56,909 nt of DNA, taken from contig JALHQL010000001.1 in assembly GCA_022841985.1 (NCBI GenBank), positions 69,529 to 126,437 of the forward strand, written 5' to 3'. The position numbers and the translations under genes are program-made. The notes beneath the pieces are model-generated. The model worked only from the letters and a program-made list of their open reading frames with translations. It searched no databases and was not told the DNA's origin. Shown here in pieces: positions 1-56,909 of the stretch (within the stretch, counting starts at the first letter, position 1; the number at the start of each line of letters is the position of its first letter). This DNA comes from Minisyncoccota bacterium. GTDB taxonomy: Bacteria; Patescibacteriota; Minisyncoccia; Phycocordibacterales; Phycocordibacteraceae.

Positions 1-1
1 G

Positions 2-2245
2 GAAAAACGCGAGGTGATTGAGAAGATACGGCATGCGTCCGCTAAGGCCGACGAGATTTACCTCGCGACCGACCCCGACCGTGAAGGCGAAGCAATTGCG
101 TGGCATATTAAAGAAGTTGCGAAACTGAAGAAACCGAAGCGTGTCGTCTTCCACGAGATAACCAAATCAGCTATTGAGGAAGCGATCGCCCATCCGCGCA
201 GCATCGACGAGCACTTGCGACAAGCTCAAGAAGCGCGACGCGTTCTCGACCGTATCGTAGGCTATGACCTCTCCGGACTCATCTGGAAAAAAGTGCGCTA
301 CGGACTCTCGGCTGGACGCGTACAGTCCCCGGCACTCCGCATCCTCGCAGAGCGTGAACGGGAGATAAAATCTTTCATCCCAGTCACCTATTTTGTGCTT
401 TCAGCACTTTTCAAATCGAAAACGGGAGATATTGCGACAATGTGTACCGAAGAGCCTACGACAAAAGAAGAAACGGAGCGCATCGTACGGGCCGGTAGAA
501 ACGCCGCATGGAATGTCGCAAGTGTTACTGAGAAAGCGGAGGAACGTAACCCTCGACCGCCCTTCACAACCTCGACTTTGCAGCAAACAGCTTCGACGCG
601 TCTCGGATTCGCACCCTCGCGCACGATGCGTGCAGCCCAGAAGCTCTACGAAGCGGGGCACATCACGTATATGCGTACTGACTCGGTAAATCTCGGAGAG
701 GAAGCCGTAGCAAAAATGGCAAATCTTATCGAAAAAGATTTCGGTAAAGACTATCTCCAGGTACGCGCCTATAAAACCACAAGCAAGAATGCTCAAGAGG
801 CTCACGAGGCGGTTCGCCCCACCGACCCTTCTCATGCGCGCGCCGGCGCGACGCCGGACGAAGTAGAGCTCTACGAACTCATTCGAACCCGTACACTTGC
901 GTCGCAGATGTCTGCCGCACGCATCATGCGCACAAACGTCGCGGCAAAAGCGGATGCGAATATTCCCCTCTTTACTGCAAACGGTTCACGCATGCTCTTT
1001 CCGGGATGGCTCGCTCTTGATACTGCAGCACGCAGTGAAGACGTTGAACTGCCCAAACTCGCAGTCAATGACTCACTTACTCTTCTCTCGCTCGAAAGTG
1101 AAGAAAAACAAACCGAACCGCCAAACCGCTACACCGAAGCCGGCCTCATTAAAGAGCTCGAAAAACGCGGGATCGGACGCCCTTCGACCTATGCTTCAAC
1201 AATGAAGACCATCCAAGATCGCGGCTATGTTGAAAAGCTCGGACGTGCACTAAAGCCGACCGCGACTGGCATGGTTGTCTCAGGATGGCTCGAAGAAAAT
1301 TTCCCCGAATATGTAAGCGACACTTTCACCGCGGAGATGGAGGACAAGCTCGACGAAATCGCCCGGGGTGAACGCGGCTACACTGAGACGCTCACCGAAT
1401 TCTACGGTCCATTTGAGAAAGAGGTGCGTGCAGGAGACAAACTCCCGAAAGCAACATCGCTTGGTAATGCTCCGAAGGAATTTCCTTGCCCACTCTGTGG
1501 TAGCGCGATGGAGTTCAAACTTGGTCGAGGGGGTATTTTCATGAGCTGCAAGAAATACCCCGACTGTCTCGGTGCCCGAACTGAGGAAGGCACTGAACTT
1601 AAAGGCGATACACCTATCGGAAATGATCCAAAAACCGGTGCACCGATTTTTATAAAGACTGGCCGCTTTGGCCCGTATGTGGAAATGCCGCTTCCCGAGG
1701 AACCAATAGCTGAAGAAATAAAAGAACACGTGGTCCCACCGAAAGGAAAAAAGAAATCTTCCACACATACTGCGAAAAGTAAACGCAGTAAAGGTCGCAA
1801 AAAGATTGCCGCGCGACGCGCGAGCATTCCAGCTGGTGCTGACCTCGCTACCGTGACGCTCGCAGACGCACTCAAATATCTTTCATTGCCGCGCGATCTA
1901 GGGAACCATCCATCGACTGGTAACTCGGTATTCGCCTCGACCGGACGCTTTGGACCCTATGTGGGCAGCAATGGCGAGTTCCGCTCCCTCAAGGCCGCTG
2001 TCGGCGATCCGTACACCATCACACTTGATAAAGCGCTCGCTCTTCTTGCTGAACCAAAAAAATTGCCGAAAGGTACCGAGCTGGTAAAAGAAATTGGCAA
2101 GCATCCGCGCACCGGAAAAAATCTCGTTCTCTATAAATCAAAACAAGGACTCTTCTTGAAGAAAGGTCTCCGCCGCATCTATCTCCCCGAAACTACAAAA
2201 GCCGACTCGTTCACGCCGGAGGAAGCAGCTGAATACTTGAAATAG
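2..2245 (+). CDS. topA: DNA topoisomerase I (5' end outside window)
   Basis: Type IA topoisomerase, which relaxes negative supercoils through a transient 5'-phosphotyrosine link. The frame is open to the window edge, so the true start lies upstream and the TOPRIM domain is cut. What remains shows the TOPRIM acidic motif DPDREGE near the beginning, the active-site segment GHITYMRTDS with the catalytic Tyr about 218 codons in, and a single four-Cys zinc finger (CPLC...C-x5-C) around residues 490-518. A Lys/Arg-rich linker then leads to two C-terminal repeats each containing GRFGPYV. Multiple zinc fingers in E. coli TopA are replaced here by one finger plus these repeats, an arrangement common in other bacterial lineages. 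The gene ends 40 bp before rel. Confidence 0.97.
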   Translation, partial: EKREVIEKIRHASAKADEIYLATDPDREGEAIAWHIKEVAKLKKPKRVVFHEITKSAIEEAIAHPRSIDEHLRQAQEARRVLDRIVGYDLSGLIWKKVRYGLSAGRVQSPALRILAEREREIKSFIPVTYFVLSALFKSKTGDIATMCTEEPTTKEETERIVRAGRNAAWNVASVTEKAEERNPRPPFTTSTLQQTASTRLGFAPSRTMRAAQKLYEAGHITYMRTDSVNLGEEAVAKMANLIEKDFGKDYLQVRAYKTTSKNAQEAHEAVRPTDPSHARAGATPDEVELYELIRTRTLASQMSAARIMRTNVAAKADANIPLFTANGSRMLFPGWLALDTAARSEDVELPKLAVNDSLTLLSLESEEKQTEPPNRYTEAGLIKELEKRGIGRPSTYASTMKTIQDRGYVEKLGRALKPTATGMVVSGWLEENFPEYVSDTFTAEMEDKLDEIARGERGYTETLTEFYGPFEKEVRAGDKLPKATSLGNAPKEFPCPLCGSAMEFKLGRGGIFMSCKKYPDCLGARTEEGTELKGDTPIGNDPKTGAPIFIKTGRFGPYVEMPLPEEPIAEEIKEHVVPPKGKKKSSTHTAKSKRSKGRKKIAARRASIPAGADLATVTLADALKYLSLPRDLGNHPSTGNSVFASTGRFGPYVGSNGEFRSLKAAVGDPYTITLDKALALLAEPKKLPKGTELVKEIGKHPRTGKNLVLYKSKQGLFLKKGLRRIYLPETTKADSFTPEEAAEYLK

Positions 2246-2285
2246 ACTTGGGTGAGAAAAACAACGGCGATGTTATAGTACTTTT

Positions 2286-3905
2286 ATGACGCCCGTTAAG
2301 GAAATTTTGGCTGAAATGACGAATGCCTCTCCCGAGGATATCGCATTCGTACAGAAAGCGTATGAATTCTCAAAGAAGGCACACGAGGGACAAAAACGCT
2401 ATTCGGGTGAGCCCTATTTCATACATGCTGCGGCAACCGCGAAGATTCTTGCTGAATACGATATGGACGCAATCACCATTGCCGCAGGACTTCTTCACGA
2501 TGCTGTCGAGGATGCGCGTGCCTCGCGCGAAGAAATCGAGAAAGAATTCGGAAATGAATTGCTTTTCATCGTCGATGGCGTAACTAAACTCGGCACCCAC
2601 AAATACCGCGGTGCGGAGCGACATGCGGAGAGCCTCCGTCGACTACTTGTGGCAACCGCAAGCGACATACGCGTCCTTATCGTTAAGCTCGCTGACCGTT
2701 TTCACAATATGCAGACGCTAGAACACGTGCCGGAACAGAAGCGTCGCCGCATCGCACTTGAAACACTTGAAATTTACGCACCTATCGCTGATCGACTTGG
2801 TATGGGTAAAATGAAGAATGCTCTCGAAGACCTTGCGTTTCCTTATGTTGACCCCGATGCCGCAAATCACACTGCCGAAGTACGCAAACTGAAGACAAAA
2901 GAGACTGAAGAAGGTCTTGCGAAAGTGCAAAAAGAACTTGAGAGCGAACTTACAAAGAAAAGCTTTGCAACACTCCGCACTGATATCCGCATGAAAGGGC
3001 TCTGGAGTCTGCACCAGAAACTCAAGAGAAAACATGACGACATTAGCCTCATCCATGATATCGCTGCCCTGCGCATTGTTGTGCCGACCGTTGAAGACTG
3101 TTATACAACGCTCGGCACCGTACACGCGCTCTACAAGCCGGTTCCTGGTGAGTTTAAAGACTACATCGCTTTCCCAAAACCGAACGGCTATCAATCACTC
3201 CACACGACCGTGGTAACCCCCGAAGCGGGTATCGTCGAAATCCAAATCCGCACTGAAGAGATGCATCGAGGGGCTCAGTTCGGCATCGCTTCCCACATGT
3301 CATATAAGCAATTAGGAAAAGGCATCGAAAAACTCGAGAAGGAAACTCAAAAGAGTAGATTTTCATCACTCTCGTTATCTTGGGTTCGCTGGATTATCCC
3401 TTCCCTTATGAAAGTAACAAAGAAGAAAAGTGAGGAAAAAAGTATCGCGAAGACACCTGTATGGCTCACCGAGCTTGCTGAGGCGCACACGGAAGTCATT
3501 GGGTCTAAGGAATTTGTTAATGGACTCAAAGAAGATTTTTTTTCGCACCGCGTATTCGTTTTCACCCCTAATGGAGACGTTATTGACCTTCCGGCAGCGT
3601 CAACGCCGATCGATTTCGCGTACGCAATACATAGCGATCTAGGAGACCATCTTCAAGGCGCAAAAGTGAACGGAAAACTTGTCTCGTTTGAGACGGTACT
3701 CGGCAATGGAGACGTCGTTGAGATAGTACGTCGAGATTCTGCACATCCCTCATCCAAATGGCTCGACATCGTACGAACCTCACTCGCGAGACGACACATC
3801 CGCGCTGCACTCGGCATGACTGAGTCAGAAAAATCATCCGAGGAAAAGAAGCCTCGAGCGCGCAAAGAAAAGACTGCAGGATTGCACAGGAAAACCGCTC
3901 ATTAA
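2286..3905 (+). CDS. rel: Bifunctional (p)ppGpp synthetase/hydrolase, ACT-less
   Basis: RelA/SpoT-family stringent-response enzyme that makes and degrades (p)ppGpp. The HD hydrolase domain carries HDAVED at residues 71-76. The synthetase domain follows, with HDIAALR (metal-binding Asp), FPKPNGYQSLHTTV and EIQIRT. A TGS domain begins at about residue 418 (HRVFVFTPNGDVIDLP). Both active sites look intact, so a bifunctional enzyme is inferred. At 539 aa it is about 200 residues shorter than typical Rel: the helical, zinc-finger and ACT regulatory regions are missing and replaced by a short Lys/Arg tail. The start is supported by TATAGT ending 6 nt before the ATG, with no SD, consistent with a leaderless mRNA. 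It converges on parB. Confidence 0.95.
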   Translation: MTPVKEILAEMTNASPEDIAFVQKAYEFSKKAHEGQKRYSGEPYFIHAAATAKILAEYDMDAITIAAGLLHDAVEDARASREEIEKEFGNELLFIVDGVTKLGTHKYRGAERHAESLRRLLVATASDIRVLIVKLADRFHNMQTLEHVPEQKRRRIALETLEIYAPIADRLGMGKMKNALEDLAFPYVDPDAANHTAEVRKLKTKETEEGLAKVQKELESELTKKSFATLRTDIRMKGLWSLHQKLKRKHDDISLIHDIAALRIVVPTVEDCYTTLGTVHALYKPVPGEFKDYIAFPKPNGYQSLHTTVVTPEAGIVEIQIRTEEMHRGAQFGIASHMSYKQLGKGIEKLEKETQKSRFSSLSLSWVRWIIPSLMKVTKKKSEEKSIAKTPVWLTELAEAHTEVIGSKEFVNGLKEDFFSHRVFVFTPNGDVIDLPAASTPIDFAYAIHSDLGDHLQGAKVNGKLVSFETVLGNGDVVEIVRRDSAHPSSKWLDIVRTSLARRHIRAALGMTESEKSSEEKKPRARKEKTAGLHRKTAH

Positions 3906-3934
3906 CAAATGAGCAAGTGCAGGAAGTAAGAAAT

Positions 3935-4942
3935 TTAAACCGAAAAATTGCTTACTGAGTAAAGGCTATCTTCCGAGGGTTCTTCGGGCGCAGCGAGTGC
4001 AATTGGGTCAGGCGGGAGTTGAGTAGTATTCGGAAATTCGAGCATAGATGTATTCGTCTTAGCAACAACCTCTGAAGACGAGATATTTGAGTTTTGTTGA
4101 GCTGCACGGACCGCAAGCGATGCCGCAAGCACCGAGAGATCTTCCGGAGAGAAAAAATCGATGAGTAAACGTCCTCCCTCGGCATTGGTTTCAATAATGA
4201 CGCGTGTACCAAGCGTCTCGGTCAAAGATTTTTCGAGTTCGACCATTTCGATTGACTTTCGATGATGCGTGCGCACTTTCTCTTGCGCGATGGAGCGTGC
4301 AATGCGCTCGGCGGCACGAACCGGAAGTCGTTTTAAAATAATTTCTTTGAAAAGAGTCTCTCGTTCTTCGGGACGACTATTGAGCGCCAGAAGCGGTCGT
4401 GCATGACCCTCGCTGATTTCTTTTTCCACGATGGCATTCTGCATGTGCTCGGGCAGCGTAAGGAGGCGAAGACTATTTGAGACGTATTCGCGACTTTTCC
4501 CGATCTTTGCCGCCGTCTCGGCGTGCGAGATACCGAACTCTTCAATCAATTTCTGCAGTGCTTTCGCGCGATCGATAGCATTAAGATCTTCCCGCTGAAG
4601 ATTTTCGATGATAGCGAGTTCGAGTTTCGTGAGATTGCTCTCTCCGTGGCGGATGACGACTGGTATCTGCTTCAACCCTGCAAGATTACTCGCGCGCAAA
4701 CGACGCTCGCCTGCGATGAGCTCATACACACTTTCAAGACCGCCGTCTGACTTCTCGACATCCGTACGACTGACCACGAGCGGTTGCAACACCCCGTATT
4801 GGCGAATACTTTCTGCAAGCGATCTGAGACCTTCTTCGCTGAATTCTTTCCGCGGCTGATACGGATTCGGTATGATCCTCTCGACTTCAATCCAAAAAAC
4901 AGAATCGTATTTGGTCGGAACGTAGCCTGCATCATCTTTCAT
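3935..4942 (-). CDS. parB: ParB/Spo0J-family partition protein
   Basis: Chromosome-partition protein of the ParB CTPase clamp family that binds parS. The N-terminal ParB/Srx domain opens with the pattern IIPNPYQPRK and includes ELIAGERRLRAS (the GERR motif that binds CTP). A helix-turn-helix follows in the region EFGISHAETAAKIGKSREYVSN. The C-terminus is Ser/Asn-rich. The frame extends 36 codons further upstream, but that extension runs back towards tRNA-Leu and has no ParB-like sequence. The ATG at 4942 has TAGAAT ending 7 nt upstream on its own strand, so it was chosen (335 aa). No parA lies next to it in this window. Confidence 0.93.
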   Translation of the reverse strand: MKDDAGYVPTKYDSVFWIEVERIIPNPYQPRKEFSEEGLRSLAESIRQYGVLQPLVVSRTDVEKSDGGLESVYELIAGERRLRASNLAGLKQIPVVIRHGESNLTKLELAIIENLQREDLNAIDRAKALQKLIEEFGISHAETAAKIGKSREYVSNSLRLLTLPEHMQNAIVEKEISEGHARPLLALNSRPEERETLFKEIILKRLPVRAAERIARSIAQEKVRTHHRKSIEMVELEKSLTETLGTRVIIETNAEGGRLLIDFFSPEDLSVLAASLAVRAAQQNSNISSSEVVAKTNTSMLEFPNTTQLPPDPIALAAPEEPSEDSLYSVSNFSV

Positions 4943-4998
4943 TAACGCAATTCTAACATGGTGAAAATATGATTGCGAAATGGTACTGTGCACTCTAA

Positions 4999-5083
4999 GC
5001 CGGGATGGCGGAATTGGTAGACGCAACGGATTCAAAACCCGTCGTCGCAAGACATGAGAGTTCGAGTCTCTCTCCCGGCACCA
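4999..5083 (+). tRNA. tRNA-Leu (anticodon CAA)
   Basis: The acceptor arms GCCGGGA and TCCCGGC pair perfectly, followed by discriminator A and an encoded CCA. The anticodon loop reads TTCAAAA, giving CAA. A long variable arm (GTCGTCGCAAGACATGA region) marks a class II tRNA, and the T-loop TTCGAGT is present. The last anticodon-stem pair is an A-C mismatch. A rho-independent terminator follows directly. Confidence 0.96.
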
Positions 5084-5088
5084 GAAAT

Positions 5089-5120
5089 AAAATCGACCCT
5101 CAAGGGTCGATTTTGCTTTT
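5089..5120 (+). terminator. Rho-independent terminator after tRNA-Leu
   Basis: Perfect 11-bp stem AAAATCGACCC / GGGTCGATTTT with a TCAA loop, followed by GCTTTT. It abuts the stop of the peroxiredoxin gene on the other strand. Because the stem starts with an A-run, it can terminate transcription in both directions. Confidence 0.9.
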
Positions 5121-5780
5121 CTACAACTTCCCTACTAAATCGAGACCCGGCTCGAGCGTGTCGTCGCCCGGTTCCCAAGATGCAGGACAGACCTGACCCT
5201 TGTGCGTCTCGACATATTGTGCCGCCTGGAGTTTACGCAATGTCTCTGAACCCTTGCGACCAATTGAGTTATCGCTAATCTCCATCGAGCGGAGTATACC
5301 GGATGGATCGATGATAAATGTCCCCCGAAGCGCAAGACCTTCATCTGGCGTAAATGCTATCTCCCCACCCTCGATGAGTACTCCGAAAGCAGACGATATT
5401 TTTCCTGAGGGATCGGCAGCCATTGGATATGAAATTTCCTTAATACCAGCCGACGTATCGTGCCATGCTTTGTGGGTGAAGACAGTGTCAGAAGAAACCG
5501 AGATGATTTCGGCATTAAGCTCTTGAAACTTCGGATACAATTTTGCAAGCTCCTCAAGCTCAGTCGGACAGATAAATGTAAAATCCGCCGGATAGAAGAC
5601 AAGGACCGTCCACTTACCGCGAAGTTGCGAGAAACTCATCGTTTTAATAACGCCTTGGTGAAAAGTCTCGAATTCAAAATCAGGCACCGTGGCACCCACT
5701 TTCACCTGCGAAACATAGTCGCGCACTAGATCATGGAACTCGCCGCAATTCTCACAATAGTTGCTTTTAGTATCTTTCAT
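5121..5780 (-). CDS. 2-Cys peroxiredoxin (AhpC/Prx1 type)
   Basis: Cytoplasmic thiol peroxidase that reduces H2O2, peroxynitrite and organic peroxides. The peroxidatic Cys is at about residue 71 in FTFICPTE, and the resolving Cys at about residue 198 in GQVCPASW, the typical 2-Cys arrangement with a C-terminal tail. The N-terminus carries an extra CENC motif (Cys9, Cys12), unusual for the family; it may bind metal or add a redox pair. No dedicated reductase such as AhpF is adjacent. It is divergent from miaA, and the short spacer of about 22 bp must hold promoters for both. Confidence 0.95.
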   Translation of the reverse strand: MKDTKSNYCENCGEFHDLVRDYVSQVKVGATVPDFEFETFHQGVIKTMSFSQLRGKWTVLVFYPADFTFICPTELEELAKLYPKFQELNAEIISVSSDTVFTHKAWHDTSAGIKEISYPMAADPSGKISSAFGVLIEGGEIAFTPDEGLALRGTFIIDPSGILRSMEISDNSIGRKGSETLRKLQAAQYVETHKGQVCPASWEPGDDTLEPGLDLVGKL

Positions 5781-5802
5781 ATTTTTTGATTACGCTTCCA
5801 CC

Positions 5803-6672
5803 ATGATACCATCGCTCGCAGTGCAAAGACAAATAAAAGAACCCATTCTACTTATCATGGGGCCTACGGCCTCAGGCAAGTCTTCTCGTGCGGTCGAGGA
5901 AGCGCTCGCTCGAAACGGAGAAATAATTTCTGTCGATTCACGACAGGTATATCGCGGCCTCGACATCGGTACAGAGAAAATAACGCCCGAAGAGATGCGA
6001 AGTATACCGCATCACCTTATCGATATTCGCAACCCGGAAGAAAACTATTCTGCGGGAGATTTTTTCATTGATGCGACGCGTCTCATTACAGAAATTTCAG
6101 CGCGTGGGAAACTCCCCATTCTCGTCGGAGGAACGCATTTTTACTTTGATGCACTCCTTAAAGGTCTTCCGATTGGAATTGATGCAAATCTCATTCTTCG
6201 CGAAGAACTTGAGAAACTCCCAACTGAAGAACTTGCTCAGCGTGTTATTGTGCGCGATCCGCGTCGTGCGAGCGAACTTGATACAAAGAATCGTCGTCGC
6301 CTTATTCGTGCACTTGAAATTATTGACTTAAAAGGAGAAGTGCCGATACGGACATTGTCCGAGCCAACATATAAAGTCGAATGGATTATCATCGATCCCT
6401 CAAAGGAAGAACTGCAGCCGAGGATTGACATGCGACTTAAGAGCGCTCTCGATCGCGGACTCATAGATGAAGTACGCCGTGTGCACCAAGCAGTAGGTGA
6501 CACGCGACTAAATGAGCTCGGACTTGAGTACAAAATTGTGGGCGAGTTTTTACGCGAAGAACGAACTAAGGAATCGCTCCTTCCCGCTCTCTCGGCGAAA
6601 CTTTGGCAGTACGCACGCCGTCAGAAAGCGTGGTTACGCAAGCTGCACAATGAATCATTGTTAATAAATTAA
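5803..6672 (+). CDS. miaA: tRNA dimethylallyltransferase
   Basis: Transfers a dimethylallyl group to N6 of A37 in tRNAs that read codons starting with U, which fits the presence of tRNA-Leu(CAA) and tRNA-Trp nearby. The P-loop is GPTASGKS near the N-terminus, followed by SVDSRQVYRGLDIGT (DSRQVY substrate motif) and GGTHFYFDALLKG. The length of 290 aa is normal. An upstream in-frame ATG exists, but it runs back into the divergent peroxiredoxin gene, so the Met of MIPSLAV is preferred. The 3' end overlaps the next, convergent gene by 4 bp. Confidence 0.95.
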   Translation: MIPSLAVQRQIKEPILLIMGPTASGKSSRAVEEALARNGEIISVDSRQVYRGLDIGTEKITPEEMRSIPHHLIDIRNPEENYSAGDFFIDATRLITEISARGKLPILVGGTHFYFDALLKGLPIGIDANLILREELEKLPTEELAQRVIVRDPRRASELDTKNRRRLIRALEIIDLKGEVPIRTLSEPTYKVEWIIIDPSKEELQPRIDMRLKSALDRGLIDEVRRVHQAVGDTRLNELGLEYKIVGEFLREERTKESLLPALSAKLWQYARRQKAWLRKLHNESLLIN

Positions 6673-7565
6673 TTACATCCGCACGACCTGCCAACACTCA
6701 CGTGAAGATGGTCGCCCTCATTCTCGACGTAATTCGCTCCACACGCTGTGGCTGCTGCAGAAAGTACCTGTGTGTTTTGCTGATCGCCAAAATCAACTGC
6801 ATAGGAGCTGCCGACGCAAGACCTTCCCCCATAATGACAGGAGTTCGCAGCATGTTGGCACCTGCCAGCCACACATTGCGCGAATGTGTTTTGGCCACTC
6901 GTTATTTGACTATCAGAAATAGAAGAGATTCTACCGACTCCCGCCGGCACTCTTGTAACCATGCAAGACAGCAATGATTGCAATGCTCCTGATGCATGCG
7001 CCACCTGCGCTTCTATCCCGGAATCATAAGTGAATCTGCCGGGTGCAACTCCCGGGGCTGTCTCAAGACCAGGGGCTGTTACTGCAGGTGCCAAACCCTC
7101 ACCAGGAAGAGCCCCCCTTTGCTCAAGACAGGAGTCGATACCTCTCGAACCAACAATGAGACTCGACCACGTCTGTCCAACGCCAGATGGGTTGTAGAGC
7201 ACCGCCATAATTGCAGCAACAATCATCCAAGCAGCAAGCGAAATAACGATGCCGATAACTGTATTCCAAAGGATAGTTTTTGCTTTTTGAACATCTCCGG
7301 CCGATGTCGGATTAACCACCATGAGAAAGCCCGCATACCCAATCATAAGAGGCGCGACGAAGACGATAGCAATCGTTAACGCAAAACTAATGATGTTGTT
7401 AATGACTTCCATAAGCATGCCAAAACTCGCCGGACACACAGCCTGATTGCCGGCCTGTGGAATAATGGGGCCGAAGAAAGGTATCCCGCCCGCATATGCA
7501 ACAAGAGGCAATGCAAGCGAGCTCACGAAAAACAGAAGTGTGAAGAAAGAGATTCGAGAACGCAT
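6669..7565 (-). CDS. VirB2/TrbC pilin-like membrane segment fused to an M15/LAS-type peptidase-like domain
   Basis: A 299-aa exported protein. Residues 1-25 form a signal peptide (hydrophobic stretch ending AYA). Two long hydrophobic helices follow at about 50-80 and 95-122, with the layout of VirB2/TrbC pilins. After a Pro/Gly/Ala-rich linker, the Cys-rich C-terminus contains a His (SCHYGG), SYAVDFGD and finally GDHLHVSVG. This matches the zinc ligand pattern His...Asp...HxH of LAS metallopeptidases (M15/D-Ala-D-Ala carboxypeptidase type). Cell-wall cutting at a secretion or pilus complex is an inference. TATGAT ending 6 nt upstream fixes the ATG at 7565 rather than the longer frame. Confidence 0.7.
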   Translation of the reverse strand: MRSRISFFTLLFFVSSLALPLVAYAGGIPFFGPIIPQAGNQAVCPASFGMLMEVINNIISFALTIAIVFVAPLMIGYAGFLMVVNPTSAGDVQKAKTILWNTVIGIVISLAAWMIVAAIMAVLYNPSGVGQTWSSLIVGSRGIDSCLEQRGALPGEGLAPAVTAPGLETAPGVAPGRFTYDSGIEAQVAHASGALQSLLSCMVTRVPAGVGRISSISDSQITSGQNTFAQCVAGRCQHAANSCHYGGRSCVGSSYAVDFGDQQNTQVLSAAATACGANYVENEGDHLHVSVGRSCGCN

Positions 7566-7724
7566 GGGTCTATCATACCGCGTGCCGCTCCGTGTCGCCC
7601 GACTTTTCCCCCACACAGGTTTTGCCTGCTGGCAAAACCCGCGAGCACACCTCTTTCGCTCAGTCCGGCCTTACGAAGTGCCAGGTATTCGCTTCTCACC
7701 ACCTATCTGGTATCGTTCAGATAC

Positions 7725-7795
7725 GGGTCCATCGTATAATGGTAGTACATCGGTCTCCAAAACCGACAGCCCAGGTCCGATTCCTGGTGGGCCCG
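7725..7795 (+). tRNA. tRNA-Trp (anticodon CCA)
   Basis: The acceptor GGGTCCA pairs with TGGGCCC through one G-U pair. The anticodon stem-loop TCGGT-CTCCAAA-ACCGA gives anticodon CCA. The T-arm is CCAGG-TCCGATT-CCTGG. The 3' CCA is not encoded: the discriminator G runs straight into a long hairpin. The roughly 160 bp between the gene at 7565 and this tRNA shows no further gene. Confidence 0.94.
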
Positions 7796-7840
7796 CAAAA
7801 TGAGAAAAGACTGGACCGCTCCAGTCTTTTCTCATTTTGC
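7795..7840 (+). terminator. 21-bp perfect hairpin terminator of tRNA-Trp
   Basis: Arms of 21 nt pair without mismatch around a CCGC loop, starting at the tRNA discriminator base. The right arm contains a TCTTTTCTCATTTT tract. This is far longer than a normal terminator stem. Confidence 0.8.
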
Positions 7841-7855
7841 GGGGACCGGAGCGAT

Positions 7856-7921
7856 GTTTCTTCAGCAGAAGAAACCGCGAGGCGGGGGTAGCGGAAAATC
7901 CTTTGCGGCGACAAAGGATTT
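7856..7921. repeat. Two further perfect hairpins in the gene-free stretch
   Basis: GTTTCTTC-agca-GAAGAAAC (7856-7875) and AAATCCTTTG-cggcga-CAAAGGATTT (7896-7921). Together with the 21-bp hairpin they give three inverted repeats in about 130 bp. The second may terminate transcription of the minus-strand gene ending at 7987, or the set may belong to an unrecognised RNA. No coding sequence is convincing here. Confidence 0.55.
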
Positions 7922-7986
7922 ATCCGTGACCGCAAGAGAACAATTCCTTGAAATAAATTATTCGCAAGATACGCTCATGATTCAAA

Positions 7987-8784
7987 CTATTTTTCGGCGC
8001 GACCGTGATCATCTTTGAGTCGGACGATGTCGTTCTCGTCAACATTTCCCAATCCGATCTCTACGATAATTCCGCCGCATCTTGATTCAAGCCGATGAAC
8101 TGCTTTACGATCGACAACGACAACTTCCCCCTTTTTTAAAGGCGTACGATAGAATGTCCCATCCGACTTCTGAAGTGTTGCCGTAACGTCACCCTCGACG
8201 AGGATCCAGTGCTCGGCACGATGTTGATGCTGCTGTAAGCTCAAACGCTTTCCGGCCTTTACATAGACTGTCTTCAGTTTCCACTCTTTTCCAGAATCCC
8301 ATCCGTAGAATTCACCCCACGGGCGTACTGATCGAGCGAAGTTACGGCTTGCATCGCGCGCAAGCCACGACGATGATTGCACTTTCCCGCCATGGCCAAT
8401 ATTAAAAACCATTTTAATATTATGTTTCTCACACACGATAGCTTCAGGGATATCTTTCGTACTTTTGCGGTCGCCGCCGTTTGCAAATATCGCTGGTTTT
8501 AATTTGGCAAGTTCGCGACAAACACTTCTATCTGGATCATTCGGCTTATGCGAGGTCAGAACAACCTTATCGACAAACGGAAACGAAGCAATGATTTCTG
8601 CTCGTTCTTTCTCAGGCATAAATACATATCCTTTTTTTGAGACGAGCCAGTGATCATTGTTGATGATGACAACAAGCTTGTCGCCGAATTTTTTCGCTTT
8701 TTCAAACATGCGGACATGTCCGACATGTATTGGATCAAAGCCGCCCGATACAGCGACCCAATTAGCTTTCTTGGAGATCTTCAT
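7987..8784 (-). CDS. Cytidylyltransferase-like domain fused to a mannose-6-phosphate isomerase-type cupin
   Basis: Two domains in 265 aa. Residues 1-140 are a nucleotidyltransferase of the RfaE2/TagD/PCYT2 type, with GGFDPIHVGHVRM (HxGH motif) and KGYVFMPEKERAEII (the ISxxxR-equivalent region). Residues about 155-250 match the cupin of type II GDP-mannose pyrophosphorylase/phosphomannose isomerases: RPWGEFYGWDSG, LSLQQHQHRAEHWILVEGDV. The combination suggests activation of a sugar or polyol phosphate for a surface glycan, but the substrate cannot be read from sequence. The start follows TATTCT at 6 nt; the longer frame reaches into the divergent RRM gene. Each domain call is firm, the role is not. 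Confidence 0.85.
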   Translation of the reverse strand: MKISKKANWVAVSGGFDPIHVGHVRMFEKAKKFGDKLVVIINNDHWLVSKKGYVFMPEKERAEIIASFPFVDKVVLTSHKPNDPDRSVCRELAKLKPAIFANGGDRKSTKDIPEAIVCEKHNIKMVFNIGHGGKVQSSSWLARDASRNFARSVRPWGEFYGWDSGKEWKLKTVYVKAGKRLSLQQHQHRAEHWILVEGDVTATLQKSDGTFYRTPLKKGEVVVVDRKAVHRLESRCGGIIVEIGLGNVDENDIVRLKDDHGRAEK

Positions 8785-8974
8785 GAAAGAAGAATAAGTT
8801 GATATCACCAACTTCGCAAATCTAACCTGCACTCTGGAATATCCCCAGCCATTCCTTGCGTTTTCTACATATTTCTGGCATATTAACGCCACTCGCAGAG
8901 TATTCGAACTTCGCGCTCTAAAAGAGTAAGCAAAGTTTTCAGTTTCAGCGAGATTAACCAGTTTAGATCTACAC

Positions 8975-9334
8975 ATGGACCATCAGCAGTCAGCAGCATC
9001 AGTGCAAAGCAACAAACTTTACGTAGGCGGCATCCCTTATCGCTCGACAGAAGACGATCTCAAGAAAGCCTTTAGCGAGGCCGGAAATGTCGTTTCCGCG
9101 AGCATTATCAGCGACCGTATGACAGGTCGTTCACGAGGCTTTGGCTTCGTCGAAATGGCAACCGAGGCGGAAGCCCAGGCAGCTATCGACCGTTTGGACG
9201 GCAAGGAACTCGACGGGCGTACGCTCTCGGTATCCTTTGCTCGCCCACAAGGTGATCGTCCCCCACGCCGCGAAGGCGGTTTTGGAGGTGGTGATCGCGG
9301 CGGTAATAGCGGCTACGGCCGAGGCGGATACTAA
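8975..9334 (+). CDS. RRM-domain RNA-binding protein, Gly-rich tail
   Basis: A single RNA-recognition motif spans about residues 13-90, with RNP2 as LYVGGI and RNP1 as RGFGFVEM. It is followed by an Arg/Gly-rich tail (GGFGGGDRGG... repeats) like those of cyanobacterial and proteobacterial Rbp proteins and eukaryotic glycine-rich RNA-binding proteins. Such proteins bind single-stranded RNA and are often cold- or stress-linked. It is 119 aa, monocistronic, with a strong terminator. TTAGAT ending 6 nt before the ATG fits a leaderless mRNA. Confidence 0.93.
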   Translation: MDHQQSAASVQSNKLYVGGIPYRSTEDDLKKAFSEAGNVVSASIISDRMTGRSRGFGFVEMATEAEAQAAIDRLDGKELDGRTLSVSFARPQGDRPPRREGGFGGGDRGGNSGYGRGGY

Positions 9335-9351
9335 TCCTTTATCGAATATTT

Positions 9352-9388
9352 AAGAAAGCCCGCCCTCTTTTAGAGGGCGGGCTTTCTT
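9352..9388 (+). terminator. Rho-independent terminator of the RRM gene
   Basis: Perfect 16-bp stem AAGAAAGCCCGCCCTC / GAGGGCGGGCTTTCTT around a TTTTA loop. Confidence 0.92.
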
Positions 9389-9409
9389 TATGTGTGCTAG
9401 CGTTTCCTC

Positions 9410-10333
9410 ATGATTCGCGACGAACAATGGCTTCTTAATGAAAAATATGCCGGAAAGGAAAGCGCTGAATATGAAGCCGATAAAAAGCGGCTCGCCAAAG
9501 GCGAGCCGCTTGGATACGTGATTGGTTGGCAGCCGTTTCTCGGTCTAAAAATCTATCTCGACTCAAAACCTCTCATCCCCCGTCCCGAAACAGAATGGTG
9601 GGTCGAGCAGCTTACAAATGCGATTTCTGGGACTCCGTACCGTGCAACGGTGCAAGCAGAAGAAACATTTTCAGCGACTTTATTTTCTTATAAGCGAAGC
9701 GAATTAGAAAATAAAAAGTACTCTTGTGGTGCAAAAAACGATTCCGTGCCCAGAAATCGCATTTGTGAGTTGCGATTTTTGGATCTCTGTGCCGGTTCCG
9801 GCGCTATCGGCTGCGCAGCGCTCGCAAGGATGCCTGGCGCTCAAGTCTATTTCGGCGAGATCGACCCGGCGCACGAAGCAACCATTCAAAAAAATATACG
9901 TGAAAATAATCTTGATGCTTCTCGCGCCGATATTCGCATCGGTGATTTATTTGAGCCATTTAGCGCAACCAATTTTTCTTGTCCATACTCGAACTTAGAA
10001 AAATGGAAGTACCCTTGTGGTGATATGCAATTCGATATCATCGCAGCGAATCCACCCTACATTCCCATCGACCGCGAACTCCCCGCAAGCGTCGCGGACC
10101 ACGAACCGGCACGTGCGCTCTTTGCCGGAGATGATGGACTCGATGTTATTCGCCGCATTGCGACAGCGCTTCCGAAACATCTAGCCGAAAATGGAGTTGC
10201 ATGGGTCGAATGTGACAGTTCCAAAGTCGAAGAGGCTCAAAAACTGTTTGTGGCGCAAGGTTTCTCGACCGAGATACGCACCGACCAATACGGCAAACCG
10301 CGCATCCTTGTAGTATCATTTTCTCAATGCTAA
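9410..10333 (+). CDS. prmC: Peptide chain release factor N5-glutamine methyltransferase
   Basis: SAM-dependent HemK-family enzyme that methylates the GGQ glutamine of RF1/RF2. The SAM-binding loop is LDLCAGSGAIGCAAL, and the catalytic NPPYIP is at about residue 214 (AANPPYIPIDREL). At 307 aa it is some 25 residues over the usual length. The excess lies in two insertions, after residue ~85 and at ~185-204, which are similar to each other (listed separately). The insertions keep the frame and miss both motifs, so the enzyme is probably active. It overlaps the next gene by 7 bp, indicating co-translation. Confidence 0.92.
   Translation: MIRDEQWLLNEKYAGKESAEYEADKKRLAKGEPLGYVIGWQPFLGLKIYLDSKPLIPRPETEWWVEQLTNAISGTPYRATVQAEETFSATLFSYKRSELENKKYSCGAKNDSVPRNRICELRFLDLCAGSGAIGCAALARMPGAQVYFGEIDPAHEATIQKNIRENNLDASRADIRIGDLFEPFSATNFSCPYSNLEKWKYPCGDMQFDIIAANPPYIPIDRELPASVADHEPARALFAGDDGLDVIRRIATALPKHLAENGVAWVECDSSKVEEAQKLFVAQGFSTEIRTDQYGKPRILVVSFSQC
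9673..9731 (+). repeat. In-frame repeat in prmC, copy 1
   Basis: 59-nt AT-rich segment that shares its ends and several blocks with copy 2: starts AGCG, contains TTTTCTT, CGAA.TTAGAAAA, and ends AAGTAC(T)CTTGTGGTG. Translated similarity: FSATLFSYKRSELENKKYSCG versus FSATNFSCPYSNLEKWKYPCG in fragments. Confidence 0.6.
9962..10022 (+). repeat. In-frame repeat in prmC, copy 2
   Basis: 61-nt segment related to copy 1, located between the SAM-binding region and the NPPY motif. The conserved 3' block AAGTACCCTTGTGGTG differs from copy 1 by one base. Both copies use the same reading frame. Confidence 0.6.
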
Positions 10334-10605
10334 CTCAGTCACTCCCTCACTTTGACCCTTCTATACTTTTCACAAAATTGAACCTTCCTGGAACTTTTTC
10401 CGAGAGTACTCTAGTGATCTTGATTCTGTGCACTATCCTTGCCTTCTGGGCAATGTATACGCTCGTTGCCATCTATCATTGGCTCAAATATTCTCACGCT
10501 TCATGGGTTGCGTTCCCTGCAATATCCGTACATCTTTTCATATCGATCGCGATCATATCCTACGCACTCTACGGCAACATACCATTCCTTATTTCTTATT
10601 TATGA
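10327..10605 (+). CDS. Small two- or three-helix membrane protein, unknown
   Basis: A 92-aa protein with hydrophobic helices at about residues 27-52 and 60-90. Its ATG sits inside the last codons of prmC, and its TGA overlaps the next ATG (ATGA). This tight three-gene chain with a PH-domain membrane protein supports it being real. No family is recognised. Confidence 0.7.
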   Translation: MLTQSLPHFDPSILFTKLNLPGTFSESTLVILILCTILAFWAMYTLVAIYHWLKYSHASWVAFPAISVHLFISIAIISYALYGNIPFLISYL

Positions 10606-11141
10606 AAGAATTTGAACTCGAACCGGGAGAGCATGTCGTAAGAGAAACTCGCAAGCATTGGTTCCTATTTCTGAAAGAACTTCTTCCGTATGCAATCATC
10701 GCAGTACTCCCCTTCGCCATCCCCAATCTTCTTATGCTTGTGCCGACCCTCGGAGGATATGCATCACTTTTTGATTTCAGCACACCGCTCATGCGTCTCT
10801 CGCTCGGCATCTGGCTACTCATCACTTGGACCAGCGCATGGGGAGCTTTCACTCAATACTTCCTCGATATATGGGTGATTACTAATAATCGCCTTGTGGA
10901 TATCGACCAGAAACGATACTTCTCCCGCGAAGTCTCGAGCCTACTTCTTTCACGAGTACAGGACGTGACAATCAACGTCCATGGGGTGATTCCTTCGCTA
11001 CTCGACATCGGAGATATTAATGTCCAGAGCGCAGGTGCCTCCAGTAATGAATTCATCATGAAAGGTATCCCGCACCCTTCTCAGATACGCGATCTAATTC
11101 TCAAATACGCCCCCACCGAGCCAAAAAACCCTGGTATCTGA
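10602..11141 (+). CDS. Bacterial PH-domain (YdbS/YdbT-like) membrane protein
   Basis: A 179-aa protein. Two transmembrane helices lie at about residues 25-50 and 65-90, then a bPH2-type domain starts at WVITNNRLVDIDQKRYFSRE and runs through LLSRVQDVTINVHGVIPSLLDIGDINVQSAG, the characteristic YdbS/YdbT pattern. The ATG overlaps the stop of the upstream gene (ATGA), so it was chosen over the 58-codon longer frame. Function is unknown; YdbT in Bacillus has been linked to resistance to amylocyclicin, which does not define a role here. Confidence 0.85.
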   Translation: MKEFELEPGEHVVRETRKHWFLFLKELLPYAIIAVLPFAIPNLLMLVPTLGGYASLFDFSTPLMRLSLGIWLLITWTSAWGAFTQYFLDIWVITNNRLVDIDQKRYFSREVSSLLLSRVQDVTINVHGVIPSLLDIGDINVQSAGASSNEFIMKGIPHPSQIRDLILKYAPTEPKNPGI

Positions 11142-11154
11142 TACAATCGGACGT

Positions 11155-12423
11155 ATGTCTGAACCTCTTTCAACCGACTCGTATAAAGGCGTTCGTGATT
11201 TCTATCCTGCTGACTGGGCACGGATGGAAGCGATGTTCATGCGTATACGCGAGACACTTAGGTTATCAGGATATGAAGAATATAACGCTTCACCGCTTGA
11301 ACGATCCGAACTCTACGAAGCAAAAACGTCTGAGGAAATTGTTACTGATCAGACCTACACCTTTACTGACCGTGGCGACCGAAGCGTCACGCTGCGGCCC
11401 GAGATGACGCCGACACTCGCACGCATGGTCGCCGGGAAACGTCGCGAACTTGCCTACCCTCTGCGATGGTTCTCTATTGGTAACCGTTTCCGTTACGAAC
11501 GTCCACAGAAAGGTCGACTGCGTGAGTTCTACCAGGCAGACATCGACCTCATCGGACTCCCTGAAGGCGAAGCAGACATTGAAGTCGTACAGCTCGCAGC
11601 GACAATACTCAAATCTTTCGGCGCCGCTGAAACCGATTTCATCATCCGCATGAATTCACGTCCGCTTCTGAACGCCGCTTGCGCAGCAGCGGGACTCAAT
11701 GGCGAAAGCATCCGCCAATATCTACACCTCCTCGATAAGAAATCAAAAATGCCCGCCAAAGACTTCGCCACGGCGTCGGGTACTATCTCAAAAATAGATC
11801 CTCTTTCAATCATCGACGATCCAAGTACCGCGCCGGAGGTCGCAATTGAAAAACAGCGCTTATTCGATCGAATTGCAACATTCGCCGCACGCGATGTGAA
11901 TAATGTGGTCTTCGATTCCAGTATCACTCGTGGTTTTGATTACTACACTGGTATGGTCTTTGAGGTATACGATACGAACCCAGTAAATTCCCGTGCGATT
12001 TTCGGGGGCGGACGCTACGATGGACTCGTCACGCTTTTCGGCGGCGACCCAATACCTGCAGTCGGCTTTGCGCTTGGCGACGTCACACTTTCTGACTTCC
12101 TCGAAACGCATTCGCTTACATCTAAATTAGATACACCTAAACCGCAACTCTACCTTGGCACCCCGCTTCCAAGTGATGTCGAGGCAGCTCAGATGTTCGC
12201 TCATACCCTGCGCGCGCAAAACTGTCGTATCTTCGTCAATCTTACCGAACGTTCGCTCGGTGATCAGATTAAAGATGCGGTAAGGCGTGGCATACCCTAT
12301 TTTGCAGCCTATGGCGCAAATGAAGTTGCTGATCAGATAGTTCGTCTAAAGACTCTTGCGACAGGCGAAGAAACGACCCTCTCTCTGCCTGAAATTCCTG
12401 CACGTCTCAACTCCAGCAACTAA
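11155..12423 (+). CDS. hisS: Histidyl-tRNA synthetase
   Basis: Class II aminoacyl-tRNA synthetase that charges tRNA-His. Visible motifs are TLRPEMTPTLARM, the motif 2 region RYERPQKGRLREFYQADIDLIG, the histidine-binding RGFDYYTGMVFE and GGGRYDGL, and a C-terminal anticodon-binding domain from about residue 330. The length (422 aa) is typical. TACAAT ending 7 nt before the ATG, with no SD, gives it its own leaderless start although it follows the preceding gene by only 13 bp. Confidence 0.97.
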   Translation: MSEPLSTDSYKGVRDFYPADWARMEAMFMRIRETLRLSGYEEYNASPLERSELYEAKTSEEIVTDQTYTFTDRGDRSVTLRPEMTPTLARMVAGKRRELAYPLRWFSIGNRFRYERPQKGRLREFYQADIDLIGLPEGEADIEVVQLAATILKSFGAAETDFIIRMNSRPLLNAACAAAGLNGESIRQYLHLLDKKSKMPAKDFATASGTISKIDPLSIIDDPSTAPEVAIEKQRLFDRIATFAARDVNNVVFDSSITRGFDYYTGMVFEVYDTNPVNSRAIFGGGRYDGLVTLFGGDPIPAVGFALGDVTLSDFLETHSLTSKLDTPKPQLYLGTPLPSDVEAAQMFAHTLRAQNCRIFVNLTERSLGDQIKDAVRRGIPYFAAYGANEVADQIVRLKTLATGEETTLSLPEIPARLNSSN

Positions 12424-12428
12424 CTTAT

Positions 12429-13010
12429 ATGCGTGCTATTACTTTTGATATTGAATCAATCTCCGACTCGATAGTGCGCGGACACATCGATGTGAATGAG
12501 CAGGAGCTCACGGTTGTAGCTATCCACGACTCTGAAACTGGTACCTATTCTGCCTACTTTAAAGAAGAACTCCCGAAGCTCTGGCCAATTCTTGAACGTG
12601 CCGATATGCTCATCGGCTTTAATTCTGATTCGTTTGATATACCACTTCTCAATCGCTACTACCCGGGAGACCTTTCGCACCTGCGATCACTCGATCTACT
12701 CACTGAAGTGCAGAAAGTGCTTGGTCGACGCATTCGGCTTCAAGCGCTCGCCGAGGCAACTCTGAACAGGGGGAAAGCGGGTGACGGACTTAAAGCGGGC
12801 GAGTGGTGGAAAGAGGGGAAAAAAGAAAAAGTTCGCGAATACTGTATCGAAGACGTCCGTCTCACACGAGAGCTCTTCGACTATGCTGTCCTACACGGAG
12901 TGCTCAAATACAAAGACCTGCGCACTATTCGTGATATTAAACTAGACACCTCTCTCTGGACGAAAGAACCGGTCGGAGCACCTGCAATGACTCACGCGCT
13001 GCAGCTATAA
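12429..13010 (+). CDS. RNase H-like DEDD 3'-5' exonuclease-type protein
   Basis: 193 aa with the pattern of RNase_H_2/YprB-type exonuclease domains: FDIES at the N-terminus (Asp8, Glu10), GFNSDSFDIPLLNRY near residue 65-78, and YCIEDVRLTRELFDYA near residue 140-155 carrying the last acidic residue. These supply a full DEDD metal-binding set. It lies 5 bp after hisS and is probably co-transcribed. The substrate is unknown; related domains occur in DNA polymerase B proofreading and in standalone nucleases. Confidence 0.8.
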   Translation: MRAITFDIESISDSIVRGHIDVNEQELTVVAIHDSETGTYSAYFKEELPKLWPILERADMLIGFNSDSFDIPLLNRYYPGDLSHLRSLDLLTEVQKVLGRRIRLQALAEATLNRGKAGDGLKAGEWWKEGKKEKVREYCIEDVRLTRELFDYAVLHGVLKYKDLRTIRDIKLDTSLWTKEPVGAPAMTHALQL

Positions 13011-13016
13011 TATACA

Positions 13017-13045
13017 TTGACATACTCAGGTTTTTAAGATATACT
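13017..13045 (+). promoter_or_regulatory. Consensus-like sigma-70 promoter
   Basis: TTGACA, 17-nt spacer, TATACT. It lies about 75 bp before the ATG of the next gene, giving a leader that contains the hairpin CCCGC-gctgtt-GCGGG and an SD. Confidence 0.9.
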
Positions 13046-13119
13046 AGATTTCGGATGTTCTAGTACCTATCTGACCCGCGCTGTTGCGGGGCTACAACCA
13101 TCTACAGAGAGGAGCCAGT

Positions 13120-13806
13120 ATGATTAATGATCCACTCGACGATCGACCGCTTTCCCAGCGTTTACACCTGATTGAGCGGGAATTGCCTGATAGTCCGACG
13201 CCAGCCAAGTCCTTCTTTCAAGACTGGCCGAATATGCCGGACTCAGACATTGGCACGATGCTGATGTTTGGATCTGTCCTGTGCTTGGCAGTAGGATTCG
13301 CATTGCAATTCATCAAGGGAAACAGGGACATCATTTTGTCTAGAAAATCTTGGGAGATCATTTTTCCGGAAAATTCCTTTCTCTTCGCAGTCATCTACTA
13401 CTTGGGGCTACTGATGACAATACGAGAGACTCAAGTGTTTGGACTGTACGAACACTTTAAGTACTTCGTAGCCATTACAGCTTTTGGACTGATATGTGCA
13501 ATCACACTCGGACTATTCTGTATCCCCTTACTCAAGTTCATTTTCCGCCTATATGACTCGGTCTTGAACTTCAAGGAAGAATTATTGCTGATGCTTGTGC
13601 GTGAATATGGATTCCCACAGAATACTAAAGAATTGGTAAAACTGTTTGGCAAAGTTGCTAAGGAGCACGTACCGCATCTTTATGCGAGTGTGCGAACGCT
13701 TTACAAGTTACTTATCGAAAAACTTGAAGAACTTAGCATTCATTCGTCTGTATGTGCCAAGACAGCAATAAAAAGGGTTGGGGAGCGCTGGATACAAAGA
13801 GGATAA
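13120..13806 (+). CDS. Hypothetical three-helix membrane protein, SD-led
   Basis: 228 aa, no recognised family. Three hydrophobic helices lie at about residues 45-65, 85-103 and 112-140, followed by a charged, probably cytoplasmic C-terminal half. The start is fixed by GAGAGGAG ending 6 nt before the ATG; this frame also opens 12 codons earlier, without an SD. Unlike its neighbours it has a full promoter, a leader of about 70 nt and its own terminator, so it is expressed as a single unit. Confidence 0.85.
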   Translation: MINDPLDDRPLSQRLHLIERELPDSPTPAKSFFQDWPNMPDSDIGTMLMFGSVLCLAVGFALQFIKGNRDIILSRKSWEIIFPENSFLFAVIYYLGLLMTIRETQVFGLYEHFKYFVAITAFGLICAITLGLFCIPLLKFIFRLYDSVLNFKEELLLMLVREYGFPQNTKELVKLFGKVAKEHVPHLYASVRTLYKLLIEKLEELSIHSSVCAKTAIKRVGERWIQRG

Positions 13807-13825
13807 TTGCGCAGGAACTTCCGTG

Positions 13826-13862
13826 GGCGTGGAGTACGAAGTACTCCACGCCTTTTCTTTTT
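13826..13862 (+). terminator. Rho-independent terminator
   Basis: Perfect 12-bp stem GGCGTGGAGTAC / GTACTCCACGCC with a GAA loop and a TTTTCTTTTT tail. Confidence 0.95.
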
Positions 13863-13879
13863 AATGATAGGCTCATGGT

Positions 13880-14557
13880 ATGAAACGTTCCCTCACGATT
13901 CCCTTAGCAATCACTCTCGGCGGCATCATTATAGCCGGAGCAATATATGTTTCAATGCAAAAATCCTTATCAATTAGCAAGGATGCCTCCATACTCGTAC
14001 GACCCGTCTCGATAAACGATCATATTCTCGGGAATCCTGCGGCACCGGTGATGATCATTACGTATACCGACTTTGACTGCACGTTCTGCAAAGATTTCCA
14101 TGACACACTTCTTCACATCATCACGAACGAAGGCGCTGACGGCAACATCGCGTGGGTCTACCGTCAATTCCCCCTGACCGAAATTCATCCGAATGCGCTC
14201 CCGCACGCACGAGCCGCCGAATGTATCGCGCAAGTTGGAGACAATACCGCGTTCTGGAAATTCGTGGACGTTCTCTACAAAAAACAACCCGTTAATCCGC
14301 CACAATATGGGGAGCTCGCCTCCGAGATAGGAATCTCTACCACTGATTTCGCCACCTGCTTCGCTGGCGCAGCAACAACGGTTGATGCCCGCATTACGGA
14401 AGATCGGCAGAATGCGCTTGACATTGATGCTGAGGGAACACCGTATTCACTTATTCTCGTTGCGGGTAAGCCATTTGTGATTATGAATGGCGCGTACCCA
14501 TATGTTGCAGTGAAGCAACTCATTGATGAAGCCCTCCAAGAGGCACAAAAACGTTAG
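13880..14557 (+). CDS. DsbA-like thiol-disulfide oxidoreductase, membrane-anchored
   Basis: 225 aa. An N-terminal signal anchor (residues 5-25) precedes a thioredoxin-fold domain with the active-site motif CTFC at about residues 71-74 and the cis-Pro loop EGTPYSLIL near residue 190. This is the Thioredoxin_4/DsbA type, which acts outside the membrane to form or isomerise disulfides. Several exported proteins in this window are Cys-rich (for example the pilin-peptidase fusion) and could be substrates; that is an inference. Its 3' end overlaps the convergent helicase gene by 4 bp. Confidence 0.9.
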   Translation: MKRSLTIPLAITLGGIIIAGAIYVSMQKSLSISKDASILVRPVSINDHILGNPAAPVMIITYTDFDCTFCKDFHDTLLHIITNEGADGNIAWVYRQFPLTEIHPNALPHARAAECIAQVGDNTAFWKFVDVLYKKQPVNPPQYGELASEIGISTTDFATCFAGAATTVDARITEDRQNALDIDAEGTPYSLILVAGKPFVIMNGAYPYVAVKQLIDEALQEAQKR

Positions 14558-17466
14558 CGAGCGATGAGAAATTCGACGAGATCGCAGTAGTCGCAGGATT
14601 TAGAATCACAAGGAGAAGTAAAGGCAGAACCATCAGCAATAGCTTGAGCTGCTTCAACAAGCTCCTGTTCTAACGCTCTGACTTCAGTATCTGCAATTGT
14701 AAAACGGCGGATGATACACTTCCCTTTCTCATTGGGCTCGACAAAGTGCAGTGCACTATCGTTCATCTTAAAACGTCCGTCCTTGTCGAGAAGAAGTTTA
14801 TAGAACACCAATTGCCGATAGTAGCCGCCATCACTTGATTTCGTAAGACCTTTGATTTCATTCTCGCTCCGAACTTTGCCGGTCTTATAATCGATAACTT
14901 CGACCGTCCCATCTTCTTTCATATCAAGCCGATCGAGTTTTCCTGAAAGAGGCACTTCGCCCACACCAGGAACAATGAGCGGCACGTTTATCGCAAATTC
15001 TGATTCGTGTACACTCTTCATCATCGTTCCTTCTTGTGCGAGATAGGCCCGAAGTGCCGATTCGCCGGTCTTCATAATTTCTTTTCGATCAAGCGGCGAG
15101 AGCGGCAGGCGCGTGAGTTCCGTATAAAACGCTTCCGTCGCATCTTCTATCGAAGCGCCGCCCTTTTTCACTTTATCGGCATAGACTTTTAACCCCGCGT
15201 GTATGGCGGTACCGAAGAGCATCGAAAGAGTCGGCGCATCCGGAAGTCGAAGTAGTGTGCGGAAATAATACTGCCACGGAGAATCGACATAATTATTAAA
15301 ACCTGTCGGCGAGAATCCGCGGTCGAGCAAACGCTCTTTCAGGAAACTGGGGTCCAGTATTGTACGGACTTCGTAGGGAGAAGCATTTATGGGCACCGCC
15401 GGGAAACTTACTGCTGTAAGATGCGAGGAAATATCGGTAAGAAACCGTAAAGGCGTTTGTGCCTGATCCTCTGCAGTTACCCCTGATCGCGTGATCAAGA
15501 CGCCATCTCTCGCCCGCGTGAGAGCGACATAGAGAAGTCGTCGTACATCATGTTCGTCATCTTCTTTTTCAAGTAACAGCGAAAATTCATCTGTCTTCCC
15601 GCGCAGCCATCGCTCATCGGTCGCATGCGCAATGATAACGTATGGGAATTCGAGCCCCTTCGCGCCGTGCACGGTCATGACACGAACACCTGAGTGTTTG
15701 GTACGAGCACGTTTTATCTTCAGTTCATGTTTCTCGATGAGAGCGAGCTGCCGGAGGAGATCGCGAGCGGTTGCTCCGGGGTCCTCACGCGACAGCAGTG
15801 CCGCTTCATCCATAAAGCCTTGATACGCTTCATAAGCATCCTCACTCTCTCCGAGCGTAAGTATCCCGGCCACAAATCCGCTCTCGCTCGCAAGTCGCGT
15901 AAGCCATGAGACCAGAGGTGTTGCGGACATTTCTTCGGAAAGCTTTGTAAGTCGGTGTACCCAGGAACGCATGTCATTTGTTCCCTTTTCTTCAAGGATT
16001 TTTATAATTGGCTTCCCTTCGCGAGGAAGTGCCACAAGACGCATACGTTCCTGAAGCGTGCCGGGTATACCTGGAATAAAGAGCGCCCTTGCGAGGGGAG
16101 CATCCTGATTCAGATCGGCAATAGCATGAATGAGCGCGATAAAAAGTTTTACTGACGGATGAGATAAGGCGCTTATCTCTGCGCTTGCATGATCCTCCGG
16201 GATTCCCGCACTGCGCAATGATTCGGAAAGAGCGAGTACATCCGCATTTTTTTTCGTTAGGATGGCGATATCCTCATAGGGCACGCCTGATGTGTGCAAT
16301 TTTTCGATATAAGCGCGGATAGCTTCATATTCTTCTCTTGGCGTATCACAAACCGCCTCTTCTATCGTTCCACCCTTTCCTCGGATGGCCTCTAGTACCG
16401 GACGGAAAGCAGCATCGGGCGTCGGAGCAGGAGTAATAAGATCATGCGCTGCTTGGAGCACCTTTGAGGTCGAACGATAATTCTCTACAAGCGATATGAC
16501 CTTCGCCTCCGGGTACTTCTCTTTGAAATAAAAAAATGAAGCCAGCGATGCTCCCTGGAAACGATAGATTGCCTGTTTCTCATCGCCCACGATAAACAGG
16601 TTCGGCGAACCGTCAAAGTCCGTCACAAGTTCAAGCAGACGATTCTGTGCCGGATTCGCATCCTGATGTTCATCAGCAAGCACGAATTGCGAACGCTCCC
16701 CAACTTCCGCACGAAAACTTTCATCTGATTCAAGACCGCGTACCGCTTCCCCGATAAGATCTTCGTAGTCATAGAGAGATTCGCGTTCTAACGCTTCTTG
16801 ATACGCACCAAAAAGGTGCGCGACTTCGATATGCTTCTCAAGACGTTCGCGACGGCGAAGAAATTCCCCTTTCTCTTTTCCTTTGTGAGTACCGCTTGCA
16901 TGAATGCGGTCAGAGTCGGCAAGCAAAAGAGCATGCTCTTTCGTAAGTTCGACAAGATACTGTTCTGGAGTATAATGCTCTTGTTTTAATTTGCCTATGA
17001 AATTCAAAAGGATTTTCGCCACACGATGAGGATGTTTTGGATTTCGAATTTTCAAATATGGCCCCTGGTCAAGCAGCTGCTCCATAAGCGCGATGCTGCG
17101 TACCTCTCCAAGCTGTGTACCGAGCGCGATGCGTGGAAAGAGATCTGGACGAAGTTCGAGTATCGACCGTGCGAAGCTGTGAAAAGTGTGTATCCGGACA
17201 CGATATGCCGCACCGCCAATAAAGGAAGCGAGGCGCGTACGGAGCGTCGCTACAGCACTTTCGGTGAAGGTCAATGCGAGTATCTCATCTGGCTTTGCTC
17301 CAGATGCTTTAAGCAGAATAGTGCCGATACGAAGAGCAAGTATCTGAGTCTTTCCAGTACCCGGACCGGCGATGACAATCACCGGTCCGTATAACGTATC
17401 GACGGCCTCTTTCTGTTTCGTATTCAGTTTCTTATATGCCTGTTCAAACGCCTGAGTTGTCACCAT
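14554..17466 (-). CDS. UvrD/Rep-family helicase with C-terminal RecB-type nuclease
   Basis: A 970-aa superfamily 1A helicase. Visible motifs: Walker A GPGTGKTQILALRIG near the N-terminus, motif II ADEHQDANPAQNR, VENYRSTS, and VMTVHGAKGLEFPYV (motif V). The C-terminal PD-(D/E)xK nuclease has GKLDRLDM...VEVIDYKTGKV and YYRQLVFYKLLL. A Cys cluster at the end (CDSKSCDYCDL) resembles the Fe-S/zinc staple of AddB/RecB-like nucleases. It probably handles double-strand-break ends or recombination intermediates, as AddA does, but no AddB is seen. An upstream GTG would add 18 residues; TACACT ending 7 nt before the ATG at 17466 favours this start. Confidence 0.92.
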   Translation of the reverse strand: MVTTQAFEQAYKKLNTKQKEAVDTLYGPVIVIAGPGTGKTQILALRIGTILLKASGAKPDEILALTFTESAVATLRTRLASFIGGAAYRVRIHTFHSFARSILELRPDLFPRIALGTQLGEVRSIALMEQLLDQGPYLKIRNPKHPHRVAKILLNFIGKLKQEHYTPEQYLVELTKEHALLLADSDRIHASGTHKGKEKGEFLRRRERLEKHIEVAHLFGAYQEALERESLYDYEDLIGEAVRGLESDESFRAEVGERSQFVLADEHQDANPAQNRLLELVTDFDGSPNLFIVGDEKQAIYRFQGASLASFFYFKEKYPEAKVISLVENYRSTSKVLQAAHDLITPAPTPDAAFRPVLEAIRGKGGTIEEAVCDTPREEYEAIRAYIEKLHTSGVPYEDIAILTKKNADVLALSESLRSAGIPEDHASAEISALSHPSVKLFIALIHAIADLNQDAPLARALFIPGIPGTLQERMRLVALPREGKPIIKILEEKGTNDMRSWVHRLTKLSEEMSATPLVSWLTRLASESGFVAGILTLGESEDAYEAYQGFMDEAALLSREDPGATARDLLRQLALIEKHELKIKRARTKHSGVRVMTVHGAKGLEFPYVIIAHATDERWLRGKTDEFSLLLEKEDDEHDVRRLLYVALTRARDGVLITRSGVTAEDQAQTPLRFLTDISSHLTAVSFPAVPINASPYEVRTILDPSFLKERLLDRGFSPTGFNNYVDSPWQYYFRTLLRLPDAPTLSMLFGTAIHAGLKVYADKVKKGGASIEDATEAFYTELTRLPLSPLDRKEIMKTGESALRAYLAQEGTMMKSVHESEFAINVPLIVPGVGEVPLSGKLDRLDMKEDGTVEVIDYKTGKVRSENEIKGLTKSSDGGYYRQLVFYKLLLDKDGRFKMNDSALHFVEPNEKGKCIIRRFTIADTEVRALEQELVEAAQAIADGSAFTSPCDSKSCDYCDLVEFLIAR

Positions 17467-17521
17467 ACGGTCAAGTGTACCTTGTGCGAGAACGCTCTGC
17501 ACAGGTGCGCCCGCTGCCACA

Positions 17522-17549
17522 TTGACGTTAAAGAAAATAGTTATATACT
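17522..17549 (+). promoter_or_regulatory. Sigma-70-type promoter for small ORF
   Basis: TTGACG, 16-nt spacer, TATACT. It sits 61 bp before the ATG of the small membrane protein, and is divergent from the helicase gene. Confidence 0.8.
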
Positions 17550-17609
17550 TCAGGTTAGCAGCTCTTTAATACCCTCTAAAAATTGACGTCCTCATGAAAG
17601 GAGGCCTAG

Positions 17610-17720
17610 ATGTTGAAGATAGTGGGATCTTTTTTTTCCCTCATGTTAGTTATCATTGTCGGAGCTTTACTGATCTCCGTAGCTCGCATGTACTCAAAAT
17701 CTCTCCCTTCTCGCCCATAG
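17610..17720 (+). CDS. 36-aa single-helix membrane protein
   Basis: Too short for ordinary ORF calling but well supported: AGGAGG with 7 nt to the ATG, a strong promoter upstream and a terminator downstream. The product begins MLKIVGSFFSLMLVIIVGAL, is one hydrophobic helix of about 22 residues and ends in a short polar tail (YSKSLPSRP). No family is recognised. A second AAAGGAGGCCT copy occurs after the stop (17751-17761) without a following ATG, so the SD region may have been duplicated. Confidence 0.7.
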   Translation: MLKIVGSFFSLMLVIIVGALLISVARMYSKSLPSRP

Positions 17721-17785
17721 CCCTTTTGCATTAATGCAGAAGGTTCCTTAAAGGAGGCCTCTGACAAACAAATTGTCTTTAGAAA

Positions 17786-17830
17786 AAAGACCGTGCAGCT
17801 CCTTAGGCTGCCGGTCTTTCTCTTTTTCAC
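17786..17830 (+). terminator. Rho-independent terminator
   Basis: Stem AAAGACCG-(T)-GCAGC / GCTGC-CGGTCTTT with a 7-nt loop and one bulged T, then CTCTTTTT. It serves the small membrane-protein gene. Confidence 0.88.
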
Positions 17831-17877
17831 TGTCTCAAATGAGACCTATAGCGTTGCGACTTTTTTCTATCGTATGT

Positions 17878-19122
17878 TTAATACGACTTCAAGTGCCGCG
17901 CGTCACTGTGCGTGCGAATCTTCTCAAGAGCTTTCGCTTCAATCTGACGGATGCGCTCGCGAGTGACGCCGAACTCCCTTCCCACTTCTTCAAGCGTGTG
18001 GTAGATCCCGTCCATGAGCCCATGACGCATTTCAAGAATTTTGCGCTCTTTCGGCGAGAGATCATTGAGGATGGTGCGCACCTGCTCCGTGAGAATACGC
18101 TCGGAGGACTCTTGCACCGGCGAAGGAATTTTGTCGTCCGGAATGAAATCGCCCAGAGTTGACTTCTCATCGTCATCTGAACCGATCGGATTCTCAAGCG
18201 AGAGCGTGTCCTGATTGATCTTTTCTATTTGATAAATCTTCTCAACTTCAACACCCATCTCGACTGCAATCTCCTCTTCATGCGGATCGCGTCCAAGCAC
18301 CTGTGCGAGACGACGCGATACCTGCTTGTATTTGGCGATAGTCTCTACCATATGCACCGGGATACGGATCGTACGCGACTGGTCGGCAAGCGCACGTGTG
18401 ATCGCCTGACGAATCCACCACGTCGCATAGGTCGAAAACTTAAATCCTTTCTTCCAATCAAATTTGTCTACAGCGCGAAATAGACCAAGATTCCCTTCTT
18501 GAATGAGATCGAGCAACGTGAGGTCCGGTGAACGCCCGACATATTTTTTAGCTATCGAGACCACAAGACGTAGGTTACTGCGTGCAAGAATATTGCGTGC
18601 CTCTGCGTCACTCTTTTCGATACGCTGGGCAAGTTCGCGCTCTTCAGCGGCGGTCAGAAGCGGGTACTGTCCAATCTCGCGAAGATATATCTGGATGGAG
18701 TCATACCCTGTCGAATGTCGGTCTTTGATATTACGCGTTGCGAGATATTCATCGGCGGCATCTTCGAGCATGCCACCCTCAAGCACGTCGACACCAGCAG
18801 TAGCAAATCGTTCATAGAGAGATTCAAGGAAGCTGACATCGTCTTCAACATGCGGAAATGATTTGAGAATTTCGCTGTAAGTGACGTAGCCGCGGTCCTT
18901 ACCCTTCTCGATAAGCTGCTCTGCGGTGAGTACTTTCTGTGATTCTGCCTTCGCCTTCGCTCCCTTTGCTGCAGTGCGTAAAATCTTATTCGTACGCGAA
19001 GAACCGCCGCGATGTGCGGCCATCTTTTTTGCAGACACCGAGCGCTTGCCAGTGCGACTCTTCTTATTGCTTGCAGGCGAGATTTTCTTTGCGCTCTTTT
19101 TCTTTTTGGTGGAAGTCGCCAT
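17878..19122 (-). CDS. rpoD: Primary RNA polymerase sigma factor (sigma-70)
   Basis: 414 aa. An N-terminal Lys-rich extension ([11 protein letters not shown]...) replaces region 1.1. Region 1.2 ([15 protein letters not shown]), region 2 ([30 protein letters not shown], the -10-reading part), region 3 (IPVHMVETI) and region 4 ([24 protein letters not shown], which reads the -35) are all intact. The promoters described in this window, with TTGACA/TATAAT-like hexamers, fit this factor. It is last in the rpoB-rpoC-dnaG-rpoD row, 20 bp after dnaG, but TATCCT lies 7 nt before its ATG, so it may also be transcribed separately. Confidence 0.97.
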
Positions 19123-19142
19123 ACTTGATAGGATAAAATAAA

Positions 19143-20831
19143 TTAGTGATTGAACGCTGCTAGGCGTGCGGCGAGTTTTGCGCAGTTCGCTTGTGCGATC
19201 TTGATCGCAGCGGTGTCACCCGAACTTTCGGCTCTACGTAAATTTCTTACTGCTTCTTGATACGCCTCGCGGATAACCGCTTCTTCAAAGGCGTGAAGAA
19301 GCTCGTCTGCTGCCTCCGCCCCGGGGCCCTCACCAAACATCTGCTCTGCATAGAACAGAGCTGATTCCGGTAGGGTTACAAGTGGCAGCTCCTGAGCTTC
19401 AGTAATTCGACAATACTCCGACTTGACGCGCTCCGCAAGAGGTGAATTGGGGTAGGCGTGGAGAACCGCAAAAAGTTGCTCTGAACGGAGTTCTCGAGGA
19501 GAACGCAACGCATCCTTCGGGAATGTCTGATGAGTAGCCCCATTTTCAGTGAACGACTGTTTTGGCAAACGCTTGAGCGACTCGCGAATAGCTTCGCCTG
19601 AAAGGCCTAGAGATCTTGCGGCTGCCTGCACGAAATGCTCACGTTCCATCGGGCTCGGTATCGCTGCAATCAAAGGGAGCACCACACCTTCGGCGGTACG
19701 CAACAGCCGATGTGGATTACTCTCTCGTTGTGCCAATTCTTCGAGAAAGAACTCGACAATCGGCTTTGCCGCAAGAATGCGTTTTGAAAACTCTTGCGGG
19801 TCTTCGCTGATAAGGTCGGCTGGATCCTTCCCCATAGGGAGCTGGGCCGCCTTCACATGCAAACCCATTTGAAGAGCTGTCGCCGCCGATCTCGCTGTCG
19901 CTTTCAATCCGGCTGGATCAGCATCAAGGACAAGCATGAGATTTTCGCTATAGCGCTTCATGAGGCCGAGATGCCGCTCAGAAAGCGCCGTACCTGAGAG
20001 CGCAACTGCATTCTTAAATCCTGACTGATGCGCAAGCAACACATCTATCTGTCCTTCGACAAGCATGGTGTAGCCGCGTGCACGTATCGCATCTTTCGCG
20101 ATATTCATGCCGAACAGGATGTCCGATTTATGGAAAAGATCAGTCTCCGGACTGTTGAGATATTTCGCCAACTCATCGACAGCAAGTGTACGACCCGTAA
20201 ATGCGACAACCCGACCGACCGAATCACGAATCGGAAACATGAGACGATTGCGAAAACGATCATAATAGGTGCCCGGCTTACCGTCGGCTTCCTTGATGAG
20301 TCCAGCCGCAAGAAGTTCTGGAATGGAAAACCCTTCCGCAGTAAGAGCTTCAAGAAGTGTCCGCCACGCATCGGGAGCATAGCCGAGACGCCACACAGAA
20401 ATACTTTCTTTGGTAAGACCGCGCTTTTTTGCATACGTTTCAGCCGCAGTACCTGAAAGATGCGAGACATAGAATTGCTCAGCACGAGCCATCACCGCGC
20501 GCAACCTCTCCTGTTTTGATGCCGCTTCCTTGCTCGCGTCGCCACCCGCATATTCAATCCGTACTCCTGCCTTATCAGCAAGTATTTTCATCGCCCCCTT
20601 AAAATCAACTCCTTCTATTTTTTCGACAAAAGAAAACGCATCCCCTCCAAGTCCGCAGCCGAAGCAATGCCAACTGCCTCGCTCGGGAGAGACATGAAAT
20701 GAGGGTGTCTTCTCTTTATGGAACGGGCAAAGCCCTCGAAGCGACTTCCCTGCTCTTGTGAGCCTTACGTAGGGCGCAAGTGCGTCCTGAATACTCAGCC
20801 GCTCCTTAATCTGCGCGACGGTGTCGGTCAT
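19143..20831 (-). CDS. dnaG: DNA primase
   Basis: 562 aa. The N-terminal CHC2 zinc finger ([12 protein letters not shown]...CFGCG) binds DNA. The catalytic core follows, with [14 protein letters not shown] and the TOPRIM acid motif [12 protein letters not shown]. The C-terminal helicase-binding part is short. The dnaG-rpoD pair is the conserved half of the macromolecular synthesis operon. TAGACT ends 6 nt before the ATG with no SD, as for a leaderless start, although rpoC ends only 29 bp upstream. Confidence 0.97.
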
Positions 20832-20860
20832 ACGGTCAGTCTACCGCACCCAATAAGGTA

Positions 20861-23800
20861 TCAACGAGGAGTGCGTGGAGCGAAACTTGTCGTTCGCGTT
20901 GTCGAAGGTGCTGGCGTTGAAGCTGTGCGGTCAGACTGAAGTTTCGCGATATGCACATGTTTCTTGCTGCCTACGAAACCAGTGCCGGACGGAATAAGTC
21001 GGCCAAGAATCACGTTCTCCTTAAGGCCACGGAGGCGGTCCACCGAGCCGCGAAGCGCTGCATTGATGAGAATCTTTGTAGTCTGCTCAAAGGATGCCGC
21101 CGAGAGGAATGAGCGACGAGAAAGTGCGCTTTCTTTGATACCAAGCACTATTTCGCGTGCTTGCGGCAAGAGTTTGCCGGCTTCTTTCATCTCTGCAATC
21201 GCTTTGACAATTTCCCAATCTTCGACAATGTCGCCGACTGAGTAATCTGTGTCGCCCGCTTCGGTAATTTTCACCCGCGAGAACATTTGCTTCACGACAA
21301 CCTCAAGATGTTTGCGGGATACTGGCGCGCCTTGAAGTTCATAGATCTTCGATGCTTCAGTAATAATATACTCCTGCACCATTGCGCGGTCCGCAAACTC
21401 AAAAAGTTCATCGAGATCTGCAGAACCATCGGTGAGGATTTGTCCCTTCACGACTGTATCACCCTCTTTTACCAAAGGAACGCGCGGATACGGCGCAAGG
21501 TATTCGTATGCTGATCCATCTTTCTTCCCTTGTCCTGCTACCGACGCAACAACTATAACTTTCTCACGACCTTCATCTTTTATTTCCGTGACAAGACCGT
21601 CGGACTTCGAAATAACAGCTGGATTTTTCGGCGAACGCTTTTCGAAGACTTCTTCAACGCGCGGGAGACCACTCGTGATGTCGCCCCCAACCGATGCGAC
21701 TCCTCCGGCGTGGAAGGTGCGCATCGTGAGTTGTGTACCAGGTTCGCCAATAGCTTGTGCCGCAACCGTGCCGACTGCTTCGCCCATATCGACGAGATCT
21801 TGGGTCGTAAGATCCATACCGTAACAGGTCTGGCAAACGCCATAACGTGTCTCGCATGACATAGGCGATCGCGATACGATTGTTTCGACTGTCGAAGCAT
21901 TGAGGACTTCGGCATCTTTGGTAGAAAGATAATGTCCCTTCTTGAACAGTACTGTGCCGTCCTTATCTTTTGCATCTTCAGCGAGCACACGACCACGAAG
22001 AGCTTCCGCATAATTCGTCTGGATGCCGGAAGCACTCACGCGATTGATCTTCACGCCGCGGCTCGTACCGCAATCTTTTTCAGTAACAATAGAGTCCTGA
22101 GCAACGTCGAAAAGACGGCGTGTGAGATACCCGGCTTTTGCGGTACCAAGCGCCGTATCGGTGAGACCTTTGCGCGCGCCGTGGGTAGACATGAAATACT
22201 CAATCGGATTCAATCCCTCGATCATCGAGGAAATGATTGGGACTTCAATCGTTACGCCGGCCGTATTTTGGATGAGGCCCTTCATACCTGCCATTTGGGT
22301 CAAGTTACCAAGCGTGCCTCGAGCGCCTGAACGTACCATGTCAGCGACGGAACCCATCGGATTGAGTTCAAGAGCGATCTGCTCTTCGACTGCCTGCTTC
22401 GTACCCTGCCAGATCTCGATAGCCATGCGACGTTTCTCTTCTGCAGCGAGCAATCCGTTTCGATAATCGTCTTCGATCTTCGCAACTTTGGCGGCTGCTT
22501 CAGCGACAATGCGTGATTTCTCTTTCGGCACGGAAACATCATTGATCGCCCACGAAATGCCAGAGCGCGTTGCATAATCAAAACCGAAACGCTTCACCTT
22601 GTTCACAATGTTCGGCACTGCGTCGAGACCGTACCGTGCGATACAGTCGGTGACAATACGCGCGAGCACTTTCTTTGTGATGGTTTCATTGACAAACGGG
22701 TAATCGGCGGGCAGCACCGTATTGAAGAGAAGCCGACCGACAGTCGTTTCGAACGTATGCCCGTCAAACGCTCCATACTTTTCTTTCCCAGTGACCGGTA
22801 ACACATTAATCTTCGCGCGAAGATCGATCGCGCCGTATTCGGAGGCAAGGATTGCTGCGTTCGGCGAAGCAAAATATTCGCCCTCGCCCTTTACTTTTTC
22901 GACGGCTTTCGTGAGCCAATAGACGCCGAGAATAATATCGAGCGGCTTGCCAGTAAGCACAATCATTTCTCCCGAACCTGGCTTCAAAATATTCTTGTTG
23001 GCGCTCATAATGTTAGCCGCTTCCCACTGTGCTTCTTCTGAGAGCGGCACGTGTACCGCCATCTGGTCGCCGTCGAAGTCCGCATTGAATGCGTTACAGA
23101 CAAGCGGGTGCAGCTGGATAGCGTCACCTTCAATAAGACGCGGACGGAATGCCTGAATACCCTGGCGGTGGAGAGTCGGGGCGCGATTGAGGAGTACATA
23201 TTTACCCTTAATAGCTTCTTCAAGAAGCTCCCATACTTCAGCGACACCGTCTTCAATGAGACGCCCTGCGCCACGGATGTTGAATGCGAGTTCGCGTTCA
23301 AGAAGTCCTGCAATGACGAACGGGCGGAAGAGTTCGAGCGCCATATGTTTCGGAAGACCGCATTCATCGAGCTCAAGATCGGGACCGACGACGATGACCG
23401 AACGACCAGAATAATCAACTCGTTTGCCGAGCAGGTTCTGGCGGAAATAGCCCTGCTTACCCTTGAGATAATCGGCAAGCGATTTAAGCGGACGGCGTTG
23501 CGCCATCGTCATAGCTCCTGCAGCGGCGCCGCTCTTCCTGATGGAATTATCGAGAAGCGCGTCAACTGCTTCCTGCAAAATGCGCTTCTCATTGCGCAAA
23601 ATGACTTCCGGCGCATGGATGTCGATGAGTTTTTTGAGTCGGTTATTGCGATTGATAACTCGACGATACAAGTCGTTTACGTCAGAAGTCGCGTGACGAC
23701 CGCCTTCAAGTGCGACCATCGGGCGAAGTGCTGGCGGAATGACTGGAATGCGCGTAAGGAAGAGCCACTCAGGACGAGTGCCTGAAGCGATGAGACCGGC

Positions 23801-24583
23801 GATAAGTGAGAGACGTTTCGCGAGCTTCTCGCGTTCAGCAGCACCAGAAGCCTCGTACTTCGCAGCGAGCGTTTTCTCGAGATCCTTGAGATTAAGTTTA
23901 CAGAAAATATCATAAATTGCCTCGGCACCAATGCGTGCTTCGAAAAGGCCTCCGTACTTCACCGAGAAGCGGTGATATTCGAGCTCGTCAAGCACCTTGC
24001 CGACCACGATGCCGTCAATTTCAGCTTTCGTGAGTGTCATCTTCTCCTTAAGAGCATCGCGTTCCTTATCACTTCCAAGCGATTTGTATTTTGACTTATA
24101 CTCGCTCTCAAGATCAGCAAGAAGACGTTTCTTTTCTTCATCGACAATTTTGGTAATTATGTAGCCAGCAAAATAGACGACTTTCTCGATATCCGTTGCA
24201 GAAGCGCCGAGAAGGAGTGCCATGCGGGAAGGAACGCTACGCAGAAACCAGATGTGCGCGACCGGCGTGCACAGTTCAATGTGGCCCATGCGCTCTCTGC
24301 GCACGACTGAACGCGTAATCTCAACTCCGCATTTATCGCAGACGATACCCTTATAGCGGATACCTTTATATTTGCCGCAATAGCACTCGTAGTCCTTTTC
24401 CGGACCGAAGATTTTCTCGTCGAAAAGCCCGTGTTTTTCGCTTCTCTGGGTGCGATAATTGATCGTCTCAGGCTTCGTTACTTCGCCTGAGGACCACGCA
24501 AGAATGCGTTCTGGCGAGGCGAGTGCGAGACGCAATCCGTTCCAGGTGTCGCGTGGCGGAAGTCTGCGGGGAGTGAATGCCAT
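20861..24583 (-). CDS. rpoC: RNA polymerase beta' subunit
   Basis: 1240 aa. The N-terminal zinc site is CYCGKY...CDKCG, the catalytic Mg-binding loop is [12 protein letters not shown], and a second zinc site ([13 protein letters not shown]) lies in the later part. The bridge-helix/trigger-loop region includes [15 protein letters not shown]. The protein ends in a Ser/Thr/Pro/Arg tail. It follows rpoB by 25 bp and has no SD. Confidence 0.98.
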
Positions 24584-24608
24584 AAGTGGTTTAAGAAAAT
24601 TAATAAAG

Positions 24609-27600
24609 TTACGCCTCTGGTTCCGGCGGCAAATTCAAAGGCTCGATATCGAGCGCAAGACCGCGGATCTGATTGGTAAGCACGGCGAATGATGCTGGCG
24701 TACCAGAATGACTGATTGCCTCACCCTTCACGATTGCATCGAATGCCGCCGAGCGGCCCTGAATATCATCTGACTTGATAGTGAGCATTTCGCGGAGCGT
24801 ATAGGCAGCACCGTAACCAAGAAGTGCCCATACTTCCATTTCGCCGAAACGCTGACCGCCGTTCTGCGCTTTGCCGCCCAAAGGTTGCTGAGTGATGAGA
24901 CTGTAGGGACCAATCGAGCGCATGTGGATCTTGTCTTCCACCATGTGATGTAATTTGAGGATATACATATACCCAACTGCGATTGTCTGTGCAAAAGCAT
25001 CTCCCGTACGACCATCGTAGAGCTGCATTTTCCCATCCGAAGAAAAACCGGCAGCGGCAAGTTCACTGCGAATTTCGTCCGGAGTTGCTCCCGAGAACGG
25101 TGGGATAACTGCTTGATAACCGAGTGTATGTGCCGCAAGTCCGAGATGCATCTCGAGAATCTGTCCGAGATTCATACGAGATGGAACGCCAAGCGGCGTA
25201 AGGATGAGATCGATTGGATTTCCGTCTTTGTCATAGGGCATATCGGCAACCGGCAAAATACGACTGATGACACCTTTGTTGCCGTGACGGCCAGAAAGCT
25301 TGTCGCCGACCGAGACGTTACGCACCTGTGCGACCGTAACAACAATTTTCTTGAAGATACCGCTTTCGAGCTGGTCGCCCTTCTCGCGCGAGAAAATGCG
25401 AACACCGATGACGCGACCTTTCTTGCCGCCCTCCATACGAAGCGACGTGTCCTTCACATCTTTTGCCTTATCGCCAAAGATACTGCGCAAGAGACGCTCT
25501 TCTGGCGTGAGCTGCGTCTCCCCTTTTGGAGTTACTTTGCCCACAAGGATATCGCCCGGACGCACCTCTGCACCAATACGGATGACTCCCTCTTCATCGA
25601 GATTCTTGAGGCGCATTTCGCCAACATTTGGAATATCGTGCGTTGTCGTCTCGGGACCAAGTTTTGTATCGCGAACCACACAATCAAAATCTTCAATATG
25701 AACCGTCGTAAATTTAGCCTCTTGCACCAATCTTTCCGAGATGATAATAGCGTCTTCGTAGTTGGCTCCATTCCAGCTCATGAATGCGATACGCACGTTC
25801 TGTCCGAGAGCAAGCTGTCCCTGATCGGTAGAAGAGTTGTCCGCGAGAACATCACCCTTCTTGACTTTGTCGCCGAGCGCGACCGATGGGCGATGCATAA
25901 ATGCAGAATTTTGGTTCGTTTGAGTGAGGCCTTGAAGACGGTACTCTTTCGATGCTCCCTCCGAATTCTTTAGAGTAATTTTTCGTGCATCGACATGCAC
26001 AACCTCTCCAGATTCTTGCGCGAGTACGAGACGACCAGTGTTCTTTGCGGCATGACCCTCAATGCCAGTCGCAACGAGCGGAACCTCTGGGATAAGAACC
26101 GGGGTTGCTTGTTTCTGCATGTTTGAACCCATCAACGCTCGGTTTGCATCATCATGATCGACGAATGGGATCATCGATGTCGCGATAGAGAACATCTGAA
26201 ACGTTGAAGCGTCCATGAGAGTAATGTCCTCACGCGGAACGAGAACTGGTTCGCCTTTGTGACGAGCTTCGACAACGTCCGTACTGATATGGTCGTTCTC
26301 GTCGAGCTTGGTCGCACCATGCGCTACTACCTCGTTCTCTTCATCAAGCGCATTCATGTACACAACCTCCTTGGTCACTTTTCCGTTCTTCACCCGAGCA
26401 TACGGGGTCTCGATGACACCAAGGTCATTGGTGCGTGCATGAGTTGCCATATGCAAGATAAGCCCGATGTTCTGACCTTCTGGCGTATGGATTGGACACA
26501 AACGTCCGTAATGGGAAGGGTGCACGTCACGCACTTCGAAACCAGCACGCTCTCGGGTAAGACCGCCGGGACCGAGTGCCGAGAGTGTGCGCATGTTCTC
26601 AAGCTCAGCAAGAATATTCTGCTGATCCATAAACTGCGAAAGCTGGTTGGCGGTGAAGAATTCGTGCACTGAGGCGTGGAAAGGGCGTGGGTTCACGAGC
26701 GCCATAGGAAGGGTTGTTTCGGTAGGTGTCGTCGACATACGATCCTGAATATTGCGTTTCATACGACTCATGCCAACACGCATACGAGCTTGCAAAAGTT
26801 CGCCAACGAAACGGACTCGACGGAAGCCGAGATGATCAATGTCGTCAGAATGAGCGGACGGATCGGCATTCAACTTCGTAATTTCTGAAATGATGCGGAC
26901 AAAATCCGAGAGCGTGAGCGTACGCTTTTCAAGAGACTTTTCTGTCATGGGGAGATCGAAACGTGCATTCAAGCGGTGACGACCGACTTTCCCGAGGTCG
27001 TAGCGCTCAGCTGAGAAGAGCGATTGTACAAAATTCTTTGCATTCTCAGGAGTTGCGAGATCTCCGTCGCGCATACGGCGATGTATCTCGATATACGATT
27101 CTTCGACTGACTTTGCTTCGTCATGTGCGATTGTCGCTTCTATCGCAGCTTTTGCAAGAGGGTCTTTCGCGAAATGTTTGAGCGTAGCTTCACCAACTCC
27201 GCCACCAAAGACCGTGAGGAGTTGTGTAATAGGAAACTTGCGCTTCCGATCAATCTTCACGAAGATTGCCCCATCTGCCTCTGAATCGATTTCAATCCAT
27301 ACTCCACGGAGCGGGATGATTTTTGCACCAAAGTATGGCTTCCCGCGGATAAGATCCGAAACGAAAAATGCTCCGAACGAGCGAGCGAGCTGCGGTACAA
27401 TAGCGCGCTCAACACCGGACACGATAAAAGAGCCGTGTGGCGTCATAATCGGCATGTCCGTGAGGAAAATCTCTTGCGATTTTTCAGAACCAAGCGTCTT
27501 ATTGGTAAGCTTCACGGAAACACGCACTCCTGCCTCATAAGTGCGCATATTTTCGCGTGCAAATTCTTCGTCGTACTTCGGTTCCCCGATCTCAAAACTT

Positions 27601-27785
27601 TCAAACTCAAGCTCGAACTTCTTGCCCGAATAGTCGGTAATCGGTGAGAATTCTTTAAAAAGTTCCTTTAGACCGTCCGTGAGGAGCCAGTCGAACGAAC
27701 CGCGCTGATGCCCAACAAGGTCTGGAAATGCTACCCGTGGCGCCCGATATGCACCGAAAGTTTTCTGGACGATTTTCTTTTGCAT
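24609..27785 (-). CDS. rpoB: RNA polymerase beta subunit
   Basis: 1058 aa. Recognisable segments are the rifampicin-pocket region (FMDQQNILAELENMRTLSALGPGGLTRERAG), HPSHYGRLCPIHTPEGQNIGL, and the C-terminal KLSGRHGNKGVISRI. At the segment equivalent to the E. coli rifampicin region, the usual NPLSEITHKRR/SALGPGG pattern reads NILAELENMRTLSALGPGG, a divergent pocket. It is the first gene of the rpoB-rpoC row, with a leader of about 140 nt. Confidence 0.98.
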   Translation of the reverse strand: MQKKIVQKTFGAYRAPRVAFPDLVGHQRGSFDWLLTDGLKELFKEFSPITDYSGKKFELEFESFEIGEPKYDEEFARENMRTYEAGVRVSVKLTNKTLGSEKSQEIFLTDMPIMTPHGSFIVSGVERAIVPQLARSFGAFFVSDLIRGKPYFGAKIIPLRGVWIEIDSEADGAIFVKIDRKRKFPITQLLTVFGGGVGEATLKHFAKDPLAKAAIEATIAHDEAKSVEESYIEIHRRMRDGDLATPENAKNFVQSLFSAERYDLGKVGRHRLNARFDLPMTEKSLEKRTLTLSDFVRIISEITKLNADPSAHSDDIDHLGFRRVRFVGELLQARMRVGMSRMKRNIQDRMSTTPTETTLPMALVNPRPFHASVHEFFTANQLSQFMDQQNILAELENMRTLSALGPGGLTRERAGFEVRDVHPSHYGRLCPIHTPEGQNIGLILHMATHARTNDLGVIETPYARVKNGKVTKEVVYMNALDEENEVVAHGATKLDENDHISTDVVEARHKGEPVLVPREDITLMDASTFQMFSIATSMIPFVDHDDANRALMGSNMQKQATPVLIPEVPLVATGIEGHAAKNTGRLVLAQESGEVVHVDARKITLKNSEGASKEYRLQGLTQTNQNSAFMHRPSVALGDKVKKGDVLADNSSTDQGQLALGQNVRIAFMSWNGANYEDAIIISERLVQEAKFTTVHIEDFDCVVRDTKLGPETTTHDIPNVGEMRLKNLDEEGVIRIGAEVRPGDILVGKVTPKGETQLTPEERLLRSIFGDKAKDVKDTSLRMEGGKKGRVIGVRIFSREKGDQLESGIFKKIVVTVAQVRNVSVGDKLSGRHGNKGVISRILPVADMPYDKDGNPIDLILTPLGVPSRMNLGQILEMHLGLAAHTLGYQAVIPPFSGATPDEIRSELAAAGFSSDGKMQLYDGRTGDAFAQTIAVGYMYILKLHHMVEDKIHMRSIGPYSLITQQPLGGKAQNGGQRFGEMEVWALLGYGAAYTLREMLTIKSDDIQGRSAAFDAIVKGEAISHSGTPASFAVLTNQIRGLALDIEPLNLPPEPEA

Positions 27786-27928
27786 GAAGCGTAACGTGAA
27801 GGGGTGAGTAATCTTTCTCTAAATATATAAATGCGAACGCACGGAAATAAATCCGCTTTCGCTTATGCGTTTCTTCGGTTCCTATATGAATCTCCGCCCT
27901 CCGTTACTCATTCGTATCTAAGGTCTTT

Positions 27929-27957
27929 ACTGTATCAGTCCTCCCATATTTATGCAA
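27929..27957 (-). promoter_or_regulatory. Likely rpoBC promoter
   Basis: On the minus strand: TTGCAT, 17-nt spacer, TACAGT. It lies about 145 nt before the rpoB ATG, in the 195-bp gap after trmD. The long leader shows no SD near the start. Confidence 0.5.
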
Positions 27958-27980
27958 GCAAATCCTGTGGGGATAAAGAA

Positions 27981-28637
27981 TTATTGCTTCTTACGCCATG
28001 CATCGATATTCGCATGATGTCCGGTTTGGAGAACTTTGGGAACTCGATAATTCTTCTTTTTATATGAAATCGTTTCCGGCCGAGTATAGACTGCGCGTGA
28101 GGCAATACGACGTTCTTCGACTGACGTGTCTTTGCCAAGGACGCCTGGGATGCGGCGCGTAACCGCATCGACGACAGCGAGTGCCGGGACCTCCCCACCG
28201 GTGTAGACCGCCTCGCCGACCGCAAACTCTTTTACTGTCGCCAGTGTCTTAAGCATTTTCTTCGCGCGCTCATCGATACCTTCATATCGACCGCATACAA
28301 GCACGACGTCGTCATATTTCATGAGCGTGTCAGCATCTTTGTTCGTAAATTGCTTGCCGCTTGGCGAGAACCAAATGATGACGCAGCGGCGCTCCGCGCC
28401 GCTGCGAATTTTAAGAGCCTTCTCCACCGCCTTCACAACTGGTAGGGCAGTCATCACCATACCGGGACCGCCGCCATAAGGACGTTCATCTACCTTGCCC
28501 CATTTATTTTCTACGAAATCGCGAGGACTCTGATAACTCACCGAAATCTTTTTCTCCTTTCGCGCACGACCGATGATCGATGCCGAGAGATAGGCATCGC
28601 AGGCTTCTCTAAACAACGTAATAAGATGAAATTTCAC
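27981..28637 (-). CDS. trmD: tRNA (guanine37-N1)-methyltransferase
   Basis: SPOUT-fold enzyme that makes m1G37 and so prevents +1 frameshifts. It shows the N-terminal MKFHLITLF, YGGGPGMVM, the knot motifs VCGRYEGIDERAKKML and VGEAVYTGGEVPALAVVDAV, and a C-terminal YTRPETI...KVLQTGHHANIDAWR. The length of 218 aa is slightly short for the family. It follows the KH protein by 2 bp. Confidence 0.97.
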   Translation of the reverse strand: MKFHLITLFREACDAYLSASIIGRARKEKKISVSYQSPRDFVENKWGKVDERPYGGGPGMVMTALPVVKAVEKALKIRSGAERRCVIIWFSPSGKQFTNKDADTLMKYDDVVLVCGRYEGIDERAKKMLKTLATVKEFAVGEAVYTGGEVPALAVVDAVTRRIPGVLGKDTSVEERRIASRAVYTRPETISYKKKNYRVPKVLQTGHHANIDAWRKKQ

Positions 28638-28639
28638 TT

Positions 28640-28957
28640 CTATAATTCCTCAACGACCTGCTCAACCGTCTTTGATTCCTGTCCTTCTCCAGAAATCGGT
28701 AATCGCTTGCCTCCGACCGGTTCATTGATCTTGAGATTGACACGTGCATTCCCTTTCATACCAACGACACGCAATAGGATGCGCAAAGCCTCAGCAGTCT
28801 TTCCACTCTTACCAATAATCTTACCCATATCCTCGGGATGAACCGTAAGCGTGAGCAATACCCCCATTTGGTCTATCGTGCGTGTAGTCTCGACCAGCTC
28901 TGGATGGTCGGCCAGTGCCTTTACCGCGTATTCGAGAAATGCCTGATCTAGTTCCAT
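28640..28957 (-). CDS. khpA: KH-domain RNA-binding protein (KhpA/YlqC family)
   Basis: 105 aa. One KH domain contains the GxxG loop in MGKIIGKSGKTAEALRILL, which binds single-stranded RNA. It lies between rpsP and trmD, its usual place in many bacteria, except that rimM, normally in this cluster, is absent. It has an Asp/Glu-rich N-terminal segment and a short acidic C-terminal tail. Confidence 0.93.
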   Translation of the reverse strand: MELDQAFLEYAVKALADHPELVETTRTIDQMGVLLTLTVHPEDMGKIIGKSGKTAEALRILLRVVGMKGNARVNLKINEPVGGKRLPISGEGQESKTVEQVVEEL

Positions 28958-28999
28958 GATGGGGATATTGGTGTATGTCCGCCACTGGCGGATAGTGAG

Positions 29000-29401
29000 T
29001 TAGGCTACAGGAACCTCTTCTGCTGCTGGTACTGCTTCTGCGACAACCTCTGTTTCTGCCGCCTTTGCTACCTTCATCTCCTCAACCGCTGCCGCTGCTT
29101 CTGCAGCTATTGCCTCCTCACTCTTTTGTGGAGTCTTCTTCGGAAGCACATTCACTTTCTTGCCTGTGATGACTCCCTTATTGATAAGAAGGTTGCGGAT
29201 GGAATCTGTCGGCTGGGCGCCTTTCGCAATCCAATCCTTCACACGAGAATCATCCAGAGTCAATTCCTTGCTGCGCGGATTATAGGTGCCGAGCAGCTCA
29301 ACAATATTGCCTGCCTTTGCCGCACGCTCTTTCTCCAATACGACAATACGAAACGCCGGAGCATTAGTCCGGCCGATGCGCTGAAATCGAATCATCAACA
29401 T
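29000..29401 (-). CDS. rpsP: 30S ribosomal protein bS16
   Basis: 133 aa. The conserved core MIRFQRIGRTNAPAFRIVV...LLGTYNPRSKEL...DRVKDWIAKGAQPTDSIRNLL covers about residues 3-80. An Ala/Glu/Val-rich tail of roughly 45 residues follows, not found in E. coli S16 and likely disordered. The frame extends 20 codons upstream, but the homology begins at MLMIRFQRIG. It is first in the rpsP-khpA-trmD cluster. Confidence 0.96.
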   Translation of the reverse strand: MLMIRFQRIGRTNAPAFRIVVLEKERAAKAGNIVELLGTYNPRSKELTLDDSRVKDWIAKGAQPTDSIRNLLINKGVITGKKVNVLPKKTPQKSEEAIAAEAAAAVEEMKVAKAAETEVVAEAVPAAEEVPVA

Positions 29402-29579
29402 AGTAGGGGCACAGTACCAGAATCGGCCGAAAATCGCAACCGCGACCGCACGCGACTCCATCTTCGAAAACTCAATATAAGCGCTCGTTCAGAGAAGTCG
29501 AGTGACTGAAAACACTCATTCGTATTTCCTCACTTTGCACCTGTAGCAGAAGCTCCATAATATTGCTAGAGTACAAGAA

Positions 29580-31559
29580 ATGTCCGCGGACACCCTCTAC
29601 GAAGGCCCTATTACGATGACTCGAAAAGGTTTCGGGTTTTTCGCCATGCCTGCGGAGACGCTCGTCGCCGGGGGCACTGCGACGAAAGAAAAGGAGGACC
29701 TACTTATCCCACCCGAATGGACGAACCATGCGCTTTCGGGCGACATCGTGAAAGTAGCCCTCGCTGGCACTTATCGCGACCCTTCAGGACGGATGCCTGC
29801 ACGCGAGGCTGGCAAGGTAGTCGGAATAGTCTCACGAGCTCGAGAAACTTTTGTCGGATCATTTGTGGAAGAAGGCGATAAGACACTTCTTATTCCCGAC
29901 TACAAGAAGATGCACGTACCCGTCGAAGTGCGCGATACGAAAGGAGCTCCGCTCGGTTTCAAAGTACTTGTTCGTATTAAAGGATGGGACGAGGGCTCAT
30001 TACATCCCTGGGGAGTCGTCGAAGACATCATTGGCAAAGTAGGCGTACACGAGACCGAAATGCGCGCCTTAGCGCTCGGACAAGGCTTCTCAAGCGATTT
30101 CCCTCCCGGCGTCGTTGCAGACGCGGAGCAGCTTGAAAAAAATGGTGCCGCGATACTCGCCGAAGAAGCCGCAAATCCGAAGCGCCGTGATTTCAGAAAC
30201 GTCGCGACATGTACCATCGACCCTTTTGACGCAAAGGACTTTGACGATGCTCTCTCGGTACGACGAATCGATACTGAAACCATAGAAGTTGGTGTCCATA
30301 TCGCTGACGTATCCTATTTCGTGAAGCCAGGAACAGGACTCGACAAAGAGGCGGTAGAACGTGCAACAAGTGTGTATCTCGTCGATCGAACTATCCCCAT
30401 GCTTCCTGAAGTTCTGTCAAACGATCTCTGCTCACTTAAACCGGACGAAGATCGGCTCGCGGTTTCTGCAGTCTTCACTCTTGACCGCGATGCAAATGTA
30501 AAAGATGCGTGGTTTGGCGAAACGGTCATTCACTCGAATAAACGCTTTACCTATGAAAATGCTCAAGAGGTGCTTGATGCGGGCAAAGGCGTTATGCATG
30601 AAGAGCTCTCGCTCCTCCTCGACCTATCAAAGAAGATCCGTGCACGCCGCCAAGCCAAGGGCGCTATTGAATTCGATACCGCTGAAGTAAAGGTGGAGCT
30701 CAATGCTGAAGGAAAACCAATCGCTATCCGTCTAAAGGAACGCAAGGCAACGAATCTCCTCATTGAGGACTTCATGTTGCTCGCAAATGAGGCGGTAGCC
30801 AAACATCTTTCGAAGCTCACGAAAAACGGTGGCCCACACTTCTATTCGCTCTACCGCATCCACGACGCACCAGATACTGATCGCATTGAGAATCTCGCGA
30901 ATCTCCTCCGCATCATGGGTTACCATTTGAAAACATCCGGCGCAGGAAACGTTACCGGTGCAGAATTAAATAAGCTTCTTGAATCGGTAAAAGGGAAACC
31001 GGAAGAGTATTTGGTAAAGACAGCCGCCCTACGTTCTATGAGCAAGGCAGTCTATTCAACGCGCAATATCGGACACTTCGGGCTCGCATTCGATTTTTAT
31101 ACTCACTTCACATCGCCGATTCGGCGGTATCCTGACCTTGTCGTACACCGCCTTATTAAGGCTCACGCGGATGGCGACCCAATCACTGCGCAAGAGATGC
31201 AGACATTTGATCAACTAGCACTCCATGCTTCCGAACGCGAAGTTGCGGCCGCAAGCGCCGAACGCGATTCAATCAAAATGAAGCAGGTTGAGTTCCTTGC
31301 CGAACGCGTCGGCGAAATCTTCGACGCGGTTATCTCAGGAGTCACTGAGCGCGGACTCTACGTCGAAGAGCAGACGACACACACCGACGGCATGATCCGC
31401 ATCAAAGACGTGGGTGATGATTATTTTGAATACGATGAGAAGAACTACCAACTCCTCGGCCGTCGCACCCGCAAATCTTTCCGTCTCGGCGATCCAATCA
31501 AGGTTAAACTCGCTGCCGTGCGCACCGCCGAGAAAGAACTTGATTTCGTACCGGCATAA
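29580..31559 (+). CDS. rnr: Ribonuclease R (RNB-family 3'-5' exoribonuclease)
   Basis: 659 aa. Order: cold-shock/OB domain (GFGFFAMPAE...), second CSD, RNB catalytic domain with CTIDPFDAKDFDDALS (the Asp cluster that binds Mg) and HFTSPIRRYPDLVVHR, then a C-terminal S1 domain (GVTERGLYVEEQTTHTDGMI). The N-terminal helix-turn-helix and the Lys-rich tail of E. coli RNase R are missing, so this is a compact form. TAGAGT ends 7 nt before the ATG. A perfect terminator follows the stop directly. Confidence 0.95.
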   Translation: MSADTLYEGPITMTRKGFGFFAMPAETLVAGGTATKEKEDLLIPPEWTNHALSGDIVKVALAGTYRDPSGRMPAREAGKVVGIVSRARETFVGSFVEEGDKTLLIPDYKKMHVPVEVRDTKGAPLGFKVLVRIKGWDEGSLHPWGVVEDIIGKVGVHETEMRALALGQGFSSDFPPGVVADAEQLEKNGAAILAEEAANPKRRDFRNVATCTIDPFDAKDFDDALSVRRIDTETIEVGVHIADVSYFVKPGTGLDKEAVERATSVYLVDRTIPMLPEVLSNDLCSLKPDEDRLAVSAVFTLDRDANVKDAWFGETVIHSNKRFTYENAQEVLDAGKGVMHEELSLLLDLSKKIRARRQAKGAIEFDTAEVKVELNAEGKPIAIRLKERKATNLLIEDFMLLANEAVAKHLSKLTKNGGPHFYSLYRIHDAPDTDRIENLANLLRIMGYHLKTSGAGNVTGAELNKLLESVKGKPEEYLVKTAALRSMSKAVYSTRNIGHFGLAFDFYTHFTSPIRRYPDLVVHRLIKAHADGDPITAQEMQTFDQLALHASEREVAAASAERDSIKMKQVEFLAERVGEIFDAVISGVTERGLYVEEQTTHTDGMIRIKDVGDDYFEYDEKNYQLLGRRTRKSFRLGDPIKVKLAAVRTAEKELDFVPA

Positions 31560-31589
31560 CTAAAAACCCGGCATGAGCCGGGTTTTTAG
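31560..31589. terminator. Bidirectional terminator
   Basis: Perfect 13-bp stem CTAAAAACCCGGC / GCCGGGTTTTTAG with an ATGA loop, filling exactly the gap between rnr (+) and the minus-strand gene that ends at 31590. Confidence 0.95.
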
Positions 31590-31787
31590 TTATGCCTCGT
31601 TTCGTAAATTTCTTAAACGTTCTGTTTCCTCATGAGCCGCTTCTTCTTCAGGGGTGAGCTTGATATGTCCTCCTTGTTTCAAGGCTTCGATCTGAGCCAA
31701 AGCTTCCTCGCGCTCCGCATCGTTCATTTTTGGTAAATCTCCAACTGGCGATGTTTCCGGCTTTCTGCCAAAAAAATTTTCAAACAT
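31590..31787 (-). CDS. Small acidic hypothetical protein
   Basis: 65 aa, beginning MFENFFGRKPETSPVGDL, mainly helical and Glu-rich (LTPEEEAAHEETERLRNLRNEA). No family is recognised. TATACT ends 6 nt before the ATG, which fixes the start against a 21-codon longer frame that crosses a terminator. Confidence 0.7.
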   Translation of the reverse strand: MFENFFGRKPETSPVGDLPKMNDAEREEALAQIEALKQGGHIKLTPEEEAAHEETERLRNLRNEA

Positions 31788-31818
31788 GAAGAAAGTATAG
31801 CATGCGCACAAACAAATG

Positions 31819-31844
31819 CGCGGCAAGGCTAAGGCCTTGCCGCG
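31819..31844. terminator. Hairpin terminator
   Basis: Perfect 10-bp stem CGCGGCAAGG / CCTTGCCGCG. On the minus strand it is followed by CATTTGTTTG, serving the gene that ends at 31851. Confidence 0.75.
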
Positions 31845-31850
31845 ACACAT

Positions 31851-32144
31851 TCAAAACGGTGTACCGATAACACGCCCATCAAGACAATCTTCGGGATATG
31901 CCGCATTCGGCACATCCAATTGTATGCCGCTCCCTTTAATTTTAAAAAGGTCGCCAACGCAAACCCAACACCATCCTTGTTTCCACCCCTCCCTCTTGCC
32001 TGATCTCTCCATCCAAAAACGATGAACGTGCAGGCAATAACTATGCGTCGATTCCGGCTCCAGATTTTCAAGACGCACTAAGACACCTTTCTGTAAAACC
32101 GGACCCCGCATACGCAAGAGAAACCACGAGAGCCAATGCAGCAT
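31851..32144 (-). CDS. Hypothetical 97-aa protein, SD-led
   Basis: Start supported by AAAGGAG with 7 nt to the ATG. The N-terminus is hydrophobic and aromatic (MLHWLSWFLL) and the rest is Trp-, Cys- and His-containing without a known domain. It belongs to the class of short SD-led hypotheticals with its own terminator. Not recognised. Confidence 0.6.
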   Translation of the reverse strand: MLHWLSWFLLRMRGPVLQKGVLVRLENLEPESTHSYCLHVHRFWMERSGKREGWKQGWCWVCVGDLFKIKGSGIQLDVPNAAYPEDCLDGRVIGTPF

Positions 32145-32266
32145 GAGTAACTCCTTTCTTCAATCGGAACATGACTGAATGACTTTTCTACGAAATTGTT
32201 TCAGGAACAAACGACATGTACCACACCCTTTTTTAGTTTTCCGCACTGACTATGCAACAACAACTT

Positions 32267-34489
32267 CTATTTTGCAACAGCGACCGCCTCATCGAATTTA
32301 ACTGAAAGAAGCTTGGAGACACCATCGCCACCCATCGTAACGCCGTAGAGTGTGTTCGCGCGGCTCATGGTCTCGCGATTATGAGTGATGACGATGAGCT
32401 GCGACCTCTTCGCGAGATTCTCGATCATGTCGCCGTAGCGGCGACTATTTGCTTCATCGAGCGCCGCATCAGTCTCATCGAGTATGAGGAACGGCGGAGG
32501 GTTCACCTGACTCATCGCAAATATGAGTGCGATCGACGTGAGTGCGCGCTCGCCGCCCGAGAGCTGCATGAGCGAGCGCACCTTCTTCTTCGGAAGATTA
32601 ACGACAATCTCGATACCTAATCTTTCTTTCTCTTTCGGCGACTCATCGGTTTTCTCTTCACCATATTCGGCATCACTCATTTCAGTTTCCTCCGCTTCCT
32701 CGAGCGCGAGTCGCGCGCTGCCACCGCCGAACATGAGAGCGAAATATTCGCTAAAAGATGCATTCACCTTTGCAAGACCTTCAGAGAAATACTTTGCGAG
32801 TTCAGTATCTAAATCATTGATGAGCGCGCGTAGTCCTGTTGCCGACTTCGCAAGATCCTCAAGCTCAGTAGCAAGAAATGCCTCTCGCTCGGAAATTTCT
32901 TTATGCTCCTGTCGAATATCTTCGCCCGTGCCGCCAGCTTCTTCCAGGCGGATCTTGGTGCGCTCCAGAACACGTTTGCGCGCATCCTGTGCATGACGTT
33001 CTTCATCTGGCAATTGCGCTAGGGGCGAGTAAGAAACTGCTGCGGCACCACCAAGAGCAAGCATCTCGCCCTTCTCGCGTTCAAGTGCTTCAGAAAGAAG
33101 ATTGAGTTCGTATTCACGCGCCTCGCTCTTCGCAACAGTACTTTCCTCATGTGCCTTTGCTTGTGCGAGATCAAGAATACGGCGACGCACCTCGCGACCC
33201 GTTTCATCGTGTGCAGTTAAAGCTTCCCGATTCCTTAAGAGCGCAGATTTTGCTCGTTCAAGCTCTTCAGAAAGGTTCGCTTCTTTTGCAAGAAGTTCTG
33301 TTTGTTCATTGCGCAGCGTATACGCGGTGCGTTCCTCCTCAGCAAGAAAATCGTCGGTTGGCGCGACAAACCGATGCACAAATGCAGTAACCGCTTTACG
33401 CAGTGCGGAAAATGCAGCGACAATGGCATCCGGAGTCTTAGCTTCTTCTGCCTGTTTTTCGATTTCCCTTGCGAGTTCAATGAGATCTCCGCGCGGAATC
33501 TTCGCATACGGTTCGCGCGCGGCCCGGGTACTGTGCTCGGTAACAGACGCAAGCGCTCCTTCAACACGACCAATATTGCGTGCGAGAAGCTCTCTCTCAC
33601 CGTTTATACGTTCGATGTCACGCTCCGTCTTACGTACGATACCAAGATACTTCACACCCTCGGTGTCGGATGTTGCACGTTCTTCTATAGCCGAAAGCTC
33701 GGCGGACGTCGTCGCACACTTTTCTGTAGCATCCCGTTTCTCTCCGGCAATTTTTACTTTTTCGTGCGCCAAAAATGCATCTTCGATTGCGAAATATGTC
33801 TGTGCAAGACCGACAAGTTCCGTACGGAGTGAGTCGGCGCGTTCGAGTTTCTTTACCTGATTCTCAAGAAAACGTACGTGCGGTGCGAGCTCCCGGCGCA
33901 ACGAATTAACCTGGCTGATATTCTCTTCGGTCTTCACGAGCTTCTTCTCGGCTTCTTGCTTCTTGAATTCATAGATCTTGAGCCCAAGCGCATCCTCGAG
34001 CATCGCACGACGATCGCGGGGCGACGCGAGCAATATTCGGTCCGCCTCCCCTTGAGAAATAATGTGGTGGCCCGTCTCGCCGATGTTTGCGCCCGCAAGG
34101 AGCTCCTCGATGTCACGCAGGCGTACCTTCGAGCCATTGATGGAGTATTCGCTCGTTCCGTCGCGCAACACTACCCGTTCAATCACCACCTCGTCAAAGT
34201 CGATCTTAAATGGTCGATACGCGCCTTTTGGCCGATTATCAAAAACAATCGCGACCGCTGCACGATTCGCACGCGGAGAGGAATGTGAGCCATTAAAAAT
34301 AAGATCCTCCGCGCGTTTGCCACGCATACTCTTCATCGATTGTTCACCGAGCGCAAAACGGAACGCCTCGGCAACATTACTTTTGCCTGAACCATTCGGA
34401 CCGACAATAGCTGTCGTGGAACTCAAAAAGTCCAAGACGGTCTTCTTGGCGAATGACTTAAATCCGACGACTTCCAATCGCTTGAGCAT
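32267..34489 (-). CDS. smc: Short SMC-family chromosome segregation ATPase
   Basis: 740 aa against about 1150-1200 for usual bacterial SMC. The N-terminal head has GFKSFAKKT and Walker A GPNGSGKSN. Coiled coil runs either side of a central segment around residues 330-370. The C-terminal head has QLSGGERALTSIALIFAM and Walker B FLILDETDAALDEAN. A normal hinge (Gly-rich, ~150 aa) is not evident. The start at MLKRLEVVGFKSF follows TACAAT at 9 nt. It lies downstream of rnc, as is common in bacteria. Confidence 0.9.
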   Translation of the reverse strand: MLKRLEVVGFKSFAKKTVLDFLSSTTAIVGPNGSGKSNVAEAFRFALGEQSMKSMRGKRAEDLIFNGSHSSPRANRAAVAIVFDNRPKGAYRPFKIDFDEVVIERVVLRDGTSEYSINGSKVRLRDIEELLAGANIGETGHHIISQGEADRILLASPRDRRAMLEDALGLKIYEFKKQEAEKKLVKTEENISQVNSLRRELAPHVRFLENQVKKLERADSLRTELVGLAQTYFAIEDAFLAHEKVKIAGEKRDATEKCATTSAELSAIEERATSDTEGVKYLGIVRKTERDIERINGERELLARNIGRVEGALASVTEHSTRAAREPYAKIPRGDLIELAREIEKQAEEAKTPDAIVAAFSALRKAVTAFVHRFVAPTDDFLAEEERTAYTLRNEQTELLAKEANLSEELERAKSALLRNREALTAHDETGREVRRRILDLAQAKAHEESTVAKSEAREYELNLLSEALEREKGEMLALGGAAAVSYSPLAQLPDEERHAQDARKRVLERTKIRLEEAGGTGEDIRQEHKEISEREAFLATELEDLAKSATGLRALINDLDTELAKYFSEGLAKVNASFSEYFALMFGGGSARLALEEAEETEMSDAEYGEEKTDESPKEKERLGIEIVVNLPKKKVRSLMQLSGGERALTSIALIFAMSQVNPPPFLILDETDAALDEANSRRYGDMIENLAKRSQLIVITHNRETMSRANTLYGVTMGGDGVSKLLSVKFDEAVAVAK

Positions 34490-34521
34490 TGCCAGGCTAT
34501 TGTAACAAATAGAAAAACTGA

Positions 34522-35214
34522 TTAGGACCACTTCATCGCCCTCAGTCCTGCCTCTGCAGCTGATTGCTCTGCCTCCTGCTTGCTCTGTCCTTCGCCACGG
34601 GCAATCTCCTCATCAGCAATAAAAACGCCGATGGTAAAACGCTTGTTGTGGTCGGGGCCGACTTCAGAGAGCGTTTCATACGCTGGAGTGGTTCCCTTCT
34701 TCTCCTGCGCGATTTCCTGGAAGCGGCTCTTCGCATCTTGATAGGAGCGTTTCGAAATGACCTCGTCGATTTTATGGTAAAGATTTTTTGCGATAAATGC
34801 CTCGGCATTTTTATAGCCCGAGTCGAGATAAATCGCACCGATGATTGCCTCGAGCGCATCCGCACGTATGACCTCACGTGCGCGACCAGTGTCTTTCGAC
34901 TCGCCTTTTGAGAGCAAAAGAAAATCATTGACGCCAAGCGCCTGCGCAGTCGCAGCGAGCGAGACCGTGTTTACCAAAGCGGCGCGGTAACTTGTGAGCT
35001 CACCTTCGGGAGTCGTTGGAAATTTCTTAAATAGGAAGTCGGTCACTGCAAGTTCAAGGACCGCATCACCGAGAAATTCGAGGCGCTCATTATGACTACC
35101 GGCATATTCGCGATGTTCATTTAGGTAGGAACGATGCGTTAGAGCCTCGATAAGGAGGCTAGGGTTACTGAATGAGAGACCGAGTCGCTCTGCAAATGAA
35201 GAAAAATCTGGCAT
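34522..35214 (-). CDS. rnc: Ribonuclease III
   Basis: 230 aa. The signature HNERLEFLGDAVLELAVTD, the second acidic site DALEAIIGAIYLDSG and a C-terminal dsRNA-binding domain (from DAKSRFQEIAQEKKG to EQSAAEAGLRAM) are complete. It processes rRNA precursors and long double-stranded RNA; the long perfect hairpins noted in this window would be possible substrates (inference). It is followed 33 bp later by smc. Confidence 0.96.
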   Translation of the reverse strand: MPDFSSFAERLGLSFSNPSLLIEALTHRSYLNEHREYAGSHNERLEFLGDAVLELAVTDFLFKKFPTTPEGELTSYRAALVNTVSLAATAQALGVNDFLLLSKGESKDTGRAREVIRADALEAIIGAIYLDSGYKNAEAFIAKNLYHKIDEVISKRSYQDAKSRFQEIAQEKKGTTPAYETLSEVGPDHNKRFTIGVFIADEEIARGEGQSKQEAEQSAAEAGLRAMKWS

Positions 35215-35262
35215 GCAAGACAGTATGCGGTAGGAGATACGAAAAGAAAAGCCTTAGCGTTT

Positions 35263-36162
35263 CTACGCTTTAGTACCTGCCCGATCCAATAATTTCTGAA
35301 CAGCGGCCGTAACAATCGGTAACATATCGTCATAAAAGTTTAGATCGATGATGTCCTGAAGACGGAACCATTTTGCATCATCTAGGCCGCCGCTTTTTTT
35401 CAGTACGAGCGGCTCAAACTCAGACGAGGCAAGGAAGAACCATACATGCTTGCGCACTTTTCCTTTCTCCGGATGTGAAGCGACGTACTCATTCTCTCCG
35501 ATTTGATTCCCCACTTTTGCGTCAAGACCAAGCTCTTCTTTTATTACGCGCGCCACACCCACTTCTGGCGATGAATCCTCTTCTATGTGCCCTTTCGAGA
35601 GCGTCCAACGTCCGAAAACATCGTGTACGAGCGCGAGATAGTACTGGCCGTTATGCTCGGCGTAGACGATAGCCCCACCCATTTTTTCTAAAGGCAGCTC
35701 CTCGCGTTTCATCTTCTTGCCTCCTTGTTCGTCTTTGCCCGGCTCGCCGAGCTCCTTGTAGACTGCGCCCAAAACGCCGTTTATAAACCGGCCAGAAGAG
35801 TCACCGCTAAAAGTCTTGGCGAGCTCGATAGCTTCATTAATGGCGACTTTCGCCGGCACCTGCGTACGATCAGCAAAGAGAAGCTCATAGAGCCCGAGAC
35901 GCAAGATATTGCGATCGACCGGAGCGATGCGTTCAAGCGGCCACTCGGGTGCGGCTTTCCCAATAACGAGATCGATATCCTCTTTCTTGGCAAGCACTCC
36001 AGTGAGAAGACGGTCCATAAACGACTGATCGACATCATTGCCTCCAAACTCCGTGACATTGCGTGCAAGAATTCCCGCAGCATCTTTCTCAGATGCGTGA
36101 GTCGTATCCCACTCGAAGAGTGTCTGAAGAACGATGGAGCGTGCTAGATGTCGGTTCGCCAT
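35263..36162 (-). CDS. nusB: NusB antitermination factor fused to a Nudix domain
   Basis: 299 aa. Residues 1-140 are NusB (ARSIVLQTLFEWD..., PLERIAPVDRNILRLGLYELLF, KVAINEAIELAKTFSGDSSGRFINGVLGAV). After a Lys-rich linker, residues about 155-295 are a Nudix domain like those of Ap4A/NTP hydrolases (GGAIVYAEHNGQYYLALVHD, GRWTLSKGHIEE). The Nudix box is degenerate: the first conserved Glu is Ser, and the RE pair reads RV, although the later EE-LG is kept. Hydrolase activity is therefore doubtful. NusB normally binds boxA with S10 in rRNA antitermination. Confidence 0.92.
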   Translation of the reverse strand: MANRHLARSIVLQTLFEWDTTHASEKDAAGILARNVTEFGGNDVDQSFMDRLLTGVLAKKEDIDLVIGKAAPEWPLERIAPVDRNILRLGLYELLFADRTQVPAKVAINEAIELAKTFSGDSSGRFINGVLGAVYKELGEPGKDEQGGKKMKREELPLEKMGGAIVYAEHNGQYYLALVHDVFGRWTLSKGHIEEDSSPEVGVARVIKEELGLDAKVGNQIGENEYVASHPEKGKVRKHVWFFLASSEFEPLVLKKSGGLDDAKWFRLQDIIDLNFYDDMLPIVTAAVQKLLDRAGTKA

Positions 36163-36197
36163 GGAAAGAACTTAGAAGTTAGAGTAACAGACTGAAT

Positions 36198-36220
36198 CGG
36201 CCGCGCAAGAGCGCGGCCGT
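36198..36220. terminator. GC hairpin between rpmF and nusB
   Basis: Perfect 9-bp stem CGGCCGCGC / GCGCGGCCG with an AAGA loop, in the gap after rpmF on the minus strand. No U-run follows, so termination is uncertain. Confidence 0.4.
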
Positions 36221-36245
36221 AACAACTGTGAGTAGTATGAAAAGA

Positions 36246-36599
36246 TTACACTCCACCGCCGAAACCGCTACGCGCTTTCGGACGTCCGCCCGTCGCTACT
36301 TTCCCAGTAATTCCTTTTGAACTTTTTGCTTCCGCATTCGCATGCTCTGCATGTGCATGTTCATGAACATGCTCAACAGAAGCCGCAGTCGAAGGGCCTT
36401 TCACTTTCGGCGCATGCACACGCGCTGCACGAGGTGCCGCAATCTGCTTGCCGCGATACATACCCGTAGCTTCATCGAGACGATGTGGAAGACGAAGATT
36501 GCCGCTTTCCTTGTCCTTGATTACGTTACCCCCCACGAGCGCGTGGTGAGACCGGCGGTTATTAGTATGCCCCCTCGTATGACGCATTCGGATTGACAT
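36246..36599 (-). CDS. rpmF: 50S ribosomal protein bL32 with long tail
   Basis: The N-terminus MSIRMRHTRGHTNNRRSHHAL matches bL32. The remaining ~95 residues are an Ala/His/Lys-rich tail (for example VEHVHEHAHAEHANAE) ending in GFGGGV. At 117 aa it is twice the usual bL32 length. The zinc-binding Cys pairs of some bL32 are absent. The His-rich part could bind metal ions (inference). Confidence 0.85.
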   Translation of the reverse strand: MSIRMRHTRGHTNNRRSHHALVGGNVIKDKESGNLRLPHRLDEATGMYRGKQIAAPRAARVHAPKVKGPSTAASVEHVHEHAHAEHANAEAKSSKGITGKVATGGRPKARSGFGGGV

Positions 36600-36663
36600 G
36601 TGAAGTACGTTACCACGCGGCAGATAAAAAAGGAAGCTCTTGTATGAGTCTCCTGAGCGCTAT

Positions 36664-38040
36664 TTAAAACAAGGTAGCAACTGCCGCGATACCCGAAATA
36701 CCCATGACCACGATAGTGACCCACCCCACAAATGCAACAAACGGGCGATTGGCGTACTCTCCCATGAGGTGCCGACTGCTCGAGAGACGGACGACAAAGA
36801 ATAGGATGAACGGTGCGATGACACCATTTATGACTGCGGCATAGATAAGCCCGCGTATCGGATCGAGATGCATGAAGTTCGCGATGATGCCGAGCGTCAT
36901 CGCGACGATGATGACACCATAGAATGCTCGCGCTTGTTTCAATTTAAGATATAAACCGTGCTTCCACCCGAAACTCTCACTGATTGCGTACGCGGTCGAG
37001 CCCGCTAAGACTGGTACCGCTAAGAGCCCTGTTCCGACGATGCCGAGCGCAAAGAGAAGGAAGGCAAATTCTCCAAAGGGACGTAGCGCAAGAGCTGCCT
37101 GATCCGCAGTGATGATATCCGTGATGCCGTTCGAGTAGAGCGTTCCGGCAACTGCGGCGAAGATGAAGAACGCGATGAGATTAGAGAAGAACATCCCGCT
37201 CCATACGTCCGTACGCATCTTCTTCAAGATATGCGGATTCATCTGTGCGCGACGCTCTGCGATGGTCGTCTCCCCACGCAAGATACTCTCTTCGACTTCT
37301 TGTGAAGTTTGCCAGAAGAAGAGATAGGGAGAAATGGTCGTCCCAAGTATGGCGCAGATGAGAAAAATTTGGTCTTTGGAAAAGGTAAGCGAAGGGATAA
37401 ATGTGTGGCGGAGAACAGCACCCCAGTCGAGCCCTATGGAAAATGCGACAACGACGTACGAAAGAAGTGCGAACGTCAGATATTTCAGATATTTTGCATA
37501 CCGCGCATACGGAGTAAATATCTGAAGTATAAGACTGACCAGTGCAAAAAAGATAACGAACATTTCTAGCCCGATACTCGGGAAAAGGAGCCGTGATGCC
37601 GCTGCCATCATGCCAAGATCGGCAGCGATATTGAACACGTTTGCAAAAAGGAGAAGTATCGTTACTGTGTGTAACGCACTTGGAGAATACTGATGACGAA
37701 TATTTGCTGCGAGACCCTGTCCCGAGACGAGTCCAATGCGAGCACACATCTCTTGCACCGTAGCCATGAAAGGATACGTGAAGAGCGAGAGCCAGATGAG
37801 TTGCAGACCATATTTGGCACCCGCCTGCGAATATGCGGCGATACCGGAAGGATCGTCGTCGGCCGCGCCAGTGGTGAGCCCGGGACCAAGCGTACCCCAA
37901 TATTCTTTCACGCGTTTGAACGGCTTCTTGCTGGCAAGAACTCTTTCTTCCTTCTCTATGAAAACAACTCCTTCCTCGAGAAGTTTCGCAGGCGCTTCAA
38001 ATAGCTCTTCGGCTTCTTCTTGAAATTTCTTCTTTTCCAT
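36664..38040 (-). CDS. Nramp-family divalent metal transporter
   Basis: 458 aa with about 11 membrane helices. After a charged N-terminal segment, helix 1 carries LGPGLTTGAADDDPSGIAAYSQ, in which DPSG replaces the DPGN of MntH; the same variant is found in Nramp-related transporters outside the Mn/Fe type. Helix 6 (FLICAILGTTISPYLFFWQTSQE) lacks the MPH motif of MntH, so the transported ion cannot be called. The frame opens 48 codons further upstream with Arg/Tyr-rich sequence that does not look like Nramp; the ATG at 38040 was chosen. Confidence 0.85.
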   Translation of the reverse strand: MEKKKFQEEAEELFEAPAKLLEEGVVFIEKEERVLASKKPFKRVKEYWGTLGPGLTTGAADDDPSGIAAYSQAGAKYGLQLIWLSLFTYPFMATVQEMCARIGLVSGQGLAANIRHQYSPSALHTVTILLLFANVFNIAADLGMMAAASRLLFPSIGLEMFVIFFALVSLILQIFTPYARYAKYLKYLTFALLSYVVVAFSIGLDWGAVLRHTFIPSLTFSKDQIFLICAILGTTISPYLFFWQTSQEVEESILRGETTIAERRAQMNPHILKKMRTDVWSGMFFSNLIAFFIFAAVAGTLYSNGITDIITADQAALALRPFGEFAFLLFALGIVGTGLLAVPVLAGSTAYAISESFGWKHGLYLKLKQARAFYGVIIVAMTLGIIANFMHLDPIRGLIYAAVINGVIAPFILFFVVRLSSSRHLMGEYANRPFVAFVGWVTIVVMGISGIAAVATLF

Positions 38041-38093
38041 ATCTATTCTTTCATCATACCTGCTTCGCCCATAAACCAGAACGTACTCATCCC

Positions 38094-38948
38094 TCAATGG
38101 GTACGAATAAAAGTTCCTTCGTGCAATTCTCGAAACGCCTCTCGCAACTCTTCGTCGGTATTCATCACGATAGGGCCATGCCATGCAATCGGCTCATTGA
38201 GCGGCAGACCGCTGATGAGCAGGAAGCGCGCACCCGAGACGGGTGCGCGCAAATTAAGCACGTCGCCATCGCGATCAAAAAGCAGGATAGTACCTGGCGC
38301 ATAGTACGTTGGTTCGCTAGCATCCACCGCAAGCGCACCCTCGACAACATATGCAAACGCGGTATGCCCAGCAACTATCGGAATTGAAACTGAGCCGTTT
38401 GCGTCAAGTGACACATCTGCATAGAGAGGATTGCCGGCAATCGACTTAAGCGGACCTACGACACCGGAAATCTCTCCTGAAATAATGCGCACCCTTGCAA
38501 AATTCCCGAGTGAGATTTTGGGGACTGTCGTTCCTTTAAGATCTTGGTAACGCGGTGGCGCCATCTTGTCTTTCTTTGGTAGATTTACCCAGAGTTGGAA
38601 ACCGCGAATGCCATGTGCACTCGCAGGCATCTCCTCGTGAATAATGCCGCTCCCAGCCGTCATCCATTGAATGGCCCCATTCTCAATTACCCCTTCATTC
38701 CCGAGACTGTCTTTGTGGCGTACTGCCCCATCAAGAATATACGTGACAGTCTCCATGCCACGATGGGGATGCCATGGAAATCCGGCAAGATAGTGCTCAG
38801 GAACGTTCGAACTAAAATCATCAAACAGAAGAAACGGATCGAATTGCGACATTTCAATATTCGAAAATCCCCGCTTCAAACGCACACCCGCACCTTCGAG
38901 AACATCTTTCGCTTTAAAGGTGGCGACGAGCTGACGCGGAGTGTTCAT
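38094..38948 (-). CDS. Pirin-family cupin protein
   Basis: 284 aa, two cupin domains. The metal site is seen as HPHRGMETVTY (two His) and GSGIIHEEMP (His and Glu), matching the four ligands of pirin/YhhW. Some members are quercetin 2,3-dioxygenases, others are regulators, and the role here is unknown. The ATG overlaps the TGA of the ABC-F gene (ATGA), so the two are translationally coupled. Confidence 0.93.
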   Translation of the reverse strand: MNTPRQLVATFKAKDVLEGAGVRLKRGFSNIEMSQFDPFLLFDDFSSNVPEHYLAGFPWHPHRGMETVTYILDGAVRHKDSLGNEGVIENGAIQWMTAGSGIIHEEMPASAHGIRGFQLWVNLPKKDKMAPPRYQDLKGTTVPKISLGNFARVRIISGEISGVVGPLKSIAGNPLYADVSLDANGSVSIPIVAGHTAFAYVVEGALAVDASEPTYYAPGTILLFDRDGDVLNLRAPVSGARFLLISGLPLNEPIAWHGPIVMNTDEELREAFRELHEGTFIRTH

Positions 38949-40405
38949 TTCTCTAAATCAAGAATTTCATCAATACGAATCTGAGCGACGAATTCCGGCA
39001 CGTGCGAAACGAGTATCATCGTACCTGCATATGCATCGAGCGCTTTTGCGATGACAGGCAAATGGCGGAAGTTTATGTGATTTGTCGGCTCATCGAGAAT
39101 AAGAAGTCCCGGACGCTCGAGTACTAGAGATGCAAAAGCGACTAACCCCTTCTGCCCTTCAGACAGACTTCCGATCTTTGTGTGTATGACATCCGCAGTG
39201 AGCAGGAACCCGGCAGCAGTGGCTCGCAGTCGCTCCTCATCCGGCTTTCCCATCGCCTGCTCGAGTGCCTTGTAGACAGTCTGATCAAAATCGAGCGTGG
39301 AGAAATCTTGGCGATAGTAGCCGACCTTTATTCCTTCAGCAATGAACGACCCTTCAGCAACACCACGCGCAATCGATTCAAGAAGCGTACTCTTACCAAT
39401 GCCGTTTGGTCCGCGGAGCAAAAGGTGCTGATTTTTACGGAGCACGATATTTGCCTTCTTTGTCACAGGCTTTCTCCCTTTCAAGACCGTATAGGACGTG
39501 AGAGTGAGCACCGTACCCCCGAGGTTCTCTTGTGTAGGAATAGCAAAAGGCCGAATGGTCCGATCTTCCTTACGGACATCCACTTTTGCCTCCTCCATCT
39601 CCTCGACCTCAGTGCGCATCTTCTTCGCTACGAGACGCATCTTTCCTCCCTTCTGCGCAAAGAAGTTTGCTTTGTCCTTATTCTCCTGAATCTTCTTCTC
39701 GAGCTGTGCGTTCTTACGATTCTCTTTTTCGATACGCATCAAAATGTCGCGCTGTACATCGTGATAATTTCCCGGATACTGCTCGATTTTGCGCGTGAAG
39801 ATATCAAGGTATAGGACACCAGTCGTGAATGCATTCAAGAAATCAGCATCGTGCGAAATGACGACGACCGTCTTCGGATACTCGACAAGAAACTTTGTGA
39901 GGTGTCGAATACCGGCCGTATCGAGATTGTTCGTTGGTTCATCTAGAAGGAGCAGGTCGGGATTCTGGATGAGCGCCGAGGCAAGAAGAAGGCGCGCCTG
40001 TTGCCCGCCGGAGAAACTCTTCACGATGCGGTCATGCAATTTCGCATGATGTTCCAGATTTACTACCTCGAGCACCTCATCGATCCGGGGATCGATGTCA
40101 TACACCGGTTCCGTAAAACACTTTTGAAAGAATTCACGCACCGTGAGATCCATGCGGTCGCGCGGTATCACCTGCGGTGCAGTCGCCACCCTCATGCCGT
40201 GCGACACATGTATCTCGCCGTCCTCGGGTTTATTCTCGCCCGTCATCAGTCCGAAGAGCGTCGACTTCCCCGCGCCGTTCTGACCCATGACAGCCATCTT
40301 CATCCCTCTGCGCAGCGCGAAATCCACCTCATCGAGGATTGGCTTATTGTGCCCGTATTCAAACGAAACTTTTTCGAAGCGTATGACGCTTTCTTCGCGA
40401 CCCAT
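38945..40405 (-). CDS. ABC-F family ATPase (ribosome-associated type)
   Basis: 486 aa, two ABC domains and no membrane segments. Domain 1: Walker A GQNGAGKS, signature FSGGQQARLLLA, Walker B LLLLDEPTNNLD. Domain 2: GPNGIGKST, LSEGQKGLVAFA, LLILDEPTNHIN. The linker between them (about residues 230-310) is a charged helical P-site tRNA interaction region. ABC-F proteins act on the ribosome in translation or antibiotic resistance; the subtype (EttA/Uup/ARE) is not decided. Confidence 0.92.
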   Translation of the reverse strand: MGREESVIRFEKVSFEYGHNKPILDEVDFALRRGMKMAVMGQNGAGKSTLFGLMTGENKPEDGEIHVSHGMRVATAPQVIPRDRMDLTVREFFQKCFTEPVYDIDPRIDEVLEVVNLEHHAKLHDRIVKSFSGGQQARLLLASALIQNPDLLLLDEPTNNLDTAGIRHLTKFLVEYPKTVVVISHDADFLNAFTTGVLYLDIFTRKIEQYPGNYHDVQRDILMRIEKENRKNAQLEKKIQENKDKANFFAQKGGKMRLVAKKMRTEVEEMEEAKVDVRKEDRTIRPFAIPTQENLGGTVLTLTSYTVLKGRKPVTKKANIVLRKNQHLLLRGPNGIGKSTLLESIARGVAEGSFIAEGIKVGYYRQDFSTLDFDQTVYKALEQAMGKPDEERLRATAAGFLLTADVIHTKIGSLSEGQKGLVAFASLVLERPGLLILDEPTNHINFRHLPVIAKALDAYAGTMILVSHVPEFVAQIRIDEILDLEK

Positions 40406-40480
40406 ACATTCACCCTAACGCATTTTTAAGGAAAATGGAAAAGTGCTGGATTACCAACGGAAAAAACGTATAGTGTCATC

Positions 40481-41221
40481 ATGCTGAAAACAGTTTCAAA
40501 GACTGCGGACGAGTACCCAATGCGTATCAATAAATACCTTGCAAAGGAGGGTATCGCTACTCGTCGTGGCGCAGATGAACTCGTAGCAAGGGGAAAAGTA
40601 CTGATTAATGGCCGTGTAGCTCTCCTCGGCGAGAAAATCAATAAAGACGACAAGATCGAGCTGCGTGGGAAAACCACTCCAAAGAATTACCTGTATTTTG
40701 CGTACAACAAACCGGTCGGCGTCATCACCCACTCGCCGCAAGAAGGAGAGAAAGATATAAAACAGAGCGTAGAGACCGCTCCTGAACTGCAGGAAGTGTT
40801 CCCTATCGGCCGACTCGACAAGGACTCAAGCGGCCTTATCATTCTCACAAATGACGGTCGGGTAACTGACAGACTTTTGAATCCAGAATACGAGCATGAC
40901 AAGGAGTATCGCGTACGAACCCTTGATCCCATTCGCGACAGTTTTAAGAAATATATGGAAGCGGGCGTCGACATCGAAGGATACCTGACAAAAAACTGCA
41001 TCGTACGCAAGACCGGTCCGAAGAGCTTCAACATCACACTGACCGAGGGGAAAAAGCATCAGATACGCCGGATGGTTTCGGCAATGCACAACACTGTCGT
41101 TGACTTGGAACGGACGCGCATACTGAATATTCGGCTCGATGGCCTTAAGCCGGGCACGTGGAGAGCGGTCGAGGGCGAAGAATTAAAAATGTTCCTCTCT
41201 CGAATTGGGATCACTGGCTAA
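40481..41221 (+). CDS. 23S rRNA pseudouridine synthase, RluF/RsuA family
   Basis: 246 aa. An N-terminal S4 RNA-binding domain (MRINKYLAKEGIATRRGADELVARGKV) is followed by the synthase domain with YNKPVGVITH and the catalytic-Asp motif GRLDKDSSGLIILTNDG. The C-terminal part GKKHQIRRMVSAM is typical. The layout resembles RluF more than RluB. The homology begins 14 residues after the chosen ATG, but TATAGT ends 6 nt before that ATG, supporting the longer start. Confidence 0.92.
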   Translation: MLKTVSKTADEYPMRINKYLAKEGIATRRGADELVARGKVLINGRVALLGEKINKDDKIELRGKTTPKNYLYFAYNKPVGVITHSPQEGEKDIKQSVETAPELQEVFPIGRLDKDSSGLIILTNDGRVTDRLLNPEYEHDKEYRVRTLDPIRDSFKKYMEAGVDIEGYLTKNCIVRKTGPKSFNITLTEGKKHQIRRMVSAMHNTVVDLERTRILNIRLDGLKPGTWRAVEGEELKMFLSRIGITG

Positions 41222-41249
41222 CGGTACGGAAACGAGTCGCAAACGAGCT

Positions 41250-41864
41250 TCATTTGATCACTTCCGTAAGTACTGGGTAGATGCGCTCGGCAATAATTCC
41301 GTAGCCGGCGGCATTGGGATGAATCGCGTCCGTCATGTATTGACCATTCCCCAAGAGCCCATCAAGCACGTCCGATACAAAAGCAGTTTGATACGTGTCT
41401 CGTAGATTTTTAAACTCAGCGGCAAAACGATCATTTAAAATTCCTCCTCGCACGCCAAGCAAGAGAACAATAGACCCGCGAGCCTGAATATCCTGAATGA
41501 GGATTTCAAGATTTTTGCGCGTATCTGAAATGGGTATTTTTCTCAGATAATCGTTGCCACCAAGCAAGAGAAGGACAACTTTTGGATTATAGGCATCAAG
41601 CTGGTCGATGCGTGCGACCCCGTCCGCAGTTGTGTCTCCCGCATGCCCCAAATTAATAATAGGTTGTCCTATTTTTTGAGAAAGCAACGATACAAAATCA
41701 TCGCCATCTGCTGCCCCTACACCCTCGACCAAACTATCCCCGAAAGCAATGATGTCCGTTCCTTCCGACGGATAGTTAGCGACTGTTTCAGTCTGGAAAT
41801 AGAAAAAACTGAGCACCGCAAATATTGCGAAAAGAATACTAGGAATAAGTATCCGAAATTTCAT
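41250..41864 (-). CDS. SGNH/GDSL-family esterase, membrane-anchored or exported
   Basis: 204 aa. An N-terminal hydrophobic segment (residues 5-22) acts as signal or anchor. Block I IIAFGDSLVEG holds the catalytic Ser, NLGHAGDTT block II, LLLLGGNDYL block III with the oxyanion Asn, and DAIHPNAAGY block V with the catalytic Asp and His. This is a complete SGNH set, most like TesA-type lysophospholipase/arylesterases. Substrate unknown. Confidence 0.93.
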   Translation of the reverse strand: MKFRILIPSILFAIFAVLSFFYFQTETVANYPSEGTDIIAFGDSLVEGVGAADGDDFVSLLSQKIGQPIINLGHAGDTTADGVARIDQLDAYNPKVVLLLLGGNDYLRKIPISDTRKNLEILIQDIQARGSIVLLLGVRGGILNDRFAAEFKNLRDTYQTAFVSDVLDGLLGNGQYMTDAIHPNAAGYGIIAERIYPVLTEVIK

Positions 41865-41921
41865 TTTGCTGCGAGCCTATTCGATGTACGCAATTCTCCC
41901 GTTGGCACCCCGACGAAAAAA

Positions 41922-42293
41922 TCAACTGAGATAGAACAAGTACACTCCGGCGATGATTGCGATGAGGCCGTACAGACTAAGAGAATTCAGAACTTTTTTA
42001 TTAACCATTCTATGGAGCGCCTCCGGAAAGAAAATATAGGCCGCCCCTTTAAACAGAACCATCCACATGAGGACAGTCACAGCAGTACGCCACGAGCCGT
42101 CCCATACATTATGCTCGACAAGAAAGAGCGACGACAAGAAGATCAAGATAACGCCAGTGAGATAAACGATGGCTGGATGATCAAAGAAATCCTGGAGTAA
42201 ATGCGGAAGTGTCTTCCCTTTGAAGATAAGGAAACACCCGCTAACGACTAGATATACCCCCAACACTTTTGCAACAAGCAGTGAAATTTCCAT
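41922..42293 (-). CDS. Four-helix membrane protein, unknown
   Basis: 123 aa, with hydrophobic helices at about residues 5-22, 40-58, 68-88 and 100-120. No family is recognised with confidence. It sits between an exported esterase and an exported TIM-barrel-like protein, suggesting an envelope setting. No SD is visible. Confidence 0.75.
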   Translation of the reverse strand: MEISLLVAKVLGVYLVVSGCFLIFKGKTLPHLLQDFFDHPAIVYLTGVILIFLSSLFLVEHNVWDGSWRTAVTVLMWMVLFKGAAYIFFPEALHRMVNKKVLNSLSLYGLIAIIAGVYLFYLS

Positions 42294-42387
42294 AGCGGAC
42301 TGGTAATTGATAATACGTTAAGTATACACCTCTCCCCATTCCTTCGAGATACGATGAGTCGAATAGTTTACACTGTATGGCATACCT

Positions 42388-43542
42388 ATGAAGAGGAGAA
42401 AATTAATCGTGTATATATGTGCCAGTGTCATCAGCATTAGTCTGCTCTCTCTGCTCTACACACAAAACAGAGCGCATACGTCGCTAACGGCGAGCCAAGA
42501 GAAGAAAAGCACTCTGTATCCGACTCAATATTCGGACACGTATATCACGGGGAATGCCATAGTGACTGACCCACGATTTAAGAATCTCGCGATATTCAAG
42601 AAGGAAGATTATTTAGCCAGTGTTGCAAGCTCGCTACAGACGAATATGCCTCCACCAGAAGCGAGTCAGCCGGAAAAAGGTGTGTGGCTTTGGACACCAA
42701 CCATTTACCTGACCCCCGACTACCGGGACTCTATCATCGCGGGAGCAAAGAAACACGGTATTCGTAACATTTATCTTTCTATAGATTCATACCTGGATGT
42801 GTATGTTATGCCTGAGGGCCCGGAGAAGGAGGAGAAGAAAAAAGAATTTGACCGTATCCTTGAGAGCTTCATCGCGGCGGCGCGTGCAAACGGTATGACC
42901 GTGGACGCTGAAGCTGGATGGAGAAATTGGGCGGAGCCGGGAAACGAGTACAAGGCATTTGCCGTGGTGGACTATGCACTGCAATTTAATGCTACTCATT
43001 CTGAGAAACTGCGGGGATTCCAGTATGACATCGAACCTTACCTGCTCTCTGAATATCAAACAGATAAGAGAACGGTGCTACGAAACTTTGTCGATATTAT
43101 AAACAGAACAGTCACGCGTCTGAACAATAGTGATCTGCAATTTTCAGTCGTCATTCCAGACTTTTATGACAAGAAGAGCGGTGAGACCCCACGATTTTTG
43201 TATGAGTGGAAATATACCCATACACTCAATCATCTACTCAATGTTCTCGAGCGCCGACCGGGTAGCACACTGCTCATCATGGCCTATCGTAATCAAAGCG
43301 AAGGACCTGATGGTTCCATAGAGATCTCTCGGGGTGAGATACAGGCCGCAAACGCCTATCGCACAAAAGTAATCGTGGCCCAAGAAACAGGAGATGTTCC
43401 GCCCCCGTCTATCACGTTTTATAATACCTCGCTTTCATCTCTCAACTCGCACATACAAAATATCCAAGAAGCATTCGCTAACGATAAAAGCTATAACGGC
43501 ATCGCTATACACTATATAAACGCGCTGCTAGAGCTCAAATGA
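42388..43542 (+). CDS. Exported TIM-barrel-like protein, possible glycoside hydrolase
   Basis: 384 aa. A signal anchor at residues 6-24 (YICASVISISLLSLLYT) is followed by a domain with regularly spaced strand-helix units: GVWLWTPTIYL, GIRNIYLSIDSY, MTVDAEAGWRNW, GFQYDIEPYLLS, LQFSVVIPDFYD, TLLIMAYRNQ, KVIVAQETGD. Acidic residues end several strands (YDIEP, DAEAG), as in glycosidase barrels. No family is assigned, and hydrolase activity is an inference from fold only. Confidence 0.75.
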   Translation: MKRRKLIVYICASVISISLLSLLYTQNRAHTSLTASQEKKSTLYPTQYSDTYITGNAIVTDPRFKNLAIFKKEDYLASVASSLQTNMPPPEASQPEKGVWLWTPTIYLTPDYRDSIIAGAKKHGIRNIYLSIDSYLDVYVMPEGPEKEEKKKEFDRILESFIAAARANGMTVDAEAGWRNWAEPGNEYKAFAVVDYALQFNATHSEKLRGFQYDIEPYLLSEYQTDKRTVLRNFVDIINRTVTRLNNSDLQFSVVIPDFYDKKSGETPRFLYEWKYTHTLNHLLNVLERRPGSTLLIMAYRNQSEGPDGSIEISRGEIQAANAYRTKVIVAQETGDVPPPSITFYNTSLSSLNSHIQNIQEAFANDKSYNGIAIHYINALLELK

Positions 43543-43560
43543 ATTGAGGGAATCTAGAGA

Positions 43561-44478
43561 CTAACGGAAAGTCATGGATCCACTATCGAACTTAAAATCG
43601 AAGATGAGCTCTCCTTTCGAGGTGAAAAAGTAACTCTGTGTTTCTTGCAGCATCTTCGCGAACTCGCCTTCTTGCGAGCCGTCGCAATACATGAGTGTGG
43701 ACGCCATGTCGTTAAACGAAATTTTATTGTCCTTGCCCGAGTATGTTCCGCTCATCGAATTACAATCCGTCGTTGCAGAAAAACTTCCATCTTTTTTAAA
43801 TGTGAGCGTAAATGATTTTGTCTTCTTTGGGGTTACGATCTTATCGTTGCTATAGAGCGTAGAGATCCATGTCCACGTCTGCATATCGAGCGTCATGCGT
43901 ACTGGGTCGGCCTCGCCTTCAAAGTTCTGCACCACTTCGCCAAACTGCATCGTCGCCGGGTCAAATTTGAGCCAGATACTTTTTCCCATCGACGGCCGCT
44001 CCGCAAAACTTTCACCAGGCGCTCTATCTGCATAATTAACAACGACGACATTTTTATGGTTCGTATTTCTACTCAATTCCGTCGTTTGCGGAACAATGCG
44101 GTCGCCGAGCAAGACAGCGTGCGAACCCATATATCCGCTCGGAGTATCAAGCGCAGCGACAACATAATAGAAAGTGCCGCTTCCTCCTGTCTGCTGAGTC
44201 AGAAGAAATACAATGTCTTCTCTTCCATCTTCGTCGAGATCAAGCATCACTTCATTTCCAAAATAATCAGTGACCACCTTCGATGCAGAGCCCGGCGACA
44301 CAGATTCTTCCGCATGTCCGTTTACGAGCGTGACGGGCTTGCCTGCGATCGTATATGTGGCATTTCTATAATCTGTTACGACAAGCTCTTGCTTGGCGGA
44401 ATTAGTATTGAGCAAAAAATACACTCCACCCGAAATGATGAGAACAGCGACTATCCCGATGATCACAGATGTTTTCAT
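43561..44478 (-). CDS. META-domain lipoprotein-like/exported protein
   Basis: 305 aa. An N-terminal hydrophobic anchor (residues 4-24) leads to a middle domain of unknown type (residues 35-205) and a C-terminal META/HslJ domain with SATTDCNSMSGTYSG, KISFNDMASTLMYCDG and a final FDFKFDSGSMTFR. META domains occur in heat-shock protein HslJ and in proteins linked to motility or antibiotic tolerance. No lipobox is visible. TATGCT ends 6 nt before the ATG, which excludes the 13-codon longer frame. Confidence 0.85.
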   Translation of the reverse strand: MKTSVIIGIVAVLIISGGVYFLLNTNSAKQELVVTDYRNATYTIAGKPVTLVNGHAEESVSPGSASKVVTDYFGNEVMLDLDEDGREDIVFLLTQQTGGSGTFYYVVAALDTPSGYMGSHAVLLGDRIVPQTTELSRNTNHKNVVVVNYADRAPGESFAERPSMGKSIWLKFDPATMQFGEVVQNFEGEADPVRMTLDMQTWTWISTLYSNDKIVTPKKTKSFTLTFKKDGSFSATTDCNSMSGTYSGKDNKISFNDMASTLMYCDGSQEGEFAKMLQETQSYFFTSKGELIFDFKFDSGSMTFR

Positions 44479-44520
44479 ACGAAAAGCATACCACTCACAA
44501 TTCATCTGTGATACCAACGC

Positions 44521-45528
44521 CTATGCACGAACTGGCACGGAACGGATGGATGAGAGATATGCCCCGCCCACAAACAAAAGCCCGACGAGGCCAATAATCG
44601 GTTCAGGCACATCCACAAAGATGCCTGCAAACATTGCCCCTGCGAGACCGAGGATAGCCCAATGGGCACCGTGCTCTATGTACATGATTCGGGAGAGCGT
44701 ACCATTGTGCACCATATAGAGAGTAATCAAGCGTACAAAATATGCGCCGATGCCGAGACCGACTACAATGATTGGAATACTTTTCGAAAGAGCAAACGCT
44801 CCTATGACGCTATCGAGCGAGAATGCCGCATCGAGGACGTCTAAATAAATAAAAGAAGCAAGACCTGTCGCGGCCACCCCCTTCGCCGAAACGGCGAAGA
44901 AATTCGCGACTCCCTGCACAATAATAAAGAGCACGATTGCAATAATGCCGGCAAAGAAGATGTTCGCGCTGTTCGCAGGGGAGAAAAAAGCGATGCTGGC
45001 AAGAATAACGAGGGCGATAGCGATCTCGAGTGCCTCGATACTCCCCCAACGTGCGAAGTGTCGTTCAATATGATGGATCCAGTGCACCTCTTTCCTCTCA
45101 TCAAAAAAATATTTGAGTCCCACCATTGTGAGAAACATTCCTCCAAATGAAGCGATGATATATTCGACGCCATGGAGCAATTTCGCATACTGCGCGGAAT
45201 CGAATAGAGCGATGGAAGCAACCGCAAGAGGAGACATGAAAACTGCAGCCGAAACGATAAGGATCGGGAGCACTGCGCGTGTAAGAAATACCGAGGTAAA
45301 AATACCCCAGGTGAGAAAACGCTTCTGCCACACCGGACTCATCTTCTCAAGCACGCGGGCATTTACCACGGAATTGTCAAAAGAAAGCGTTATCTCAAGA
45401 ATAACGAGTAGGCAGGCTGTAAAAAAAGCGACCGGGCCCAGAAGCATGCCCACTCCCACAAGTAGTGCGATCGAAACCACGCCCGGAATAAGAAAGAATC
45501 GAAATAACGATCTCGAGTTTTCTTTCAT
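44521..45528 (-). CDS. DUF475/TerC-like integral membrane protein
   Basis: 335 aa, about nine membrane helices. Acidic residues within helices (LEITLSFDNSVVNA, YLDVLDAAFSLDSVIGAFA) and YIEHGAHWAI match DUF475, a TerC-related family thought to move metal ions. The motif SFDN in TerC relatives is proposed to bind cations. A perfect TATAAT ends 7 nt before the ATG, with TTGGTA 17 nt further upstream, the clearest leaderless promoter in the window. Confidence 0.88.
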   Translation of the reverse strand: MKENSRSLFRFFLIPGVVSIALLVGVGMLLGPVAFFTACLLVILEITLSFDNSVVNARVLEKMSPVWQKRFLTWGIFTSVFLTRAVLPILIVSAAVFMSPLAVASIALFDSAQYAKLLHGVEYIIASFGGMFLTMVGLKYFFDERKEVHWIHHIERHFARWGSIEALEIAIALVILASIAFFSPANSANIFFAGIIAIVLFIIVQGVANFFAVSAKGVAATGLASFIYLDVLDAAFSLDSVIGAFALSKSIPIIVVGLGIGAYFVRLITLYMVHNGTLSRIMYIEHGAHWAILGLAGAMFAGIFVDVPEPIIGLVGLLFVGGAYLSSIRSVPVRA

Positions 45529-45535
45529 GTAAAAA

Positions 45536-45564
45536 ATTATATCATTTTGATCAACGTGTACCAA
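45536..45564 (-). promoter_or_regulatory. Leaderless promoter of DUF475 gene
   Basis: Minus strand: TTGGTA, 17-nt spacer, TATAAT, then 7 nt to the ATG. The expected transcription start coincides with the start codon. Confidence 0.85.
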
Positions 45565-45573
45565 TAGAAAAGA

Positions 45574-45606
45574 AAACAGGCAAGTCTCAAAGAGACTTGC
45601 CTGTTT
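45574..45606. terminator. Rho-independent terminator
   Basis: Perfect 15-bp stem AAACAGGCAAGTCTC / GAGACTTGCCTGTTT with an AAA loop. On the minus strand it is followed by TCTTTTC, so it ends the gene at 45646 before DUF475. Confidence 0.93.
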
Positions 45607-45645
45607 GTTATGGGTATTGCTACCCGTTAAAAGTGCTGGTGATGA

Positions 45646-45930
45646 TCAGGCCGTTTGAACGATCAGACCTTCGCTCTTGAGGAACTGTGTCGCAAGGACA
45701 CCGAACGAGGCCTTATCAATCGAAAGGGCAAAAGGTTTTCCGGCTTCAGGCCAGATGATGATAGAATCACCAATCTGATAGGTCTCAGGACTTTCGACCT
45801 TTGTTCCTTTGAACTCGCCGTGATGTTTCGTGCGCAGTTTCCTATCGATGCTGGCCGGATTGACCTTGATCGTGGCACCGTCGATAACGACAGAAGCCCA
45901 CGCACCGTTGTCGGATTGACCTTTCCTCAT
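45646..45930 (-). CDS. Hypothetical 94-aa protein, SD-led
   Basis: Beginning MRKGQSDNGAWASVVIDGA, mostly beta-type with alternating hydrophobics, no cysteines, no signal peptide. Not recognised. Start supported by AGGAGG with 7 nt to the ATG, a consensus promoter 104 nt upstream and a perfect terminator downstream. This is the same expression layout as the other SD-led hypotheticals. Confidence 0.75.
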   Translation of the reverse strand: MRKGQSDNGAWASVVIDGATIKVNPASIDRKLRTKHHGEFKGTKVESPETYQIGDSIIIWPEAGKPFALSIDKASFGVLATQFLKSEGLIVQTA

Positions 45931-46033
45931 TTGCAGAACCTCCTAATTATTAGGTGTTGAATGTACAGTTTTGCCGATATCCCTAAGGACGCAGACAAAA
46001 CAACGAAATCGACCCCCATGGCCGACTCGGGCG

Positions 46034-46062
46034 ATAGTACCTACTTGGCAAATTAATGTCAA
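46034..46062 (-). promoter_or_regulatory. Consensus-like promoter with long leader
   Basis: Minus strand: TTGACA, 17-nt spacer, TACTAT. It lies about 104 nt before the ATG of the 94-aa gene, leaving a leader of roughly 95 nt with no obvious strong hairpin. Confidence 0.85.
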
Positions 46063-46104
46063 CAGGTACATTGAATAAACTGGCTTGATACCGTATCGTC
46101 TAGA

Positions 46105-46130
46105 TAGTACGACACTCCTGTGTCGTACTA
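46105..46130. repeat. 11-bp perfect inverted repeat
   Basis: TAGTACGACAC-tcct-GTGTCGTACTA, ending exactly where the tRNA-Gln 5' duplicate begins. Confidence 0.85.
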
Positions 46131-46194
46131 TTGCCAGATCGTCTAATGGTAAGCTCTGCTTTTGCTTCGCAGTAAGCAGAGCTTTCTACCATCG
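46130..46194 (+). repeat. Duplicated 5' part of tRNA-Gln followed by hairpin
   Basis: 22 nt (46130-46151) are identical to positions 46295-46316, covering the acceptor 5' strand and D-arm start of tRNA-Gln. The rest is not tRNA: AAGCTCTGCTT (46151-46161) pairs with AAGCAGAGCTT (46174-46184), and ATGGTA pairs with TACCAT beyond a small bulge. It cannot form a normal tRNA. A third hairpin, AAGAATGA/TCATTCTT, lies at about 46205-46231. Confidence 0.8.
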
Positions 46195-46296
46195 CTCGGT
46201 CGGAAGAATGATATAAGAATTTCATTCTTCACTCCCTCGCTCGGCAGTAGGACATTGTCCTCCCTTGCGACTGGCAATAAGGTAGAGTACTACCAT

Positions 46297-46370
46297 TGCC
46301 AGATCGTCTAATGGTAGGACCTCAGACTCTGAATCTGAGTATCTTGGTTCGAATCCAAGTCTGGCAGCCA
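46297..46370 (+). tRNA. tRNA-Gln (anticodon CTG)
   Basis: Acceptor TGCCAGA/TCTGGCA is perfect, with discriminator G and an encoded CCA. The anticodon loop CTCTGAA gives CTG. The T-loop TTCGAAT is standard. Confidence 0.96.
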
Positions 46371-46447
46371 CCATATGCTAAGTCAGGAGACTGACAGGCA
46401 TAGGCATCTATTCCGAAAATGGCATACCTGCTGAGAGCGGTATTCAG

Positions 46448-46483
46448 AATGAAAAATACCGATGAGAGTCGGTATTTTTCATT
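46448..46483 (+). terminator. Rho-independent terminator after tRNA-Gln
   Basis: 15-bp perfect stem AATGAAAAATACCGA / TCGGTATTTTTCATT with a 6-nt loop. Confidence 0.85.
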
Positions 46484-46489
46484 TGGCAG

Positions 46490-46521
46490 AAAAAAAGCCC
46501 CATGAGTTTCCCCATGAGGCT
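46490..46521 (-). terminator. Terminator of the 130-aa gene
   Basis: Minus strand: AGCCTCATG / CATGGGGCT stem (one G-U pair) followed by TTTTTTT. Confidence 0.88.
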
Positions 46522-46552
46522 GCTTCCATTCGGAAGACTTGATTGACCGGAG

Positions 46553-46945
46553 TCAGCAGTCCGAATAGGCGATCGGTCCGGCTTGGCACTGGATCTGCAC
46601 CAGCATCGGCTCGGCCGGAGGCTTTCCCACCACACCTTTGCAGCAGTTGAAGAAACTGAGCTGCAGGCCGTGGCAGAAGTGTTTCGACGCCAGCGAACGG
46701 AGCGCGTCACCGGCATGAATGCGAGTGAGTTGCTTGCCGATTTCCGACGACGGGTCTTCGAGCCAATCGGCGTGACCGCCGTTGTTTTGGGCCTCGTGAG
46801 CCTTGCGATGAAGCAAGTCGAGAGCCGGACCGAGATCACGGCGCATGGCCTCCACGAGAACAGACTCTTGCTGTTCTGCGGAGAGCAGGCCACCGAGGTT
46901 GATGCCCTTTTCTTGGGCAACCGCAGTAATGGACGGTAGAGACAT
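46553..46945 (-). CDS. Hypothetical 130-aa protein with Cys-rich C-terminus, SD-led
   Basis: AGGAGG lies 5 nt before the ATG, and a terminator follows the stop. The N-terminal 90 residues are helical and soluble-looking (MSLPSITAVAQEKGINLGGL, then an HRKAHEAQNNGGHADWLEDP segment). The last 45 residues hold five Cys (KHFCHGL, FFNCCKG, IQCQAG, YSDC), suggesting metal binding or disulfides. Not recognised. It follows the CooC-like ATPase by about 90 nt, with a strong hairpin between, so read-through and its own promoter are both possible. Confidence 0.7.
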   Translation of the reverse strand: MSLPSITAVAQEKGINLGGLLSAEQQESVLVEAMRRDLGPALDLLHRKAHEAQNNGGHADWLEDPSSEIGKQLTRIHAGDALRSLASKHFCHGLQLSFFNCCKGVVGKPPAEPMLVQIQCQAGPIAYSDC

Positions 46946-46990
46946 AAGACCTCCTGGTTTGAATGAACTATTGCTGAGCGCACCATGCGA

Positions 46991-47030
46991 CCAGCGTTTA
47001 ACCCTGCTCCGAAGCAGAACTAAACGCTGG
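46991..47030 (-). promoter_or_regulatory. Strong hairpin in the leader of the 130-aa gene
   Basis: Outer stem CCAGCGTTTA / TAAACGCTGG (10 bp), inner stem CTGCT / AGCAG. It lies just after the ATPase stop and 46 nt before the next ATG. It has no U-run, so it is a processing or attenuation structure rather than a clear terminator. Confidence 0.6.
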
Positions 47031-47035
47031 CAACA

Positions 47036-47710
47036 TTAGGCGACAGCCGCAAAGATTGCCTCTGCTGCACGAGCCGTGTCGGTCTCCATGCCTGCTACTT
47101 TGTTATCAACAATGATGTGAGCGATGTCGGCAATCTCTAATTCCTTTTTGATTTGCTCCGCAACGCGAGTGCTATTTATCGTTGGCTCTCGCACGATGAC
47201 GGCCAAGTCGACACCTGAGAGAATTCCAGTAGCGACAGGATCAGTACCAGCTCGCTCGTCTATCACGACTGCCTCCAAAGGATTGAGAGCAAGAAGAGGG
47301 AGGTAAACTTTGAGTGGCGCAGCAAGTGAATGACTGCATGCCTCCTGTGAACGTACACGATCTGTGTGGGGGCCAGCAGTCATGAGGCGAAGACCATCCT
47401 CTAGTTCGATAGAAACACTTTCTGTGTATTCGTCAGCTGGAGAAAGTGTAAAAGATAAACCACGTTCTTTTGCTAAATTAAGTGCCTGTATGAATCCGCC
47501 GGTACGCTCTGAACCCACATAGACTTTGATTCCGTCTGGGTCAGCTCCTAAAAAGAGCCTAGGCTCTGCTCCAAGGTTATAGGACAAATCCATATTGTGG
47601 TCGGCGTCAATTGCTAGGACTCTTTTTCCTTTGGCACGCAGATTGCGCACGAAAGCCGTCGCCATAGTCGATTTGCCAGAACCTCCCTTACCTAGAAATG
47701 CTACTTTCAT
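47036..47710 (-). CDS. CooC-like MinD-family P-loop ATPase
   Basis: 224 aa. The deviant Walker A GKGGSGKST at residues 7-15 and DADHNMDLSYNLG (residues ~36-48) are those of CooC/AcsF-type nickel-insertion ATPases. VVIDERAGTDPV and VIVREPTINSTRVAEQI complete the MinD-like fold. CooC-type proteins load nickel into CO dehydrogenase or acetyl-CoA synthase, but no such enzyme is seen here. The start codon lies inside one arm of a perfect palindrome, and the -10-like TAAATT ends 6 nt before the ATG, so a bound repressor would block transcription. Confidence 0.88.
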   Translation of the reverse strand: MKVAFLGKGGSGKSTMATAFVRNLRAKGKRVLAIDADHNMDLSYNLGAEPRLFLGADPDGIKVYVGSERTGGFIQALNLAKERGLSFTLSPADEYTESVSIELEDGLRLMTAGPHTDRVRSQEACSHSLAAPLKVYLPLLALNPLEAVVIDERAGTDPVATGILSGVDLAVIVREPTINSTRVAEQIKKELEIADIAHIIVDNKVAGMETDTARAAEAIFAAVA

Positions 47711-47734
47711 AAATGCAATTTAGTTGCATTTATG
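47708..47734. promoter_or_regulatory. Palindromic operator 1 (Fur-family type)
   Basis: 11-bp perfect arms CATAAATGCAA / TTGCATTTATG around TTTAG. The core TGCAA-N5-TTGCA agrees with the nickel regulator Nur box described for Streptomyces (recalled as tTGCaa-N5-ttGCAA). It overlaps the start codon and -10 region of the ATPase gene. Confidence 0.75.
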
Positions 47735-47752
47735 ACTATACGCGAATGTCTA

Positions 47753-47776
47753 TATAATTGCAACTGGGTTGCGTTT
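47753..47776 (+). promoter_or_regulatory. fur-type gene promoter with operator 2
   Basis: TATAAT at 47753-47758 is overlapped by AATTGCAA-CTGGG-TTGCGTTT, a slightly diverged copy of operator 1 with the same N5 spacing. This arrangement predicts autoregulation of the regulator gene. Confidence 0.7.
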
Positions 47777-47795
47777 ATGTTATTCTTGTAGTGTT

Positions 47796-48221
47796 ATGAA
47801 AAGTGCCCAACCAGATTTCAGAACCCTTCTACAGAAGGCTGGTCATAAGGCTACGCCAGGCCGTATTCTTTTGCTTCAAACTCTTTTGAAGGAGAGCGAA
47901 CCTGTGGCTGTTGCGTATATACAAAAAAAACTTAAGGGAGCACTCGATAAAGTGACGCTCTATCGAGGTCTGGAATCGCTCGTTGAATCGGGAATAGTCC
48001 GAGAAGCAGATTTTCGGCACGGTCACGCCCACTACGAACTCAATATCCTAAGAAAACACCATCATCACATTGTTTGCACTGATTGCGGCACGGTAGAAGA
48101 TGCTGAGTGTAATATTGAACCACTCGCAAGAAAAGTGGCCGAGAAGTCCTTGAAGTTCAATGCTATCACAGACCATTCGACAGAATTTTTTGGCCTGTGT
48201 AACTCTTGCACTAAAGTTTAG
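47796..48221 (+). CDS. Fur-family metal-responsive repressor
   Basis: 141 aa. The N-terminal winged helix (GHKATPGRILLLQTLLK...KVTLYRGLESLVESGIV) and the C-terminal dimerisation domain with HHHHIVCTDCGTVED and a second CxxC (CNSC) near the end are clear. The two CxxC pairs form the structural zinc site. The sequence alone does not separate Fur, Zur and Nur, but the operator shape and the CooC-like neighbour point to nickel. The first ATG of the frame is 9 codons upstream; MKSAQPDF is preferred because the earlier ones lie in operator 2. Confidence 0.92.
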   Translation: MKSAQPDFRTLLQKAGHKATPGRILLLQTLLKESEPVAVAYIQKKLKGALDKVTLYRGLESLVESGIVREADFRHGHAHYELNILRKHHHHIVCTDCGTVEDAECNIEPLARKVAEKSLKFNAITDHSTEFFGLCNSCTKV

Positions 48222-48228
48222 TTCGTTT

Positions 48229-48266
48229 CAATGCGATACACCAAACGTATGAGGCATTGTTTTGTT
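48229..48266 (+). terminator. Terminator after the Fur-family gene
   Basis: CAATGCGATAC pairs with GTATGAGGCATTG (two blocks, 6 and 4-5 bp) and is followed by TTTTGTT. The stem is imperfect, so some read-through into the next gene is likely. Confidence 0.6.
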
Positions 48267-48280
48267 AAGATTAAAGCCTA

Positions 48281-49456
48281 ATGCAAAAACCGCTTCAATT
48301 TACCATTGTCATGGTATTCCTCCTTGGAGTATTTCTTACGTCTGGAAATTTTCAAACTGCTCACGCTCAAGAACTAATACAGAATAAGGTTGAAACCGTC
48401 AAAGCGCAGGTACTTGAAATTTTAAGCCAGGAGGTGAGAAATATTCCTGGCACTGAGACGAGTCATGATTTTCAGAAGATCAAAGCCAAGATTCTCGAAG
48501 GTGATCAGAAGGGACAAGAGATCACCGTCGACAATGATTACTTAAGTCTGAAAGTCGATGAGATTTTTTATCTTCGACACGAGACGGACGGCCTCGACGG
48601 AAGAGAAATGTATGCAGTTTCAGAACCCTATCGTCTTCCGGCACTCTACGGGTTCATTTCACTCTTCGTATTTTGTGTGATTGTTTTTGGCGGTTGGCAG
48701 GGACTCCGTGGACTAATTGCGCTTGCAGCGAGTTTTGTATTTATTTTCTACCTACTCTTTCCGGGTATTATGCACGGCTACTCGCCGATCTTGGTGAGTA
48801 TTGGCGTATCTTCACTCATTATTGTACTTGGCTCGTACGTAACGCATGGGTTTAATAGGACGACAACATCAGCGGTAATCGGTATGGTCACCACGATTTT
48901 GTTTACTGGTGCACTCGCATACTACGCCGTCGATGTAACACGTTTAAGTGGCTTCTCCTCAGAAGAATCGGTGTACCTCAATTTCGGTACGAACGGCACA
49001 ATTGATTTTGTCGGCCTCCTGCTCGGCGGTATTCTCATCGGATTGCTGGGCGTGCTTTATGATGCCGCAATAAGCCAAGCTATTGCGATTGAGGAACTAC
49101 ACAAAATCGGACCTCATCTTTCACGCGCCTTCATTTTTAAACGCGCGCTTCGTATCGGGCGCGAACACATCGGTGCTCTCGTGAACACGTTGGCAATCGC
49201 GTATGTTGGTGCATCGTTACCCCTTCTCCTGCTTTTCTATGCGACCACTGACTCTAGCTTCTCGCTGAATCTGAACCGAGAATTGTTTGCTACTGAAGTC
49301 ATCCGAACGATGATTGGTTCAATTGGTTTGGTGCTAGCCGTTCCTATCACCTCGTTAATCTCTGTACTTATGTTGGTTAAACACCATGTTGTATCTGACA
49401 AGAGATTAGTAAGTAAAGAACAAGAGGCGATTGAGCACGTCTCGCATACCCATTAG
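48281..49456 (+). CDS. YibE/F-family membrane protein
   Basis: 391 aa. A cleavable signal peptide (ending AHAQ, residue ~30) and an extracytoplasmic beta domain to about residue 120 precede eight or so membrane helices. LPALYGFISLFVFCVIVFGGWQGLRGL and the GLLGVLYDAAISQAIAIEEL segment are typical of YibE/F. The family is of unknown transport function but often sits under metal regulators. It lies 59 bp after the Fur-family gene. The C-terminus ends in HVSHTH. It stops one base before the recombinase stop on the other strand. Confidence 0.88.
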   Translation: MQKPLQFTIVMVFLLGVFLTSGNFQTAHAQELIQNKVETVKAQVLEILSQEVRNIPGTETSHDFQKIKAKILEGDQKGQEITVDNDYLSLKVDEIFYLRHETDGLDGREMYAVSEPYRLPALYGFISLFVFCVIVFGGWQGLRGLIALAASFVFIFYLLFPGIMHGYSPILVSIGVSSLIIVLGSYVTHGFNRTTTSAVIGMVTTILFTGALAYYAVDVTRLSGFSSEESVYLNFGTNGTIDFVGLLLGGILIGLLGVLYDAAISQAIAIEELHKIGPHLSRAFIFKRALRIGREHIGALVNTLAIAYVGASLPLLLLFYATTDSSFSLNLNRELFATEVIRTMIGSIGLVLAVPITSLISVLMLVKHHVVSDKRLVSKEQEAIEHVSHTH

Positions 49457-50740
49457 TTACTCCATCGTCACCTTTTTATCTTTCAGAAACAGTTTGCTTT
49501 GCAAGCACCCGAGCAGTTCTCGTTTTTCAATCAGTGTTCCTTCCTTCAGTAAGTACTTCGCGTAATTTCTCACGTCGACATCGATAGCGACTTTATCCTG
49601 TTTATGTCCCAATACTCCCGATCTAAATTTGTTGAATCGCTTTATCTCATCCTCGATCCTTGCTCGCACACCTAGTTCGTCTAAGTTCACTGTATCGATG
49701 AGTCCTATCAGTTCTTCGATCAAGCTCGGTTCGTTTACCGCAGGGTTCTTACAGTCTATGTTTCGCGCCTTTGTACAGAAGTAGTACACATGTCGGTTTA
49801 CACCACCATCTTTTAGTTTCTTGAATTTCTCGTCTGCTGATATGCCTGATCCGCAGTGTCCGCACCGTATCAGTTTTGTGAAGGCGAACTCCTTACTCTC
49901 AGTCTTTGGTATGTAATTTGCATTTAAAGTTAGCTGTACTTTTGTATATAGCTCCTTATCTATTATCGGTGTGTGCTTTCCCGTGTACCATTGACCACCT
50001 CCGACTGGATATTCAAAGTCTCCGTAGTAGAACGGATTTCGTAAGATTATGTAGATGTTTGCGAGCACGAGTGGCTTACCTCGATGTGTTTTGAAGTCTA
50101 TTTCTCTCAGCCATCGGTATACTTTTCGTCCACTCCATTGTTCATGCGCGACCTTCTCAAACATCTGTTTGATAATTGGTCCACGCTTTAGATCTATTCT
50201 GCACTGGCATTTCTTGTCGACATGTTTCTCATTTAAGTATCCCGTCGGTGCAACTCCTGGTCTCCATCCCATCTCACATCGGGTTCGTAATCCTCGCTTC
50301 ACATTCACTGCCTTGTTATCGTTCTCGAGTTTTGCCTGACTTCCAAGAATCATCAGAAGGAATTTCTCATTCGGATTGTTGGTGAACTTTTGACTATACG
50401 TTCGTATCTCATGCAGAAGCTTCTGATCCATCAGGTCTACCACCGATCCTAAGTCTCCAGCATTTCTGCTTAGTCTGTCCGGCGCCCATGTGAGAATCGC
50501 ATTGAATTTCTGCGAGCGTAGTTCCTCGAGCATTTTGTTGTATACAGGTCTCTGTCCAACCTCCTTTGAAGAGTGCGATTCACGTTTTATCTCGACCACG
50601 TGCAGATGCTCACGTTCAGCCAGCACCTGCATTTCCTTTACCTGTGACTCTATTGAAAGAGCCTGTTTGTCCTCAGCTTCGGTACTTTTGCGTGCGTAGA
50701 GGCAGTATCGTAAGGCCCCTTGTGGTTGCGTTTTTTTCAT
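49457..50740 (-). CDS. Large serine recombinase
   Basis: 427 aa. The N-terminal resolvase domain has YARKSTEAEDKQALSIESQ with the nucleophilic Ser in the ARKST segment, and WAPDRLSRN. A recombinase domain (GVAPTGYLNEKHVDKKC..., KTHRGKPLVLANIYIILRNPFYYG) and a zinc ribbon (CGHCGSG...CTKARNIDC) follow, then a C-terminal coiled region. This is the integrase type of phages and integrative elements, which insert at att sites without needing tRNA genes. An alternative TTG start adds 7 residues. It reads away from the S24 regulator gene, so the two are divergent. Confidence 0.94.
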   Translation of the reverse strand: MKKTQPQGALRYCLYARKSTEAEDKQALSIESQVKEMQVLAEREHLHVVEIKRESHSSKEVGQRPVYNKMLEELRSQKFNAILTWAPDRLSRNAGDLGSVVDLMDQKLLHEIRTYSQKFTNNPNEKFLLMILGSQAKLENDNKAVNVKRGLRTRCEMGWRPGVAPTGYLNEKHVDKKCQCRIDLKRGPIIKQMFEKVAHEQWSGRKVYRWLREIDFKTHRGKPLVLANIYIILRNPFYYGDFEYPVGGGQWYTGKHTPIIDKELYTKVQLTLNANYIPKTESKEFAFTKLIRCGHCGSGISADEKFKKLKDGGVNRHVYYFCTKARNIDCKNPAVNEPSLIEELIGLIDTVNLDELGVRARIEDEIKRFNKFRSGVLGHKQDKVAIDVDVRNYAKYLLKEGTLIEKRELLGCLQSKLFLKDKKVTME

Positions 50741-50763
50741 ACACCACAAGGAATGACGCAATG

Positions 50764-50799
50764 GCTCCTAGGAGTCTAGGATGGGTAAGTTGATAACTT
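50764..50799. promoter_or_regulatory. Candidate operators between recombinase and regulator
   Basis: Two perfect palindromes lie in the divergent gap: CTCCTAGGAG (50764-50773) and AAGTT-GAT-AACTT (50787-50799). They could be sites for the S24 regulator, but this is based on symmetry only. Confidence 0.35.
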
Positions 50800-50823
50800 T
50801 TTAGCACGCATATGCTCAAGTTC

Positions 50824-50852
50824 TTGCAAGATGTCATAAGATGCGCTATGAT
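50824..50852 (+). promoter_or_regulatory. Promoter of S24 regulator
   Basis: TTGCAA, 17-nt spacer, TATGAT, then 8 nt to the ATG: a near-consensus leaderless promoter. Confidence 0.75.
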
Positions 50853-50860
50853 GTATAGGT

Positions 50861-51607
50861 ATGCAAAAAAACAATCAGGGGTATGAAGCTGTAGTGCAAC
50901 TTCTAAGAGATCATCCCGAATGGTTTCCTGTGGTGGCAGCTGCCCTAGAAGAAGCGCAGACCATTAAGAGCAACCGCTTTGCGGGTGCGTGGATTCTTGA
51001 GCGCGCGAAGAAGCATGGGGTCCAGTGGATTCCCAATTTTCGTAAGCTTGTTTCCTATGGAATTTTACAGAAGGACGGTGAGTCATCTCGCGGTGGCCGT
51101 CGCGCATATTATTCGATGCCTGATGTTGCAGGTGTGGAGAAAGCACTAAAGGAATTCGATTCCCCACAAGTTGCAGCACCGTACACCGCTCATGAAGTTA
51201 CGGATTCTGGCATTGCTAAAAGAAAAAATATCCTGGTACCATTTTATGCGAATCTCGCATCATGTGGTGGTCCGAATATTAGTGAGGGATATGTCGATGA
51301 TTATGTTGAAGTAAGTACGGAGTCTGCAAAACCCGGCTACCAGTATTATCTTGTTCGTGCGGACGGGGACTCAATGAATCAAGCGGGAATAAATAGTGGG
51401 GATCTCATTTTGGTGCGTGTTCAGGATTACGCCAACCTAGGCGATAGAGTTATTGCATGTACAGACGATGGTGTCACCATCAAGGAATTTCACCGACAAG
51501 GTAATTCTATCCTTTTGATGCCGCGTTCAGACAATTCCGCGCACAAACCTTTATTACTAGATAGCGTTCAAATACAAGGAGTCGTCGTTGCGACGGTGCC
51601 GAAATAA
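50861..51607 (+). CDS. S24-peptidase (LexA/UmuD-type) regulator
   Basis: 248 aa. Residues 1-110 form a helical DNA-binding-like region with a possible winged helix (FRKLVSYGILQKDGESSRGGRRAYYSM). Residues 125-248 are the self-cleaving domain: cleavage pair Cys135-Gly136 in LASCGG, Ser171 in DGDSMN, Lys208 in VTIKEF. The Ser-Lys distance of 37 residues equals LexA and UmuD, and the Cys-Gly bond and its 36-residue distance to Ser equal UmuD. This predicts RecA-stimulated self-cleavage and so damage-induced expression of the genes it controls, probably itself, the downstream genes or the recombinase. Confidence 0.9.
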   Translation: MQKNNQGYEAVVQLLRDHPEWFPVVAAALEEAQTIKSNRFAGAWILERAKKHGVQWIPNFRKLVSYGILQKDGESSRGGRRAYYSMPDVAGVEKALKEFDSPQVAAPYTAHEVTDSGIAKRKNILVPFYANLASCGGPNISEGYVDDYVEVSTESAKPGYQYYLVRADGDSMNQAGINSGDLILVRVQDYANLGDRVIACTDDGVTIKEFHRQGNSILLMPRSDNSAHKPLLLDSVQIQGVVVATVPK

Positions 51608-51611
51608 ATAT

Positions 51612-51845
51612 ATGACAAAGAAAAATTTTCACAGTGTTCCTAAGGATAATAGATGGGCGGTCAAAAAAGAAGGAATAGTAAAACCTCTTTCTATGCATCG
51701 CACCCAAGCAACTGCAGAAGAAAAAACACGACTACTTGCGAAAAAGGCAGAAGTTGAAGCTGTGTACCACAACAAAAAGGGAGAAATCAAAGATAAGGAT
51801 AGTTTCGGTCACGATCCGAACCCACCCAAAGATCGGGTGCATTAA
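51612..51845 (+). CDS. DUF2188-family small protein
   Basis: 77 aa. The pattern FHSVPKDNRWAVKKEG, a central Gln-rich helix (TQATAEEKTRLLAKK), and the ending IKDKDSFGHDPNPPKD match DUF2188, a short protein common in bacteria and phages with no assigned function. It lies 4 bp after the S24 gene, so it is in the same transcription unit. Confidence 0.85.
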   Translation: MTKKNFHSVPKDNRWAVKKEGIVKPLSMHRTQATAEEKTRLLAKKAEVEAVYHNKKGEIKDKDSFGHDPNPPKDRVH

Positions 51846-51864
51846 TAATTAAACAATAAATTTT

Positions 51865-52317
51865 ATGAAACCAACCGTTTTTGTGAGTTTTGATTACGAC
51901 AACGATAAACACTATAAGTATCTGCTTGAAGCTTGGAACAATAATCCAAAATTTAAGTTTGTGTTCGATGATGGAACACCACAGGAGATAGATAGCAACA
52001 ATGTCGGTCGCATAAAAGCTGCACTTACGTCAAAGATAAAAGATGCGACACACACATTGGTTATTGTCGGCAAGAACGCCAATGATATGCATCGCAAGAG
52101 TTCATTAATCGGCTATCGTAACTGGATAAATTTTGAGGTGGCAAAGAGTGTTGAGTTAGGAAAACGTATTGCCGCTGTAAAGCTTGATCGTTCCTATACA
52201 TCTCCAGATGAACTTTCGGGCGCGAGTGCTTCATGGGCCTATTCATTTACTGAGGCGAATATAATAAAAGCACTGGAAGACGCACCGTACCCAGGACTCA
52301 TACGCCGCTATGTCTGA
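51865..52317 (+). CDS. ThsB-like TIR-domain protein (first copy)
   Basis: 150 aa. The start MKPTVFVSFDYDNDKHYKYLL and the stretch AALTSKIKDATHTLVIVGK match the TIR-like family PF08937 (MTH538/DUF1863), now linked to ThsB of Thoeris. The putative catalytic Glu is Glu91 in NWINFEVAK, in the same place as the Glu of TIR NADases. ThsB proteins make a cyclic ADP-ribose-type signal from NAD on phage infection, which opens an effector ThsA. Here the gene overlaps the next by 8 bp, and no ThsA is present. Confidence 0.88.
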   Translation: MKPTVFVSFDYDNDKHYKYLLEAWNNNPKFKFVFDDGTPQEIDSNNVGRIKAALTSKIKDATHTLVIVGKNANDMHRKSSLIGYRNWINFEVAKSVELGKRIAAVKLDRSYTSPDELSGASASWAYSFTEANIIKALEDAPYPGLIRRYV

Positions 52318-52912
52318 TAAACCACTTTCAATTATCTACGATCACTACAAGGAGACTTGCACCATTATCAGCGAGGCAGTAAAGCGTCGCGATCGCTTGA
52401 TGGTTTTTGTGATAATAGCCCTTAGTTTTTTCGCTTTTCAGACAATTTTTCCTACCACTTCGGACACGGTAGTCAATGATTTCCTTAGTTTCAAATTTGG
52501 ACTAACTCTCAAGTTTGATCTTTCCATAATTGGTAATGTCGTGTGGTTTTTATTACTCATATTCACGCTCCGGTATTTTCAGGTCGCAGTCTTTGTTGAG
52601 AGACAGTATTCGTACTTACACGCGACCGAAGAAAAACTTAACAAGGAATTTGGGCAAGAACTGATCACGCGCGAAGGCAAGTCTTACTTACATAAATATC
52701 CCTTGTTCTCGGACTGGATGTGGATGCTTTACACGATTATATTTCCACTCATTTTGCTTGTTGTTAGTGTAGTAAAGATAGTGAGCGAGTTGAAGTATTT
52801 GTGTGTGAACGGATGGTCTTTTGGTCTACTTTTAGACGGCACGGCGTTCATCCTCCTGGCAATATCGATCGTTCTTTATTTAACAACACTTCACAGAAAA
52901 TCTAAAGACTAA
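52310..52912 (+). CDS. Four-helix membrane protein between two TIR genes
   Basis: 200 aa, no recognised family. Membrane helices lie at about residues 28-48, 68-90, 136-160 and 170-193. A charged cytoplasmic region between helices 2 and 3 (about 45 residues, YSYLHATEEKLNKEFGQEL) could be a coiled segment. The ATG sits inside the preceding TIR gene, so translation is coupled. By position it is the best candidate for a membrane effector or a sensor for the TIR proteins; this is inferred from gene order only. Confidence 0.75.
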   Translation: MSDKPLSIIYDHYKETCTIISEAVKRRDRLMVFVIIALSFFAFQTIFPTTSDTVVNDFLSFKFGLTLKFDLSIIGNVVWFLLLIFTLRYFQVAVFVERQYSYLHATEEKLNKEFGQELITREGKSYLHKYPLFSDWMWMLYTIIFPLILLVVSVVKIVSELKYLCVNGWSFGLLLDGTAFILLAISIVLYLTTLHRKSKD

Positions 52913-52918
52913 AATACT

Positions 52919-53467
52919 ATGGCTTACAGAAACGGAACATATGTAGCATTCCATGCAAACAATACTTCTGATCCTTCAGAATCTGACATGAAGTATTACA
53001 ACACCCTCAGAATGTGGAAGGTGCGCGATGAAAGCGATTTTAAATTTATTAACAGTCACGAAAAACGTGATGTTCGTGATTCAAGCACAAAAGAAACCCT
53101 TCGGCGTGCCTTGAGGGAGAGGATGAATAATTCCAAACATCTTTTATTAATTATCGGCGATACTACGCGTTTCGATACGGACTGGATACCATTTGAGATC
53201 ATTCACGCGGTGGATAACTGTGATATTCCAATAATTGCTGCATACCCTGATTACGACAGGATCATGGATCCAAGTGCCTTATCTACTTTATGGCCAAAAG
53301 CATTAGCGGATCGCATAAATAACAAGACCGCACGAGTTATCCATGTTCCATTTAAGAAAGAACCAATTGCAGATGCTATCTCTCAATTTGATTTTGAGAG
53401 TCCTCCGAAGGGAAGCCTCTCTTACTATTCCAAGGAGGCATATATTAGTTGGGGGCATGTTTTTTGA
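52919..53467 (+). CDS. ThsB-like TIR-domain protein (second copy)
   Basis: 182 aa, related in fold but not in close sequence to the first TIR protein. It starts MAYRNGTYVAFHANNTSDPSE, with LRERMNNSKHLLLIIGDTTR and the catalytic-type segment TDWIPFEIIHAVDN (Glu93), giving the same W-I-x-F-E motif as in the first copy. The C-terminal FKKEPIADAISQF and SYYSKEAYISWG also fit known TIR-like proteins of this subgroup. It lies 6 bp after the membrane-protein gene. Confidence 0.87.
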   Translation: MAYRNGTYVAFHANNTSDPSESDMKYYNTLRMWKVRDESDFKFINSHEKRDVRDSSTKETLRRALRERMNNSKHLLLIIGDTTRFDTDWIPFEIIHAVDNCDIPIIAAYPDYDRIMDPSALSTLWPKALADRINNKTARVIHVPFKKEPIADAISQFDFESPPKGSLSYYSKEAYISWGHVF

Positions 53468-53533
53468 TCGCCATTAATTCTCTGTTGGTAACTCCGCTTC
53501 GCAAGCCTTCAAAGCTAAGTTAAGGTGTCAAAC

Positions 53534-53760
53534 GATAGCGCTTTTTGCTATCATGTTCATGTACAACTGAATATCTGGCCGGAAGGCCAGCGACCTAACC
53601 CCTCACGTTTTGCGTGAGGATATGGTCGGGAAAGCCCTTCGCAGACACTGAACCCCACGTTCAGCGACTCTGCGAAGGGTCATATCGGGAAACTGGTATG
53701 TGGCCGCAAGGCCTAGCTAGCGTGGGGTTTAGTGTTATATGGACTCCTCGCTTGTTAGGC
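53534..53760 (+). ncRNA. Candidate structured RNA after TIR module
   Basis: The 319-bp gap after the second TIR gene contains, in order: GATAGC/GCTATC (53534-53552); CTGGCC-GGAA-GGCCAG (53575-53590, GNRA loop); GACC..CCTCACG-TTTTG-CGTGAGG..GGTC (53592-53627); an 11-bp stem CCCTTCGCAGA/TCTGCGAAGGG (53635-53679) enclosing TGAAC/GTTCA; and GGCC-GCAA-GGCC (53702-53713, GNRA loop). The hairpin-loop side AACCCCACG pairs with CGTGGGGTT (53721-53729), giving a possible pseudoknot of up to 15 bp. No ORF. No known RNA family was recognised. Confidence 0.6.
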
Positions 53761-53786
53761 AAATTTATTAACTAGCCTAAACAAGT

Positions 53787-54248
53787 ATGGAACAGCAAAT
53801 AGAGAAGTCGAAGAAAAAGCTTTATCAGCGTTGGTGGATGTGGGTCATTTATGCCATCGCATTCACTATTGTGATTGCCAACTTTAGCGGGTCGAGCAGT
53901 AGCTCCGCTCCTGCGTCAGCTCCACCACAAGAAGCGATCAAAGTGACCGCTCTTAAGATAGTCAATGACTACAAGGAAAACGGTGTCGCGGCAGATGCTA
54001 CCTACAAAGGCAAAATTATTGAAGTCACAGGTACCGTAAAGACAATAGACAAGGATATTCTCGATACGCCATATATCGCACTCGAGAGTTACGAGTATGC
54101 CATCGTCGATCACGTGCAGTGCATGTTCCCGAGGTCGAGCGCGGCGGAGTTAGCGACCGTGACAAAGGGGCAGAAGATAACACTCCGTGGAAAGGTGCTC
54201 ACCAATATGGGCAACATCCTTGTCGAGGATTGCTTAATCGTGAGATAG
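53787..54248 (+). CDS. Membrane-anchored OB-fold protein (tRNA_anti-like)
   Basis: 153 aa. One N-terminal membrane helix (residues 14-32) follows a Lys-rich start, then a Ser/Ala/Pro linker and an OB-type beta domain (YKGKIIEVTGTVKTIDKD...QKITLRGKVLTNMGNILVEDCLI), as in OB_fold tRNA_anti-like families. Its job is unknown. It converges on the terminase-like gene with no spacer. Confidence 0.8.
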   Translation: MEQQIEKSKKKLYQRWWMWVIYAIAFTIVIANFSGSSSSSAPASAPPQEAIKVTALKIVNDYKENGVAADATYKGKIIEVTGTVKTIDKDILDTPYIALESYEYAIVDHVQCMFPRSSAAELATVTKGQKITLRGKVLTNMGNILVEDCLIVR

Positions 54249-54689
54249 TCACTTCTTTGTTTCTTTTCGAATAATGCCGTAATTCTTGAGTGCGTTCATA
54301 ATCGGTTCCACGATGTGTGGTGGTAATTTATTTCTATCAACGTGAGCCTTCAGTCGCTCATAGTCTCTACGTTCAATTTCCGTTAGTGGCTCGACGAATC
54401 TACTTCTCTTCGGCATATATCGTGGATCGTTGTGTGTCAGGAAAAATTGGATTGCTCGTAACTTTTCATTCTTTACACCTTTCATAAGTGCCGCCTCGGC
54501 AACCTCGATCCAACGCTCTCGACCATCTTTGAGTGCGCGATTAACACCCCGTCGGTAGTCGACGTTACTCTCCATCCAGCGGTAGTGCGTTGCCCGAGCT
54601 ATTCCTACACTTTTGCAGGCATGTTCTATGTTCGGATTGTCTGCAAGTAACCGGATGATTTTATTCCTTTCATCACTGGTTCGTGCCAT
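54249..54689 (-). CDS. Terminase small subunit-like / phage HTH protein
   Basis: 146 aa. An N-terminal helix-turn-helix (NIEHACKSVGIARATHYRWM) is followed by EAALMKGVKNEKLRAIQFFLTHNDPRY, a pattern typical of phage small terminases and phBC6A51-like proteins. No large terminase is seen in the window, so its presence may be a remnant or part of a satellite. Its start overlaps the methyltransferase 3' end by 17 bp. Confidence 0.7.
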   Translation of the reverse strand: MARTSDERNKIIRLLADNPNIEHACKSVGIARATHYRWMESNVDYRRGVNRALKDGRERWIEVAEAALMKGVKNEKLRAIQFFLTHNDPRYMPKRSRFVEPLTEIERRDYERLKAHVDRNKLPPHIVEPIMNALKNYGIIRKETKK

Positions 54690-56007
54690 GGATCTTTACC
54701 CGCTTTTTTCCTGAGAACTTCTCCCAGCGGTTCAGAATCACCTCAGCGTAGATCGGTGACTTTTCCATAAGGAAGCAACGCCTTCCCAGTGCATTGGCAG
54801 CGATAAGCGTCGACCCGCTTCCACCAAATGGTTCAAGTACTAACTGACCCCTCCGCGTGAGCACTTTGATGTACGGAATGAGAATCGGGAGAGGCTTCAC
54901 GCCAAAGATAATACCTTGGCCGCTCGACTTCTCATCCGCTGCATTGTGATCGATGAAGTCAGTCGGGCAGTACGCTTTATCCTTCCCATAGGACTCCCAG
55001 TGGGGCTTCCCAGCTATGGCGAAGAGTGCAGTCTGGTATTCGTTCTCCAGCAGTTCGTCCTCAGGAGAGAGATCGAGTCCAGGATGCTCGGCACTGGTAC
55101 CGACCATTGCGATATCGTGTTTCGAGAAGAACTTGTGCTTCCCGGCATATCCTTGGTTCCGGTTCGGAAGATGCCACACGATCATGTTCCGCACCTTCCA
55201 GTGTTTTTCCATCTCGCTCCAGATCTCACGGATGTTCTTCCAGTTTTCGTAGCAGATAATCGAAAAATCTTTTGCAGCAACCTTTGCTACGTTGCCCATC
55301 CAGAGTTCGGTGAAATTCTCGGGGAGGGATTCGGTTTCGAGATAACGACGATTCTTCTTGGAGCCAAATCCTGTTGTCGACTCACCGTTACGTGTCTTGC
55401 CCTTAAGATAGTCGAGACGATACGGTGGATCGGTCATCACCATATCGATTCTGTGGTCCCCAACGAGGGCAAGCATATCTGCCTCAATCGTTGAGTCACC
55501 AATGTAGAGACGGGAACCGTCGAGATCATACAAGTCGCCTTTTTGAGCGGTGATCTCTTTGATATCAAGTTTGTCGAGCTCTTTTTCTAGATCGAATTGC
55601 TCTTCACTTTTCTCTGTCGCGAAAATGTCGTCGAGTTCCTCCGAATCGAAGCCGATATCCTTGAGGAAGGATTCGTCAAACTGTGCCAAGAGGTCGAGGT
55701 CAAACTGACCTTGGTTTTTATTGAGTCGGATGTTTAGCTCCTTTTCTCTCTCAAGTGGAAGATGGACACGAACAATGGGTACCCGTTCGACCTCCATTTC
55801 CTTAAGCATGGTGAGACGGAAATTGCCGCCAACTACGATGTTCATGCGCTCCTCGGTTGAGTTCACGATGAGTGGGTCAAGGACGCCAAACTTCGAGAGG
55901 CTCGTTTTGAGATCTCTCTTGTCCGACTCACTCCACACTCGCGGGTTATATTCGCACTCTTTTAATTCGTTGATCGAGATGTATTCGATCGTTAGGTCTT
56001 TGTTCAT
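54673..56007 (-). CDS. ParB-N domain fused to DNA methyltransferase
   Basis: 444 aa. The N-terminal ParB/Srx-like domain (residues ~5-115: ISINELKECEYNPRVWS, VNSTEERMNIVVGGNFRL) is joined to a D-x-x-x-PPY class methyltransferase: MVMTDPPYRLDY near residue 197-208, and the SAM motif LEPFGGSGSTLIAANALGRRC near 395-415. The motif order (catalytic before SAM-binding) is that of beta-class N6-adenine or N4-cytosine enzymes. Such fusions are typical of phages and mobile elements and have no partner restriction enzyme here. Confidence 0.93.
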   Translation of the reverse strand: MNKDLTIEYISINELKECEYNPRVWSESDKRDLKTSLSKFGVLDPLIVNSTEERMNIVVGGNFRLTMLKEMEVERVPIVRVHLPLEREKELNIRLNKNQGQFDLDLLAQFDESFLKDIGFDSEELDDIFATEKSEEQFDLEKELDKLDIKEITAQKGDLYDLDGSRLYIGDSTIEADMLALVGDHRIDMVMTDPPYRLDYLKGKTRNGESTTGFGSKKNRRYLETESLPENFTELWMGNVAKVAAKDFSIICYENWKNIREIWSEMEKHWKVRNMIVWHLPNRNQGYAGKHKFFSKHDIAMVGTSAEHPGLDLSPEDELLENEYQTALFAIAGKPHWESYGKDKAYCPTDFIDHNAADEKSSGQGIIFGVKPLPILIPYIKVLTRRGQLVLEPFGGSGSTLIAANALGRRCFLMEKSPIYAEVILNRWEKFSGKKRVKIHGTNQ

Positions 56008-56029
56008 TGTTGTTTGTGATTAGTGAATA

Positions 56030-56083
56030 GAAAAAACGCCCGGACATAGGCTCGTACTTGGTACAAGTCCATGTCTGGGCGTT
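56030..56083 (-). terminator. Rho-independent terminator of the zinc-ribbon gene
   Basis: Minus strand: AACGCCCAGACAT / ATGTCCGGGCGTT (13 bp with one G-U pair) followed by TTTTTT. It separates the zinc-ribbon gene from the methyltransferase. Confidence 0.9.
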
Positions 56084-56110
56084 CCAGACGAAGCTCGATT
56101 TAGTTGTGAG

Positions 56111-56344
56111 TTACCGTGCCAGGGTGGATGTGGCTGTTGGTTTAAGGGTTATGAAGTAGTTAGGGGTAAGGTGTGGGCAGTTTGAGCAACCGAACGATAT
56201 AGCACCGCTCATGTTGCTTATGTCCACAGGAACCTCCACCATACTTCGACCCTGATTCTTTCTTATACGGATAATGCCGCCTCGCTTTGTGTAGAGCGGG
56301 GTGCCACATCCGCGACAGACTTCTAACTCTCTGGTATCGACCAT
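56111..56344 (-). CDS. Small zinc-ribbon protein
   Basis: 77 aa. Two CxxC pairs (CRGCG near residue 9, CSNC near residue 53) frame a basic beta segment (RGGIIRIRKNQGRSMVEV). It resembles short phage zinc-ribbon proteins but has no assigned function. GATAAT ends 5 nt before the ATG, with TTGACC 18 nt upstream of it. Confidence 0.75.
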   Translation of the reverse strand: MVDTRELEVCRGCGTPLYTKRGGIIRIRKNQGRSMVEVPVDISNMSGAISFGCSNCPHLTPNYFITLKPTATSTLAR

Positions 56345-56349
56345 GCTTC

Positions 56350-56379
56350 ATTATCAGCATTCTGAGAGAAAATGGTCAA
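56350..56379 (-). promoter_or_regulatory. Promoter of the zinc-ribbon gene
   Basis: Minus strand: TTGACC, 18-nt spacer, GATAAT, 5 nt to the ATG: a leaderless layout. Confidence 0.7.
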
Positions 56380-56405
56380 TATGTGGCTGTGTATAGCCGC
56401 GCTTT

Positions 56406-56432
56406 GTCTAGTTAGAGTCTAGTTTTGTCTAG
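56406..56432. repeat. Three GTCTAG repeats at helical-turn spacing
   Basis: GTCTAG at 56406, 56417 and 56427 (11 and 10 bp apart), upstream of the zinc-ribbon promoter. A fourth lies at 56715. They may be protein-binding iterons. Confidence 0.45.
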
Positions 56433-56564
56433 CCAGCGTAAGTTTATGTAAGAGCAGAACGGGCCACTGTTTTTTAAGGAAATAGTTATTCGAGCATCTG
56501 TGTCTCATTTGTCTCATTTTGAAAACAAGAGGCCCCGACTGAGATGCCCCACTTTGTTATACTA

Positions 56565-56715
56565 AAAGTGCTCAAAGAACCCTTACAACATCTCAACGTT
56601 TGGGGTTCCAGACTGAGTCAGTCAGCCAAGAAGTAGAATCGTCGCCTCGCAATTCCGCGTCGCGGCTTTGCGGGGCAGAGCGGATTGCGGTTGTGCGCCG
56701 GTGGGGCGCACCTTG
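56565..56715 (+). other. Gene-free stretch with promoter-like box and GC hairpins
   Basis: About 380 bp upstream of the last hairpin contain no convincing ORF. A TATACT box lies near 56567, then CGCAAT-T-CCGC / GCGG-ATTGCG (about 56648-56690) and GTGCGCC-ggtgg-GGCGCAC (56694-56712). A transcribed structured RNA is possible but unproven. Confidence 0.35.
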
Positions 56716-56718
56716 TCT

Positions 56719-56792
56719 AGCAAAATACCAAGGTTCGGCTCGTCCTATCCACGCCCCTTGGGGGCGTGGATAGGACGAGCCGGTGTTTTGCT
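56719..56792. terminator. 22-bp perfect hairpin plus outer stem
   Basis: 22-nt arms starting CGGCTCGTCC and ending GGACGAGCCG pair without mismatch around TTG (56736-56782). Outside them AGCAAAATAC pairs with GTGTTTTGCT. It lies directly after the stop of the cut-off minus-strand gene, with TATTTTGCT on that side, so it is probably its terminator. Confidence 0.75.
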
Positions 56793-56909
56793 ACACCAAC
56801 TTAAAAATCAGGTTGAGTTCCGTCATTGCTATTAATTTGTATCCTTTTGTTTCGAGAAAGCTCTGAACAGGGCTCCCTACCTGAGATTCGATTGCTATTA
56901 CGGTTGGTT
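56791..56909 (-). CDS. C-terminal end of a cut-off gene, possibly FkbM-type methyltransferase
   Basis: 38 residues are readable before the stop, opening PTVIAIESQVG and including FLETKGYKLIAMTELNLIFK. The pattern F-L-x-x-x-G-Y-x-L near the end is like the C-terminus of FkbM-family SAM-dependent methyltransferases. This rests on a short segment only. The rest of the gene lies beyond the window. Confidence 0.4.
   Translation of the reverse strand, partial: PTVIAIESQVGSPVQSFLETKGYKLIAMTELNLIFKLV

Follow-up and report, generated by a model that had tools for sequence, protein, structure and literature searches.

LOOT RNA of Patescibacteria as a Candidate Shape-Changing Leader of Mobile-Element Accessory Genes

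Comparison of about 140 copies suggests, at the level of sequence, that LOOT RNA is a leader whose changes of shape switch single accessory genes, often phage-exclusion genes, of prophages and similar mobile elements. The copy studied here lies in the window, that is, the whole stretch of 56,909 nucleotides analyzed from a Minisyncoccota bacterium. We lean toward the view that this RNA is the 5′ leader of a superinfection-exclusion (Sie)-like gene (53787–54248) in a Patescibacteria prophage and that it acts in cis as a two-state switch.

Results

Identity and Fold of the RNA

The gap at 53468–53786 is the site of a full-length LOOT RNA. A sequence-only reading had called the RNA in this gap unassigned and proposed an Rfam search. 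That search corrects the label: a covariance model matches 53592–53714 of the forward strand to LOOT (RF03000) with 80.0 bits (E = 1.6e-13; model positions 1–121), against a curated gathering score of 46.4 bits. The match is full length, with P1–P5 included, and contains the conserved core of the family, that is, CCUAAMC at 53594–53600, RYAUGG at 53621–53626, and the GAAA loop of P4 at 53689–53692. Rfam matches to mir-2830 and DUF3800-VIII were below threshold and are ascribed to chance. An integron attC site, suggested by eye from the arrangement RYYYAAC...GTTRRRY, was rejected: the conserved features resemble those of RNA, and only 1 of 128 leaders contains GTT(T)AGG.

LOOT reportedly comes from the set of Weinberg et al. 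2017. It is an orphan family, already known in Rfam, where its type is "Gene; sRNA" and no function is assigned to it. The Rfam 14 paper (PMC7779021) also presents it as an example.

The fold of 53534–53760 has a predicted energy of −108.9 kcal/mol, whereas 200 dinucleotide shuffles of the same segment average −71.2 kcal/mol (z = −7.6, 0/200 as good). All five hairpins of the earlier reading, its two GNRA loops (GGAA and GCAA), and its 11-bp stem were recovered. A hairpin at 53534–53552 is followed by the GGAA-loop hairpin (53575–53590, forward strand), which lies directly 5′ of LOOT and outside the conserved family; a similar hairpin occurs in few other loci (e.g., L012) and is absent from most. 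Within the core, P2 spans about 53601–53619. P3 (53634–53680) has a perfect outer stem of 11–12 bp (53634–53645/53669–53680) that closes a 23-nt loop with an inner hairpin, P3b. P4 (53681–53700), whose GAAA loop is also of the GNRA type, and P5 (53702–53713), which carries the GCAA loop, complete the core, all on the forward strand. Overlooked in that reading were P4, the RF03000 identity of 53592–53714, and, at 53741–53791, a second switch strand with a start-codon hairpin. Separately, the columns of 53599 and 53621, inside the CCUAAMC/RYAUGG core, show noncanonical covariation of A/C with C/U, which suggests a tertiary contact or a ligand pocket.

A Conserved Pseudoknot beyond the Rfam Model

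The P3 loop strand at 53645–53661 pairs with 53719–53735, a strand on the same side of the DNA directly after P5. The Rfam model stops at P5, so this pseudoknot is real and conserved yet absent from the model. In the window the helix is 17 bp long and extendable to 18. The whole P3 loop is complementary to the segment after P5 in 144 of 145 parsed copies, and the single failure is a locus truncated at a contig end. When 134 distinct copies are aligned, 92% of the in-register pseudoknot cells are paired, compared with 45–53% after a slide of 1–3 columns, and each pair of a nine-base-pair core is formed in 97–100% of these copies. A conserved mismatch column (53652–53728) breaks the helix.

Three pseudoknot pairs (53656–53724, 53661–53719, and 53659–53721) covary significantly when substitutions are re-placed along a FastTree tree as the null, the sequences counted being related to one another. 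The pair 53656–53724 has the highest covariation among all column pairs and is paired in 134/134 copies, as AU, CG, GC, UG, or UA. Thus the long-range pairing that had been offered as a possible pseudoknot is kept and covaries in 134 distinct homologs, as the proposed covariation check establishes. For comparison, only two additional covarying pairs are given for LOOT in the Rfam 15 paper (PMC11701678). UG prevails at two pseudoknot positions (118/134 and 87/134), which argues for pairing in RNA rather than DNA because such pairs would be mismatches in DNA. The inner hairpin P3b is less conserved than the pseudoknot.

In many copies the full helix of 17–20 bp leaves too few loop nucleotides for bridging with P3 closed, and the full pseudoknot helix and the closed P3 are therefore likely to be mutually exclusive. 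The 9-bp core and P3 could coexist, which would give a static fold instead of a switch.

Position before a Single Gene

In 128 of 136 copies an ATG frame of at least 60 aa on the same strand begins no more than 100 nt downstream of LOOT (median 36 nt), whereas the divergent side has one in 25 of 140; LOOT is thus consistently close to a same-strand gene, as befits a cis leader. In the window this gene encodes a membrane-anchored tRNA_anti-like (OB-fold) protein that is superinfection-exclusion-like (forward strand; PF12869, 1.4e-23; phrog_8545, 7.5e-23). Recurrent families among 124 led proteins scanned include the superinfection-exclusion families phrog_4980 (10 proteins) and phrog_8545 (8), the immunity-to-superinfection family phrog_1039 (2), the candidate defense families PDC-S18 and PDC-S11, nucleases, and methyltransferases. 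About two-thirds of the led proteins have a hydrophobic segment.

Upstream, on the forward strand at 53485–53526, lies a block of the form TTGGTAAC-N-CTTCGCAA...CTAAGYTARGGT that is probably part of a promoter or operator region. About a dozen other loci also carry its CTTCGCAA...CTAAGYTARGGT part upstream of LOOT, and the genome as a whole contains its TTGGTAAC...CTTCGCAA part a single time. The block may be an operator bound by a prophage repressor, for instance the S24 protein described below. A consensus scan found GTGTCA-18-TATCAT, a promoter-like site whose −10 element is preceded by TG, at 53525–53554 of the forward strand, a match that is weak alone (0.6 expected). Across 145 loci, TANNNT is enriched at −33 to −26 before LOOT.

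Distribution and Mobile-Element Setting

LOOT is present in 37 of 99 relatives and in 64 of 287 genomes of the phylum, with 1–5 copies each, and in 0 of 14 control genomes. When 85,000 species genomes were scanned with a pattern, 77 stretches were returned, and all named records among them belong to Patescibacteria (Parcubacteria/Paceibacterota and a few Microgenomates) except for two, labeled Gastranaerophilales and Pacearchaeota, which we take for mis-binned contigs. LOOT is thus seen here only in Patescibacteria. The source genome (0.67 Mb, 98% complete) has two copies. In another genome (G191), equal-scoring copies at the ends of contigs C25, C40, and C88 point to elements that were duplicated recently and interrupt the assembly.

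The window copy lies in a prophage, between integrase and TIR cargo on one side and terminase-like genes on the other. A large serine recombinase divergent from LOOT (49457–50761, reverse strand; PF00239, PF07508; phrog_95 integrase, 2.1e-60) is followed by an S24 repressor-like gene (50861–51607), a DUF2188 gene, a TIR/membrane protein/TIR unit, LOOT, the Sie-like gene, a gene for a terminase small subunit-like HTH protein (54249–54689, reverse strand; phrog_1482 and phrog_4102, about 3e-5), and a gene for a ParB-N6/N4 DNA methyltransferase fusion (54673–56007, reverse strand; PF01555, PF02195; phrog_498, 1.2e-72). This gene order indicates that LOOT leads an exclusion-like gene of the prophage cargo region. 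The suggestion that the RNA is part of a defense island accordingly stands insofar as the RNA lies among prophage cargo genes, but it has a promoter-like site of its own and leads the Sie-like gene, not the TIR genes. No match for the element of the window was found among known phage or plasmid records.

The serine integrase adjoins the 3′ end of a host YibE/F-like gene (48281–49456), and the junction at 49456/49457 is a likely attachment site. The segment 51865–53467 encodes two ThsB-type TIR proteins (the second matching PADLOC ThsB1 at 4.8e-66) around a 200-aa membrane protein without a Pfam match, possibly a prophage-carried Thoeris-like unit with a membrane effector. In a viral contig of the same architecture (L178), an 899-aa KAP-like P-loop NTPase (5094–7793) occupies the position of the TIR cargo, so that the interval from the integrase to LOOT resembles a hotspot for cargo.

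In the 37 LOOT genomes, 32 of the 56 copies have a PF07508 recombinase within 6 kb, compared with 2.3 expected, and always in one orientation sense: the recombinase is upstream and divergent for 28 copies and downstream on the strand of LOOT for 4, with no other arrangement. Terminase and ParB-methyltransferase genes stand on the opposite strand at many loci. Additionally, two LOOT-bearing IMG/VR viral contigs share the terminase/methyltransferase block, and one of them also has the serine integrase. Some copies lie in restriction-modification regions or apparently chromosomal surroundings; the association with mobile elements is thus strong, not universal. A role as a packaging RNA or DNA site was rejected, as copies occur away from terminases too.

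Pairings That Compete with the Pseudoknot

Downstream of the pseudoknot, the forward-strand segment 53741–53760 can act as an anti-pseudoknot strand. It forms a hairpin with 53711–53732 (−29 kcal/mol, z = −5.2) that competes with the pseudoknot, and it is also the 5′ arm of an alternative start-codon hairpin at 53745–53791 (−16.6 kcal/mol, z = −3.6), 53745–53760 being common to both hairpins. Across loci, the pseudoknot 3′ strand is complementary, in its 5′ part, to a segment of the leader of its own locus (p = 2e-13 against swapped loci, peak offsets −4 to +2). The mean duplex energy is −15.2 kcal/mol versus −11.6 for swapped loci (p = 4e-13); these controls keep composition and not phylogeny. 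The window duplex, at −28.2 kcal/mol, is stronger than every control.

In a subset of loci (36/139), 9–17 nt of the P3 5′ arm recur downstream, often together with the unpaired A-rich prefix of the arm; when loci are swapped, the rate is about 1%. In 31 of these 36 the copy sits at the start codon, with about twenty distinct sequences among them. The window leader has no such copy. The 12-mer of its P3 arm does not recur exactly elsewhere in the genome, and matches with one mismatch are at the control level. For other LOOT segments, loci without an arm copy showed no general similarity to the leader. Among 17 noncopy loci with a strong hairpin before the ATG and a good anti-strand, the anti-strand lies in the 5′ arm in 14 and in the 3′ arm in 0. 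An intrinsic terminator precedes the gene in about ten loci, and its 5′ arm is the anti-strand in several, for example L012, L132, and L130.

For the window, the predicted ON and OFF folds have energies of −86.9 and −94.4 kcal/mol, with 53% versus 23% of the start region predicted to be unpaired. Over the 89 loci without an arm copy, predicted accessibility of the start region did not differ overall between the states (p = 0.59); start-codon sequestration is therefore not general, and a single expression platform for all copies is ruled out by this comparison. A general role of the pseudoknot as a terminator was also rejected: the T-run is not conserved, and no terminator-like site was found in the window. 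A recognizable output element is absent from about half of the copies. Mutually exclusive pairings that reach expression signals are seen in the window, in the 31 arm-copy loci, and in some terminator loci.

Discussion

The suggestion of a functional RNA is strongly supported by the pseudoknot and its covariation. A regulatory role gains indirect support from the position of LOOT and from the mutually exclusive pairings, and nothing found points to a ribozyme. We hypothesize that in the ON state of the window copy P3 would be closed, with the anti-strand 53741–53760 holding 53719–53735 and the start codon free. In the OFF state the P3 loop would take 53719–53735 as the 17-bp helix, and the released anti-strand would pair with 53775–53791 and bury the start codon. 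Other copies would combine the same core with different outputs. In several of the about ten terminator loci the anti-strand would serve as the 5′ arm of the terminator, and in the 31 arm-copy loci the freed P3 3′ arm could pair with the copy of the P3 5′ arm that abuts the start codon. In all three designs formation of the pseudoknot would mean OFF. We infer both the switching and its sign, and a cellular or infection signal may set the balance between the states. Against a switch count the lack of an accessibility effect over the 89 loci, the half of copies without an output element, the missing arm copy in the window, the typing as sRNA, and the weaker conservation of P3b.

That typing would fit a stand-alone, trans-acting sRNA whose downstream gene is merely adjacent and whose pseudoknot is a static part of the fold, as would the promoter-like block directly upstream and the intrinsic terminator between some copies and the gene. 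We consider this unlikely given the consistently short distance to one same-strand gene, the specificity of the anti-strand and arm-copy complementarity to the own leader of each locus, and the absence of a second genomic copy of the window P3 arm beyond chance. Still less probable is an element of DNA, such as a packaging site, transposon end, or recombination site, that only resembles RNA: terminase genes near many loci and serine recombinases nearby are what such an element would predict, whereas the G-U pairs that dominate conserved pseudoknot positions, the GNRA loops, the copies away from terminases, and the lack of an Rfam match to a transposon or to any family beyond LOOT make this reading very improbable.

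The immunity RNA CI of the satellite phage P4 acts with repeats complementary to one strand in the leader of a mobile-element operon. By analogy, the variable P3 arm of LOOT might determine specificity: it would pair in cis and, when another element superinfects, also in trans with the same repeats on that incoming element. The P3 arms are indeed highly variable and fall into shared types, the arm is directly repeated at the start codon in 31 loci, LOOT lies in mobile elements, and superinfection-exclusion families are among the led genes. We nevertheless regard this as improbable, since the repeat is absent from the window and from about three-quarters of copies and LOOT leads one accessory gene instead of a replication operon. 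LOOT also differs from P4 in that it is not known to give a separate short immunity RNA.

The leader switch that we favor is closest to pseudoknotted riboswitches with terminator or start-codon platforms, in which a conserved core is likewise followed by variable, mutually exclusive pairings before one gene. Unlike these, LOOT has hypervariable P3 arms and leads unrelated accessory genes, not one pathway. LOOT also resembles the RCd22/abiF-motif RNA, an RNA antitoxin that binds the AbiF protein in the prophage AbiF system, in being a structured RNA beside a phage-defense gene of a prophage (PMC12373285). Because LOOT, unlike RCd22, leads many unrelated proteins, action as a protein-binding antitoxin is unlikely.

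For the family as a whole we propose, more tentatively than for the window copy, a riboswitch-like sensor that is specific to Patescibacteria. Prophages and further elements with serine recombinases would have spread it, and it would gate single genes for superinfection exclusion or defense. A strand would be passed between P3, the pseudoknot, and the start signals, and one sub-design would be an exact exchange of the P3 arm with its own copy at the start codon. To the Rfam description this analysis adds the strand of the pseudoknot, the anti-strand, the copy of the P3 arm, and the setting in mobile elements. With the pseudoknot, the locus-specific complementarities, and the tie to accessory genes of mobile elements, LOOT changes from a family without a function to a candidate switch whose predicted on and off states can be tested. 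If this is true, prophage-carried superinfection exclusion would be under RNA control in an almost wholly uncultured bacterial radiation, and the trigger of the switch could be an infection or host-state signal.
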